Assembly: GCF_003473485.1 (NCBI RefSeq)
Contig: NC_053046.1
Span: 32,255,332-32,319,331 of the forward strand
Source: Medicago truncatula
Taxonomy: Eukaryota; Streptophyta; Magnoliopsida; Fabales; Fabaceae
Reading direction: 5' to 3'
Length of the DNA: 64,000 nucleotides
Shown here: in pieces, positions 1-64,000 of the stretch
Position numbering within the stretch: the stretch's first letter is position 1
Layout of the letters: each line of letters opens with the position of its first letter
Position numbers and translations under genes: made by a program
Notes under the pieces: model-generated
Seen by the model: the letters and a program-made list of their open reading frames with translations, nothing else
What the model was told of the DNA's origin: nothing
The model's database searches: none

Positions 1-295
1 TCACATAGAGTAATATTGACTTCTTCAAGAACCATATAATAGATCTCTTTGATTTTATAATACGAGATCAATCCTTATGCAATACTTCAGGAATGCATAT
101 GGAATAAATAAACACAATAATATAATACAATTCACATAATAGTGGTTCAATGTATCTCTAAGAAACTGATTCCAATTGATTGAATTATAATAGTATAGTC
201 TATAATCATCGATATGAAAATTAAAACTTATTTTCATATAAATAGATTAAAAAGAATTACATACCTCAAATGGTTAGAGTCTCGTGCTGATAACG

Positions 296-552
296 TGTTA
301 TAAAACTATTAGAATAAGAAAAACAAGAACAAGATTAGAAGAACAAGAACAAGATTAAAGAGAAGAAGAGAGAATAGAGAGAGAAGAAAGATGATTATAT
401 TATTCTCTTGTGATGTATAATTAAGTTATATGAGCTCTATTTATAGAGAAATACAATGACTTGGGGAGCAAGCACAATATGGTCCAATAAGCTAACAATA
501 TGATCCAATAACCCAATTGTTATATGGACATCCACTTATAATATTCATAACA
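296..552 (-). mobile_element. LTR, probably Ty1/copia type
   Basis: A 257-bp segment starts TGTTAT and ends ATAACA, the TG...CA form of an LTR. Read on the minus strand it has a TATA-like CTATAAATAGAG followed by AGA-rich leader sequence. Just past its 3' end come TTATCAGCACGAG and a leader-like stretch running off the left edge, so this would be the 5' LTR of a minus-strand element whose body lies outside the window. Family is inferred from size and layout only; no coding part is visible. Treated as a fossil. Confidence 0.5.
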
Positions 553-1251
553 CAGGTCAAGTTATAACAAAATACGGAGGATCTTTTGAGTTTTTGTAAC
601 TCTTATTTTTATAATTTTTGTTTATTATAAGTTGTCATTAATTACAAGAAATAGCCTAATAATGATTTTCCTCGTAAATCTATTTTTAACAATCCTTTGT
701 GAATCATTTAACCTTCAACTTTTTTTTTTGTCTTACTTTTCCCACCTCAAAGCTAATTGGAAAGTACACATTATCCACCATTTGACTCTACAAAATTTTG
801 AAGTTATTAGAAAAATCGTGAATGAAAAGTATGATGATAACAAAGGGAAGGCATAAGCAAACTTCATCTTAGTTTTGTTTATTAACATGGCGCATATGAT
901 GCATAAAATTGGAGTTGTATTGAAAATAAAAGTTTGTCAAATTGACGCGTAAATCAAATGCGACCCACCAAATGAAATTGAAATTAGTGTGCCTGCCTAG
1001 AACTTTCAATAAACGTTCATTGATATAGTTACAATCTTATCTCAACCCCTTTTTGTCGTTTAACAAGTTGCTATAGTTACATTCTTTAACTCAACCCCTT
1101 TTTGTCGTTTTAAAAGTTGCAATAGTTACAATCTTAACTCAACCCTTTTTTGTCGTTTAATAAATATACTTTGATATGATGATATTGATATTTTTTTAAT
1201 AAATATACTTTGATATTGACATTTTTTTGAAGGAAGATTGACGACATATAT
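553..1251. other. Intergenic, short tandem repeat inside
   Basis: No gene is supported. A short reading frame near 632-856 lacks any recognisable domain. Three tandem copies of a roughly 48-bp unit (core CAACCCCTTTTTGTCG) lie at about 1024-1165. A second sequence, around AATAAATATACTTTGATATTGAC, occurs near 1195 and again near 2073. Confidence 0.6.
1024..1165 (+). repeat. Tandem repeat, three copies of ~48 bp
   Basis: Copies begin near 1024, 1072 and 1121 with ATAGTTAC and share CAACCCCTTTTTGTCGTTT. The units differ by a few substitutions and a one-base length change, so this is an old local duplication. Confidence 0.8.
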
Positions 1252-1260
1252 ATGATATAA

Positions 1261-2015
1261 GAGTTATGTTTGGTAGACCACCTTCAATTGCCATACCACC
1301 CATACACACGCCTATGTGGCAATTTTTATTACATTTTATTTATTCAACTAAAAATAAAAATAAAACAAAAAACAAAATCAGAAAAAATAAAAATTCAGCC
1401 CAACTTTATCTCTCCACTCTCTCTTCCGTCTCTTTCCTTCACCATCTCTTCTCCCTCTTCTTTAACCACCGTCGGCCTCCACACAAAGATCTAAGAGTGA
1501 TGCAGAATTGGTTTTACAGCAAGAGGTTTGATAGGATTAAAAAAAAAAGTTTGTGAAATTACTCCTCTCTGCAAAGTACGAATCAGATCTGTAGATGTGC
1601 GTTTTTTCATATAGCTGGAATTGGCTGGCATGAGGTCGCCGGCGACTGTGAGAAATGATCCCGCCGGAGTTAGGGGCGCAGGCTGTGTTTCCGGATCTGT
1701 TTTTCAGAAGATGGGATGGAGGCGAAAAGACAAGGCAGCAGCGACGATGGTGGTGGTGAGGGGGGAGATAGAGAGAATGAAAGAGAAGGCGGTGGAGTCA
1801 AGAGGATGGAGTGGTGGACGGCGACAGTGGAGGAGAGATGGACGGTGCGGTGGAGGAGAGAACGTGTGTTGCAGACACTGAGATTTTTTTTGTCAAGGTT
1901 TATATGAGTTTTGACTAAACTACCCTTCATTAAAAGATGAAATACCAAAACTATCCTCCATATGGAGGTGTACAAGAGTGTGTTGCCAGCTAAGTGTGTT
2001 CACCTATCAGGACTC
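1261..2015. mobile_element. Pack-MULE-like element with 9-bp target duplication
   Basis: The segment is bounded by perfect 9-bp direct repeats ATGATATAA at 1252-1260 and 2016-2024, the duplication size of the Mutator superfamily. Its ends are weakly inverted: GAGTTATGTTTGGTAGACC on the left and GAGTCCTGATAGGTGAACAC as the reverse complement of the right, about 16 of 25 positions matching. The inside holds a pyrimidine-rich leader (about 1400-1470) and a GC-rich coding-like stretch (1621-1881), unlike the AT-rich surroundings. This is the pattern of a non-autonomous MULE that captured part of a host gene. The captured gene is not recognised and no transposase is present. The TSD is seen directly; the Pack-MULE reading is inference. 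Confidence 0.55.
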
Positions 2016-2280
2016 ATGATATAAAGCAAAGTTTTGAAAATAAATATATGATAATATAATATTGACATTTTTTTAATAAATATACTTTGATATTGACAAA
2101 TAAAACTGAGAATATAATTGATCTCAAACCCAACCCCTCCCGCATATGTGCCTGCCTACAAAAGCGAGTTCATGGTTCTCATTTGACTCCAACAACATTC
2201 TCTGACCATAATTTCCTTCACATGCACACAACATTCTCTCTTTGGTTTTGGTTTTAATCTTCATTGTTACTTAGACGGAA

Positions 2281-2851
2281 ATGAAAAGGTAACATGAAAA
2301 ACTATGTTGTGCTTATTTACTTAACTATGATATTCTTATTTACTTACGATGTTTGGTGCTTACTTACTATGTTGTGCTTATAATTTGGTTTGTGTAGGAT
2401 GATGATGTTGTTGCTGCTGCTGCTTCTACTTGTTGATGTTGCTTCCTTGTGCGGCCAAACCGGTTGCGGTAGCGATTGTGGAGGAGGGTGTGATGGTTCA
2501 CCACCACCACCAAAATGCGAGGATGACAAGAACCTTGGACTTACTACTGGTCATGATTCAGTGCTCTATCTAATAGAAAAGATTAAATATGGTTTTTATG
2601 TAGTTTTTGTCATCATTATTATCAAAACCATTGTGGGGATAATTCAAACATTTTATAATGTTCATAGAATGTATCAATTTTACTTTGGAGAGGGCCGTGA
2701 GCAGCGCTTGAGGATGAAGGAGAAAAGGGATGAAAGAAAAATTAGAGAGACAATTGAAAAGGCAAATGAAGAAGCGGAGAAGATGATGAAAGTCGTAGAT
2801 GAGGAAATGATGAAGAAAATGGAAGAAGGAACAGCAACGAGTGATGAATGA
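2281..2851 (+). CDS. Small secreted or membrane protein, two exons, function unknown
   Basis: Model: join(2281..2288, 2398..2851), 153 residues. The first exon is only eight coding bases (ATGAAAAG) before a GTAACA donor; the acceptor TTTGTGTAG lies at 2389-2397 and gives the start MKRMMM. Without this exon the frame has no good ATG with the basic residues expected ahead of the leucine run. Residues 4-20 form a signal peptide or signal anchor with eight consecutive leucines. Residues 21-43 are Cys/Gly-rich with five cysteines and a PPPP run. About 67-88 is a second hydrophobic segment (VVFVIIIIKTIVGII). The tail from about 101 is highly charged and likely a coiled coil. I recognise no family. 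Nearest neighbours are transposons. The intron carries repeated TTTACTTA motifs. Expression is untested, so this remains a good but unproven gene. Confidence 0.6.
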
Positions 2852-3227
2852 TTGTGATGCTTGAATGAATGAAACAGAGTGAACAGAGTGAGAGTCTGAA
2901 TCCATTTTTCTATGTTAATTAACAAGACTATTTTATCATGTTGACCACTTTCACTTTTTTCATGTCACAAATATTTTACTGTTTGCATGAATATGAAAGA
3001 ATTAATGTTTCATGATGTCAATGAATGAAGGAATATTGTATTGAATGTTTCATGAGATAAGATTTTAGCTGCATTCATGCTGTTTGAATTTCTGTATTTA
3101 CCACATGGATATGTTTATAGAATAGATTATGACATGCTCATAAAATGTTTTCCAAATACCTTTTGTAATCTGATTTCTCTTCTAGTTATATTCCTCACGA
3201 TGTCAAGGATAGATTAAACCTATAATT
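2852..3227. other. 3' flank of the small gene
   Basis: AT-rich with repeated GAATGTTTCATGA-type words near 3005-3055. It probably contains the 3' UTR. No other gene is seen. Confidence 0.5.
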
Positions 3228-5590
3228 TGTTAGGTAAAAGTGTATGAGAATTGCTGTATACACATGTTAAAGGGCTGAGAAACACAGTAAAAGACCAAAA
3301 TACCCTTTCGGTAGTTAACTGCCGAGGAAAATATAACCGGCTGTAGTTAACTCCCGAGGAAAACTTCAGTTAACTGCGCCGAGGAACTTAAAACCTGAAA
3401 TTAAATAAGGAAATACACCTAAGTTTTTCCTTAATTAAATTTAATTCTATAATAAGGAAATATTTGTAATTATTTATAATTAATTTCATTGATGTCTATC
3501 ATTATTCAAGGTAATAAAAAATATTTAACAATATATTCTTAATCTTGAACAATATATAATGTATGATAAATAGTAGTGTTGCGTACAAGGAATGGCTAAT
3601 TATACAGTGAAAATGCACTATGAGTCAAATCTTAGCACTATTAAGAATAAATATTAAGAAAAAAAAGAATAAATATTAAGAATATATATTGTTCAAGATT
3701 AAGAATATTTTTTTATTAACTTTCAAATTTTTTTTTTTTTACATCAATGAAATTAATTACAAATAATTATAAATAATTACAAATATTTCCTTATTAAAGA
3801 ATTAAATTTAATTAAGGAAAAACTTAGGTGTATTTTCTTATTTAATTTAAGGTTTTAAGTTCCTCGGCAGTTAACTGCCGAAGTTTTCCTCGTAGTTAGC
3901 TGCAGCCGGTTCTATTTTCCTCGACAGTTAACTGCCGAAGGGGTATTTTGGTCTTTTACTAGTGTTTCTCAGCCCTTTAACATGTGTATACAACAATTCT
4001 CAAAGTGTATTCTCATTAACTGAATTGAGTTTGATACAAGACTGCTTTATATAGTAACCTGAGATACACAATAGCCGAGTTACTTGACAGCTAAGCAACC
4101 AAAAGAAACTAACTAATACTCAAGAAACACTTCCCTAAACTGAACTTCATGATACACAAAATCAGTTTACAAACATACAAACATACTGAATAGAAAGACA
4201 AAGAACTAAAAAAAAACAGCTTAGCTAGAAACTTCACAGATGCCTAGCAAAAATGTCTCAAACTTCAAAGGCTTGGTCATAATATCTGCTATATGTTCTT
4301 GAGTGCTGCAGTGTGACATCTCAACTATTCCTTATTTTGTAAGATCCCTGAGAAAGTGGTATCTAACATCTATATGTTTACACTTCCCATGCAATACAGG
4401 ATTTTTGGGCAGTTTAATAGATGAACTATTATCACACTGAATGACAGTGCAATTTGTTCCAGGATCCTTCTGAGCTAAACTGCTTGACAAGCACAAGAAG
4501 CTGCAGCTACAAACTCTGCTTCAGTAGTGGACAACGTAACAATTGGTTGTTTCTTTGAGGACCATGACACTGACCCTGAACTCAATTTGAAGACATATCC
4601 TGTCATCAATGTCTCCAGCATAATCTGAATATGTCCATCCTTGCAGTTTAACACTTACTTTTCTTTCATACATGATTCCCAACAAGGTTGTTCCTCTGAG
4701 GTACCCGTACCTGATTACTCTCTTAGCAGCTGCTAGGTGAATTTCAGTTGGTCTTTCCATATATCTAGCAATAAGACAAACTGAGAAGGTAAGATCAGGT
4801 CTAGTGGCCAGCAAATACATCAAGCATCCAATCATCTGCCTGTACTGAGTAGAGTCCACAACTTTTCCCTTTTCATCTCTTGACAGCTTGTTTCAAGGGA
4901 CTATGGGGTTCAATACTTTGTTGCAATTTTCCATACCAAATCTAGATAGAATTTCATTTGCGTATTTCTGCTGATGAATGAATATTCCTCTATCCATCTG
5001 CTTGACTTCCACACCAAGAAAATACCTCATCTTGCCCAGATCTGTCATGGAAAATTTATTTTCCATAGAATGTTTGAACTCTTCAAACACTTCTTCATCA
5101 TTTCAAGTGTAGATTAAGTCATCTACATACAAACTTACGGTAAGTATTTTTCCTCCAGTTTCTTGCCTAACAAACAAAGTATAGTTCTATTAGTGTCCCA
5201 TCTGGTTACAGGAGCAAAAACTTCATTGTAATCAACTCCATACTTTTGAGAGTACCCCTTTGCTACTAATCTGGCTTTGTGTTTTTCAACTTTACCATTT
5301 TCATTGTATTTTGTCTTATAAATCCATTTTACACTAATCTTCCTGCTTCCAGTTGGTATCATTTCTTTCTATGGCTTCAATTTCCTGATCCATAGCCTCT
5401 TTCCAACAATTGAACTTTGCAGCTTCCTCATAAGTAGCAGGATCTTCTCTATTACTGAAAAAGCCAGAGTCTGAAAACTGCTTTCTTCTTCTTCTGCTTC
5501 TCTTCCTAAGATATAGTCTCTGCTCCATACAGGAGGTTTTCTGATTCTACCAGTTTCATCTTCTTCTTCATTGCATAACTTGTTAGTTGT
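3228..5590 (-). mobile_element. Ty1/copia remnant: RT/RNase H region and split 3' LTR
   Basis: Minus-strand coding pieces from about 5528 down to 4520 match the Ty1/copia reverse transcriptase and RNase H region: KARLVAKGYSQ, MRYFLGVEV, YANEILSRFGM, IGCLMYLLATRPDL and ATRP-type motifs are visible. The 3' LTR reads TGTTTCTTGAG at 4139 and ends CTAACA near 3228, with a TATA-like CTATATAAAGC near 4050. A foldback Mutator element is inserted inside this LTR (3246-4001). No second LTR is seen on the right. The copy is incomplete and broken in several places; it is a fossil older than the Mutator insertion. Confidence 0.85.
3246..4001. mobile_element. Foldback Mutator-type MITE with 9-bp TSD
   Basis: Perfect 9-bp direct repeats AAAGTGTAT flank the element at 3237-3245 and 4002-4010. 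The arms are inverted almost to the centre: GAGAATTGCTGTATACACAT at 3246 matches the complement of the end at 4001, and the arms continue through AGGGCTGAGAAACAC, TAACTGCCGAGG and CTTAGGTGTA-type blocks to a loop near 3580-3650. There is no coding capacity. Length 756 bp. The long TIR and 9-bp TSD place it in the Mutator superfamily. It lies inside the LTR of the copia fossil. Confidence 0.88.
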
Positions 5591-8289
5591 TACAAATAAA
5601 AAAATAAATAAACATCACAACATCAAAGCTGCATCGAACTGTACGTTCATATTCCCATGCATAATATTAGAGAACTAGTAGAAGATATAGTAGAATCAAC
5701 CGTAAATTTAAACCACAGAGTGTCTCATTTTTTTAATAAAAGTAAACAAATTTAAGCTTTTCAGTCTTATCATATAAAATATTTAATTACTAAAATATTG
5801 CGTGTATATACACTTACGACTTGAAACAGAGAAAAATAATGATGTGATATTTTGGTAGCCGAAAGATGGGAATCTGGATATACCAGAAAATAGGTAGAGC
5901 GTGTCAAATTTAAGAGACAAAGATGTGAACAAACGTTGAAGGGAAGAAGTGGAATATGATAAACTGGTTTGTGATTTGTGTCAATTTTGATCCCCTTACT
6001 TATATTCTTTTAAGGATTTTATTCACCTATTTTGAAATTTGATAGTTTTAATTCCTCAATCAAATGTTTGGTTTAAAATATGATAATATGATATGTTTTA
6101 AATAAAATTTTTAAACAACTTTTTTTTTATAACGTCATCAATTTTTTTCTTCCTATCATCGAATCATAAACCACGTTATTAATTTTTTTAGTTAAAAAAA
6201 TATGATGAAGGGACAAAAAAAATTATCAGATTTTTAAATAGGGAGACTGAATTTGTAAAATGATGAAAATATTATGATCAAAACTACAATTAAATTAAGG
6301 GAGCTCTACGGTCATGAAACTGACTTTTTTTAAAAAAGTTAATTTTAATTTTAATGTTTGATTCATTTTTAAATTGTGGATTACTGATTAATGATTAATA
6401 GTAACTCATCTAGTAATACTTGCAGCATCTTGAACTTATAGATACTATTTTATTGTTGACATCTTTAACATGCAAACAAAGTTGCTGATATCATGTGATA
6501 GTCTTAAGTGTTACACTTTGTGAGGTGTTACACTTAAAACAAAGTAGGATAAAATTAGATTAAGTGTATTCTTGTTAATCTGATGAATTGATGATACTAT
6601 GAGGACTGAACTTTTGATGTCATTGTATAAATAGTGGGGTGTTACTCACAACACTTTTGATGTTATAGTGTTAACTTCACCAGATAAATCATTCTCATGA
6701 CTTCATTGTAGAATTTTCCTTAAATTAAAGGGGAAATCGACGAAGCATTTCTCTCGCACAAAAAAAAAAAACGACTAAGCATATAGATGACCGGTTAGTA
6801 TTTGAGTAAATGCTAGTTTTATCTTTCATCTATTTTCTTTATTACCACCTTACCTATGTTTACCAAGTATGGTAAGTGGTTTCTTATTTCGTCAAATTTC
6901 GTTAGAATGCATGGGGTATGGACTCTTACCTAGCTTAGTTAGTTTCAATCAAATTAAAAGAAACTAACCAAGTTTTTTTTTTTTTAGAAACCAACCAAGT
7001 TGAGGTAGTCTTGTTCGCAAAACAAAATTGAGTGGTCTCTCAATTTTGAAAACGAATTCAGAGATTCAAGATGATCATATATAATAAGTGGATTGCAAAT
7101 TGTTAAAGGAATCATAATAATTAAGATATAAGGGTAACATTTTTGTATCCACCTCAACAGAGAAGGACAAATAGAAAGATTTGAAGCTCTTTTATTCTTC
7201 CTCTCTCACTGAAATAGCTAGCTTTGATTCAATGTGAAAGCAAACCTGCACATGCAACGTTACTACATCTGTTTTCCTTGAAAACCATAACATACCTTTT
7301 ATTTTCTCACTTTTCCACGAAATCCACCATTTCATCCATCATAACCCAATACCCACACCTAGATTTTACTACTACATGCCCTCAATATTCTCAACGGACA
7401 ACTTAATTAACTTTTTTCTACCATTAATTAAATCATTAAATCATTTATGCTTGTGTATCACTATCCTCGAATTGAATCACAAATCCCTAAATCCTAAATT
7501 CAATCCCCAAATTCCTAAATCTCAAATTCCTAAATGTCATACAATTCTCTATTTTGTTCAAAATCAAATCTTGCATTAAACGCCAAAATCGAATTACATG
7601 ATGTTGAGTGTTGGTGCAATTTGGGGATTTAGGGATTTGAGGATTGAATTCAGGATTTAGAGATTAAAGATTCAATTTGGGATATGATCTTCGATTTCAG
7701 GGACCAAAGTTACCATACCATTTTCTACTTTTACTTTAGTTCTTGTGATACATCATATGTCATGTCAGCATAAAACATTTGTCACGTCATCGGTTAACAG
7801 AATTATTTAATGTTAGGGACTAAAGTGATAACAGAAATGCACATTCAATGATTACTTTGTATTTAATCTTGAGTCAGAGATCTGTGCAGAGTCAGTTACA
7901 AAGTGACCATTTACTCTAATAATAAACATGACATCTAATTTGGATATAAAACTATGAACATTAGCTAAATCTAAAGGTAAAACTAACTCCCACCCCAACT
8001 ACCTAAACACATGATACTACACCTGACATAATAAACCTAAACATACGATACTACACCTGATCTAAAAAAGACGTCTAACAAAAAGGTGATAAATTGATGT
8101 TTATTAAATTATTTTTACAAAGGAGGTGTTTTTTTTTATTCGCCAAGGGAGGTGCTAATGTGTTGGGTTTAATTTATATGCATCATCGGTGTACTCAAAT
8201 TTTACAAATGTTGTCACGTTATTTGATGAGGTATGACGAGTCATGTCTTTTTGACTCGTTAAACAAAGTCACAACATATTATCGGATTT
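5591..8289. other. Intergenic, AT-rich, no supported gene
   Basis: No protein-coding region is recognisable. A TATA-like TGTATAAATAGTGGGGTG sits near 6625. An imperfect inverted repeat built on CCCTAAATCC / GGATTTAGGG words lies at about 7465-7690. Words such as GGGACTAAAGTGATAACAG near 7815 resemble MITE ends, but I could not fix element boundaries. Confidence 0.5.
7465..7690. repeat. Imperfect inverted repeat / hairpin
   Basis: The left arm (AAATCCCTAAATCCTAAATTCAATCCCC, reading on from about 7481) is complementary to the right arm (about 7620-7685, GGGATTTAGGGATTTGAGG followed by GAATTCAGGATTTAG). The arms enclose about 90 bp. This may be a decayed MITE. Confidence 0.55.
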
Positions 8290-8375
8290 TTTTTTTGTGG
8301 TGTTCAAGGTTCGAACCCCGGATCTTGCATATATTGTGCACTGTCCTTGCTAATTGAGCTAAGCTCACGTGAACA
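8290..8375 (-). repeat. SINE-like tRNA-related repeat
   Basis: A box-B-like GGTTCGAACCC sits near 8310, followed by GGATCTTGCATATATTGTGCACTGTCC and a GAGCTAAGCTCACG end. The same family appears at 41340-41460, 51636-51745 and 52675-52840 in this window. Orientation is taken from the copy near 51.7 kb, read as plus; this one is its reverse. Confidence 0.55.
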
Positions 8376-8434
8376 CAACATATTATCAGATGATGCATCT
8401 GTAAAATTTTGTAAACATCACCAATAATGTTTTA

Positions 8435-9585
8435 GGCAATTAATCCCCTCAAATTGTAAGTTTCGGCAATTACCACCCTAACGTTAACAAAACTTCAATT
8501 ACCCCTATGAAATTGTACAATGTTAATCAATTTACATCATCCGTCAAATTCTTCTGTTAGTCAATATCATGTTTTGCATATCCCCCTGAAGTTTTGCACT
8601 TATGTGCGAAATGCCCCCCGAACTTGATTTTTTTTCTTATACTTAACTCAAAAGATATTAAAGACAAACAATTAACATAGTGGTAAATATTCTTGTAAAA
8701 AATGTATAATATATTTTTCAGCTTAGCTACATATTTAAATTGATATGTTTTGTTTTATAAATAGAATAGATAATATTTTTTTAACCAATGATTAGATGAA
8801 ATTATTTCTAATGGTTTTAGTCTGCAATACTTATCTGATTGTGAAAATTATATCAAGTAACAATATACACTATTATCATTTAGCAATATAATTCATTACC
8901 ATGTGGCATCATCCACTATTTTGAAATCACATAGATATGAAAGAATGAAATGAATAGTAAATAAATACACCTCTTAGATTAAGCAATAGTCTCATAAATC
9001 TTGCTTTAGCTTTGGATTAAAATTGGAGATGCATTAGTTTGTCAGCAAAATTAGAAATTCATTTCACATATTGTTGGGTTTTGGGAGTTTTCTTGTGTCT
9101 CATTGTTGTTGTTTATCTTCTTGTTTCATTCTTGCACATCTTGTGTCTCATTGTGCTTGGCTGTGGTTTTAATAGTATAAGTATATTTTGCCTTTGCAAC
9201 AAAAAAAAGTAGTAGGTAAGTAAATGTTAAGGGACTGAAGTTGAGCCTATTAAGTAGATCATGATAATATTGAAACATAAGAATGAAATAGAAAATCATT
9301 AGTGCAGAAGAAACAGCTATTCAGTTTCATTAAAGTTAAATGATAATTATTTACTTTTAATATCTTGAGTGAAGTATAAGAAGTAAAAAAATATAAATTT
9401 TCAAATTCGGAGACATTTTGCAAAGTGTCAAAATTTCAAGGGTATTTACAAAACGTTATGTTGACTAAACGAATAATTTGACGGAGGGATAAATTGATTA
9501 ATTGTGCAATTTCAAAAGTAATTGATGTTTTGTTAATGCGAGAGAGAAATGATTGACGAAAGTAACGATTTCGAGAGGGTAATTG
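8435..9585. mobile_element. Long-TIR non-autonomous DNA transposon
   Basis: The segment at 8435-8630 (GGCAATTAATCCCC..., CGTTAACAAAACTTCAATTACC, ATCCGTCAAATTCTTC, CCCCGAACTTGA) is matched in reverse by 9398-9585, giving TIRs of about 190 bp with many substitutions. The interior is AT-rich and non-coding. I could not identify a clean target duplication, so the superfamily is open; a Mutator-like origin is plausible from the TIR length. Its right end lies about 135 bp upstream of the FLX-like start codon. Confidence 0.7.
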
Positions 9586-9720
9586 GTATTTACTCGGGAA
9601 AAATTATGTAAACCATTTGAATTGAAAGGGAATGAAATAACGAAATTTCTCCGTAGCAGTGAAGCCTGAAACCAGAGTCACTCCTCTAATCCATTCTTCC
9701 CCGTCCGTGTAAAACTACAA

Positions 9721-12700
9721 ATGGCAGGACGCAAACATCACCACCACCATAATCTTCACTCTTCTCTCTCCCGCCGCGACGAGCCACGTCTCTCTCATTC
9801 CTCCTCCTCCTCCACCTCAACCACCGCCCTCGAAGACCGCATCACCACCCGCCACCGCGAAATCCAAACCCTCCTCCACGACAACCAACGTCTCGCCACA
9901 ACTCACCTCGCCTTAAAACAAGACCTCACCGCCACTCAACAAGAGCTTCGTCAGCTCTCCGCCGCTGCCGCCGATGTCAAAGCCGAACGAGACGCCGAGG
10001 TCCGTCGGATCTACGAGAAATCGCTTAAGATGGATGCTGAGGTACGTGCCGTTGCGGCGATGAAGTCTGATCTTGATCAGGTAAGGGCTGATGTAAGGGA
10101 ACTTGCGGAGGTAAGGAAGGAGCTTGTGGAACATTTGCAGAGTGTTCAGAGTGAGCTTGCTTTGGCAAGGGAAGATTTGAAGCCATTGCCGATTATTAAA
10201 GTTGATATTGAAGCTTTGCGCCATGAGATTCAACGAGGAAGGTAAAATTTTCGTTGTGTTAGTGCTGTTATTGGCTTTGAATTGATATTGAATCGAATCA
10301 TATGCGAATGTGAATGTGAATGTGAGGGAGAACTTGCTTTGTTAGTGTTGTGATGTGAGAACAATTGTTAATTTTTTTTTTGCGCATTGGTGGCATGTAG
10401 AAAGAATGAGTTTCAAAAAAGAATTGAAGCACAAAAGTTGAAGCTTTTAGATTTTGATTGTTGAATGTATTTGGGTTTTTGTTTGTTTCAGTTCTCAAGT
10501 AGCGGTTATTGTGTTCCAAAATATGAACAAATCCCTATTGTTTAGCAATATGATATCTAGTACAAAGTGTTGTTAGATAGCGGCTATAGTTGCCCTAGTG
10601 TAGTAGAATTTGATTGAGCTGCTATTTTTTGTAATCCACTATTGTCAACATTGGTTGGACCGGCATATCCTTTATAAACTTACTCGGTCCTTACATAGCC
10701 ATGATACATAGGCCCAATGCTGAGGTATACAGGCCCATTACCGAAATAGATAATATCAATACCGACATAGACTTGTGTCCCAGGGAGAGACTAAGTCATA
10801 CCAGCACATAAGCAAGTGCTGTTTGCTCAATCAAGCAGCAACGATCACGGATAATACTGGGGTGAGTGGCAATTGCAGTTATCCGAGATCAAGGGCCATG
10901 ACAGGGTCCTTAAGCAAACCCTAACCCATTCACCTTTTACCACGCAAGCAGTTTTCTCAGACCTTGATCACGGTACATCACCGGCAAGGTAGCCCTCACG
11001 TGATCAAGCATGAACATTGGTGATTTTGAGTATGTATAAATTTTGGACAATTCACTCTTGAGGTGCATCAGACTAAAGACTAAACAAGATTAATGAAGTA
11101 TTTTTGTAACTAATTTTATTTTAGTAATTAGCTATGAATCACCAACACAAACAGGAACACCAAACGACACCACTGACATGTAGTCTGTAGAGATGATATT
11201 ATTTTATTAAATAGAAGTGATTGAATGTATCTACTTGTGTCGGACACCAAACTCACCTTTAATCTAAACTATGCGTGTTATATATAGTTCAGGAAAAATC
11301 TTGGTCTAGATGGTGACATGAATATGCTATGAGGAATGATACCATTTTTAATGATGGTAAATTTGCTATGACTAATATACTAAACCTTATTAAATCCCAG
11401 ACTTGGTTATGTATTAAAGTGAAGGTTGAGGATCCTTTATTGTCTTTCTCATGTTGGTGCATGAATCCAATATCTTGTATTCTTCAGTGTTGTCAACCTT
11501 ATTAAATCCCAGACCTGGTTATGTATTAAAGTAAAGGTTGAGGATCTTTTATTACCTTTCTCATGTTGGTGCATGAATCCAATATATTGTATTCTTCAGT
11601 GTTGTCAAATTGCGGCTATAGCGTGTTGGAATATGAACAAACCGCTATTGTTTTTCAATACTCTATTTTGTACAAAGTGGTGTCAAGTAGCGGCACTATA
11701 GCACTGTAGCCTAGCGGAATTTGAACAAATCACTATTTTCCGCAATCTGCGTTTGATAACATTGGTATTTTTCAATTTGTTTTGTAAGATGGGTTGCTTG
11801 GATTGGGTTTTCTGTAAATTAAAGTGCTGGGTGGTTTTTTGTGGTCTGGATGGTTGTATCTGAGTGGTCCATAGAATTGCAGGTGGTTTCGGCCACGTAA
11901 AACTTTAAGTATTTGCTACTGTGGGATGACTTCTGGTGTTTCTCGTGTTTATTTTCCATGTAGACCAATGGTGTGACTTGATATCCCAGTATAGTTGGTG
12001 TCTGTAGGGCTATAACATTTATAGTGGTGTCTTTACTTGGCTAGTTTTGCATTGTTTGTTGTCACTTTAGCTTGTGGGGGATTGTGTTCTGTTGAGCTGC
12101 ACCCTTTTGTATTATTTTGCCCTGGTCTGTGGCACTTGTGCTCAGTTTTTTCAAAACTCAACGAATTCATTTGCTTACCGAAAGAAACCATACAAAATGA
12201 TGGGGAATTAATGGGAGAGGTAAACCATTCAAGCTGGATGAAATAAAGGAGCGCTCTGAGAAGACCTATTTAAATTCTAGAGAAGAGAGTAGTTCACATG
12301 AAGGTTTGTTGAATAGTTAGAGGGAGAGGTAAACCAATGAAAACTGTAGACTAAATTAATTTGCTTGTTTCATTCACATTGTTAGAATCATGACCGAGTC
12401 TTGATTCATTTATCTGATTACTGGTTGAAGTTATTCACTTTGTCTTATTTTAATACTATCAAATTGAAAAACTATTGTACCCCCTTAAATGACGGACCAG
12501 TTCATGTGAAAAACTATTCTTATGTTATGACTTGTTAAGTCTGTGGAAGCATGTCTGATTTATATCTCAATGCTATTTGTGCTATTTGTTTACCCTGATT
12601 TCTAATATAGAAGTCTGCAGTTGGTTCTGTTGCTTATCAAACTCTAACCAAAATAACATTTAATTTGAACATCTAGATGTTGTAAATGCGCTCCTCCCAA

Positions 12701-14171
12701 ATATACCTGCTGTTTTTTCTTGTTACATTTTTGGAGCACCTAGTCAGATGCTAGGGAAAAAATCAGTCTTTACCATTGGGCATTTTAAACTTCGATTTGG
12801 GCATGTTTTAACTTTTATTCACTGATTCATGTAGGAGTGCTATTGAATTTGAGAAGAAGACACATGCCAATAACCTTGAGCACAACCGGGTAATGGACAC
12901 CAATATGATCATCATGACCCGTGAGGTTGAAAAATTACGTGCTGAGCTGGCTAATGCAGAAAAGAGGGCAAGGGCTGCAATGGTTGCTGCTGCAATTCCA
13001 AGTAATTTGAATTTCTTGCCCATTCACCTTGAAGTGCTTACTTTATAATGCAACAGAAATATAAATGGAGACTTTGAATGAAGTTTATGTTCTGAATCTT
13101 TGGAGTGGTTTCTATGCAGGTCCTGGATATCATGCAAACAATCCTGAAATGGGGTTTGGTGGAATCACATATCCTCAAGATTCTTATAGCATGCATCAGG
13201 TACGTTGCGACATTAATCACTAATTTTATTTACTTTTCATGTGTTAAGTATAATCTCGAAGTAATCATGTGACAAACATTGTCTTTTATTGATGAATGAA
13301 AAATATTGTGATGTTTGTTAACATAATTTATCTGAAAGAAAAGAGACATACTGAACCTACTTCTAAGAAGATATATGTAATTTACAAGGTGAAGGTAGTA
13401 GCAGCAAGTATGCTCCGTTTCAAGGTTGTCAAACCCGAGAGTCTAGGTAAACTTTACTAATAAATTTGTAGAAGTTTACCTAATATTAAAATAACATAGA
13501 TATGAGATATGTAATGTAAATAATATAATATCATTAAAATAAAAATAATTCAACAATTCATCTCAATAACAAAGCATAATTAGTTTTAAATAGATAAATA
13601 TTTATTATAGAATAATATTGACCAAAGTTTTACTCTTTTAAATCAATATATATTATAGAGCATATGAATAATCAATATCAAATAATATTAACCAAAATTT
13701 TACACTTTAAGGTCAAATCAATGTAGAATCGTAAACTACCAGTAAAATCGCGAGTTTATCAAGTTTATTAGAGTTTACCTGAACTTGTAAGAGTTTATCA
13801 AAAAGATTGTTTACATGCGATTTAACTAGTTTTTGTGACCTTGAATCTTTAACTCTTAAGAGTTTAAGAGTCAACTCGAGAGTTTGACAACTTTGCTCCG
13901 TTTCCCCCTTAATTCTGTCCAGTAAAGAAAAACTTGGTTATAGAGTATGTCTGCTAAATGCATGCATGAAAATGGGATATCTTGTTTTCATATTGGATTG
14001 TCTTCTCTTTCCCAATCACGAGACTTCTATAAAACAATGATAGGCAGATGAATAATTTAAATTCGTAAACTTTTTCAGATCCAAGGTGGGGTTGAGGTTC
14101 ATCCACAGTATGGATATGGAGCAACATTACATCATCCTTATGACCTTCAACAATCACAAGTGCCAAGATAG
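9721..14171 (+). CDS. FLX-like coiled-coil protein
   Basis: Model: join(9721..10241, 12835..13001, 13120..13199, 14079..14171), 286 residues. All junctions are GT-AG and keep frame. The protein starts MAGRKHHHHHNL, has a Ser/Arg-rich N-terminus, then from about residue 38 a long coiled coil (HREIQTLLHDNQRLATTHLAL, EVRRIYEKSLKMDAEVRA, REVEKLRAELANAEKRARAA) and a Gly/Tyr/His/Gln-rich tail. This order is that of FLOWERING LOCUS C EXPRESSOR (FLX) and FLX-like proteins, known in Arabidopsis as nuclear scaffold partners of FRIGIDA in flowering-time control. Which FLX-like subclass it belongs to cannot be settled here, and a flowering role in this plant is inference. Intron 1 is about 2.6 kb and full of repeats. 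The start is set by the first in-frame ATG after a C/T-rich leader. Confidence 0.88.
10500..10654 (+). repeat. Dispersed intronic repeat, first copy
   Basis: The segment with AAGTAGCGGTTATTG, ATATGAACAAATCCCTATTG, GTACAAAGTG and TAGCGGCTATAG is repeated in the same orientation at 11600-11770 in the same intron. Both end near an ATTGGT word. Confidence 0.65.
10655..11012. mobile_element. ~358-bp insert flanked by 8-bp direct repeats
   Basis: AACATTGG is present at 10647-10654 and again at 11013-11020. The DNA between is richer in G and C than the intron and splits one copy of the TAGCGG repeat. No terminal inverted repeat is visible, so a hAT assignment is not supported despite the 8-bp flank. 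It may be part of an LTR or another insertion. Confidence 0.4.
11383..11606 (+). repeat. Tandem duplication, two ~112-bp copies
   Basis: Copies start at 11383 and 11495 with AACCTTATTAAATCCCAGAC and run through CTCATGTTGGTGCATGAATC to TTCAGTGTTGTC. They differ at only a few positions, so the duplication inside the FLX-like intron is fairly recent. Confidence 0.85.
11600..11770 (+). repeat. Dispersed intronic repeat, second copy
   Basis: Contains GCGGCTATAGCGTG, ATATGAACAAACCGCTATTG, GTACAAAGTGGTGTCAAGTAGCGG and a CCGCAATCTGCG-type end. It is the uninterrupted counterpart of 10500-10654. Confidence 0.65.
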
Positions 14172-17100
14172 GTTTTCGACTATGCTTTAATTTATGTAAA
14201 GTGAAAGGAAAAAAATGTAACATTGTAACATATTGCGAACATTTTTCACCCTGATATTATCTATTCAATAACTGATTGCTTACAACTTTGATGATATCTG
14301 AAAATGGTAAAAATTTGTCAGGTATTATGTATATATTCTAAATTTTGCATGAGAAACAATGATATTGGTTGCTTTGAAGTAGAAATGCCAGAGCTAACAA
14401 CATTTATTTGTGCTTGTGACTCCCTTTACATTTTCTCTAAATCGACCAACTCATGCTCACCAACTTTCAATATTTGGCTGTCGGTGCATGTAAGTTGGGG
14501 AGGTAATATCTGATGACCGGACATGGTATTCTACTATGGAAGCAAATGCTACTGTTAATGCTCTCTCACAATTAGCTGGCTTTTGGACAGGGGAAACATT
14601 GACAAGTTTGAGGTTTCCTTTAGTCAAAATGTGTTCGATAAATAAGTAATTTGTAAGAGCATCAAAGTAATGACGGAGGAATCTCAAAATACATATAAAG
14701 GCTTGCCTATTGTTTTTGGAAGGTAAAAAAAGGTTGTCTTTTTCACTGTCAACAACATTCGAGAGTGTGGAAGAAATTAAGGGTTGGAAAGAAAATAGTC
14801 TCTTCTTGGACAAGAAAATAAGTTCTTATGAAACCAGTGATGAAGGCTACTCTTATCCTCCAACAAAATGATAAGCTGTTACAAACTGTAGAGGGGATGC
14901 TTCAAAGAGATATAATATATGGTAGCTAAGTTTTATGGGGATCAAAGGAAGGTCAATGTAATAATGTATCTTCTACATTATTATCGGAGGCTCACTTTAG
15001 ATGAGAAATCCTTGATGAGAAGAATTTTCAAGAGCTGCCACCACTCAAAAGTTCCTTTCATGGAGGCAACTGTGGACTTCCAACCATTGATCTGAATAGT
15101 AGACTAGCTGTGCTCTTTTGGTCCCCCTAACATTGTTCGGTTCATAACTACCAAACGCCATTTTTTGTTTTTAAAAGCTTCGATAGATAACTCTCAAAGG
15201 TGGTTTTTCAAAAGAAAGAGCGAATAGGGAGCGAGAAAAGCACATCTCATGGTAGACTTTTGAAAGAAAACTAGAAAGCGCAAACTCGATAATGAATATT
15301 ACTTGAATATTTTCCATTCCCACCATATTGATTTAATTTAAGTAAAAAAGAGTATAAAAAATTGAAATGTTGTTTCCATTGTTCCATAAAGTAGAGCAAA
15401 ATAATGCAAACTTATTTATGCATTGTGAAATAGGAAAGCTCATTTGTTTTTCTTCACAATTTGGTACTACAAGTTCAACAATTCATGGACATAAACCAAT
15501 GGTTGCTGTCATGGATGAATTATGGAAACTCCACCGGTTCCGATTATTCTGCACGGCCCTTAGGAACCAAGCCGTCTTCTCCCATTAGCCAGTCGAGCCT
15601 ATTGAAGTGGCCAACACAGGTTATACGTTTGTTCAAGAACTCAATAATGTCAACCCTATGGAAGGCAAAACCAACTGAACCAATTTATGCAGCATGACAT
15701 GGACATACTTGTCTGTTTGCATATTTTGCTGATGAAGAGTGCTTGAGTGATGGTGTTGATTACTGGCTGGGGGCTGATTATCAAAGATCAATATGGTACT
15801 GTGGTGATGTCAACTTGCAAAAGAGACACTATATGCATGTTGTTGACCTTATATATTTGATGAAGTTTTGGGAAAGATATAACTCTTAAGCATGTAGTCG
15901 AAGATTTGACTTTTGACTTATGTTTTCATCGTTTGGGAGAGACAATTCTTTATTATACATTAAATTTTCGAAAAATTAGTATCTACGTAGTTGCGCGTAA
16001 AAAATAAGTCTCTTCAAGTTTATGAGATTCAAATTTTAGATTTAAGTTTTTAAAAACATTTTTTCTTGACATATTTTATTGTGGAAACTAGCAAGTAATA
16101 GTACATAGTTTTTTCCCAACTTAAGTGGTCTCGAATTTGAACATAGCTCTAAGAATACAATACATTAAAGCTTTTGATTTTTAAGGAATAGTTTTTCTAC
16201 TCATATTCAATTCTACCCGACTTGAAAGATAAATATCTACATTTGCAAAAAGAAATACTCAATTTATATCGAATGAATAAATCGTCTCAATTAGTTAAGC
16301 TCTTTGTTATTAATTCACATTTTATTTTAAAATAATTCTTGTACCTTTTACACTTGTAGTTTTAAAATAATAATAAAATAATATTAATTCAACTATTTTA
16401 ATAACATCTATATTAAACTTATGTACACACAAAACTTGGCCTATGGGAAACTATTTTCTTTACTAATGTATATATTCTAAACGTGATATTATATAATTCT
16501 TAGTTAGATTTTATTTATCTTTCGGCCGAACTTAGGATTATCAGGACCCTTTAAGAATCTCAGAGAGTTAACATTAAAAAAAGATATGTCCATATATATT
16601 TTCAATATATAATTTTTAATATCAGTGCATACTTTTTAATGATTTTTTTTTTTTTAAATATCTTCGGTATACTTTTTTTTTATGAAACTTCTTTCAACTT
16701 TTTTTTAACAAAAAACTTCTTTCAATTGTGCATACTTACGTATACTATTAGTGCATACATTTCTCTATGTGGGGGTTATGACACAATGATTAAATTGACA
16801 TTTCAAAAAGTTAGTCTACACATGAATACGTTTCCATGAAGTCGCTATTATGATTGGCCAATGCATTGTTTGGAAGAATTTAATATATTTTAGTTTAAGA
16901 TTATAATGTTAAGAGTTAATATAATTTGTTGCTGATTAAACATTGATAATCTATGTCTACAACTTCTTTGAATTATAATATTTTTTATTATTTTGTGTGA
17001 ATGTCATTAATTATCTATGAGTATATTAAAACAAATAATTGAGATCGTATACTTGTTCAAAAAAAATACTTATTGAGATCGTATAAAACAAGTGTATCAT

Positions 17101-17247
17101 AAAACTATATTTTCCACATGTATGGCACGGGTTACATATATAACATCCATATATCATTGTAGTATCACGAGCATTATTACAAAAACCAAAAAGGTATAGA
17201 AAAATTCAGAGACAGAGAGAGAAGAGAAGCTACTTTGTAAAGATAAG
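14172..17247. other. Intergenic; 3' flank of FLX-like gene to promoter of CCT gene
   Basis: No gene is supported. Reading frames near 14304-14513 and 15367-15697 show no recognisable domain; the second could be a decayed gene piece. From about 15900 the sequence is very AT-rich. The last 120 bp before 17248 hold a TATATAAC-type motif near 17140 and a purine-rich leader (CAGAGAGAGAAGAGAAG). Confidence 0.5.
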
Positions 17248-17974
17248 ATGAGATACACTTCATCTCTTAGAAGTCCAAAGAAAGAAGAACATGAAGTACC
17301 AGAAGCTACCACTCAAATACCATCAAACTTCAACAAATCTTACACTAATGAAGATTTCTATCTTTTCGACGAACTCGAAGAGTACTTGAACATCGTCGAA
17401 GAAGAAGAAGAAGAAGAAGAAAAGGTATCATCACCACAAAACACTTGTAATAGTAGTAATGAGCTTCATTGGGATATCATGGAATGGGAAGGATTTTCCT
17501 TTGATGAAGGGAAAGATGAGAACATAAGCAAATGCAATTATGAGGAGAAGAAAATAATAAAGAGAGAAAATTACAATGATGGTTTTTGGGAAGTGGATGA
17601 TGAAAAGAGTTTGGCTTTGAATTTGAATTTGAACTATCAAGAGGTTTTGGATGCATGGTCTAACCGTGGCTCTCTTTGGGCCAATGATTGTTCTCTTTCA
17701 TTTTCCTCCTCCAATAATGGCTCCTATGTTAGTATTCATTATCCAATCTTCACTTTCATATATAAGTTTTAATATATTATTATTCTCTAATGTTTAATGC
17801 ACATGTTTGCACTTCTAACTTAGTAATTCTTATTATTTTAAGGCCTTATAACAACTATATTATTATATTTTTCTTCCTTTTGTTACTATTTAAAATTAGT
17901 GACAATATTTGTAGAAAAAGTTGGATTATCGACCAAAATTGATGACAATTCTTGCTAATAGTGTATATTGCACA

Positions 17975-18015
<41 letters not shown>

Positions 18016-18771
18016 CTAAGCACACTTTTTTGTTATTAATATCGAGTCGTCAAGTGCATGAAGATTTAACCTGTTGGTGTCAATTAAGCGATGTGCCGAC
18101 TTTTGTTTAGATGGTGTGCGAACTCTTGTTGCTCTCTATCCAGATAATAAGTTTTATGTTACGTCAATTTGAACTTGTTCGATCTATTCAATTGCGGTTA
18201 ATTTTCGTCGATAACTAAGTTTTTGGTAATAGTCAATCTTTGATGTTTTTGGAGAACTTGATTAGGTAATAATAAAGAAATAGTTAAGACTTAAAAGTGA
18301 TTGATAATGTAACATATTTAGTTCATTTTGGATACAACTTCAAAGTTATTTATGTAATTATTTTATTTGCACTCTCACTTGAAAATGAATTTGCTAGAAT
18401 CAATACATTTTATTTTAATCTCATTAACATAAGATATGAATTATGATATATAAACCTTATAATTTATTTTTTGTTTAGATGGGAGAAGTGCCAATATTAG
18501 AAGAAGAGAGAGCAAGAAGAGAAGCAAGTGTTCTTAGGTACAAAGAAAAACGTCAAAACAGATTGTTCTCAAAGAAGATAAGATACCAAGTTCGAAAATT
18601 AAACGCTGATAAAAGACCAAGAATCAAGGTCACACTTTTTGAATATTATTATTATTATTATTATTTTGTTTCTTTTTTATTCTATTGGGTTTTTGTAACA
18701 TTTTGTTTTGTAATGAAAACATCTTTTTTGTGATATTTTTGATGTAGGGTCGCTTTGTGAAGAGACATTGA
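17248..18771 (+). CDS. CCT-motif family (CMF) transcriptional regulator
   Basis: Model: join(17248..17727, 18479..18628, 18748..18771), 217 residues, all introns phase 0 and GT-AG. Residues 1-160 are acidic and low-complexity, with an eight-Glu run near residues 51-58 and no B-box zinc fingers. Residues about 174-216 form a CCT domain: [20 protein letters not shown], then [20 protein letters not shown] and VKRH at the C-terminus. CCT domains of CONSTANS, TOC1 and CMF proteins bind DNA, often with NF-Y subunits, in the nucleus. Having only a C-terminal CCT makes this a CMF protein rather than a CONSTANS-like one. The target and process are not deducible. Intron 1 (751 bp) contains a T tract of about 33 bases and intron 2 an (ATT)n run. 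Confidence 0.88.
17980..18013. repeat. Poly-T tract in CCT-gene intron 1
   Basis: More than 30 consecutive thymines. It could be a homopolymer microsatellite or the tail of a retroposed sequence on the other strand. Confidence 0.9.
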
Positions 18772-20029
18772 GGTCAGTCAAGAGAAATATCTCAATCCTA
18801 AAATATCTTCAAAAATATCTAAGGCCCCTCCTCTACTTGTATTTTTTTCTTCTTAATTTTAATTATAATATTCTTGTATTTATCCATTCAATTTGTCCTT
18901 CTCTCCCTAAAGAATTGGAAGAGAATGAATTCATCTGACGACATATATATCAACTCCTTCTTTAAAAAATAATAATATATCAACTCCTAATATTTACTTG
19001 CAAGTTGGACAAAACACCATACAAATATTTCTGTACACCAAAAGCTTAAGAAGGTGTATGGCTACACTTAGCCATAAACAATACAAAAAAAGAACAATCC
19101 AAAAACATCCTAAGATACTCATATAGCTTGATCTGATGTATGATCAATTCTTACCTAGGCAAAAACCCAAATAAAAAAATATTTAGATACACATACATTG
19201 AGAATTAAAAGAAAAATAAATCAATGACATCATTTTTTTACTTTTAATTTTTTCTTATCTATGTGTATGTCTATGTCATTTTTATTTTTATCTGTGATCA
19301 TGTTAGACTTACTCCTGATCTATTATTACACTACACATAAAACATGATATCACAACTCTCTAAATGCCTGACACTAGGAAATGCAGGACGCAACCATTTA
19401 AAAAAGATAAAGAAATGAATCTTCACTCCTAATTTTTACATATATTTCTACCAAGAAAATGGTGTAAAATGTTAAGTAGATTATTTTTTACAAAGTTTTC
19501 AATGCCTGTTACATTGGTGCTCAAAAAATTGGAGTAAAAGGTCTTTTTTAAACCTATTTGTAGAAAATATATAGAATGAATCATTCACATAAATTATATT
19601 TTTGAGTAATGTTATTTGAACAATAAAAAATTGACACATATTAACACCGCATACGATTTTTGTGAGTCATGTACACCCTTTCCTCAAAGCATGAATTACA
19701 AGGTGCTTATAAAAAAACTAAAAAAGACCTTCCAACCGTGTGACACACAATGTGGGTTTCCCTTTAGTTGTTCAAATAAAATTATTGTGTTTTTTCATGT
19801 TATTAATTGTGTTAAAAAAACACGGTATTGATCATATTTCTAGTCAAAAAGTATTAATTATATTTGGACCACATAAAAATATAGTAAAAACAATATTATT
19901 TTTAACCAATAAATATTATCAAAAGGAGAAAATTCTATTTACTGTTTTTTTTTTGTATTAACCATCCAATTTTTTTTTTTTTTTTTGCATAAAAACTAAC
20001 CTTCCCTACTCTTCACTTATTAAGTTGTC

Positions 20030-20320
20030 GTTTTAAAACACAAAAAATTACTTATGAAATGATTAATAATGACATCATAAGAATTGTTGAAGGTATGAAC
20101 CAACTTCCTTCCCTCATGAGCTAGCCATGTTAATTCTCACATCACAACAAACACAACCTCATATAATGTTACCCTTACGGATTCTCAAATCTCTCATGTT
20201 TTTTCCATATAAAATTCTAAGATCTTTCTCATACTTTGACTAATTTTTTGCACTTACTTTTACCACTCTTTCACGTTAATTTTTCTCTTCCTCTCTTTTG
20301 TATCCTCTACTATAAGGAGG
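20030..20320 (+). repeat. Dispersed repeat, shared with 53.5-54.0 kb
   Basis: The segment with CCAACTTCCTTCCCTCATGA, GAGCTAGCCATG, TTCTCACATCACAACAAAC, CATATAATGTTACCC and TCTTTCTCATACTTT recurs in the same order and orientation at about 53455-53960. The family is unknown; the second copy is longer because it has an internal duplication. Confidence 0.7.
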
Positions 20321-20878
20321 TTAAAAATTAATCAAGCTATTCGTGAACTATTTTTCACTCTAACGTTAAATATATGTTAGATTAAATAAACGAGCTAAAG
20401 TTTATGATTGAATCAAATTAATTAAATGAGTCAAATTCAAACTTTATAGACTCAACTCAAAGTTATATCAATAACTTGTGTGCATATATAACATACACAA
20501 GTGTCAAAGTTTATTTTGACATCAAACATTATCCGTTGATTTCATTTCATCCAAAAATTAAAAGTTATTCGCTTAAAACTATCATATATCATATTTTAAT
20601 GCAATTTTCGTTTCCTAACTTGTTTTATCAGTTCCTCTCTCTTCTTAAAATCATGGTGATACTTCGTTCATTCGTTGTCATTTTCATGTCCTCAATATTT
20701 GAAGTTGCAATTGCTATGATATGCGTTATATTAAGTTTTAAATTATTTTTCGTTCTATCCTTTTTAATTTGTGCATATAATTAAAAAAAAAAAAAAAAAC
20801 AAGGAGGCCATCTCAAATAGCATAAGAATTTTTTTCTAAAGGATGAATAGCATAAGATTAAAAAGAAGAAAGCAAAAA

Positions 20879-20883
<5 letters not shown>

Positions 20884-20921
<38 letters not shown>
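20884..20921. repeat. (AT)n microsatellite
   Basis: About 19 uninterrupted AT units. Confidence 0.95.
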
Positions 20922-20925
<4 letters not shown>

Positions 20926-22051
20926 TTAGATCTTTGTTATGACTATATGCAAATAGAAAAAGTTGGCATTGACATTAGAACAAAAGGGACAATAAGAAAT
21001 TTTGTATGGCATTTAGATTTCTAGTTGCTATCTGACCGGTAAAGGTTAATATGACATGAATATAAAAAAGTTATGAATATAAAAAAGTTATGATATTAAA
21101 CATATATCAAAAAGTTATGAAAATGATTAAGTCAACGGGATTCGAACCGCTGAGCACATACATGCTAAGAATCACTTTCATCCATCATTCCAAAGGGAAA
21201 AAAAGTTCATATAGAAAACCAACAACACGTTTTGCTTAGAGTCGATTGAACCTATCATTCATATTCCTTCTTCCAGTTCCAAAATGATGTAGACAATGCA
21301 TTGTCGACTGAACATGTTCGTCTCCCAGTTTCAAAATGATGGAAACATTGATTTTGTTGAAGACCATAGTCTTCATCAACCACCCACACCTTCATTGTCA
21401 CATTATCTTCTTCGACCATCAACTTCTTCCACAACAGCACCAATCTCCTAACAATGTATTAGCTGAGTAGAACGAAAAAATATAATAAAAAGTGACTAGG
21501 TCATGTCCAATTCACTTTAGTGAACTACTTGAGTGATTAGGTTATGTTAGATTCACTTTAATGAACTATTTGTACAATTGTAAGGTAATAATATATCTGA
21601 TTTCTTGATTTTAAAATATTTGATCAAAATAGTTAGGTCAATATCTTAGGTGAATACATGACCATTGAAGGTTAAGTACACCAAATTAATATCTCAAGAG
21701 TACCAATAACTTATTATAAAAGCTTATTAGCTTAAATGTGAATTTAAATTGTGTTAGCCAATATTTTATCTCGTGTATTTCCGACAGGTGAAGTAAAGTT
21801 TAAAGTTGAAAAATTCTTTAAGTCCATGATTGGGAATTGCTAAGTTTGAAAGATACCGAGAGCATTCGACAGAAACCACAATTTCACAGACAACTAATTT
21901 AATAAAGAAGTTGGTTTCAAGTGTCAAGACACGTGGAAGACATGCAATTTCTTGTCGAAGAAATGTAGTGCTTAGCAGTTTAGTTTCGTAGTTATTTTCT
22001 CTATGTATATATAGTAGTTTTTCATAAGAAAAATGGTTCACAAATCACTTA

Positions 22052-22743
22052 GGGTCCGTTTGGTTCGAGAGTTTTGGAGGGGAGGGGAGGGAAGGGGAGG
22101 GGAGATTTTTAATTTGAAGTGTTTGGTTCAATTTTTAGAAGGGAAGGGAAGGGGAGGGGAGGGGAGCAAATCTCTTTAAAATTTTATTGCATTGCCATAA
22201 TTATCCTTAAATTAATTTCAAATCTCAATATTAACCTTGTAACAACTTTTATTATTATTAGATTATATTATTTTTGTAACAATCTTATTATTATTATTAG
22301 GTTATCTTATTCTTGTAACAATTATTATTATTATTTTGTTATATTTTCCTTGTAACAATTTTTATTATTATTTAATCTACCACTCTTATTTGTTAGATGT
22401 ACAAACCGCTCTTACTACTACTTTGTTGTTGTCAACGACTGCTTGAGGCTTCATCCAAAGTGAATTGTGAGTAATTTCATCATCTCATTGTCAAAAAAAA
22501 CAATATGATGCTTGGAGCAAAATACATGAGCCAGTTTAAGATAAAATAGCAGCTTAAATGTGTACTTGTCTTTGTCAGTTTCTGAAATCGTAAAAACAAA
22601 CAGTTTCTTTTATTTAATTAAGTTTAAGGGTAAAACGGTAAAATACTGTTAAAATCCCTCCCCTCCCCTTGTGAACCAAACACACTTTTAATTAAAAATA
22701 TCTCCCCTCCACTCCCCTCCTAATTCTCGAACCAAACGGACCC
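22052..22743. mobile_element. PIF/Harbinger (Tourist-like) MITE
   Basis: Ends are GGGTCCGTTTGGTTCGAGA and its exact reverse complement, followed inside by GGGGAGGGG-type subterminal repeats. The element is flanked by TTA on both sides (22049-22051 and 22744-22746), the PIF/Harbinger target site. Length 692 bp. The interior is AT-rich with TATTATTATTAGGTTAT repeats near 22230-22340 and no transposase. Confidence 0.92.
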
Positions 22744-22746
22744 TTA

Positions 22747-23789
22747 TAGAATTCTAGCACTCAAAGTACCAGCGTTTAATGAAAAGAGTCACAGGATGTA
22801 TGTAATCTGATTTGTCGAACCACATTTATTTTAATGCAATGCAATTTACATTTTCTTTAAGTTTCTACATTTAAACTTTTAAGTCTTTTACTTGCCTTTT
22901 CTTCACTGATTTATGTCAAAAGGCAGTTATATCTTCCTACAAAACAATTTTATTCATGTTGTTCATAAAGCAAACTAAGAATATGATGAGCATTCAACCA
23001 TTTTCTGAAAAAAGCTTTCACAATTGCCCTAAGATTCCTAGTTTGATCTGCAAGCAACATTTTAAAATTAGTATTATTATTTATCAAAAACACAGGTAAA
23101 CAAATTGTCATTCCCTCTATTAATTCAATAATAAATTCGACACTAGTCAGAAAGAAGCTCTTTCAATCTTCTCGAACAACATCAATAGAGATGTTCTAGC
23201 TATCTGTCTACCATTTTATTTCAATTATTTTCGCCCTTTCATATCCTCATGTCATTGATAACGCCTCATTTGAAATTCTTCATTGTTTTGAAAAAACTTC
23301 TTGCCACCAACAAGCATTAATGACACAACATTATGATTTTCCAAAGGACATCCATTATACTCTTTCAGAATCTTAATGTTAGATTACCAATGTAAAATCT
23401 TAGTATTATTAAAATCTTAGTATTCTATTTCACTATCCCGTTTCTTTTTCATGAACTGTTGCGTTTCAGCTCTTTCGATCCACAATGTATATTAATCTGT
23501 TGGAGTTCTTCTTCTCTCTTAGTCTTTGCCTTACCAATTTTGCATTCAAATTAAGACATTTAGTTGTTTTCAACTAAGAGGTATCACTTTCCTTCCTGAC
23601 TCACAATTTCTCCATCTCTTTTGACGATATAGAACTGTGATTATTCTCATTCTATTTGGAAAAAGGGTTGATAGAGGTTATGAACTGCTATCTTGGTAAG
23701 TAGAAATATTATCTTGATGACTTAAAAAGAAAAGTCTTCTAGATGGGTTAAGAAAGGTTTTGGAAATTACAATTGCCTAAAAAGATTAA
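22747..23789. other. Intergenic, no supported gene
   Basis: AT-rich and without recognisable coding sequence. ATAACGCCTCATTTGAAAT near 23258 is present in inverted form near 24285 inside the LINE fragment; it may mark an inverted piece of the same LINE. Confidence 0.5.
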
Positions 23790-24664
23790 GTTTCTTTTTT
23801 GATTGACTTGTCACAATTTGGTACCTACTCTCTCTTTGCTAAACCATAGTAATATATCTCATTATGCGGTGTGTAATAATAGGTGCGACTTTCATAATGA
23901 GATTTTTCTCCATTGTGTTCGAGATTGCACTCACTCAAAACCCTTGTGGCATCATGTTGACTTTACTCATCCCGACTTCTTCTCTGATGAAGACGCTATA
24001 GACTAGATCAAGAATGGGGTGATGGATTCTTGCTCCTTCTCCTTTGCATCGACAATTTGGCGGAATTGGAGGAATAAAAACATGATGTGTTTAGACAATG
24101 AGAACTTGTCCAAAGCTCAATCCTTTAACATTCAAGATATGGTTGCTACTCTCAAAGCTTGTCATCCTTAATGTTGACGAAAGTTGCTTGGGCTCTCCTA
24201 CGTGGGCTGGTTATAGAGGAGTTTTAAGAAATGATGCAGGTTTTTACTTGTCAGGATTACATTCAAAATTCTTCTGATATTCTATTTCAAATGAGGCGTT
24301 ACCAAGAACATGTGTATTAATGATTTAGTTTGCTACTCTGATTTTCTTCATTGTATCAACATCCTTAATGATCCCCCCAGGAGGTATCATGTTTATGTTG
24401 TTTTGATTCAAGATATAAAAGAGCTATTGGAGCAAGAAAATGCTATGATGAATCACACCCTTCCAAAAGAAAATCAATGTGCAGATTTTTTGGTGGTCAA
24501 ACTTGATACCTATCAAATTTTAAGTTTCTTTGTCATGAGTCTCCTTCGACAAATCTTTTAATTTTTCCTTTAAAACGATGTTGTGAAACTTTTTATTTGA
24601 GAGAGGAACTCTCTTTTGTTTCCTTTATTTCTCTTTCGTTTTAGTATTGTACAACAAAAAAGAA
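23790..24664 (+). mobile_element. LINE 3'-end fragment (zinc-binding RVT and RNase H-like domains)
   Basis: Translation from 23803 shows the HC..DC..K.LWHH pattern of the zinc-binding region after plant LINE reverse transcriptases. About 24165-24250 encodes LNVDESCLGSPTWAGYRGVL then RNDAGFYLSG, the start of an RNase H-like (RVT_3) domain. 24310-24560 carries RRYHVYVVLIQDIKELLEQE and ENQCADFLVVKL, its end. These parts are in different frames with several stops, so the copy is dead. The tail near 24640-24665 is A-rich (GTACAACAAAAAAGAAA), as expected of a LINE 3' end. It stops about 80 bp before the first UGT start codon. Confidence 0.8.
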
Positions 24665-24743
24665 ACTAGATTAAACACTTGTCTCAATCAACCAATCACA
24701 AGAATCCAAAAGACTGAACTCTGACCAACCCATTTCGCCGGCA

Positions 24744-26547
24744 ATGAATATCTCCGACTCCGGCAACGCCGTATGTCACGTTGTGGCGATGCCATTTCCA
24801 GGAAGAGGACACATCAACCCTATGCTAAGCTTCTGCAAAATCCTAACCTCTCAAAAACCCAACAACCTTCTCATCACTTTCGTACTCACAGAAGAGTGGC
24901 TCACCTTCATCGGCGCCGATCCAAAGCCAGAATCCATCCGCTTTGCCACCATTCCCAACGTTATCCCGCCGGAGCGGGAGAAAGCCGGCGATTTTCCTGG
25001 TTTCTATGAAGCTGTCATGACAAAGATGGAAGCACCGTTTGAGAAGCTTCTTGATCAGCTTGAGTTGCCGGTGGATGTGATTGTTGGTGATGTTGAACTA
25101 AGATGGCCAGTTAATGTTGGTAATCGGAGGAATGTTCCGGTGGCGGCGTTTTGGACTATGTCTGCGTCGTTTTACTCTATGTTGCATCATCTTGATGTGT
25201 TTTCACGAAAACATCACCTAACTGTTGATAAACTGGGTAATTACTCATTTGCAGAAGTAGAACTATGCTTAATATAGAATTATTTGAAACCAACTTATGA
25301 CATGTTTGTCAACTCTTTTCAACTTATTTTCATAAGCTGTCAAAGATAGTCATGAAAACCAGCTCATCATAGTTTATACAAAACCATATTGGTTTTCTTT
25401 TATTATAGAAATAGCTTATTCATAAGTGCTTATATGATGCACACTTATCCTATATGCTGCAAAGTTGTTTATCCAAACAGAGCCTTAGTATTTAATGTGT
25501 TAATACTTAGTATAAGGTTTGTAGTTCATTTTTCTTCTCTTTTTTCTTGGATTAGAAAATTTAGGTTAATAGTTATGGGGCCATACTTTCATGTATTGCA
25601 TATCATCACCAGAAGATTAAAGCAATTGTACATTAGTGCATGTCTGATCTGTGCTGTTTTAAAATGATGTAGATGAACAAGCAGAGAACATCCCAGGAAT
25701 TTCTTCATTTCATATAGAAGACGTTCAAACCGTACTTTGCAAAAACGATCATCAAGTTTTGCAGCTTGCATTGGGATGCATTTCCAAGGTGCCAAAAGCG
25801 AATTATCTTCTTCTCACCACAGTCCAAGAGTTAGAAGCTGAAACCATTGATTCCCTGAAATCTATATTCCCCTTTCCAATCTATCCTATTGGCCCTTCAA
25901 TACCTTATTTAGATATCGAAGAAAAAAATCCAGCCAACACCGATCATAGCCAGGACTATATAAAATGGCTAGATTCACAACCATCTGAATCTGTACTATA
26001 CATTTCATTAGGTAGTTTCCTTTCAGTGTCTAATGCACAAATGGACGAAATCGTTGAAGCACTAAACAATAGCGGAATACGATACCTTTACGTGGCTCGC
26101 GGGGAAACGTCGCGATTAAAAGACAAGTGTGGAGATAAAGGCATGGTGATACCATGGTGTGATCAACTTAAAGTGTTGTCTCATTCTTCTATAGGTGGAT
26201 TTTGGAGCCATTGTGGATGGAATTCAACTTTGGAAACTGTTTTTGCTGGTGTACCAATTTTGACATTCCCTCTTTTCTTGGATCAAGTTCCTAATAGTAC
26301 TCAAATTGTTGATGAATGGAAAAATGGGTGGAAGGTAGAGATACAATCAAAGTTGGAGAGTGATGTGATTCTTGCAAAAGAAGATATAGAAGAGTTGGTT
26401 AAGAGGTTTATGGATCTTGAAAACCAAGAGGGGAAGAAAATTAGAGATAGAGCGAGAGAACTGAAGGTTATGTTTCGTAAAGCGATTGGTAAAGGCGGAT
26501 CTTCAGATAGGAACCTCGACGCATTTATCAGTGACATTTCATCTTGA
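24744..26547 (+). CDS. UGT87A-type UDP-glycosyltransferase (copy A)
   Basis: Model: join(24744..25236, 25673..26547), 455 residues, one phase-1 intron of 436 bp. Family 1 UGTs move a sugar from a UDP-sugar to a small acceptor in the cytosol. The N-terminal lobe has the catalytic His in [12 protein letters not shown] (H23) and the likely partner Asp in VGDVELRW (D116). The PSPG box is residues 326-369: [12 protein letters not shown], then [12 protein letters not shown] with the ribose-binding Glu kept, ending FLDQ. Overall pattern and length fit UGT87A1/A2; Arabidopsis UGT87A2 affects flowering time, but acceptors here are unknown. Exon 2 begins [11 protein letters not shown], matching the Arabidopsis junction, so this copy keeps the ancestral acceptor site. 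Only about 80 bp separates its ATG from a LINE tail, so its promoter differs from those of the later copies. Confidence 0.93.
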
Positions 26548-27446
26548 AGGTCACTGATACCACCGGTGTCTAGTGCAAATGATTGGTGCGTAGTGTGTGT
26601 TACAAACCATATGGTACCAATTTTGATTCCGACTAATGAAACAAAATTCAAGGCCACCGACGTGTTGAGCAGGTTTGGTTTAGTTACAGAAATAAGCAAT
26701 GCATTAATGGGATGAAGGGTATTGTAATAACGTATAAGCAAACTGCAGCATGTATCATTATGTGTAATTTACTCATCAAAGTTTCATAGTAGGGTAAGCA
26801 TACTTTTCTTAAAGAAGCATTTAGTTGCATACTTGCTGAAGATAATGTTTTGATTGGCATTTAGCACTTTTTTTTACAATTGGCTATAATTGGACAACAA
26901 GCTATATAATTTTAAAACGTCCTCATGTAGCTAGTGTCTATTTTATTGATTTGTAAGTCTTGAATTTCAAATATTAAAAAACAAACCAAACACCTAATCA
27001 CTTGAAAAACAAATAGGAAACCTCCTCATTCCATCTTCTCCCACCATAATACATAATTAAAGCAGGAAGGGGATATAAAAAAAAAAACAAATCCATTTGG
27101 TTCAGTTATTGAATGATATGTAGGTTAGTCAACCAAAGTAACATGGTATTGGAGTGTTTATTTATCCATCTAAATCTTTATGATAGACACAATAATCGTG
27201 AATCGTACTTTAATATTCACTTGCTTGATCCTATTTATTATAATACTACTAAGAGTCGTTTTTACAACTAGTTTATGATATGTGAATGAGTCCTCAATCC
27301 AATACAAAACAATTTTTAAAGCATTTCCTTTGTTGTTTTATACAACTCTTATCTCTAGAGTTTAGCATTAGATACTAACATTGACTAATCACAAGAATCA
27401 AACCACAAACAACTCATCTCATCTCTCAGTAGCCATTTCTCCGGCA
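26548..27446. other. 3' flank of UGT copy A and duplicated promoter of copy B
   Basis: 26548-26760 is a 3' flank also found after the pseudogene at 30762 (GATTGGTGC..TAGTGTGTGTTA, AACCATATGGTACCAATTTT). About 27125-27446 is the upstream segment also found before copies D (32445-32621) and E (38395-38689), sharing GGTATTGGAGTGTTTATTT, AGCATTAGATACTA and TTGACTAATCAC. Confidence 0.75.
27125..27446 (+). promoter_or_regulatory. Duplicated UGT upstream region, copy 1
   Basis: About 320 bp ahead of copy B match the regions before copies D and E in order, including AATCCAATACAA, TTTTTAAAGCATTT, TTTGTTGTTTTATACA and CTCAGTAGCCATT just before the ATG. Promoter function is inferred from position and conservation. 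No TATA box stands out. Confidence 0.6.
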
Positions 27447-30179
27447 ATGAATTTCTCCGGCGAAGACGTGTGCCACATTGTGGCGATGCCATTTCCAGGA
27501 AGAGGACACATCAACCCCATGCTAAGCTTAAGCAAATTCCTAATCTCACGAAAACCCAACAACATTCTTATTACCTTTGTAGTCACTGAAGAATGGCTCG
27601 GCTTTATCGGCAGTGATCCAAAGCCGAAATCCGTCCGCTATGCCACCATTCCTAACGTGGTTCCACCGGAGCGTGAGAAAACAATTGATAGTTTTCCTCA
27701 GTTTTATGAAGCTGCCATAACAAAGATGGAAGCGCCGTTTGAGCAGCTTCTTGATCAGCTTGAGTTGCCGGTGAATGTGATCGTTGGTGATGTTGAGCTG
27801 CGGTGGCCTGTTGATGTTGGTAATCGGAGGAATATCCCGGTGGCGTCTCTTTGGACCATGTCGGCGTCATTTTACTCCATGTTGCATCATCTTGAGGTCT
27901 TTTCACGACACCAGCACTTAACTCATGATAAGCTGGGTAAGCAATATGAATTCATGTAGTAAAATGTTGACACATTCATTGTAGTTAGCCAGTTCAACTA
28001 TGATTGTTGGATTGAAATCCGACCGTTCAATTTTTGACACCAATTTGTTTTTGTTTTTTTAATACAAAATATTGACTTTGAAAGTTGAACGTCCGATCCC
28101 AATCCAATAACTATACTTAGGCAAATTGCATGGTTGCGTAAAATTAATGATTGCAGTTAATTACTCATTTGTTAGATCTCTGCTTAATTTTAGTTATGAC
28201 TATTTATTTTTGGAGAAAAAAAAACATAAATTTAATTAATATGCATCGGCCGCAATCTCACAACTAAGGGTGTTCACGAGTCTTGGTGATCCCTTCAACC
28301 TATTATCCAACCCAAATTTTACCGAATTTGTTCAAGTTTGGATCCAATACGAACAATCTAGTTCAAACCTGAAGTTGTTTAGTATAGGTAACCGATTTAA
28401 GATTCGAAACTCATAAACTTGCGGACCCAAGTTTTCTACAAAGATTAAAAGGTAAATCATCAATTGATAGTGTTTGATCCAGAGTGGAGCTACATCGAAG
28501 GTCGGAGTGGTGGAAGCACAACGGAGGTAGCTCCTCATTAGGGGGTGGGGTGCTTGCAACCACTATCAAGTTAGTTTGTGATCGAGAGAGTGAAATTTTA
28601 GAGTTTAGAGAATATGCACCTTTAACTTGGATCAGGTTTCTTTATTTATAAGACACCTTTTTTTTTTGGTCTAGATTTATAGGACACCTTTAACCGATGA
28701 TATATGGATCATCATTCGATTGTCATCATATGACACTAATGGAATCACCATATTCACTTGGGTGCGCTCTTAGGGCATTCTCATAGCCTACTCCGTAGTG
28801 ACCCGGTATATTAGCGAATTTGGCTTGAGTCCAATCCGGAACGTTGTTACATATGATAAATAGTAATAGTATTATTGTGAGCTATAGAATTGTAAATTTC
28901 AAACGTTTTTTTAAGAATAAAATAGGGAAGAGATAAATTATTACTAATAAAAATAACTAATGATTATTTTACAATTGTCTCCGAGGTGATTTGAATTTTG
29001 TTTCTTAATATTATAAAATCAAGTTCTTAATACTTAAGAAAATTTCTCTAAAATTATGTAAGCTACTAAGCATGTCAAGTTTAAGGTATATGTAATTTCA
29101 AAATACCTTAAACATGCATTATGGAAACCAATTTTTTGCTAAATTGTATTTGAGCTATATATATAAAGCTTAAAGATTCATCCCAATTCTTTCTCTTGCT
29201 AATTTTCAGAACAAGATGTTAAACATGGAGTGATACTATTATTTATGGCATATCAATTATCATCATCTGCCGAATATTAATGCAATTGTACATGCCTGCG
29301 TATCTAATCTGTGCAGAGAACATCCCAGAAATTTCGTCTGTTCATATGGAAGACCTTCGAACTGTTGTACGCAGAAACGATCAGCCAACAATGCAGCTTG
29401 CACTGGAATGCATTTCCGAGGTTAACAAAGCAAATTACCTTCTTCTCACAACAGTGCAAGAATTAGAAGCTGAAACAATTGATACCCTTAAATCTATATT
29501 CCCCTTTCCAATCTATCCTATTGGTCCTGCAGTACCTTATTTAGAACTTGAAGAAAAAATATCGACGAACTCTAATCATAGCCACGACTATATAAAATGG
29601 CTAGATTCTCAACCAGCTGAATCCGTATTATACATTTCTTTTGGCAGTTTCAATTCCGCATCTAGTGCCCAAACGGACGAAATCATTGAAGCACTGAAAA
29701 ATAGTGAAATTCGATACCTTTATGTGGCCTGCGGGGAAACGTCAAGGTTGAAAGACAAGTGTGGAGGTAAGGGAATGGTGATACCTTGGTGTGATCAACT
29801 CAAGGTGTTGTCTCATGCTTCTATAGGTGGATTTTGGAGCCATTGTGGATGGAATTCAACTTTGGAAGCTGTTTTTTCTGGTGTACCAATTTTGACATTC
29901 CCTCTTGCTTATGATCAATTTCCTAATAGCACTCAAATTGTTGATGAATGGAAAAATGGGTGGAAGGTAGAGAAATCATCGAAGTTGGAGAGTGATGTGT
30001 TTTTCGCAAAAGAAGATATGGAAGAGCTTGTGAAGAGGTTTATGGATCTTGAAAGCCAAGAGGGAAAGAAAATTAGAGATAGAGCAAGAGAACTTAGGAT
30101 TATGTGTGGTAAGGCTATTTGTAAAGGTGGATCCTCAGATAGGAACCTCGACGCATTTATCAGTGACATTTCTTCTTGA
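27447..30179 (+). CDS. UGT87A-type UDP-glycosyltransferase (copy B)
   Basis: Model: join(27447..27936, 29317..30179), 450 residues, phase-1 intron of 1380 bp. The ATG giving MNFSGEDVCH is chosen because the upstream in-frame stretch has no ATG. His21 of GRGHINPML and Asp115 of VGDVELRW are present. PSPG is residues 321-364, with [19 protein letters not shown] and AYDQ, so the donor-site Glu and terminal Gln are kept. The usual ARGE motif before the PSPG reads ACGE here. Exon 2 starts ENIPEIS: four residues seen in copy A are absent because the acceptor lies in a deleted, re-joined site (CTGTGCAG). The intron is homologous to that of copy D but lacks D's two insertions. Confidence 0.92.
28240..28760 (+). 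repeat. Intron block shared with copy D
   Basis: GGGTGTTCACGAGTCTTGGTGATCC, CAAGTTTTCTACAAAGATTA, GGTCGGAGTGGTGGAAGCAC and CTATCAAGTTAGTTTGTGAT recur in the same order in copy D's intron at about 33418-34620. There a hAT-like element splits the first block and a copia fossil follows the last. This copy therefore shows the empty sites. Confidence 0.8.
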
Positions 30180-30761
30180 AGGTTATTGATACCGATTTCG
30201 ATTCCTACCGATATTTTTTTTCTTCTTCAAGGTCACTGATGTGTCAAGTAGATTTGGCTACACAAAAAAGAAATGAACTAATGGAGTGAAGGATATTGTA
30301 ATTGTTTGTAAGAATGTATTTAGACAAGTAACATTGTAAAATGTCATAAAACTGTGACTGAAATGCTCTTTGATGGATGAATTTGTACTCATACATTCAG
30401 CAAATTGATCATATCAGAAAAATGCAGTGTATCTTCTCATCAATGTTTAATACAAGGGATACATTTGTTTTAGAAGTATATAGTTGCATAATTCGCGAAG
30501 ATAATGCTTTGAATTACAGACTTTGTCGATGGGCACATTCGTACTTAGGAGAAACATGATCAATGGATGAGGTCATGCATTTTCAAAGTCATATCTCATA
30601 GTGTGTTCGAAAATATTGTCCACGGACTTACAATTTCATGCCATTAACCACACTCAGTTATTTCATACATGAAATTAGAAGTTCCCTCAAAACCAAAAAC
30701 AAGAATACTACGACTCAAATTTTCGTCAATATCAAACATCCATTTCTCTCTCAAAATTGCA
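30180..30761. other. 3' flank of copy B, 5' flank of the chimeric pseudogene
   Basis: 30180-30620 matches the 3' flanks of copies D and E (GGAGTGAAGGATATTGTAATTG, AATGCTCTTTGATGGATG, AATGCTTTGAATTACAG). From about 30625 the sequence switches to match the region before the pseudogene at 41593 (CCACACTCA..TATTTCAT, AAAATTGCAATGGAATC). Confidence 0.7.
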
Positions 30762-32011
30762 ATGGAATCACCACCAACTTCCTTCAACCATATACTGGCC
30801 ATGCCTTACCCTTCAAGAGGACACATCAACCCCATGCTAAGCTTCTGCAAAATCCTAACATCCCAAAAACCCAACAAAATTCTCATCACCGAGGAGTGGC
30901 TCACCATTATCGGCGCCGATCCAAAGCCAGAATCCATCCGCTTCACCACCATTCCTAACGTGATCCCACCGGAGCGGGAGAAAGCAGCCAATTTTCCTGG
31001 ATTATATGAAGCTGTCATGACGAAGATGGAAGCTCCTTTTGAGTAGCTTCTTGATCAGCTTGAGTTTCCGGTGAATGTGATCGTTGGTGATGTTGAGCTG
31101 TGATGGCCTGTTGATGTTGGTCATCAGAGGAATGTTCCGGTATCGGCGTTTTGGACTATGTCTGCAACGTTTTATTCAATGTTGCATCATCTTGATGTGT
31201 TTTCAAGAAACCATCACTTAACTGTTGATAAACTAAGTAATTTCTAATTACTCATTTGTTACTGCTGTGATTAATTTTAGTTCATAGTTTATTTCATTAT
31301 TTAATTTAAGGAGAGAAAAAACTACTTATGAATGTTTATTAGCTGTTTCAGCTTATTTCCATACACTCTCCAAGATAGCCTATGCCTATGTAATTCTTAT
31401 TCGTAAGCGTTGATATGATAAGCATTGATCCTCTAAGCCTGCAATATAAGTTGTTTATCCAAATAGGGCATTAGTATTATTGTGTTGATGCTCAGTTTAA
31501 GGTACATTATCCTTCATTTTGTCCCCCTCTTTTTTCATAGATAAAAAAATTTAGGTTATTTGTAAACTTGTCAAGTTTAAAGCAGGTAGTTTTCAAAACG
31601 TGATGTGAAACTACTTACTGCATTGGTCAAGGACTACCAACAATCTAGAATAGCCACGCAATTATAAATGGAAAATTTGAAATTTAGCAGGAAAGTTTTT
31701 AGCAATAAGTACGAATGTGGCTCGCGGGGAAACATTGCGGTTGAAAGACAAGTGTGGAGAATTCAAGGTAGAAATCATCAAAGTTGGAGAGTGATGTGAT
31801 TTTTGCAAAAGAAGATATAGAAGAATTGGTTAAGAGGTTTATGAATCTTGAAAGCCAAGAGGGAAAGAAAATTAGAGATAGAGCGAAAGAACCGAAGGTT
31901 GTGTGCTGTAAAGCGATTGGTAAAGGCGGATTTTCAGATAGGAACCTTGACGCATTTATCAGTGACATTTCATATTTCATCTTGAATGTCACTGATATCA
32001 CTGGAGTCTAG
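30762..32011 (+). pseudogene. UGT87A-type pseudogene, chimeric (copy C)
   Basis: Exon 1 spans 30762 to about 31234. It opens MESPPTSFNHILAMPYPSRG like the pseudogene at 41593, then follows copy A ([26 protein letters not shown]). It lacks four residues at LIT-EEW, has a TAG where copies A and B have a Glu or Lys codon context (near 31044) and a TGA in place of the CGG of ELRW (near 31101). Exon 2 is reduced to a short piece near 31710-31755 joined to the C-terminal part (about 31784-32011), so most of the domain including the whole PSPG box is gone. The normal FISDISS end is extended to DISYFILNVTDITGV. The 3' flank matches copy A. It cannot encode an active enzyme; a short transcript is possible. 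Confidence 0.9.
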
Positions 32012-32280
32012 CGCAAGTGATTGGTGCATAGTGTGTGTTATAAACCATATGGTACCAATTTTGATTTCCACTAATAAAATAAAATTCAAGGTCTCTGACG
32101 TGTTGAGTAGGTTTGGTTTAGTTACACAAATAAGCAATGCAATAATGGAATGAAGGGTATTGTAATTGAATGTGTAACCGAATTGCTGTTTGATAGATGA
32201 CTTTGTACTTTGATCATTTAAGAAAACTGCAGCATGTACCATATGTGTAATAACTCATCAATGTAGAATAGTAGGGGAAG
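32012..32280. other. 3' flank of pseudogene C
   Basis: Matches the 3' flank of copy A (AACCATATGGTACCAATTTT, GTGTTGAGTAGGTTTGG, GAATGAAGGGTATTGTAAT), which supports an origin of the pseudogene's 3' part from the copy A lineage. Confidence 0.7.
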
Positions 32281-32455
32281 CAACCAAGTTGCCTGGGTTT
32301 TAGTGGCAAGGAGCTCCTTCCAAGGACGTACATGGGGAATACCAGGTTCGATTCCCAGGGGGAACAACACTTGGCCAGGGCGCATGCCTCTACGCACGAG
32401 CCGGATTAGTCGCTCATCTTTGGTGGATAAGAATTTTTTTTTTTGTTACTAGTTT
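32281..32455 (+). repeat. tRNA-derived SINE
   Basis: TAGTGGCAAGGAGC resembles a Pol III A box and GGTTCGATTCC at about 32345 is a B box; spacing and the ending T-rich tract (about 32432-32455) fit a SINE. It sits exactly where the duplicated promoter of copy D begins, so the promoter copy here is shorter than those of B and E. Family name not assigned. Confidence 0.65.
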
Positions 32456-32621
32456 ATGATATATGTGAACAACTCATCGATCCAATACAACAATTTTTAA
32501 AGCATTTTCTTTGTTGTTTTATACAACTCTTATCTCTAGATCTAGCATTAGATACTACCATTGACTAATCACATCAAACCACAAACAACTCATCTTATCT
32601 CTCAGTAGCCATTCTCCGGCA
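32445..32621 (+). promoter_or_regulatory. Duplicated UGT upstream region, copy 2 (short)
   Basis: Starts TTACTAGTTTATGATATATG and matches 38518-38689 and 27265-27446. Sequence upstream of this point is replaced by the SINE. Promoter role inferred. Confidence 0.55.
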
Positions 32622-35600
32622 ATGAATTTCTCCGGCGACGACATGTGCCACGTTATGGCGATGCCATTTCCAGGAAGAGGACACATCAACCCCATGCTAA
32701 GCTTATGCAAATTCCTAATCTCACGAAAACCCAACAACATTCTTATCACTTTTGTAGTCACTGAAGAATGGCTTGGCTTTATCGGCAATGATCCAAAGCC
32801 GGAATCCATCCGCTTCGCCACCATACCCAACGTGGCTCCACCGGAGCAGGAGAAAACTATAGATAATTTTCATCTGTTTTATGAAGCTGCCATGACGAAG
32901 ATGGAAGCGCCGTTTGAACAGCTTCTTGATCAACTTGAGTTGCCGGTGAATGTGATTGTTGGTGATGTTGAACTGCGGTGGCCTGTTGACGTTGGTAATC
33001 GGAGGAATATTCCGGTGGCATCTCTTTGGACTATGTCCGCATCATTTTACTCCATGTTGCATCATCTTGAGGTCTTTTCACGTCATCAACACTTAACTCA
33101 TGATAAGCTGGGTAAGCAATAGGAATGTAGTAAAAAAGTGACATTCATGTAGTTGTTTTGGCTCAACCATGGTTGTTGGATTGAGATCCGAGACTATTCC
33201 AATTTTAAATACAAAATATTGACTTTGAAACGTCTGATCTCGATCCAATAACTACACTTGTACTAATTGCATGAAATTTACGATTGTGGTCAATCTGTCC
33301 TGCTAGTTAATTAATCATTTGTTAGATCTATGCTTAATTTTAGTTACAACTTTATTTATATTTGAAGAAGAAAAAAACATAAATTTAAATAATATGCATC
33401 ACCTGCAATCTCGTAACTATGGGTGTTCACGGGTAGGCATGGCAATGGGGCGGGGTGGGGACGGGTTTTACCTTCTCCGTCCTCATACCCGATTCTCATA
33501 TATTTACCTGTTACCTTACCTATATTCAACGGGATGAGAAATTGAATCTCATCCCCGTCCCCGACGGATTCGGGTATCCCTGCCCCATCTCCGTCCCCGC
33601 ATTGAATAATTTTTTTAATAAAAAATAGAAGTTTTTTTGCATCCCCAAGAACAACGTAGTAATACATTATTCAACAATACGCTCACTTTAACATTGTTAG
33701 ACGGAATGATTTATTTGATCCTTTAAATATCAACGGTAGTTTTTATTAACATGACAATTATCAAACAAAATAACATGGCATATCAACTTAAAGTAATTTT
33801 TTACATTTGGGACGGGTTTGGGTGTGTGTTCGGGGTGGGTACCTATATACCCGTTACCTGTCCCATACTCGTGTTTTAAAATCGGAGAAAACCCATACTC
33901 ATACCCAAACCCAGTCAAAACGGGAAAATCCGTCAAATTGGGTTTGGTTCGGACGGATAACCGTAGATATGGGTTTTGTTGCCATGCCTATTCATGGGTC
34001 TAGGTGATCCGTTCAATCCAACCCAAATATTACCAAATTTATTCAAGTTTGGATACAATATGAACAAACTCGTTCAAACCTGAGTTGTTTGGAAGTTTAC
34101 GAGTTTGTCTGACTAGTGAATATCCCTACTCATAATGTTATAGTTAAAAATGTTTAACTTAAGTCATATGATTTGTGATTTTAGTTTTTGTTCACAGCAT
34201 ACAAAATTTTAAGTTGACCGTGGATTAGAATTATTTTCAAAAAATGTTCTATGCTCATTTTAAAATTCTATAATTATTCCAATATATAGTTACTTTGACG
34301 TAATGGATTGGTACGATAAATAAGTGTGGTTAGGGGTTTCTTGATTAGAGGAGACAACCCACTTTATATATTGCTAATCGCTATTATCTAACAAGTTTTC
34401 TACAAAGATTAAAAGGTAAAACATCAATAATAGTGTTTTGATCCAGAGGTGATCTAGATCGTAGGTCGGAGTGGTGGAAGCACGATAGAGGCAGAACCTC
34501 AGAGCGAGGCTGAGGGGTGTACTTGCAATCACTATCAAGTTAGTTTGTGATTGGGAGTGTAAGGTTTTAGAGTTTAGAGAACGTGTATCTTTAACTTGGA
34601 TCAAATGTGTTTATTTATATTATTATGAAATCAGAAAAATAGTGTATTATTGCATAATGGACCATGGTTCAATAGTTACAAGCTTATTTATAGGTAGCTG
34701 AGCATGCACAATAGGTTACAGTGGGAATGCATCAGGTTATTATAAAGGAAACTAAGCTAAGCTATGTTACTTGGAACCTAAGTTATCCTTATTAGTGATA
34801 TCATGTAATATCCTCCCACAAGTTAGAGGTTGGTACGAATCCAGCAACCCTAACTTGGATAGAAGAGTGTTGAAAGGCTGAGGAAGCAAGGATTTTGTGA
34901 AGAAATCAGCAATTTGATCTTGAGAAGAAACAGGGATAAGCTTCATGATGCCAACTTGAAGTTTTTCTCTCACCAGATGACAATCAATCTCCAAATGCTT
35001 TGTGCGTTCATGAAAAACTGGATTAACAGCTATACAGAGGGCACTTTGATTATCACAAAAAAGGACAGGAAGCTTAGAGCATTGAATGTTGAGATCCTTG
35101 AGCAAGTAGAGAAGCCATTGAAGCTCACAAGTAGTGAAGCTAGAGCCTGATACTCAACTTCAGATGAGGACCTGGAAACAGTGATTTGCTTCTTTGTCCT
35201 CCAAAAAATCAAAGAGTGACCGGCTCTGATACCATATTATGAAATCAGGAAAATAGTGTATTATTGCATAATGATTCAATAGTTACATGCTTATTTATAG
35301 GTAGTTGAGCATGCACAATAGGTCACGGTGGGAATGCATCACAGACAAATTCCCACTGTATATTACACATTTTTAGGGTTTTCTAGGTGGAACCTACCAA
35401 ACCCTTTGGGTTGTTCTCGGCGTGATATGTGGATCATCGTTTGATTGTCATCATGTGGCATTGATGGAATCAGCGGATTCACTTGGGTGTACTCTTAGGG
35501 ATTCTCATAGCATACTCCGTAGTCACTCGAGATATTAGCGAATTTGGCTTGAATCCAATTAGAAATGTTAAATATATAATACATAGGAAAAAAATATTAT

Positions 35601-37150
35601 TGTGTTAGTGTTCATTATAAGCTATAGGGTTCTAACTTTCAAACAATTTTTTTTTCAAGAACAAAATGGGGAATAGAAATTTATTATTAATAAAAGTAAC
35701 AAATGATTATTTTACAACCCTGTGTGAGGATATTTTAATATTGTTTCTTAAGATTATAAAATCGAGTTCTTAATACTGAGGTGGAACCTCACAGACAAAT
35801 TTCAAATAATTATTTATATTAAACTAGTAATAAATATAGTTACTTCATTTTTTTTTCCTTAGAAAAGGGGTAAGGAAAATTTCTCTAAGTTATGTAAGCT
35901 ACTAAGCATGTCAACTGTCAAGTTTAAGGCATATGTAATTTCAAATACCTTAATCATGCATTATGGTAACCAATATTTGTGTTAAATTGTATTTGAGCTA
36001 TATAAAGCTTAACGATTCATTCCAATTCTTTCTCTTGCTAATTTTCAGAACTAGATGTTAAACTACTTACTATATTGATAAAAAAACTACTAACCATCTA
36101 AATAAAATAGCCACAGAATGAATAGTAAATTTAGAATTTAGCATGGAAATATTTTATCAATGAGCTGTCACAAGGATATTAGTCTTGACATATTTAATAT
36201 GGAGTGATACTTTTATTTATTGCATATATATCATTATCTGCTAAAAATTAATGCAATTGTACATGACTGCTTATCTAATCTGTGCAGAGAATATCCCTGG
36301 AATTTCGTCTCTTCATATAGAAGACCTTCGAACTGTTGTTCGCGGAGACGATCCTCAAAATATACAGCTCTCATTGGAATGCATTTCCAAGGTTACCAAA
36401 GCAAATTACCTTCTTCTCACAACAGTGCAAGAGTTAGAAGCTGAAACAATTGATACCCTTAAATCTATATTCCCCTTTCCAATCTATCCTATTGGTCCTG
36501 CAGTACCTTATTTAGATCTTGAAGAAAAAAAAACGAAAAACACTGACCATAGCCACGACTATATAAAATGGCTAGATTCTCAACCATCTGAATCCGTATT
36601 ATACATTTCTTTTGGCAGTTTCTGTTCCACGTCTAGGGCCCAAATGGACGAAATCATTGAAGCACTTAACAGTAGTGAAATTCGATACCTTTATGTGGCC
36701 CACAGGGAAACATCGAGGTTGAAAGACAAGTGTGGAGATAAGGGAATGGTGATACCTTGGTGTGATCAACTCAAGGTGTTGTCTCATTCTTCTATAGGTG
36801 GATTTTGGAGTCATTGTGGATGGAATTCAACTTTGGATGCTGTTTTTTCTGGTGTACCAATTTTGACATTCCCTCTTGCCCATGATCAACACCCTAATAG
36901 CACTCAAATTGTTGATGAATGGAAAAATGGGTGGAAGGTAGAAAAATCATCGAAGTTGGAGAGTGATGTGGTTTTTGCAAAAGAAGATATGGAAGAGCTT
37001 GTTAAGAGGTTTATGGATCTTGAAAGCCAAGAGGGAAAGAAAATTAGAGATAGAGCAAGAGAACTTAAGGTTACGTGTCGTAAAGCTATTGGTAAAGGTG
37101 GATCCTCAGATAGGAACCTCAACGAATTTATCAGTGACATTTCTTCTTGA
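32622..37150 (+). CDS. UGT87A-type UDP-glycosyltransferase (copy D), 3.2-kb intron
   Basis: Model: join(32622..33111, 36288..37150), 450 residues, phase-1 intron 33112-36287. The protein begins [16 protein letters not shown], with His21 and Asp115 in place. The PSPG box (321-364) reads [19 protein letters not shown] and AHDQ: the Glu that contacts the UDP ribose hydroxyls is Asp (D347). Just before, the common ARGETS motif is AHRETS. Exon 2 starts [15 protein letters not shown], using the shifted acceptor. No stop or frameshift is visible, so the enzyme is probably made if the large intron is removed correctly. That intron carries a hAT-like element and a copia fossil. Donor or acceptor preference may differ from copies A and B, but this is inference. 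Confidence 0.88.
33434..33990. mobile_element. hAT-type element in copy D intron
   Basis: Ends TAGGCATGGCAA and TTGCCATGCCTA are inverted. The flanks TTCACGGG (33426-33433) and TTCATGGG (33991-33998) are an 8-bp duplication with one mismatch. The matching intron of copy B has the uninterrupted site near 28268. G/C-rich subterminal blocks (GGGGCGGGGTGGGGACGGGT, CCCCGTCCCCGACGG) are present; there is no transposase. Length 557 bp. A G-rich relative lies at 60193-60745. Confidence 0.85.
34626..35341 (-). mobile_element. Ty1/copia fossil with two LTR copies, in copy D intron
   Basis: LTR-like copies begin TGAAATCAG at 34626 and 35240; the left one spans about 34626-34803. GGCTCTGATACCA at 35222-35234 is, on the minus strand, TGGTATCAGAGCC, the primer-binding site complementary to initiator tRNA-Met. 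Between lie minus-strand RNase H and pol C-terminal pieces ([39 protein letters not shown]). The coding body is largely absent and the copy is broken in several ways. It is younger than the B/D intron duplication because copy B lacks it. Confidence 0.85.
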
Positions 37151-37669
37151 CGCGTTATTGATACCACCAGATTCTAGACTTCTCGTGCAAGTGGTTAATG
37201 TGCAGTCTGTGTGAGTATTGTAAACCACCAATTTCGATTCCTATTGATAATTTTTTTTCTTCTTCAAGGCCACTGATGTATTGAGTAGATTTGGTTCCGT
37301 TACACAAAAAAGAAATGAACTAATGGAGTGAAGGATATTGTAATTGTTTGTAAGAATGTATTTAGACAAGTAACTTTGTAAAATGTCATAAAACTGTGAC
37401 TGAAATGCTCTTTGATGGATGGATTTGTACTCTTACATTAAATTGATCATATCAGCAAAGTGCACTATATATGTAACATTATGAGTATTTTCTTATCAAT
37501 GTTTAATAGAAGGGATACATTTATTTTAGAAGTATATAGTTGTATAATTCAAGAAGATAATGCTTTGAATTGCAGACTTTGTCGATGGGTACATCCGAAC
37601 ATGGGAGAAACATGCTCAATGGATGAAGTCACATCTCATCGTGTGTTCGAAAATATTTTCCACCAGCTT
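37151..37669. other. 3' flank of copy D
   Basis: Matches the flanks of copies B and E (TAATGGAGTGAAGGATATTG, GACTGAAATGCTCTTTGA, GATAATGCTTTGAATT). It ends where copia sequence starts. Confidence 0.65.
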
Positions 37670-38143
37670 AAGTGTGAAGGTACACTTGTTTCTCTGAGAC
37701 GAAAGTCCTTCAGGATTCTCTTTCCAATCAAAATTAGGGGGAGTTATGAATTTTTGAATTTATGAATTCTCTGAGACGAAGGTACACTTGTTTTGAATTT
37801 TTGAGGAAGAAACTTGATGTTTTTAACATTCAGCAGTTATGAATTAAGGGGGAGTGTTAAGTGATTAATACATAACTGCCTTGTAACAAAGTTAGTTAGA
37901 TTTTGTTTCAAAGTTTGTTAGTTGGTTAGCTAGCTTGTTCTACAAGCAAGTGCTATTGATGCCTATAAAAAGCTTTGTATTGTGTAACTTCAAACCTTAA
38001 TGAGAGTCCACAATTCATAGAAATCTCTCTATTCTTCTGTCTTTCAGTTTTCAGTTTTATTTTGCTATTTTCTCATGTTGCTAAAACAGCTTATTTGCAT
38101 AAGCACTTTTGCTGCGCAAATAGATCACAATTTTGATCTAACA
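37670..38143 (+). mobile_element. Ty1/copia LTR with adjoining 3' internal stub
   Basis: A polypurine tract AAGGGGGAG ends at 37854, directly before an LTR of 289 bp that starts TGTTAAGTG (37855) and ends TCTAACA (38143). The LTR has a TATA-like CCTATAAAAAGC near 37965. About 185 bp before the tract look like the 3' end of the internal region. No coding part remains. It lies between copies D and E and separates D's 3' flank from E's promoter. Fossil, incomplete. Confidence 0.75.
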
Positions 38144-38394
38144 ATAAGGGAGATACCGTTTACCTGTCAGTTAAACATGCTCAATGGATGAAATTCTGCA
38201 ATTTCAAAGATATAAAAACACTGAAATTGTAGATGGAGAATGCTAAGCACAAGTTTCTTTATTGGAATACAATTTGTTCTTTTTTCTATATAATCCATTC
38301 ACATTGCAAAATATCTTGAACCCCAATTAAATTGAAAGGGAGGAAGGTCACAATTTGGCTGGTTAAAATGTTATCATACTTAATTTTAAAAGTA

Positions 38395-38689
38395 ACATGG
38401 TATTGGAGTGTTTATTTGTCCATCTAAAACTTATTATAGACCCAATAATTGTGAATAGTACTTTAATATGCACATGCTCCTATGTAATAAAATACTACTA
38501 AGAGTTGTTTCTGTTACTAGTTTATGATATATGTGAACAACTCATCAATCCAATACAACAATTTTTAAAGCATTTCCTTTGTTGTTTTATACAGCACTTA
38601 TCTCAAGAGTTTAGCATTAGATACTAACATTGACTAATCACCAAACCACAGACAACTCATCTCATCTCTCAGTAGCCATTTCTCCGGCA
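38395..38689 (+). promoter_or_regulatory. Duplicated UGT upstream region, copy 3
   Basis: Shares ACATGGTATTGGAGTGTTTA, GTTACTAGTTTATGATATAT, AAGCATTTCCTTTGTTG and TAACATTGACTAATCAC with the region before copy B. Promoter role inferred from position. Confidence 0.6.
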
Positions 38690-40314
38690 ATGAATTTCTC
38701 CGGCGACGACATGTGCCACGTTGTGGCGATGCCATTTCCAGGAAGAGGACACATCAACCCCATGCTAAGCTTATGCAAATTCCTAATCTCACGAAAACCC
38801 AACAACATTCTTATCACCTTTGTAGTCACTGAAGAATGGCTCACTTTTATTAACGCCGATCCGAAACCAGAAGCCATCCGTTTCACAACCATTCCCAACG
38901 TGGTTCCACCGGAGCGCGAGAAAACATTAGATAGTTTTCATCGGTTTTATGAAGCTGCCATGACGAAGATGGAAGCGCCTTTTGAGAGGCTTCTTGATCA
39001 GCTTGAGTTGCCGGTGAATGTGATCATTGGTGACATTGAGCTGCGGTGGCCTGTTGATGTTGGTAGTCGGAGGAATATTCCGGTGGCGCCTCTTTGGACC
39101 ATGTCAGCGTCATTTTACTCCATGTTGCATCATCTTGAGGTCTTTTCACGACACCAACATTTAACTCATGATAAGCTGGGTAAGAAATAGGATTTCATGT
39201 AGTAAACAAGTTGACACTTGATACTTGGCTTAACCATGGTCGTCGAATTGAGATCCGATTCAAAATTTAAATACAAAATCTTGAGTTTGAAAGTTGAACG
39301 TCACAAGGATATTAGTCTTGACATTTATTCTTCAATCTCTATTTTTGGTGATTGGACATAATTAGTATGCAGTGATACTTTTATTTATTGCATATCATCA
39401 TCTGCTGAATATTAATGCAATTGTACATGACCGCATATCTAATCTGTGCAGAGAACGTCCCAGGAATTTCGTCTCTTCATATAGAAGACCTTCGATCTGT
39501 TGTTCGCGGAAACCATCCTCGAGCAATGCAGCTCTCATTGGAATGCATTTCCAAAGTTACCAAAGCAAATTACCTTCTTCTCACCACAGTGCAAGAGTTA
39601 GAAGCTGAAACAATTGATACCCTTAAATCTATATTCCCCTTTCCAATCTATCCTATTGGTCCTGCAGTACCTTATTTAGACCTTGAAGGAAAAAAAACGA
39701 AAAACACCGACCATACCCACGACTATATAAAATGGCTAGATTCTCAACCAACTGAATCTGTATTATACTTTTCTTTTGGCAGTTTCCACTCCGCGTCTAA
39801 TGCCCAAACGGACGAAATCATTGAAGCACTGAACAATAGTGATATTCGATACCTTTTTGTGGCTCGCGGGGAAACATCGCGGTTGAAAGATAAGTGTGGA
39901 GATAAGGGAATGGTGATACCTTGGTGTGATCAACTCAAGGTGTTGTCTCATTCTTCTATAGGTGGATTTTGGAGTCATTGTGGATGGAATTCAACTTTGG
40001 ATACTGTTTTTTCTGGTGTACCAATTTTGACATTCCCTCTTGCTTATGATCAATTTCCTAATAGCACTCAAATTGTTGATGAATGGAAAAATGGGTGGAA
40101 GGTAGAGAAATCATCGAAGTTGGAGAGTGATGTGGTTTTTGCAAAAGAAGATATGGAAGAGCTTGTTAAGAGGTTTATGGATCTTGAAAGCCAAGAGGGA
40201 AAGAAAATTAGAGATAGAGCAAGAGAACTTAAGATCATGTGTCGTAAAGCTATTGGTAAAGGCGGATCCTCAGATAGGAACCTGGACGCATTTATCAGTG
40301 ACATTTTTTCTTGA
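38690..40314 (+). CDS. UGT87A-type UDP-glycosyltransferase (copy E)
   Basis: Model: join(38690..39179, 39452..40314), 450 residues, with a phase-1 intron of only 272 bp. The protein is nearly the same as copy D. His21 of GRGHINPML is present; the Asp lies in IGDIELRW rather than [12 protein letters not shown] (321-364) reads [19 protein letters not shown] and AYDQ, so the ribose-binding Glu is Asp (D347), as in copy D. The ARGE motif is intact. The end reads FISDIFS instead of FISDISS. Exon 2 uses the shifted CTGTGCAG acceptor. The short intron joins the beginning and end of the long introns of copies B and D, so its middle was lost. Confidence 0.92.
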
Positions 40315-41339
40315 AGGTTATCGATACCACCAGAGTCTAGTGGAAGTGGTTAGTGTGCAGTTTGTGTCAGTGTTGTCAACCACATGATACCGATTTCGAT
40401 ACTTACTGATAATTGTTTTTTAAGGTCATTGATGTGTCGTGTAGCTTTGGTTCAGTTACATAAATAAGCAATGAATTAATGGAGTGAAGAATATTGTAAT
40501 TGTTTGTAAAAACGTATTTAGATGAGTAACATTGTAAAATGTTGTAAAACTGTGACTGAAATGCTCTTTGAAGGATGAATTTGTACTTTACATTCAGCAA
40601 TTTGATCATATCAGCAAAAGTGCAGTATATATGTAGCATTATGAGCATTTTCTTATCAATGTTTAGTAGAAGCATATAGTTGCATAATTGGTGAAGATAA
40701 TGCTTTGAATGGCACAGACTTTGTTAATGGTACAAGGGAGATACCACTTACGCGTCACTTAAACATGCTCAACGGACGAAGCTATGCATTTTCGAAGTCA
40801 TATCTTAAACGAGTTATGTGCATAAACACTAGAATTTTATAGGCTGGAAAATGGTGTCCACCAACTCGGAAAATCAGAGTAGTTACGATCACCGCGAACT
40901 CTTCATGTACCACCAATCATGATCCACAAACGAGTCATGTGCGTGAACACTAGAGTTTTATAGTCTGAGACGTGTGATAATCGTCAAAATTCAACAAAAC
41001 TCTTCAACACAGTTCCCTCGTGTGCTAATGAATAATGCTCATCTAGTGTGCGACCCTAATGGTCTGATAAAAGTAATATAATAGAGACAAATAAATCATA
41101 GATAAACTCGATTACCAATTTAAAATTTGGATTGGTTCTAACTCATACCCTACAAATCAGTTTTATTAAATCCTTAAAAAAATGGGTTTTTATTAAAGTT
41201 GACTTATAGAAAGATATCGAGGGAGTATAATTTAAGATTTCATCCTACTAATTAGGATGGTGACAGTTGACTTAAAAATGAATAGGAGGATTTATAATTT
41301 ACGGTATGATGCCATTTTTTTTCTCGGGTAGTTTAGTGA
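40315..41339. other. Intergenic between copy E and pseudogene F
   Basis: 40315-40800 matches the 3' flanks of B and D. Two direct copies of an about 40-bp word (AAACGAGT.ATGTGC then AACACTAGA.TTTTATAG) lie at about 40808 and 40930. No gene is seen. Confidence 0.6.
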
Positions 41340-41460
41340 CTAGAATTTACCTTTTTTAAGGTGAATAAGTGGAATGTCCGGGGTTCAAACCCCAACTTCT
41401 GCCTATAACAATGTATGTCCCTACCAATTGAGTTATGCTCACGGGGACACGGTTTGATGT
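41340..41460 (-). repeat. SINE-like tRNA-related repeat
   Basis: Contains GGGGTTCAAACCCC (B-box-like), TTCACCTT in reverse (AAGGTGAATAAGTGG) and CAATGTATGTCCCTACCAAT then GAGTTATGCTCACGGGGAC. It is the reverse-orientation relative of 51636-51745 and similar to 8290-8375. Confidence 0.6.
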
Positions 41461-41899
41461 CATTAACCACACTCAACTATTTCATGCACTTTTTAAAAAA
41501 TATAATTAAAAAAATACCTAAAATATCACGACAAGTTTTATCTTCTACCCAAAAATATCAAACCTCACGACCATTCCTCTCCCAAAATTGCAATGGAATC
41601 ACCACCAACTTTCTTCAACCACATACTAGCCATGCCTTCCCCTGCAAGAGGCCACATCAACCCAATGATGAACCTATGCAAGCTCCTTATCTCCAAGAAC
41701 AACAACATCCTTGTTACATTTATTGTCACCGAAGAATGGTTAACCTTCATCTCCTCCGAACCAAAACCCGACAACATCAGCTTCCGTTCGATCCCCAACG
41801 TTGTTCCATCCGAACTCATTCGTGGTCGCGACCACGCTGACTTCATGGAAGCTATAATGACTGTTGAATTTGTCTTCAAATTTGTGTTTTGGGAGAACA

Positions 41900-42125
41900 G
41901 ATGAAATCGTGTCACGATTTTCAAGCAGCGAGCATGGTTTTTCAGAGTGCTCAATCGTGTCACGATTGTGGGAAAACGTGATACGATATTCAACTTGCTG
42001 GGCACGTTTTTTAGGATAAGGTTGGTTGTACTTTGGGTCGTACGCACCAATCGTGTCACGATTTGGACAAACGTGACACGTTTTTTCAGGATAAGGTTGG
42101 TTGTTTACAAGTGATTTAGAAACAA
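41900..42125. repeat. Palindromic AATCGTGTCACGATT repeat cluster
   Basis: The 15-mer, a 7-1-7 palindrome, occurs at 41905-41919, 41953-41967 and 42049-42063. Variants AACGTGATACGATATT and AAACGTGACACGTTTT also occur. CACGTTTTTTAGGATAAGG then TTGGTTGT is repeated near 42003 and 42077, a ~74-bp direct repeat. It replaces the missing end of exon 1 in pseudogene F. The source is unknown. Confidence 0.75.
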
Positions 42126-43279
42126 ATTTACAAAAAGTCTTTAAACTGCTAGCTGCTAATGCAAACAACTAAGTTTTCATTTTTAGTCACTAAATTATAT
42201 AGCAAAGCTTATCAAAAGCATTATTAAATTGTATAGAAAGCATTGATTCAGTTCAATTAATCATTTTTGTCGCTAATTTAGTTCTTTTCTAGAATGTTCG
42301 ATTAATCATATGAAAAATATATGAATTTTATATAGTATTTTGTTTGGCATTAATTAAGTTCTCTATGCTCATTGTTAAGATGTTTTGGACCTTGCTCAAA
42401 AAAAAAAAAAAAATGTTTTGGACCGTCAATCAATCACAAACTATTATTCCAATCACTTTTAACTTTGATATGTTGAAATTTATTTTCCTTTTTAATAATG
42501 TAATGTTTATGATTGATTGATATGAATTAAATCCTAAGACTTAGTGATGCAATGCAGAAAATGGTGATGAACGTATAAGTTATATTCCTGGAATTTCCTC
42601 AACGCGCCTAGCCGATTTCCCTCTAAAAGATGATAGCAGCCGAAGCAAGCGAATGATGCAAATGACTATGAAAGGTTTTCAATGGATTCACAAAGCACAA
42701 TATCTTCTATTCACTTCAATTTATGAGCTTGAATCTCAAGCCATTGATACCTTAAAATCAAAACTCCCCTTGCCAATCTACACTATTGGTCCTACAATAC
42801 CATACTTTATTAATCTTACAAACAATCCCAAACCAAACACTACAAATAGCTACATTGAGTGGCTAGATTCACAACCCACTGGTTCTGTTCTTTACATAGC
42901 ACAAGGTAGTTTTTTCTCAGCTTCAAGTGAACAAATTGATGAGATTGCAAATGCTTTGTGTGAAAGCAATGTTAGATTTTTATGGGTAGCTCGTGGAGAA
43001 GCAACAAGGTTGAAAGAAATTTGTGGGCACATGGGATTGATTTTGGAATGGTGTAACCAATTGAGAGTGTTGTCACATTCTTCTATTGGTGGATTTTGGT
43101 CACATTGTGGTTGGAATTCCACAAAGGATGGAGTTATTTATGGGGTACCTCTTTTGACTTTTCCAATAAATTTGGACCAACCATTTAATAGTAAGATGAT
43201 GTTAAGAGTGAAGGAAGATGTTAAGGGAGATATTTTGGTGAAGAAATGTGAAATTGTAAAGTTAGTATGTGTGTTGAGA

Positions 43280-43441
43280 AATGATATTTGTACGACTATT
43301 TTGCTAAAACTTTTTGACAACTTTCTCTCTCATACTTACATGATGTTATTATCCTCTCTCTTCCTTTTTCTCTTCATTATTTTTGACCAATCAAAATAGA
43401 GGAAAACAAAGTTGTCATTAAATGGATGTACAAATATCATT
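43280..43441. mobile_element. Small MITE, ~162 bp, inside pseudogene F exon 2
   Basis: Ends AATGATATTTGTACGAC and GTACAAATATCATT are inverted. The inside (ACAACTTTCTCTCTCATACT, CTCTTCCTTTTTCTC, ACCAATCAAAA, AAAGTTGTCATTAAATGG) matches in reverse the element at 62107-62281. Target duplication not clear. Confidence 0.75.
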
Positions 43442-43798
43442 GCTCATGTGAGTTTATGGATTTTGATAGTGACCTTACATGGGTTATTAGGGAAAAAAGT
43501 AGAAAATTTAAAAAGATGGGTCTTGTTAACAAGTGTCTTTTAAAAGCATTATTTAAAGAACCCATAAAAAGAAATCATGTCTTGAAAATATAAGTCAAAC
43601 ATCGTTGAAGTTATAATTATACAACTTTCAATATAAGAGTTACTACTTCTATGCTTAAACAATACCTTTAGAGCAATTCTTAACATTTTCCTAAAAAGAT
43701 GTTGTGATGCAATTGGAAACGGTGGGTCAGCTGATAATGATTTGAATTCCTTCATTGGTGACATACTAATGCATTGTTTACGGTACACACATGCTTGA

Positions 43799-45005
43799 AG
43801 GTCCACTTCCAGCAGTGTAGTCTTTTCTATCTCAATATTTTATTTGTACTAGATTTTGAATATTACTTATGGTTCATTGGATTGGAATATTCATGAAATA
43901 TTCATGTTCACTGTTGTTGTATGTATTTTAGGTTTAAATATGTATTTCATCCTTATAATTAGAGGTCGTTTAAGGATAAAGTGAGTAACAATTTTGTCCC
44001 TCAAAATCAAAATTTTGTTAAGTTTAGTCTCCTTCAAAAAAGTTAAGTTTAGTCGTTATATAACATCACGTAGCACATTAAATAAAAATGAAGCAATTCA
44101 TTTGTACTCCGTATTACTGTTTATGTCTCAATGATAAAAGTAAAGGTTACACTTTTATTCAATACTCCCTCCATCTCAAAATAAATGTCATTTTTACTAT
44201 TTTTTTGGTCTAAAATAATTTATTATTTTTACAATACTAATACAAAATTATTATTATTTTTCACTAAAATACCCTTATTTATTGTATTTCAATCATCTAA
44301 TTATTCCACTAACTGATAGTTAATAAGTGTGTTTTAGTAAATGAAACACAATTTATTTCTAAAATCAACGTTACTGATCATTTTCTTAATGGCCGTATAA
44401 AATTCAAAAGAAACACCTAATCTGAGATGGATAGAGTAAAAATTAGGAATCACTTTTTCTTTTCCAAATCTTTTCGTCAAAGTAACACCTAGGCGTTTAC
44501 TTAAAAGAAAGTGTATAAAATTTAATTTTGCCCCGTTTATTAATGTTTGTTTGGTTTCATTTTTAGCTCCTCAAAAATAATTTGCTAAAAAAAATTATGC
44601 GTCAAAGTTTTAAAAATAATTTTAAAGGTGTAAAATTAATTTTTGATATATTTAGATATTTTCCAGTGAAATTGATTTTGCATTTAAGATTGATTCCGAC
44701 TTCAACCTAAAATGCAGAGCTTTTTACTTTAAATATGATTTTTTTACTCAAGTTTTTTGTTCAACAAAATTTTATTGATATGTATCCAAAGATAAACTAC
44801 TCAATTTTAACTAAATCAATTTTTAAAAATTGATCATTCAAAATGAACTTTTATCCCAATAGTACCAAACACATTTAGGGAGTAAAATGAAATTGAGAGA
44901 GAAAAAAATTGATGAGAGTGAGAAAAATGTGGAGATGATCCAAATTAAGGAGAAAAACCTTTTGAATGTCCAAGGCAATTGATATGTCTAAATTATTCTA
45001 ATGTC
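43799..45005. other. Intergenic before the PIF deletion derivative
   Basis: Holds a Stowaway MITE and AT-rich DNA. About 43930-44130 has GGTTTAAATATGTATTTC and TTTTGTCCCTCAAAATC, words common at Mutator-type MITE ends, but no complete element could be delimited. Confidence 0.5.
44165..44436. mobile_element. Stowaway (Tc1/mariner) MITE
   Basis: The left end is CTCCCTCCATCTCAAAATAAATG and the right end, in reverse complement, CTCTATCCATCTCAGATTAG. TA flanks it on both sides (44163-44164 and 44437-44438), the Tc1/mariner target. Length 272 bp, non-coding. Confidence 0.88.
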
Positions 45006-45008
45006 TAA

Positions 45009-45713
45009 GACTATGTGCAATGGAATGTTGAATTTGCAATTCAACATGTTGAACCATTGTAGGGGGTTGTTGAATTGGGAAAAATATGAGTTGGAGGAGA
45101 GAGGTGTTGAACTAATTCAACATGTTGAAAGCATGGCCCACATAGACACTTGGCATGTTTTGATTGGATGCTTGGATTTTTATCTTTTTAATAATTTGGA
45201 CTCAATTATTTTATTGCAAATAATTTTTATTTTTATTTTTTATTTTACCAAAATTCGTAATTTTTTTTTCTCTATAAATAGAGACTTGGATCATTTGATT
45301 TGGACACAGAAAAAAAATCAAGTTTTTCACTCTCTTAATCTCATTATTAGCTTTATATTAGCTTTTCTTTTGAAGTTTTAGTCTTTATTTGTTGTATTGC
45401 ATTTTATTTATGTTAAGAAAATAAAAATAAATTTTGTTTTTACAAAAAAAATAAAAATTCTTAAGTGTTTCTTCATTTTAATTTAATTATAATCGATAAT
45501 TGTAATTTTATGTAATTATAAAAACAAAAATATAAAATTAAATAAGAATAAGAAATAAAAGGTGGTGGGGTAGGATGTTGAATGAAAAAACCATTGGAAA
45601 GGTAAAAATTGAATGGGTGTTAAATTAAGAGAGAGAAAATGATGTGAAGTGTTGAGAATTGAAAAAGTGGGTGTTATAAGGTTGTTGAATGTATTTTACC
45701 ATTGTAAATGGTC
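45009..45713 (+). mobile_element. Internally deleted PIF/Harbinger element (705 bp)
   Basis: Ends GACTATGTGCAATGG and CCATTGTAAATGGTC are inverted and flanked by TAA (45006-45008 and 45714-45716). Both ends match the full element at 48577-51170: the promoter part CTCTATAAATAGAGACTTGG with TTGATTTGGACACAGAAAAA, and the 3' part TTGTTGTATTGCATTTTA through TAATTATAATCGATAATT to GGTGGTGGGGTAGG. About 1.78 kb of the full element, from roughly 49060 to 50838 and including the whole transposase frame, is absent. It is a textbook step from autonomous element to MITE. A 126-codon frame at 45001-45381 is chance. Confidence 0.93.
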
Positions 45714-45716
45714 TAA

Positions 45717-46591
45717 ATTCGACTGTTCAGGCGATTGAGATGTCATTGCTTACATCTTGTAGGAGAAACTATCAGGCTAGTTAGTTACATGCAATTGGTC
45801 TTCCACCCATTCACATATTTTAGACAATGTAAACTTTTAATCAACATGAGACGATTTAGCTTCGAGCTTGATATTTAAAATTGTAAAATAAAAATAAAAA
45901 ATTATTTTTGTTGGGCTATCCAAACTTAATAAAACAATCACAATGTCCAAGATGTGTGATCATGTGACGTATGGATCCAATTTAACTTTTCAGGCTACCA
46001 CAATAATTGTGAATCGTGATCACACATGTAGATGTGTTAGTTGGATTTCATATTACTTTTGTCGGGTGCAATATACGAAGTATGGATACATATACGAATG
46101 CTACTAACACATCAAAACTGTTAATAATTTAAAAAAAATCAATCATATAATTTAACGTAATTATACAAACCAGTATTGTGTCATGTCAGATGTAATACAG
46201 AAAAGAGTTATGATACATAAACATCCTTAGGTGACAATACATTCTTCCACACCCACACAAAAATCTGACACGTAGTCACGTGGATCCCGCACAAGCACAC
46301 TTTCTATTTCCTCTTCTCTTCTCTCTTCCTAGTGCATGGGGTGTACAAAGGTGTATGAGAATAAAGGGTGTCTATGTAACATTTTCCTACGGAAAAAGTG
46401 TCTATGCTTCCTAGCTTCATAGTTATAAGACCTTTTGAAGGTACACTTTTACGTTGTTACTCTAGATGGTAAATTCCTTCACTATTACTCAACAATAAAA
46501 TAGTATAATTTTGTCCTTTCTATTCATTTCATACACTTTACATAGACACTTATACTCCAAAATACTCAACATTAACATCACCATCTCCTCC
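45717..46591. other. Upstream region of UGT copy G
   Basis: No gene. Contains the likely promoter of copy G. It is not homologous to the duplicated promoters of copies B, D and E. Confidence 0.55.
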
Positions 46592-48113
46592 ATGGAACCT
46601 CCAAATCCACCTCCACCTCCACCAACCACCACCAGCACCACCCACATAGTAGCCGTACCATACCCAGGTCGAGGCCACATCAACCCAATGATGAACCTAT
46701 GCAAACTCCTCATCTCCAACAACCCCAACATCGTTGTTACCTTTGTTGTCACAGAAGAATGGCTCACCATCATCAACTCCGACTCACCAAAACCAAACAA
46801 CAAAAACATCAAATTTGCCACCATTCCAAACGTAATTCCCTCCGAAGAAGGTCGAGGAAAAGATTTTCTTAATTTTCTCGAAGCTGTTGTGACCAAAATG
46901 GAAGACCCGTTTGAGAAACTACTTGATTCACTTGAGACAGCACCGAATGTGATTATACATGATAGTTATTTGTTTTGGGTTATAAGAGTTGCCAATAAGA
47001 GAAATGTTCCTGTTGCGTCGTTTTGGCCTATGTCGGCGTCGTTTTTTCTTGTTCTTAAACATTATCGTCGTTTGGAGGAACATGGTCATTACCCGGTAAA
47101 TGCTTCAGGTTAGTTACTTTCTTTTTTTTTTTTTTACTAAATTTAAGGTACTTTTCTTTTATTCCTTTATAAACATTTCAAGTGTTTTGTGTGTTGTTTA
47201 AATTGTTGCAACAGAAGTTGGTGACAAACGTGTGGATTACATTCCGGGGAACTCATCAATTCGTCTCCAAGATTTTCCACTTCATGATGCAAGCTTACGC
47301 AGCCGTAGATTGTTAGAGTTAGCTTTGAATAACATGCCATGGATGAAGAAAGCACAATATCTATTATTCCCTTCCATATATGAAATTGAGCCTCAAGCAA
47401 TTGATGTTTTAAGAGAAGAATTTTCTATACCAATTTACACAATTGGACCTACCATACCTTATTTTAGTCACAACCAAATTGCCTCTCTAAGCACCAATCA
47501 AGATGTTGAACTTGATTATATAAATTGGCTAGATAATCAACCCATTGGTTCTGTTCTATATGTCTCACAAGGGAGTTTTCTTACAGTTTCAAGCGAACAG
47601 ATCGATGAAATTGCGAATGGTTTGTGCGAAAGTGGTGTTAGATTCTTGTGGATAATGCGAGGAGAAAGTTCTAAGTGGAAAGATATTTGTGGGGAAAAAG
47701 GGTTTGTTTTGCCATGGTGTGACCAATTGAGAGTGTTGATGCATAGTGCTATAGGTGGTTTTTGGTCACATTGTGGGTGGAATTCAACTAGAGAAGGTTT
47801 GTTTTGTGGTGTGCCTTTTCTTACATCTCCAATAATGATGGATCAACCTTTGAATAGTAAGTATATAGTTGAGGATTGGAAGGTTGGGTGGAGAGTGGAA
47901 AAGAAGGTTAAAGATGATGTTTTGATAAGAAGAGATGAAATTGCTAGGCTTGTTAGAAGATTTATGGATTTGGGTGATGATGAAGTGAAGGAAATGAGGA
48001 AAAGAGCAAGAGAGCTTCAACAAATATGCCAAAGTGCTATTGCAAGTGGAGGGTCATCCGAAAATAATATGAAAGCCTTTCTTGGTAATATATTACATGG
48101 ATCCAAACAATAG
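46592..48113 (+). CDS. UGT87A-type UDP-glycosyltransferase (copy G, divergent)
   Basis: Model: join(46592..47108, 47215..48113), 471 residues, phase-1 intron of 106 bp, the shortest in the array. The ATG before MEPPNPPPPPP is chosen by comparison with other copies; an earlier in-frame ATG at 46511 would add 27 residues of no family likeness. A proline run precedes the core. Catalytic His29 (GRGHINPMM) and Asp124 (IIHDSYLFW) are present. PSPG, residues 340-383, reads WCDQLRVLMHSA, NSTREGL and MMDQ, with the donor Glu kept. Exon 2 begins EVGDKRVDYIPGNS, the long ancestral junction form. It is the intact relative of pseudogene F and probably near the ancestral state of the array. It lies between two PIF/Harbinger relatives. 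Confidence 0.93.
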
Positions 48114-48573
48114 AGTAAACTATATTGTATTATTTTAATCCTCCCTTATAGTATCTTAGCTTCTACTTAGAATTCATTTTCTAGTTCATCATTAGAGTTT
48201 GTCATTGTGCAAAACAAGTATTTCAACAAGTAATGGTTCGTTCTATAAATATATGAGATAAATAATTGAGTTCATTCTATTCGGAGTTCTAAGGAGTTTA
48301 TATCTTGAAGTGAAAATTGAATGTTGCATTAAAATGTATGTAAATCTGTTAGATGGACAGACACGATGATAGACCAATCTTCTTTTGTAGCTAGTAAATC
48401 CATAAATGGAAATATTTGCAAGGGTAATTCTTCAAGATTAAAGGCTTTCGAATTAAGATGTGATGCTTCTGGAGGGATCTTGGGAAGAGACTTCGGCATG
48501 TTCATCCTCTAAACCTTCATCTTTCTTGGACTGTGAAGGGGATTTGATAGTTAAAATAGTTTGGGGTAAGAGA
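48114..48573. other. 3' flank of copy G
   Basis: AT-rich, no gene. A motif TTCTGGAGGGATCTTGGGAAG near 48470 recalls the RNase H part of LINEs but is too short to call. Confidence 0.5.
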
Positions 48574-48576
48574 TAA

Positions 48577-51170
48577 GACCATATGCAATGGCCAATTTAA
48601 TGAAGCATTCAACACCAATTTCCTTTGCAATGGTGTGTTTTATGTGTGTTGAATGAGGGAAGAGAAGAGAGAGAAGGTGAATCCATTAAACACAATTTAA
48701 ATCTGCCCGGCCGGACACGTGGCGACGCGTGATTGGGAAAAAATTGGCGCGTGCGTTACACGCGCAGACAAGGCGCGTGACGCGTCAGACGTGCGGAGAG
48801 AGAAAGATTTTTTGGATAGATAGTGACACGTGGCACGTTTTAATTGGCTGTCCGGATTCTTATCATTTTAATAATTTGACCTCAATTATTTCGTTGTAAA
48901 TTAATTTAAAAAAAAAAAAAATTACCAAAATTCATGATTTTTTTTCCTCTATAAATAGAGACTTGGATCATTTGATTTGGACACAGAAAAAAAAACCAAA
49001 TTTTTCACTATCTTCATCTTATTATTATCTTTCTATTAGCAAACTAAGTGAAGTTTTAATCTTATTTTTTGTGAAATGGATCCCAATAATAACCATTTCA
49101 ACACCCAAAATTTTTCTAATTACCCATATAACTACGAAAATCCCAACAATTATCCAAATCCAAATCAATTTTATAACCAACGTCCTCAAAACATACATCA
49201 AAACGTACCTAATTTTGGTTTTTCACCAAATTTCAACCAGTCATCCTCTGTTCCAAACTTTCATCCATATTATGGATCTATGATGAGATATCCATCTCAA
49301 ACACCCCCGTTTAATGGTTATATGCCAATGGGGAATGAAAATTTTCCTAGTGTTGATGCAAACCAATATCCTGAATTTTCAACACAAATAACTCCTGGTG
49401 GCATGGCAGTTGCTGATGAAGTCACTCCAGAAGATTCAACTCCTAAGAGCAAGAGAAGTAAGGAACCAGCATGGAACACTCAACAAAATTTGGTTCTAAT
49501 TAGTGCATGGATTAAATATGGAACAAGCAGTGTTGTCGGGAGAAACCAGAGAGGAGAAACATATTGGGGTAAAATTGCTGAGTATTGTAATGAGTATTGC
49601 TCATTCGATTCTCCCCGCGATCTAGTTGCCTGCCGAAACCGTTTTAATTATATGAGCAAAATAATAAATAAATGGATTGGTGCTTATGAAAGCGCTAAGC
49701 GTATGCAAAAACATGTCTTCCTTCGAATCGTTGGAGACCTTTCAAGTAGTGATAACTACTTCACCCAGCGAGTTGATGCCGCCAACAAAGAAGGTATATC
49801 ACCGTTAGCAAAATGTACCACAGCAATGCGAATGTTAGCATATGGTGTGGCAGCAGATGCGGTAGATGAATACATAAAAATAGGAGGTACTACAGCATTG
49901 GAGTGCTTACGTAGATTCTGTAAAGGAATCATACGACTGTATGAGCAAGTGTATCTGAGAGCACCAACCCAAGATGACCTTCAAAGAATACTACATGTTA
50001 GTGAAATGCGGGGGTTCCCAGGGATGATCGGGAGTATTGACTGCATGCACTGGGAGTGGAAAAATTGTCCTAAAGCATGGGAAGGTCAATTCACCAGGGG
50101 GGATAAGGGAACCACCACAGTTATTCTTGAAGCAGTTGCATCTCATGATCTATGGATCTGGCATGCCTTTTTTGGATGTCCGGGAACGTTGAACGATATA
50201 AACGTTCTAGACCGGTCACCAGTGTTCGATGATGTGGAACAGGGAAAGACTCCAAGGGTGAATTACTTTGTGAATCAACGTCCATATAATATGACATACT
50301 ATCTAGCTGATGGTATCTACCCTTCTTACCCAACTTTCGTCAAATCAATTAGGCTTCCTCAAAGTGAACCCGATAAGTTATTTGCAAAACATCAAGAGAG
50401 CTGTCGGAAGGACATCGAACGTGCTTTTGGAGTGCTTCAAGCTCGATTTAAAATCATCCGTGAACCAGCTCGCTTGTGGGACATAGCTGATTTGGGTATA
50501 ATCATGAGGTCATGCATCATATTACATAATATGATTGTTGAGGATGAACGAGATACATATGCTCAACGTTGGACCGATTTTGAGCAATCTGAGGGAAGTG
50601 GATCTAGTACACAGCAACCATACTCGACCGAGGTGTTACCCACTTTTGCAAATCATGTGCGTGCTAGATCCGAGTTGCGTGATCCAAATGTTCATCACGA
50701 ATTGCAAGCAGATCTAGTGAAGCACATATGGACAAAATTTGGAATGTTTCATGATTGAAGATGATTTGTATTGTACTAAATAAATTATTTGTGTGCTTGT
50801 TTGTTGTCTTGCATTTTAAGCTATTTGTGTGTTGTGTGCTTAGTTTGTTGTATTGCATTTTAAGTTAAGAAAATATAAATAAATTATTTAAATAAATTTT
50901 GTTTTTACAAAAAAAAAAATTAAGTGTATCTTTATTTTAATTTAATTATAATCGATAATTTTAATTTTATGTAATTATAAAAACAAAAATATAAATTAAA
51001 TAAAGAATAAGAAATAAAAGGTGGTGGGGTAGGGTGTTGAATGAAAAAACCATTGGAGAGGTAAAAATTGAATGAGTGTTGAATTAAGAGAGAGAAAATG
51101 ATGTGGAGTGTTGGGAATTGAAAAAGTGGGTGTTGAATGATATTATTGTGTTGAACCATTGTACATGGTC
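48577..51170 (+). mobile_element. Apparently complete PIF/Harbinger transposon
   Basis: Inverted ends GACCATATGCAATGG and CCATTGTACATGGTC are flanked by TAA on both sides (48574-48576, 51171-51173). Subterminal sequence repeats AATTCAACACC / GGGTGTTGAATG words, likely transposase sites. A TATA box CTCTATAAATAGAG is at about 48946-48959. One long intact ORF (49076-50758) is inside. Length 2594 bp. Nothing visible rules out activity. A deleted sister is at 45009-45713. Confidence 0.93.
49076..50758 (+). CDS. Harbinger transposase fused to a SANT/Myb-like domain
   Basis: A single 560-residue ORF. Residues 1-130 are Asn/Pro/Tyr/Gln-rich. About 131-211 is a SANT/Myb-like (trihelix) domain of the type normally encoded by the separate ORF1 of PIF/Harbinger elements (AWNTQQNLVLISAWIKYGTS, YWGKIAEYCNEYC, CRNRFNYMSKIINKWIGAYE, SAKRMQ). 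From about 213 the Harbinger transposase begins abruptly (HVFLRIVGDLSSSDNYFTQR, CTTAMRMLAYGVAADAVDEY). Its DDE triad is visible: D322 (GSIDCMHWEW), D412 (YLADGIYP) and E448 (RKDIERAFGVLQARFKI). The usual stretch after SAKRMQ and the usual transposase N-terminus are both missing at the junction, consistent with an in-frame deletion that fused two genes. No stops are present. Start ATG follows the TATA box by about 120 bp. Such proteins act in the nucleus to bind and cut TIRs. Confidence 0.92.
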   Translation: MDPNNNHFNTQNFSNYPYNYENPNNYPNPNQFYNQRPQNIHQNVPNFGFSPNFNQSSSVPNFHPYYGSMMRYPSQTPPFNGYMPMGNENFPSVDANQYPEFSTQITPGGMAVADEVTPEDSTPKSKRSKEPAWNTQQNLVLISAWIKYGTSSVVGRNQRGETYWGKIAEYCNEYCSFDSPRDLVACRNRFNYMSKIINKWIGAYESAKRMQKHVFLRIVGDLSSSDNYFTQRVDAANKEGISPLAKCTTAMRMLAYGVAADAVDEYIKIGGTTALECLRRFCKGIIRLYEQVYLRAPTQDDLQRILHVSEMRGFPGMIGSIDCMHWEWKNCPKAWEGQFTRGDKGTTTVILEAVASHDLWIWHAFFGCPGTLNDINVLDRSPVFDDVEQGKTPRVNYFVNQRPYNMTYYLADGIYPSYPTFVKSIRLPQSEPDKLFAKHQESCRKDIERAFGVLQARFKIIREPARLWDIADLGIIMRSCIILHNMIVEDERDTYAQRWTDFEQSEGSGSSTQQPYSTEVLPTFANHVRARSELRDPNVHHELQADLVKHIWTKFGMFHD

Positions 51171-51296
51171 TAAGAAGGTGGAGATCCCATGTTTAAAATC
51201 GGACGAAGAAGTAAATATTAATCCAACAATAGAGATTAATCATTCGAGATGAGTAAGACCGCAATAGGGACAAAATTTTCTCTCAAGAGATTACAC

Positions 51297-51634
51297 ATTA
51301 GTCCCCTTATCTATAATTTTACAATGTTAGCCCTCCATTTTAAAATTTTAGATCAACTTATAATTTTGACCATCAAATTTGATGACGTGACAATATATTG
51401 TGTGATATGAAATGAATGGCTAATTGTTGAGAATCTTAAAAAATGAAGTGTTAAATTGAGTGTTAGCCAAGCATACAAAACCAAAAGAATATGAATTGAA
51501 ATGACACATACAGGGTTGTCAATGAACAATTTATTGTCACATCATCAAATATTATGATCAAAATCATAGACAGGTAAAAAAAAATGAAATCGAGAACCAA
51601 AATTACATAATTAGAACTAGGGGCACAAAAATAG
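51297..51634. mobile_element. Long-TIR MITE, ~340 bp
   Basis: ATAATTTTGACCATCAAATT then TGATGACGTGACAATA near 51360 is complementary to TATTGTCACATCATCAAATA then TTATGATCAAAATCATA near 51530. The outer parts (TTAGTCCCCTTATCTATAATTTTAC against the reverse of AAAATTACATAATTAGAACTAGGGGC) also pair. Target duplication not resolved. Confidence 0.55.
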
Positions 51635-51635
51635 C

Positions 51636-51745
51636 GTGAACATGATTGAGTTGGTAGGACATTGTATTATATATGCATGGGTCGGAGGTTCAAACTCTAA
51701 ATCCCCACTTATTCACCTTAAAGGTGAAATTCTAACCTATTTAAA
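51636..51745 (+). repeat. SINE-like tRNA-related repeat
   Basis: GATTGAGTTGGTAGGACATTG resembles an A-box region and GGAGGTTCAAACTC a B box, followed by CCCCACTTATTCACCTTAAA. Same family as 41340-41460. Confidence 0.6.
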
Positions 51746-52674
51746 GCCTTGCTCGACCCAACTCGTTTAATAAGAAGGCTAAGCTCAGGTTTATAATAAA
51801 GTTTGTTTAATTAAATAGGCTAGGCTAAATCTTACAAAAAAAAACCTAAAAAGTCTATCAGGCTGGCATATTAAGCTTAATATTGTTGAACTTTTTTTTA
51901 TTATAAACTCATGCCTTTATATGGTTTGGTTATTTAGTGGCAAGTATATTGGTGTGATTATACTTTCGTAAGATTTCGTTATTTAGTAGCAGATATATTC
52001 ATGTGTTTTAAGCCTTCATAAGAGTTGACTTATTTAGTAGTAGAATTATAGGTGTGGTCAAGCTTTAGTGTAAAATAGACTTTTAAATAGGCTTTCAAGC
52101 TTTATCTAACATTTAAAAATGTTAGGTCACGCCTTACAAATAAGTCTATGACAAATAATAAATTAATCTTAAACCTATACTTTTAAAGTAGGTCAGACTT
52201 AGGTCATATAGAGTCCGGTCTGACCTAACTCATTTCCACCCCTAAGATTCATACATCACATTATGTTATCACTTTTTTTAAGGAATACATTACGTTATAA
52301 ATTTTATTAAAATACTTAAAATTAAAAATCAATCATGCTTTTTTTTTTGGTACAATGCTTTTTTTTATAAATTACTTTAATTTCTTATTAAATTAATATT
52401 AAGGTTTACGTTTGATTGTAGTCGTTGGTCAAAAAAAAAAGTTTGATTGTAGTCGTTATACGGTTTTTGGTTTTAGTCTAATTAATCTTCTTATTTAGAC
52501 TAGCGTTCAGAAAAATTTGTTTGATAAAGCAATTAAAATTCATCCACTAATTTTAATTCAACTAACAAAAATATTGAAGTTTTTAGATAAAACATTGTGA
52601 AGGTGGCAAAAGTCGGTCCATTACCAATAATCCTACAACCAAATGCTTTGTTGAGAATCTCTCCGTGCGTATGA

Positions 52675-52840
52675 CAAACCTATTTTCTATCCCATGAACT
52701 TACCTCGATGGATAGGGATATTGCATATTATATGTATGAGTTGAGGTTTGAACTTGAACACCTCACTTCTCCATATTTAAATGAAATGTGTGAGTTCTAG
52801 CCTTTTAGACTACTTGATAAAAAAAAAAAAACCCAATTTT
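52675..52840 (+). repeat. SINE-like tRNA-related repeat with A tail
   Basis: CTCGATGGATAGGGATATTG, GAGGTTTGAACTTG (B-box-like), CACCTCACTTCTCC and TTCTAGCCTTTTAGACTACTTGA end in an A tract. A partial second end (TTCTAGCCACCAGGCTACTT plus A tract) follows at 52862-52900, as if the 3' part were tandemly repeated. Confidence 0.6.
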
Positions 52841-53454
52841 TTCCTTAAAAATAAAGTGTGATTTCTAGCCACCAGGCTACTTAAAAAAAAGAAAAAAAAA
52901 ACCTATTTTCTTCCTTAAAAATAAAACTATTTTCTCTCTTTTTTTTTTTTTTTTTTTTGTGAACACTATTTTCTCTTTTTTAATATAGTAGAAATCAATA
53001 CAATGACGTCTATATATATGAACTCACTAGGTCTCTCACCATTATGCTCCTGGTCGCACAATTCTTGCTGGTTTGTCTTTTTCTTGTTCCATATTTTGGT
53101 TTTGGTTTCGTCTCTTTAGTAGTGCTCATGTTGTTTTTGTTTTTTGTTTTTTCTTTTCCCATAGTCATATTGACACAGTGCCTTAATTTTACCTTATGTA
53201 ATGTAGTTGGTTCTCGTTTATTTTGCCTTAATATTGAAACTCAAGTTGTAGTGCCTTAATTCAATACATATTGAAACGAGAAACCAACAAAATAAATATA
53301 TGTTTTGGCTGGTTTGTCTTTTTTTTTTTTTTTTTTCCTTCCTTCGAGTCAAATAGTCTTAGTCTAGTACGTGAATCCCACACATTAAGTGTCGAGAAGT
53401 GGAGAATTATATGTTCGAACTTATGTTTGACAGAGATATCACATTAGTCGCTTT

Positions 53455-53960
53455 AAAACACAAAACATTACTTGCCAAATTATTAATGAGAAATACATTG
53501 CACCTCCCATCATAATCAGTGTTGAAGTTATGAAACCAACTTCCTTCCTTCACGAATCATGAGCTAGCCATGTGAATTCTCACATCACAACAAACTCATT
53601 GCCATGAAGATCTTCCTCAATATATTTGATAGTTGAGTCATCCACTTGACCCATCACAACAAAATCATTGCTATATTTGATAGTTGATTCATCCATTTGA
53701 CCCCACCCAACTTCATATAATGTTACCCTCTATTGGATTCTCAAACATCTCATGTTTTTGCCATATAAAATTCTTACATCTTCATAATGAAGAGAATTTT
53801 GTATATCCGCATCTCATAATTTTTTGCAGTTCTCCATCTTTCTCATACATTTTTGTTTACATCTTTCTCATACTTTACCTTTTTTTTTGGAGAGGACTTT
53901 ACCTAATTTCTTTCTCTTAATTTTCCCACTCTTTTACATATATTTTCTCTTGCTCTTTTT
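53455..53960 (+). repeat. Dispersed repeat, second copy, internally duplicated
   Basis: Matches 20030-20320 in the same orientation. It contains an extra ~60-bp tandem repeat (ATATTTGATAGTTGA.TCATCCA.TTGACCC at about 53623 and 53671) and another insertion near 53780-53870. Confidence 0.7.
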
Positions 53961-54017
53961 TGTACACAACTCTTAAATTTGTACACGCTTAATTTTTCTA
54001 CATTAATTCATTCAAAA

Positions 54018-54055
54018 TATCTCTCTCTCTCTCTCTCTCTCGTCTCTCTCTCTCT
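54018..54055. repeat. (CT)n microsatellite
   Basis: About 18 CT units with one interrupting G. Confidence 0.9.
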
Positions 54056-54839
54056 AATAATATGGATGTACAAAAATAATTTTCATTTTTTGTTAAATAT
54101 TTGAAGTACTTCATTAAAGAAAGAAACCTTTAGTACCCACAAAACAAATTGGGCATGCCACGCATGTTGAGTGCGGTCTTTCCAACCACACAAGTGGATC
54201 ATGCATCTTGTTCCTACCTCTATAGAATTTGTATAAAGAGTGGTTTTACATTGAAATCCTTAGGTGGATGTACCACCCTTCTACCACCCCACATGTGACA
54301 TTTTTAATATTAATTATAATGGAATGATAATTTTGTCATTGAGTATTCTTACCCTCTCACCAGTCCCACTCCCATCGGTCAAACCACCCACCACCACCAT
54401 CCGCCGTATTCAACCTCAATTTTCACCTCCACCACCACTCCCACCCTCAGATCTAACATCCTCCGTCCACCACCCTCAACCTATCATCAACAATGTCGCC
54501 ACCGTTTCCAACTACGGCAGTTACCAAACCTATCTCCCATGTCGTCAACTTCACTTACCTATCTCCCATGTAATTCTATTGGTTTATTTATTAGACAAGA
54601 AGAAGAAAAAAAAACATCATAAAAAAGGGAGAGAAAAAAGAAGTCAAGACCATAGAAACCAAGTTTTACAAAACAAACAATGGGGTGGGACAAAAATGAG
54701 TCACGACTCATTTTCATTAGTTTCTGTTTTAAAAAATAAACACATATACAAACACAATGAAAAAGCTAGAGAAAGGAATTAAGAAATTTAATGGTTGCCA
54801 TTCTAGATATATTGAGAAAAAGCTAGAGAAAAGAATTAA

Positions 54840-54844
<5 letters not shown>

Positions 54845-54913
<69 letters not shown>
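54845..54913. repeat. (TA)n microsatellite at left end of MULE
   Basis: About 34 TA units directly next to the left inverted repeat of the MULE. Confidence 0.95.
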
Positions 54914-54915
<2 letters not shown>

Positions 54916-57900
54916 ATGACTCAAATGAGAGGACCATTTATAATGAGAGATGAGAGGGTGAAATAATGGCCCTTGAATTAAATCAAATGGTTGTAATTTA
55001 ATTCTCACTTTAAAACTCACGTGACCCACTTTTCTAAACTTAACAAACATAACACGCGCTTCTTTTTCCACACAGTCTACTGAAACGAGCATTCCTTAAA
55101 CGCTTCTGCTTCCATCGTCCTCCCTTCACCATGACTCTCCGATGTCTGTCGTTCAGCCACTCACTTCATCTCCCCCTTTCTGAATCTTTTCTCATGCGTT
55201 TCTGTAACAATTATAGTTACCGGAGATCTGTAATTATTTCATCTGATGAGAGGATCTCATGGGTTTTCTTCATCTTTATTCTGAGATTTTATGGATTTTG
55301 AATGTGATTCTGGTTATTGTTGAATGATTTTGAAGCGTGTATGAAAGTCCACTCCACCACAACAACAGTCATAATCATCATCCTTCATTAATCCAAAATT
55401 GATTCTTAAAGTATTAATGGTTGCAGGACTTGCTTTTGTATGGCAATACTATTTGAAATGATACCATCCAACTTTGTAGTGTTAGATGTATTATATTCTG
55501 ATCAAGTACAATTTATGTACAACAATATAGCTTTACTTCCACTGCTCATTGTACTTGATTTAAATTTTGTTTTTAAATTTATGTAATTTCTATTTTAAGT
55601 TTATGATGAGATTCACAACAGTGTAATGTAATGTAATCAAATTCTTATTTTATATCAAATGAGGTGAAATTCTGCAGTCCAAAATTTTGTAGTCATTGAG
55701 ATTGTATTTTGTATTGTGACAGCATTTGATATTGGCAAGTTATATATACATTGGTTTGACATTGGTTTGTTACCATGATGACTTGAAGTTATTATGTACA
55801 TGACAGCATACCTACTTTGTTACTACTTTGCAAATATAATGTCTTCTAGTTAATTTTGGCAAAAAAATAGGTATTTTGTTGTAAGCTGCATAGAAGATAC
55901 GTATGATTTTTTTTTTATTCCAAATCAAGGAACACATCTTTTATTGCTTATAATAAGGAAATCAAGCATAATAATAGGAGTGATATTTGGTAACTGAAAT
56001 CAAGCATAATAATGGAGTGATATTTGGTAGCCAAATAACTTAATTCATTCATACACCAGATAAAAAAGATCCAATGGCTTTCGCTCAAAACAAAGGTTCT
56101 TCAAAAAATAGAAACTAAGGTTCTTCAACAAATAAAAACCCAGATAATAGAAACATAAACACAGGTTCTTCAAAAAGAAACATGAACACAGAAATAGTTT
56201 CCATCTTCCTTCTATGCCATTCATCTTGTCAAAGTTTCTTCATCTTTGTAGTGTCTCTTCTATGTCATTCATATTGTCTAACTCTCTCAATCTTCCATCT
56301 ATGGAATTCTTCAAAACCTAAAAACCAGGAAAATAAACTAAGATTTGATTTTAACTCACATACATGAATATAATAATATCAAAATAAATAAACTAGTTCT
56401 TACCAAAACTATGGAGATTATTTGTTAGGACAATTGCGGCTGTTATGATGCGCATATTCACCACATGCCTTGCAAAGTCTCGTTCTTTTTTGTTGTTGTT
56501 CGACAGCCTTCTCTTTGCCACTTTTGATTCTTTTACCACTGCCTTTAGTCTTTGCAAACTGTGGTGGAAGAATTTCTACTCTCTCAGGAATATTTGTTCT
56601 GATGTAAGTTTCCAAATCATTTGTCTTGGTTTGCTTAGAACTCCCTTCAAACTCATCCAACTCTTTTTCCATTATAACAGCCCCATTTAACACAATAAGC
56701 AGCTTTTCTTTATCTTGCCCAGCCTTCTCCACACACCTAAATAACTTATCCCAGACATTTGAAACGATTCCACCTTGCCCAGCCTTTTCATAGACAATAT
56801 CACCTATGTCAAACACAGGTTTTTTATTTGCAAACTTAGTCCACCTATTCAATATGTACTTACTTGGTATTTCATTCAATTTTTTTCCCTTTACAACACA
56901 AAGTATGTGTCTACAAGGTATTCCTTCAGCCTGGAACATTTTGCAGGAGCAGTTTGCATTGTGATAAGACAAATTGTACACTACTTCTCGAAGATTACGA
57001 TTGACCTTACTATTATCATGTACCAGAAATATTTCCATTCCATCTTCCTCTTTCTTATTTTCAATTCCACAATCAACACAAGCCATCCATAATTCCTTCT
57101 GAAATATATAAAATTTCTCGCGAGCATACACATCTCTTGCATGCTTCTCTATGTCACGATCCAACATTAGTTTTGGTATGGAATGAATTGAACTGTTATC
57201 GGCAAGTAACTCCTTATGTCGTTGTGCTTCGATTGCTGAATCAAACCTCATCCAAAATTCAACCAAGTTGACATTAGGATTCAAGAAATTTCCATAAAAC
57301 GAATTCTCACTTTCTGATCTTGATGTTGTTCTCATTATCCCAGCCAACAAAACGTCTTTAAAGTATGCTGGAATCCACATGCTTCGAATTTCAAACATAT
57401 ATGACAGCCACTCATTCTCTTCTAACTCAAAGTCGAAAATGATACTGTCCCATGTTTCTTCAAACTCATCTGGTGTCTCTGATCCCCAAACACATGATTT
57501 GAAAGATTGGTTGAACTCTTCATCATCATTCAAGGAAGCACCTATTTTTTCGGAAACTTTTTTCATTATATGCCACATGCACAATCTATGAAAACAAGTA
57601 GGAAAAGTCTGCTTTACAGCCACTTTCATTGCAGGATCTTGATCAGTTATTATAAGAATACTTATTTGTTCGATATGTAGTATCGAATGAAACTATATCC
57701 CCGAATAATGAATAATTTTTCCTACAAATATCATCTGCCCAAAAAACATACCTTAGTCGGTCTTCTTCATCTACCTCGTATGCATAAAAAAATGATGGAT
57801 TAAGTTCTTGCTTCCTTCTAAAGTTATCAATAAAAACATTTGCATCAGAATCTTTGAGCAAAGTCTGTAAATCTCTTTTATAATTTTGAAGATCCTTTTG

Positions 57901-58968
57901 CGTGCATCCAACATTTTCATAACCCCCAAATTGTTCTTTCATTAAGTGGAATGATTTTGAAGGCCCAATATTTGCTCTACCATATGCATGTAATAAGCTC
58001 TTGTGCATTGGATTCACCTTTCTTGCTGATCTTAGAAATGGCCTCTTCGAGGGTGAAGCAAGTGCATGTGTATGACTTTCATTAAATCGAGCAAGCTCAT
58101 ACTTACCTCCTTCAACCCATTTGAAAACGGCATTTGCATTGCATCCTTCTCTTGTAAGACTCCTTCTTCTAGATTTGACAGCAACTGCATCAAGCACTTC
58201 ATCTTTTTTCTTATCCGATAAATAACCTTCTTTTGAGCAAACAAAGTATTTCCAACGTTTCACACCATTTTTATCTGTAGTTTCCGATGATGAACGCACA
58301 CTAAACCCGACGTTATGTGCATAATTTTGGTAAAACAGTTTACCTTCTGCTAACGTATCAAATATTTGTCCAACCTTCGGCTTCAATTCATCGTCATAGT
58401 TCGGCATGGAATCATTTTCCTATAAAGTAAAACATATATAACGTTTATGAATACTCCAATTTTTGTCCAATTTCAAACAAAATGACATAAAATGATAGGA
58501 ACGTGTGTGTATATTCACATAAAAGGTATGAGTAATCTAACAACACCTAGTAATCTAACAACACCATTTATGAATAAATCACTTTGTAACAAACATACAG
58601 GAACGTATATGCATGAATAATATAAATTACAATTTGAATAATAGAATTTGTGAAATTACCAATAACTGATTGGCTCCAAGCAAAGAGTTTTCCTGCAAAT
58701 TCAAGCTTGAGTTTTTGTCCATTGAAAGGAGAAAAAGGAATTTTAGTGGGAAGAGAGAAAAATTGGTTGTTAGTTACAGAGTGAAGAAGAGGAAGTGGGA
58801 ACGTTTCAGTAGATTGTGTAGAAAAAGAAGCGCGTGTAATGTTTGTTAAGTTTAGAAAAGTGGGTCACGTGAGTTTTAAAGTGAGAATTAAATTACAACC
58901 ATTTGATTTAATCCAAGGGCCATTATTTCACCCTCTCATCTCTCATTATAAATGGTCCTCTCATTTGA

Positions 58969-58971
<3 letters not shown>
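54914..58971 (-). mobile_element. FAR1-type Mutator-like element (MULE), ~4.06 kb
   Basis: TIRs of about 175 bp lie at 54914-55090 and 58801-58971: GACTCAAATGAGAGGACCAT, GGGTGAAATAATGGCCCTTG, CACGTGACCCACTTTTCTAA and CACGCGCTTCTTTTTC are matched in reverse with few differences, so the element is fairly young. A FAR1-like transposase gene is on the minus strand. (TA)n tracts abut both ends, so a target duplication cannot be read; the insertion was probably into TA-rich DNA, or the tracts belong to the ends. 55091-56417 is AT-rich non-coding element DNA. Confidence 0.88.
56418..58722 (-). pseudogene. FAR1/MULE transposase gene, inactivated
   Basis: Minus strand. Exon 1 is 58722-58660 (MDKNSSLNLQENS); exon 2 starts at 58419 after a TTTATAG acceptor, keeping frame (ENDSMPNYDDE). 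The first part holds a FAR1 DNA-binding domain (FYQNYAHNVGFSVRSSS, FVCSKEGY, CNANAVFKW, FNESHTHALASP) and the first MULE catalytic Asp (FDTTYRTNKY). About 35-40 codons expected between this and ITDQDPAMKV are missing, and the reading frame changes there (near 57643-57660). The second part runs 57629-56418: FHRLCMWHIMKK, RTTSRSESENSF, SWIM finger CSCKMFQAEGIPCRHIL and a CCHC knuckle CKACGEYAHHNSRNC at the end. Everything but this one lesion looks intact, so loss was recent. This is related to host FHY3/FAR1 factors, but TIRs show that it is a transposon. Confidence 0.88.

Positions 58972-59031
<60 letters not shown>
58972..59031. repeat. (TA)n microsatellite at right end of MULE
   Basis: About 30 TA units immediately outside the right TIR. 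Confidence 0.95.
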
Positions 59032-59034
<3 letters not shown>

Positions 59035-59445
59035 GAGCCTACTCATGAATCAAACGAGACGAACTATGTATAGCTTAAATTCAGCTCATTTAGTTAACAA
59101 ACTTAATTTCAAGCTCAAATTCAGCTCATTTGGTTCATGAACCAAACTCAACGAGTTAATTATCGAGTCGAGTTCCGAACTATATTCGAGTTGGTTCGGT
59201 TCATTGTCAGTCCTAGGACGGAGTGCACGAACCTAAAGAAGAACAAGTGAATCATGACGGTGCAAAGGAAAAAGAAGTGAATTGCGACAACACAGAGAAA
59301 GAAGAAGCTAAAATTGACTGTAAACGTTTTTAAGACTGTAATATGTTTCTAATCATTAAAAAAAATGTTGCATTTACTAAAAATATTGTTTCTAGTCATC
59401 ACACAAGTAAAATTGACAAATACGACTATAAACGTTTTTTGACAT
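59032..59445. other. Repetitive intergenic DNA
   Basis: Repeated AAATTCAGCTCATTTAGTT / AAATTCAGCTCATTTGGTT words at about 59075 and 59115, with CGAGTTGGTTCGGTTCATTG later. No gene. Confidence 0.5.
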
Positions 59446-59851
59446 TGTTCTGGACCGGTCAAAGACCTGTGCTTAACCACTTAGGCCAAATAACGAACCA
59501 AGCCCAAATACTGCATTTGGCAAATTACTCGCAACACACCCCTTCCCCGCGAGGGGGGTGCACGGAGCAACTGAGACCTGTTCAAACGAACAGTAACGTG
59601 TCTTTACCCACGTTCCCGCAAATATATCACCGACGGTTATACTTCTAGTGATTTCGTAACCGCCAGCCACACGTGTGCCTTACAACGACTCTGCATTCAC
59701 CCACCTCTATAAATAGGAGGCTCCTCGCAACCTCCAAGGTAGAATCTCTCACGCTCTCAAACCCCCCATTCTAAACTACTAACTTGAGCATCGGAGTGTA
59801 TGCAGGTACACCTCCCCCCCATTTGGTCCAACGCTCACTAGAAGTATAACA
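59446..59851 (+). mobile_element. Probable Ty3/gypsy-type LTR
   Basis: Starts TGTTCTGGACC and can be closed at GTATAACA (59851), giving about 406 bp. It has a TATA box in CTCTATAAATAGGAGGCTCC (near 59706) and a C-rich 3' part with TTGAGCATCGGAGTGTATGC then AGGTACACCTCC, a layout common in plant gypsy LTRs. No partner LTR, coding body or target duplication is seen, so it is probably a solo or partial LTR. The right boundary is uncertain. Fossil. Confidence 0.55.
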
Positions 59852-60192
59852 ACCACCGCATTCAATACAGGGCCAACAACCACCTTTTGGTTAGGTACGA
59901 TCAGACATCATTTGATTGAATGAATTTGTTTTTGTGTGTTGATTCATTGAATTTTTCACTTGTATAATACACTAAGTAAGAAACTTTTGTAAAAAAAAAA
60001 AAAAACAAGTTAGAAACTATTTAAAAATATATATAACTTTTAGGATTTTTTTGTTATGCGAGCTAAATGGGTTACACGTATCCCATACAGGCTAGCCCAA
60101 ATGGATAACATATTTTTTAGGATGGGCTAAAAAGTTCTACAAAAATTCGGGTCAAATATTTAAGTTCAAGCCCTACAAAAAAATCGGATTTG

Positions 60193-60745
60193 TAGACATG
60201 CATTTGAACCTTCCCCCGCTCAGACTTGGCTCCCCTGCCTCGTATTTAACGGGGAAAAGCCAATTTGATTGGGTGCGGGTGTGGGGAAAACCCGTCGCTT
60301 TAGTACGGGGGCGGGGTCGGGGGAAGGTCAATCCCACCCTGCACCCACCCTCGCACCCGCCTTGTTTATTTTTTACCCTTATATTTGATAATCATATTAC
60401 TCTTATACCTTTATTTTGTTTTAATAATCTTGCAACTAAGCATGTTTTTTTTACTGTGACATTATGATCTTTAAAAGATGCATTGTGCTCTAATGATTTT
60501 AGAAGCTTTTGTTATTAGATTTTTTTTGTTGCTCCGAAAAAAAGAAGAAAAAATATGTTATTTATTTTTTACTACAGTTGCGGAAGGGGGTGGGGGCGAG
60601 GATGGGAAACCCGTCTCCGTTGGGGGCGGATTTGGGTGTGAATTTTCTATCCCCGATGGGTTTGGGGGCGGGGCGGGGATGGGTACAGTGAAGCGGGGGC
60701 GGGTATATTAAAAACCGTCCCTGCCCCGCCCAGTTGCCATGTCTA
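60193..60745. mobile_element. G-rich hAT-like repeat
   Basis: Ends TAGACATG and GCCATGTCTA are inverted. Inside are ACGGGGGCGGGGTCGGGGG, GGGGGTGGGGGCGAGGATGG and CGGGGCGGGGATGGGTAC blocks akin to those of the element at 33434-33990. No target duplication is found. Short overlapping frames on both strands here are caused by the composition. Confidence 0.6.
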
Positions 60746-60798
60746 TAAAGAAGCCAGAAATTCACAAAAACTCAAAACATCATCATATATAAAAAATT

Positions 60799-61593
60799 GG
60801 CTTAAATATGCAAACTGTCCTTGTAATTTGGGCTCATTTTGATTTTCGTCTCTGTAAAAAAAAAAAATTAATTACATCCCTGTAAAATTTTTTTTGTTTT
60901 AAAAATGTCCCTGGCCCCACTTCACTGGTGATGTGGCATGGGTTTTGCCACGTAGTAGTTGCTGACTGTGCAACTTCTGCCACGTGGCGCTGACGTGGCC
61001 GTCCACATAATTAAAAAATTAAAATTATTTTTAAAGTTTTAAAAATTATTTTTTTTAATTAAAAAAATATGAAAATAAATTCAAAAATTATTAAAAAAAA
61101 TCGAAAAAAACTGTTAAAATTAAATTTTTGACTTTAATTTTTTTTAATTTGAAAATTATATTTTTTCTTCATATTTTAAAAAAGTCATTTCATTTTTTTT
61201 CAGAAATTTTAGATTTTATAATTTAAAAAAAAATAATTTTTTTTTTTTTAAATTATATGATAAAAATAATTTCAGAAAATTATTTTAATTTTTTTCAGAT
61301 TTTTTAAAATGTTTTATTTTATATTTTTAAATTAAAAAAAATAATTTTTAAAACTTTAAAAATAATTTTAATTTTTTAATTATGCGGACCGCCACGTCAG
61401 CGCCACGTGGTATAAGTTGCCTAGTCAGCAACTGCCACGTGGCCCAAAACGTTGCCACATCACCAACGAAGTGGGGCCAGAGACATTTTTAAAACAAATT
61501 TTTTTTTATAGGGATGTAATTAATTTATTTTTTTTTACAAGGACAAAAATCAAAATGAGCCCAAATTACAGGGACGGTTTGCATATTTAATCC
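60799..61593. mobile_element. Foldback Mutator-type MITE with perfect 9-bp TSD
   Basis: Flanked by TAAAAAATT at 60790-60798 and 61594-61602. Ends GGCTTAAATATGCAAAC and the reverse complement GGATTAAATATGCAAAC begin arms that pair to the centre: TGTAATTTGGGCTCATTTTG, TGGCCCCACTTC, CCACGTGGCGCTGACGTGG. The middle (about 61020-61380) is almost pure A/T. Length 795 bp, non-coding. Confidence 0.92.
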
Positions 61594-61602
61594 TAAAAAA
61601 TT

Positions 61603-62106
61603 TAACTTAAGATTGTGATTTTTTATGTTTGGCTCAGGTTACAGGAAAATTATGGCTCAGTTACAGGAGAATTATAGAGTAAAAGAGAGAGGTTGAAGAC
61701 TAAAGGAGAAAAACAAAGTTGTCGCTTAAAACAAATTCATGCCATGATCATATTTTATAAAGCTACAACAAAGCATTGCACTAAATAGAACTCGTAGAAA
61801 GAAGGAGGGCGAGGCAATGGCTTGTCATCAGGAAGCAATAGAATAAAATGTTAGAAAGTCTAAATCTCTAATAATAATAACAATATAATGTAATAAGGTA
61901 GGTAGTACTAGTCTCTAGTATTTTCTCTCTCTGTGTTGGTTTTAGCATAAGAAGGAAGCTATTTACGGTAGGGTGTCGGATTGCAAAGGATCAAATTTCC
62001 ATATCCGCTTTCGACCTATGTTATCCATTGTAGAAACTAGCAACCTACAGATCCGACAACCCGAAATTGAACCATTTGTTGAACTGTTTTTGTTTTTGGA
62101 TAGAGT
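61603..62106. other. Intergenic, no supported gene
   Basis: AT-rich with a short frame near 61973-62185 that lacks motifs and overlaps the next MITE. Confidence 0.5.
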
Positions 62107-62281
62107 AGTGATATATGTACATCAATTGGTGATAACTTTGACGACAACTTTCATTTTTTCTCTTCTCATTGGTTCAAAACAATAGAGAGAGAAAAAGGAA
62201 GAAAGAGAATAAGAATATAATGTGAGTATGAGAGAGAAAGTTGTTAAAAAATTGTCATAATGTGGTTGTACAAATATCATT
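62107..62281. mobile_element. Small MITE, relative of the one in UGT pseudogene F
   Basis: Ends GTGATATATGTACATC and GTACAAATATCATT are inverted. The body reads, in reverse, ACAACTTTCTCTCTCATACT and CTTCCTTTTTCTCTC, as at 43280-43441. About 175 bp. Confidence 0.75.
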
Positions 62282-62799
62282 TCTATTTCGGATAACATGG
62301 TTTGGGTCGGGGGTCGGTTTCTTGTCCACCCCTAATTGACATCTTTATATTTAGGTGATGTTGTATGAATACCGTGGAATATAAGAAATAATGTTGTTTT
62401 ACCTGTTGTTTGTTTATTTTAGAGAGGTAATAACAAGTATTAACACCTTATATTTTTTTGAGAAGTTAAACTAGTCAATCAAAATTGGCATCAAGAGAAA
62501 TCGAAAATGAAATATTTAAAATAAGTACACTTCAAGATTTCAAACCATCAATATACGTCAATATTATGACCTTATCTTAGAAATGGGTGTTATCGATAAT
62601 AGGAGGTAGAGTAGGTTTTGACTTCTTCACCCGGTGTTCAAATCCATAGTATACAAAAAAATGTTGTAGGTGTTTTTTGACTCTATTGTAATCGGTAATC
62701 GGTTGAGTATCTCTTACTCTTTCTATCAACAAATTGTTGTTTATATAAAATTAGATATAACAAAAATCAGCTACAATTATGGTAACTAGGTAGAGGCTG
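62282..62799. other. Intergenic before LINE
   Basis: Nothing recognised. GGGTCGGGGGTCGG near 62305 recalls the end of a hAT-type repeat. Confidence 0.45.
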
Positions 62800-63740
62800 A
62801 GTACTTTTCTGTTGAATAGACTTTCGCACAAGGGGACCCTCTGTCTCCTTATTTATTTGTCATTTGTATGGATAGACTTTCACACATTATAGCTGACTAG
62901 GTGGAGGCTGAGTACTGAAAACCAATGCGTGCAGGCAGGTATGGTCCCCAAATTTCTCATTTTCTTTTTGCTAACGATCTTCTTCTTTTTAAAGAGGCTT
63001 CTATCGAGGAAGCTCATTGGTTTATGGATTGTCTTGACCTCTTTTGCCAAGCTTCAAGCCAAAAGATCAACAATCATAAAACTCAAATTTATTTCTCTAA
63101 GAATATGGATAACCAACTTCATGAAGAAATCCTACTTCATACTAGTTTTACTCATGTCAATAGTTTGGGTAGATACCTGGGGGCTAATTTAGTTACTGGT
63201 AGATCCACTAAAGGTCACTTTAGGCATATTGCCGACAAAATTCAGAATAAACTTACTGGATGGAAACAACAATGTTTAAGTCTAGCAGAGAGAATTACTA
63301 TCTCAAAGTCAGTTATTAGCTCTATTCCATATTACCCTATGCAGTATGCAAAGATCCCTAAAACTATTTGTGTTTCAACGTGGTTTCATGTGGGGAGACT
63401 CTGATCAGAGGTGAAAACCACATTTGGTTAATTGGGATGTTTGTTGTCAGCCAAAATCTAATGATGGTTTGGGGTTTAAGAGACCTCGTTATACGAATGA
63501 GGCTTTTCTGATGAAAATGATGTGGAACCTCGTTAACAAACCAAATGAGTTGTGGTGTAAAGTCCTTGTTAGCAAGTATGGCAGAAGTAATGCTTTCATG
63601 GTTTCTTGTAGCACTCAGCCTTATGATTCTCCTTTATGGAAATCTTTGGCAGGAATCTGGAATGATTTCCAACACCATGTGTTTTGTCAAATAGGAAATG
63701 GCAGACGAACAAATTTATGGATGGATAAATAAGTTTCTAA
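62800..63740 (+). mobile_element. LINE (non-LTR) reverse transcriptase fragment
   Basis: FAQGDPLSPYLFVICMDRLS near 62825-62885 is the conserved RT block. 62925-63404 continues with ISHFLFANDLLLF, which holds the catalytic motif as FAND where active plant LINEs have FADD, then CQASSQKINNHKTQIYFSKN and KLTGWKQQCLSLAERITISK. A frame change near 63400 leads to 63424-63732, encoding the post-RT region (NWDVCCQPKSNDGLGFKRPR, EAFLMKMMWNLVNKPNELWC, GRRTNLWMDK). Frame changes and the missing Asp show a dead copy. The 5' part and the RNase H end are not present. Confidence 0.87.
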
Positions 63741-64000
63741 GGGAGGCATTCTCCTAACCTCAACATCCGAAAACATCATTGATACCACTCTTTCTATGAG
63801 GGATACGCTGACTCCTGAAGGAAATTGAGATTTAATACTTTTTTGCAGGATAATTTACCTAATACTTTTTTTGAAGAAGAAGAATTTACCTAATACTATT
63901 GTGAATCCGGTCCTTACTTTACATACCCTAAACGATACGAACAGACCTGATACCATGGGACGGGGGAAACCAATACTCACCAATTTACTATTCAAAGTGT
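63741..64000. other. Right edge, decaying LINE or unique DNA
   Basis: A few words (TGATACCACTCTTTCTATGA) could continue the LINE, but nothing firm is visible. A repeated AATTTACCTAATACTTTTTT word appears at about 63850 and 63885. Confidence 0.4.

Follow-up and report, generated by a model that had tools for sequence, protein, structure and literature searches.

An internal deletion joins ORF1 and transposase coding in one open frame in a single copy of a Pong-like PIF/Harbinger family of Medicago truncatula

Introduction

In rice, the Pong and Ping elements encode a Myb-like ORF1 protein and a DDE transposase, have 15-bp ends and are flanked by TTA/TAA duplications, as described in the parts of the two reports drawn on here (PMC11254759, PMC2836001). 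Excision of Ping/Pong in yeast needs both proteins, according to the assays cited from the second of these reports (PMC2836001). For the PIF/Harbinger elements of M. truncatula, the sections cited of one study present internal deletion as the usual origin of non-autonomous elements, and abortive gap repair is the model favoured there by Grzebelus et al. (PMC2213677). The Harbinger-like Spy elements of invertebrates, in the portion of their description used here, mostly have one ORF with a DNA-binding motif plus a DDE domain (PMC9179366), so a single Harbinger-like ORF is not unheard of.

Here we analyse an element in a 64,000-nucleotide stretch of M. truncatula DNA (the window), which lies on contig 5 of an assembly of 42 contigs and 429.9 Mb. 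A preliminary description of this DNA had proposed that a deletion joined the two genes of a PIF/Harbinger element and so made a single-protein transposase.

Results

A Pong-like element with both ends in place

The element is Pong-like and not a generic PIF element. It has a 3-bp TAA/TTA duplication, short terminal inverted repeats, and a Plant_tran/DDE_Tnp_4 transposase with D-D-E residues (Table 1). The preliminary description had called its inverted repeats and target-site duplication intact, and we find 15-bp inverted ends with TAA on both sides, GACCATRTRCAATGG being an exact match at the two ends. We take this end sequence to resemble that of mPing. ORF1 precedes the transposase in the window element and in 20 of 20 relatives. 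The autonomous layout of two separate element-encoded proteins is absent from the window copy and present in all 20 best-scoring relatives, and the window copy is a defective, non-autonomous member of the Pong-like family.

Table 1. Coordinates of the element and its parts in the window
Feature	Position	Strand	Details
Left target-site duplication	48574..48576	.	TAA
Whole element	48577..51170	+	Internally deleted Pong-like PIF/Harbinger, 2594 bp; aligned to intact relative L009
Left terminal inverted repeat	48577..48591	+	15 bp, GACCATATGCAATGG; relatives have similar ends beside TTA/TAA
Fused ORF	49076..50758	+	560 aa, ATG start, standard code, uninterrupted
ORF1-derived part	49076..49708	+	Residues 1-211; putative Myb/SANT-like region at about 131-199
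Deletion junction	49703..49708	+	ATGCAA (Met-Gln), residues 210-211; common to both parent sites
Transposase-derived part	49703..50758	+	Parent residue 76 of 426 onward; D322, D412, E448
Right terminal inverted repeat	51156..51170	-	15 bp, GACCATGTACAATGG
Right target-site duplication	51171..51173	.	TAA

The nearest copies differ along the element, with L019 closest to the 5' part (98.0%) and L012 and L011 to the 3' part (99.1%); the element may be a mosaic of subfamilies. Elsewhere in the window, positions 45009-45713 hold a MITE-like relative, 705 bp long and of the same Pong-like family, which is flanked by TAA on both sides and too short for both genes; over its 3' 339 bp it is 92% identical to L022. 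Four same-strand copies of GACTATATAAAATGG, which differs from the element end by two mismatches, start at 25954, 29586, 36557 and 39721. Immediately upstream of the element, at 46511-48113, are two ORFs with the look of a glycosyltransferase, a resemblance that we assume from their WSHCGWNS motif.

One frame carries parts of both proteins

The claim that a single ORF fuses an ORF1 part to the DDE transposase is borne out by a 560-aa frame with its joint at residues 210-211; the sequence ESAKRMQ begins at residue 205. D322, D412 and E448, which had been said to be kept, are all in place, and we take them to be the catalytic triad. When the whole ORF is searched against Pfam, Plant_tran matches residues 292-495 (E 1.7e-114) and DDE_Tnp_4 residues 321-485 (E 1.1e-10).

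The assignment of a Myb/SANT domain is less firm. A scan restricted to the first 212 residues finds Myb_DNA-bind_4 at residues 131-199 (E 9.1e-5; 23.2 bits, under the curated 27). Pfam lists this domain neither for the full 560-aa ORF nor for the intact ORF1 proteins of L009 and L022. The Myb/SANT label for this part is thus a tentative one, suggested by a weak profile match and family knowledge. A single-sequence structure model of residues 121-212 has three helices at a mean pLDDT of 74.3, with three of the five models near 53. Of the 43 PDB matches to the modelled fold with E up to 10, none had an E of 0.001 or less, the top match being a TEA domain (E 1.6), and a PDB sequence search gave a single, irrelevant match (E 1.4).

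What is kept would suit a working single-chain transposase, in which the SANT-like region would bind the element ends and the DDE domain, tethered to it, would cut, so that no separate contact between ORF1 protein and transposase would be needed. Both the SANT-like region and the D-D-E residues are retained, and the third predicted helix of the SANT-like region extends to residue 210, the junction, in the single-sequence model and with modest confidence. In the experiments cited from work on Pong, excision was seen with every one of 12 constructs in which Cas9 was fused to ORF1 or ORF2, with both proteins present (PMC11254759).

The joint lies in a sequence shared by both genes and occurs once

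The proposed deletion is well supported by comparison with L009, relative to which 1241 bp are missing from the window element by alignment coordinates. The parent sites read CGT ATG CAA GGA in ORF1 and CGG ATG CAA AAA in the transposase gene, and the window reads CGT ATG CAA AAA. ATGCAA encodes Met-Gln in both parent genes, and the fused frame is in register because these six bases sit in the same codon register at both sites. Among L009-L028 the two parent sites lie about 1.07 to 1.54 kb apart, a distance that varies, and in several other copies the spacer between ORF1 and the transposase contains repeated blocks.

A 47-base pattern across the junction has one match in the 429.9-Mb, 42-contig assembly at up to 3 mismatches, which is the window itself, whereas the unrearranged transposase-side pattern of equal length and tolerance has 64 matches in the same assembly. 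We therefore reject the possibility that the junction is common to several copies in this assembly. An exact match to it is likewise absent from 48 of 49 family loci, the sole match being the window copy (L001). With this single match and with two ORFs in each of the 20 best-scoring relatives, the description of this locus as a single-protein transposase is not supported, and the lack of a second copy in the assembly counts against a working single-chain protein.

The joint might instead be an artefact, either an assembly error or a mis-read intron, a reading to which we give a nearly negligible probability. The family is repeated, and assemblies can err in such families, but the joint coincides with a short sequence that the two parent sites share, which is what a real deletion would leave. 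The mis-read intron, which had been raised as an alternative, is rejected: the ORF1 and transposase frames of the relatives are contiguous and readable without an intron, and the extra DNA between them is missing in the window.

Relatives carry two separate genes

We searched the assembly at the protein level and obtained at least 86 matches, with 78 of 550 candidates scored; among the matches listed, only the window copy matches residues 1-560 in one piece. We opened 41 other loci, comprising the 20 best-scoring after the window (L009-L028), 20 more that were picked partly for an incomplete look or a listed ORF1 match and are not a random sample (L029-L048, of which L047 and L048 are more distant relatives, at 57%), and L049. 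In the relatives, ORF1 (about 370-400 aa) is followed by the transposase (426 aa) in separate intronless frames. All 20 of L009-L028 have ORF1 and transposase as separate ORFs, in keeping with the statement that the two genes are normally separate, and in 16 of them both reach full size, taken as 368 aa or more for ORF1 and 426 aa or more for the transposase. No ORF spans both genes in L009-L028 (ORFs of at least 120 aa, read in three frames on the oriented strand) or in L029-L048 (ORFs of at least 150 aa). The search had listed open frames of 933, 982, 1000 and 860 aa in four relatives as candidate natural full-length fusions; these are rejected, since L013, L014 and L019 have two separate ORFs and L032 has separate pieces.

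The preliminary description had held that a junction unique to this copy, with relatives that all carry two separate ORFs, would make the fusion a chance deletion. The first part stands, and the second meets one exception among the 41 relatives, L049. This comes close to the result so described, and by that measure the bolder reading fails.

In eleven of the 20 best-scoring relatives, both ends were recognised and the TTA or TAA beside them is identical, and in the other nine the end pattern was missed at one end (seven) or both (two). We infer that the Pong-like family was recently active, because of these matching TTA/TAA ends and because the transposase parts of these copies are 96-99% identical to that of the window.

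Other deletions also join the two genes

At five of the 41 other loci, ORF1 coding is joined by deletion to the transposase or its leader, with breakpoints that are all unlike the window's. Four of these (L031, L040, L041 and L042) join ORF1 coding to transposase coding and have no open fused ORF; in L031 the joined parts share one frame, which a stop codon interrupts at the joint. An independent open fused ORF of 538 aa, with other breakpoints, is present in L049 (L049 979-2595), made of about 50 residues of the ORF1 N-terminus, a read-through leader and the complete 426-aa transposase, without the SANT region.

Counting the window, three of six deletions are seemingly in one frame and two of six are open, where the frame calls come from listed ORFs and L040, L041 and L042 could carry later indels. 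These proportions are close to the one-in-three expected by chance. Internal deletions that start outside ORF1 coding (L029, L030 and L034) were left out of the six.

The fused protein lacks a part of ORF1 that is constrained in most comparisons

Two segments are missing from the fused protein: transposase residues 1-75, and ORF1 residues 212-373, in which a charged tail and a stretch of basic residues are visible by eye. We compared dN/dS between L009 and other copies, in pairs that all share this one sequence and are not independent. For the lost ORF1 part, the values are 0.37, 0.41, 0.39 and 0.28 against L022, L025, L026 and L046, and 1.17, on six changes, against the close copy L012; for the SANT region, they are 0.30, 0.30, 0.30, 0.12 and 0.48 against L022, L025, L026, L046 and L012. 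Judged from these values, the ORF1 C-terminus is under constraint in four of five comparisons. For the lost transposase part, the values are 1.18, 1.31, 0.72, 0.53 and 0.62 against L023, L025, L026, L046 and L045 and undefined against L012, whereas those for the kept part are 0-0.24. The transposase N-terminus is thus loosely constrained, so that its loss might be tolerable.

Identity to L047 and L048, the more distant relatives, is 34-36% over the lost transposase part and 57-58% over the kept one, and 27-28% over the lost ORF1 part and 26-28% over the SANT region. All four transposases aligned have in common a block of the form DYF...P.[YF].D..FR.RYRM, which directly precedes the junction within the lost transposase part.

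These losses bear directly on the single-chain reading, which we regard as highly unlikely. The missing ORF1 C-terminus is constrained in four of the five comparisons above, and the missing block is shared even with relatives that are 57-58% identical in the kept part. Moreover, neither Ping ORF1 alone nor the transposase alone gave excision in the yeast experiments cited (PMC2836001).

The same combination of kept and lost parts could suit a repressor or poison subunit, which would bind the ends through the predicted SANT-like region and form no proper complex with intact partners. The SANT-like region is retained while other parts of both proteins are gone, and the DNA upstream of ORF1 is retained in the window element. 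Repressing deleted copies are known in other transposon families. However, the copy is single in the assembly, and such a role would be distinctly improbable.

The fused frame has few differences from its nearest copies: one nonsynonymous and one synonymous against L019 in the ORF1 part, and none nonsynonymous and two synonymous against L011 in the transposase part. With so few differences, decay has not yet set in; the changes are too few for a judgement of selection on the fused frame.

Discussion

Taken together, these observations make it very probable that the fused frame arose in a single copy of this Pong-like family by a chance internal deletion, through short homology. The loss of 1241 bp would have been microhomology-mediated or the product of abortive gap repair. 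Because the copy retains both ends, it could be mobilised in trans by intact siblings, while the fused protein, without ORF1 residues 212-373 and transposase residues 1-75, would most likely do nothing useful alone. Several observations count against a chance deletion: the open frame holds a whole SANT-like region and a whole DDE domain and differs little from the nearest copies, the lost transposase N-terminus is loosely constrained, the lost ORF1 part gave 1.17 in one of five comparisons, and open fused frames have arisen more than once, as L049 illustrates.

Conversely, it is unlikely that the deletion created, in one step via the same-register repeat, a new Pong transposase that acts as a single chain, or a repressor that binds the ends. 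Because both genes carry the repeat in the same codon register, the Pong-like family may be predisposed to such fusions. An active fused protein would be a test of whether Pong-type elements need two proteins solely to bring DNA binding and catalysis together. As a chance deletion, the window copy is an ordinary deletion derivative, and a neat case of how a two-gene transposon can become a fused frame in one step.

A search of one library of openly licensed papers found no natural ORF1-transposase fusion in a plant Pong-like element, which says little. Rice Pong and Ping, with a Myb-like ORF1, a DDE transposase, 15-bp ends and TTA/TAA duplications, are close to the family described here, whose intact members have ORF1 upstream of a Plant_tran transposase. 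In contrast, the window copy has its two genes truncated and joined by deletion, among genomic relatives that are two-gene. It also resembles the MtPH derivatives of M. truncatula, which are likewise non-autonomous by internal deletion, ascribed to abortive gap repair in the sections cited (PMC2213677). However, that study is limited, in those same sections, to PIF-type and not Pong-type ends (PMC2213677), and the window copy keeps an open fused frame. Spy is, as far as the cited portion describes it, a lineage with a helix-turn-helix in its transposase (PMC9179366), whereas the window ORF consists of two Pong-like genes joined together and found once. No Spy-like lineage of copies with a common single-ORF layout is seen here, where the junction occurs once in the genome; the window copy belongs not to the Spy type but to a Pong-like family, of which it is a defective member.
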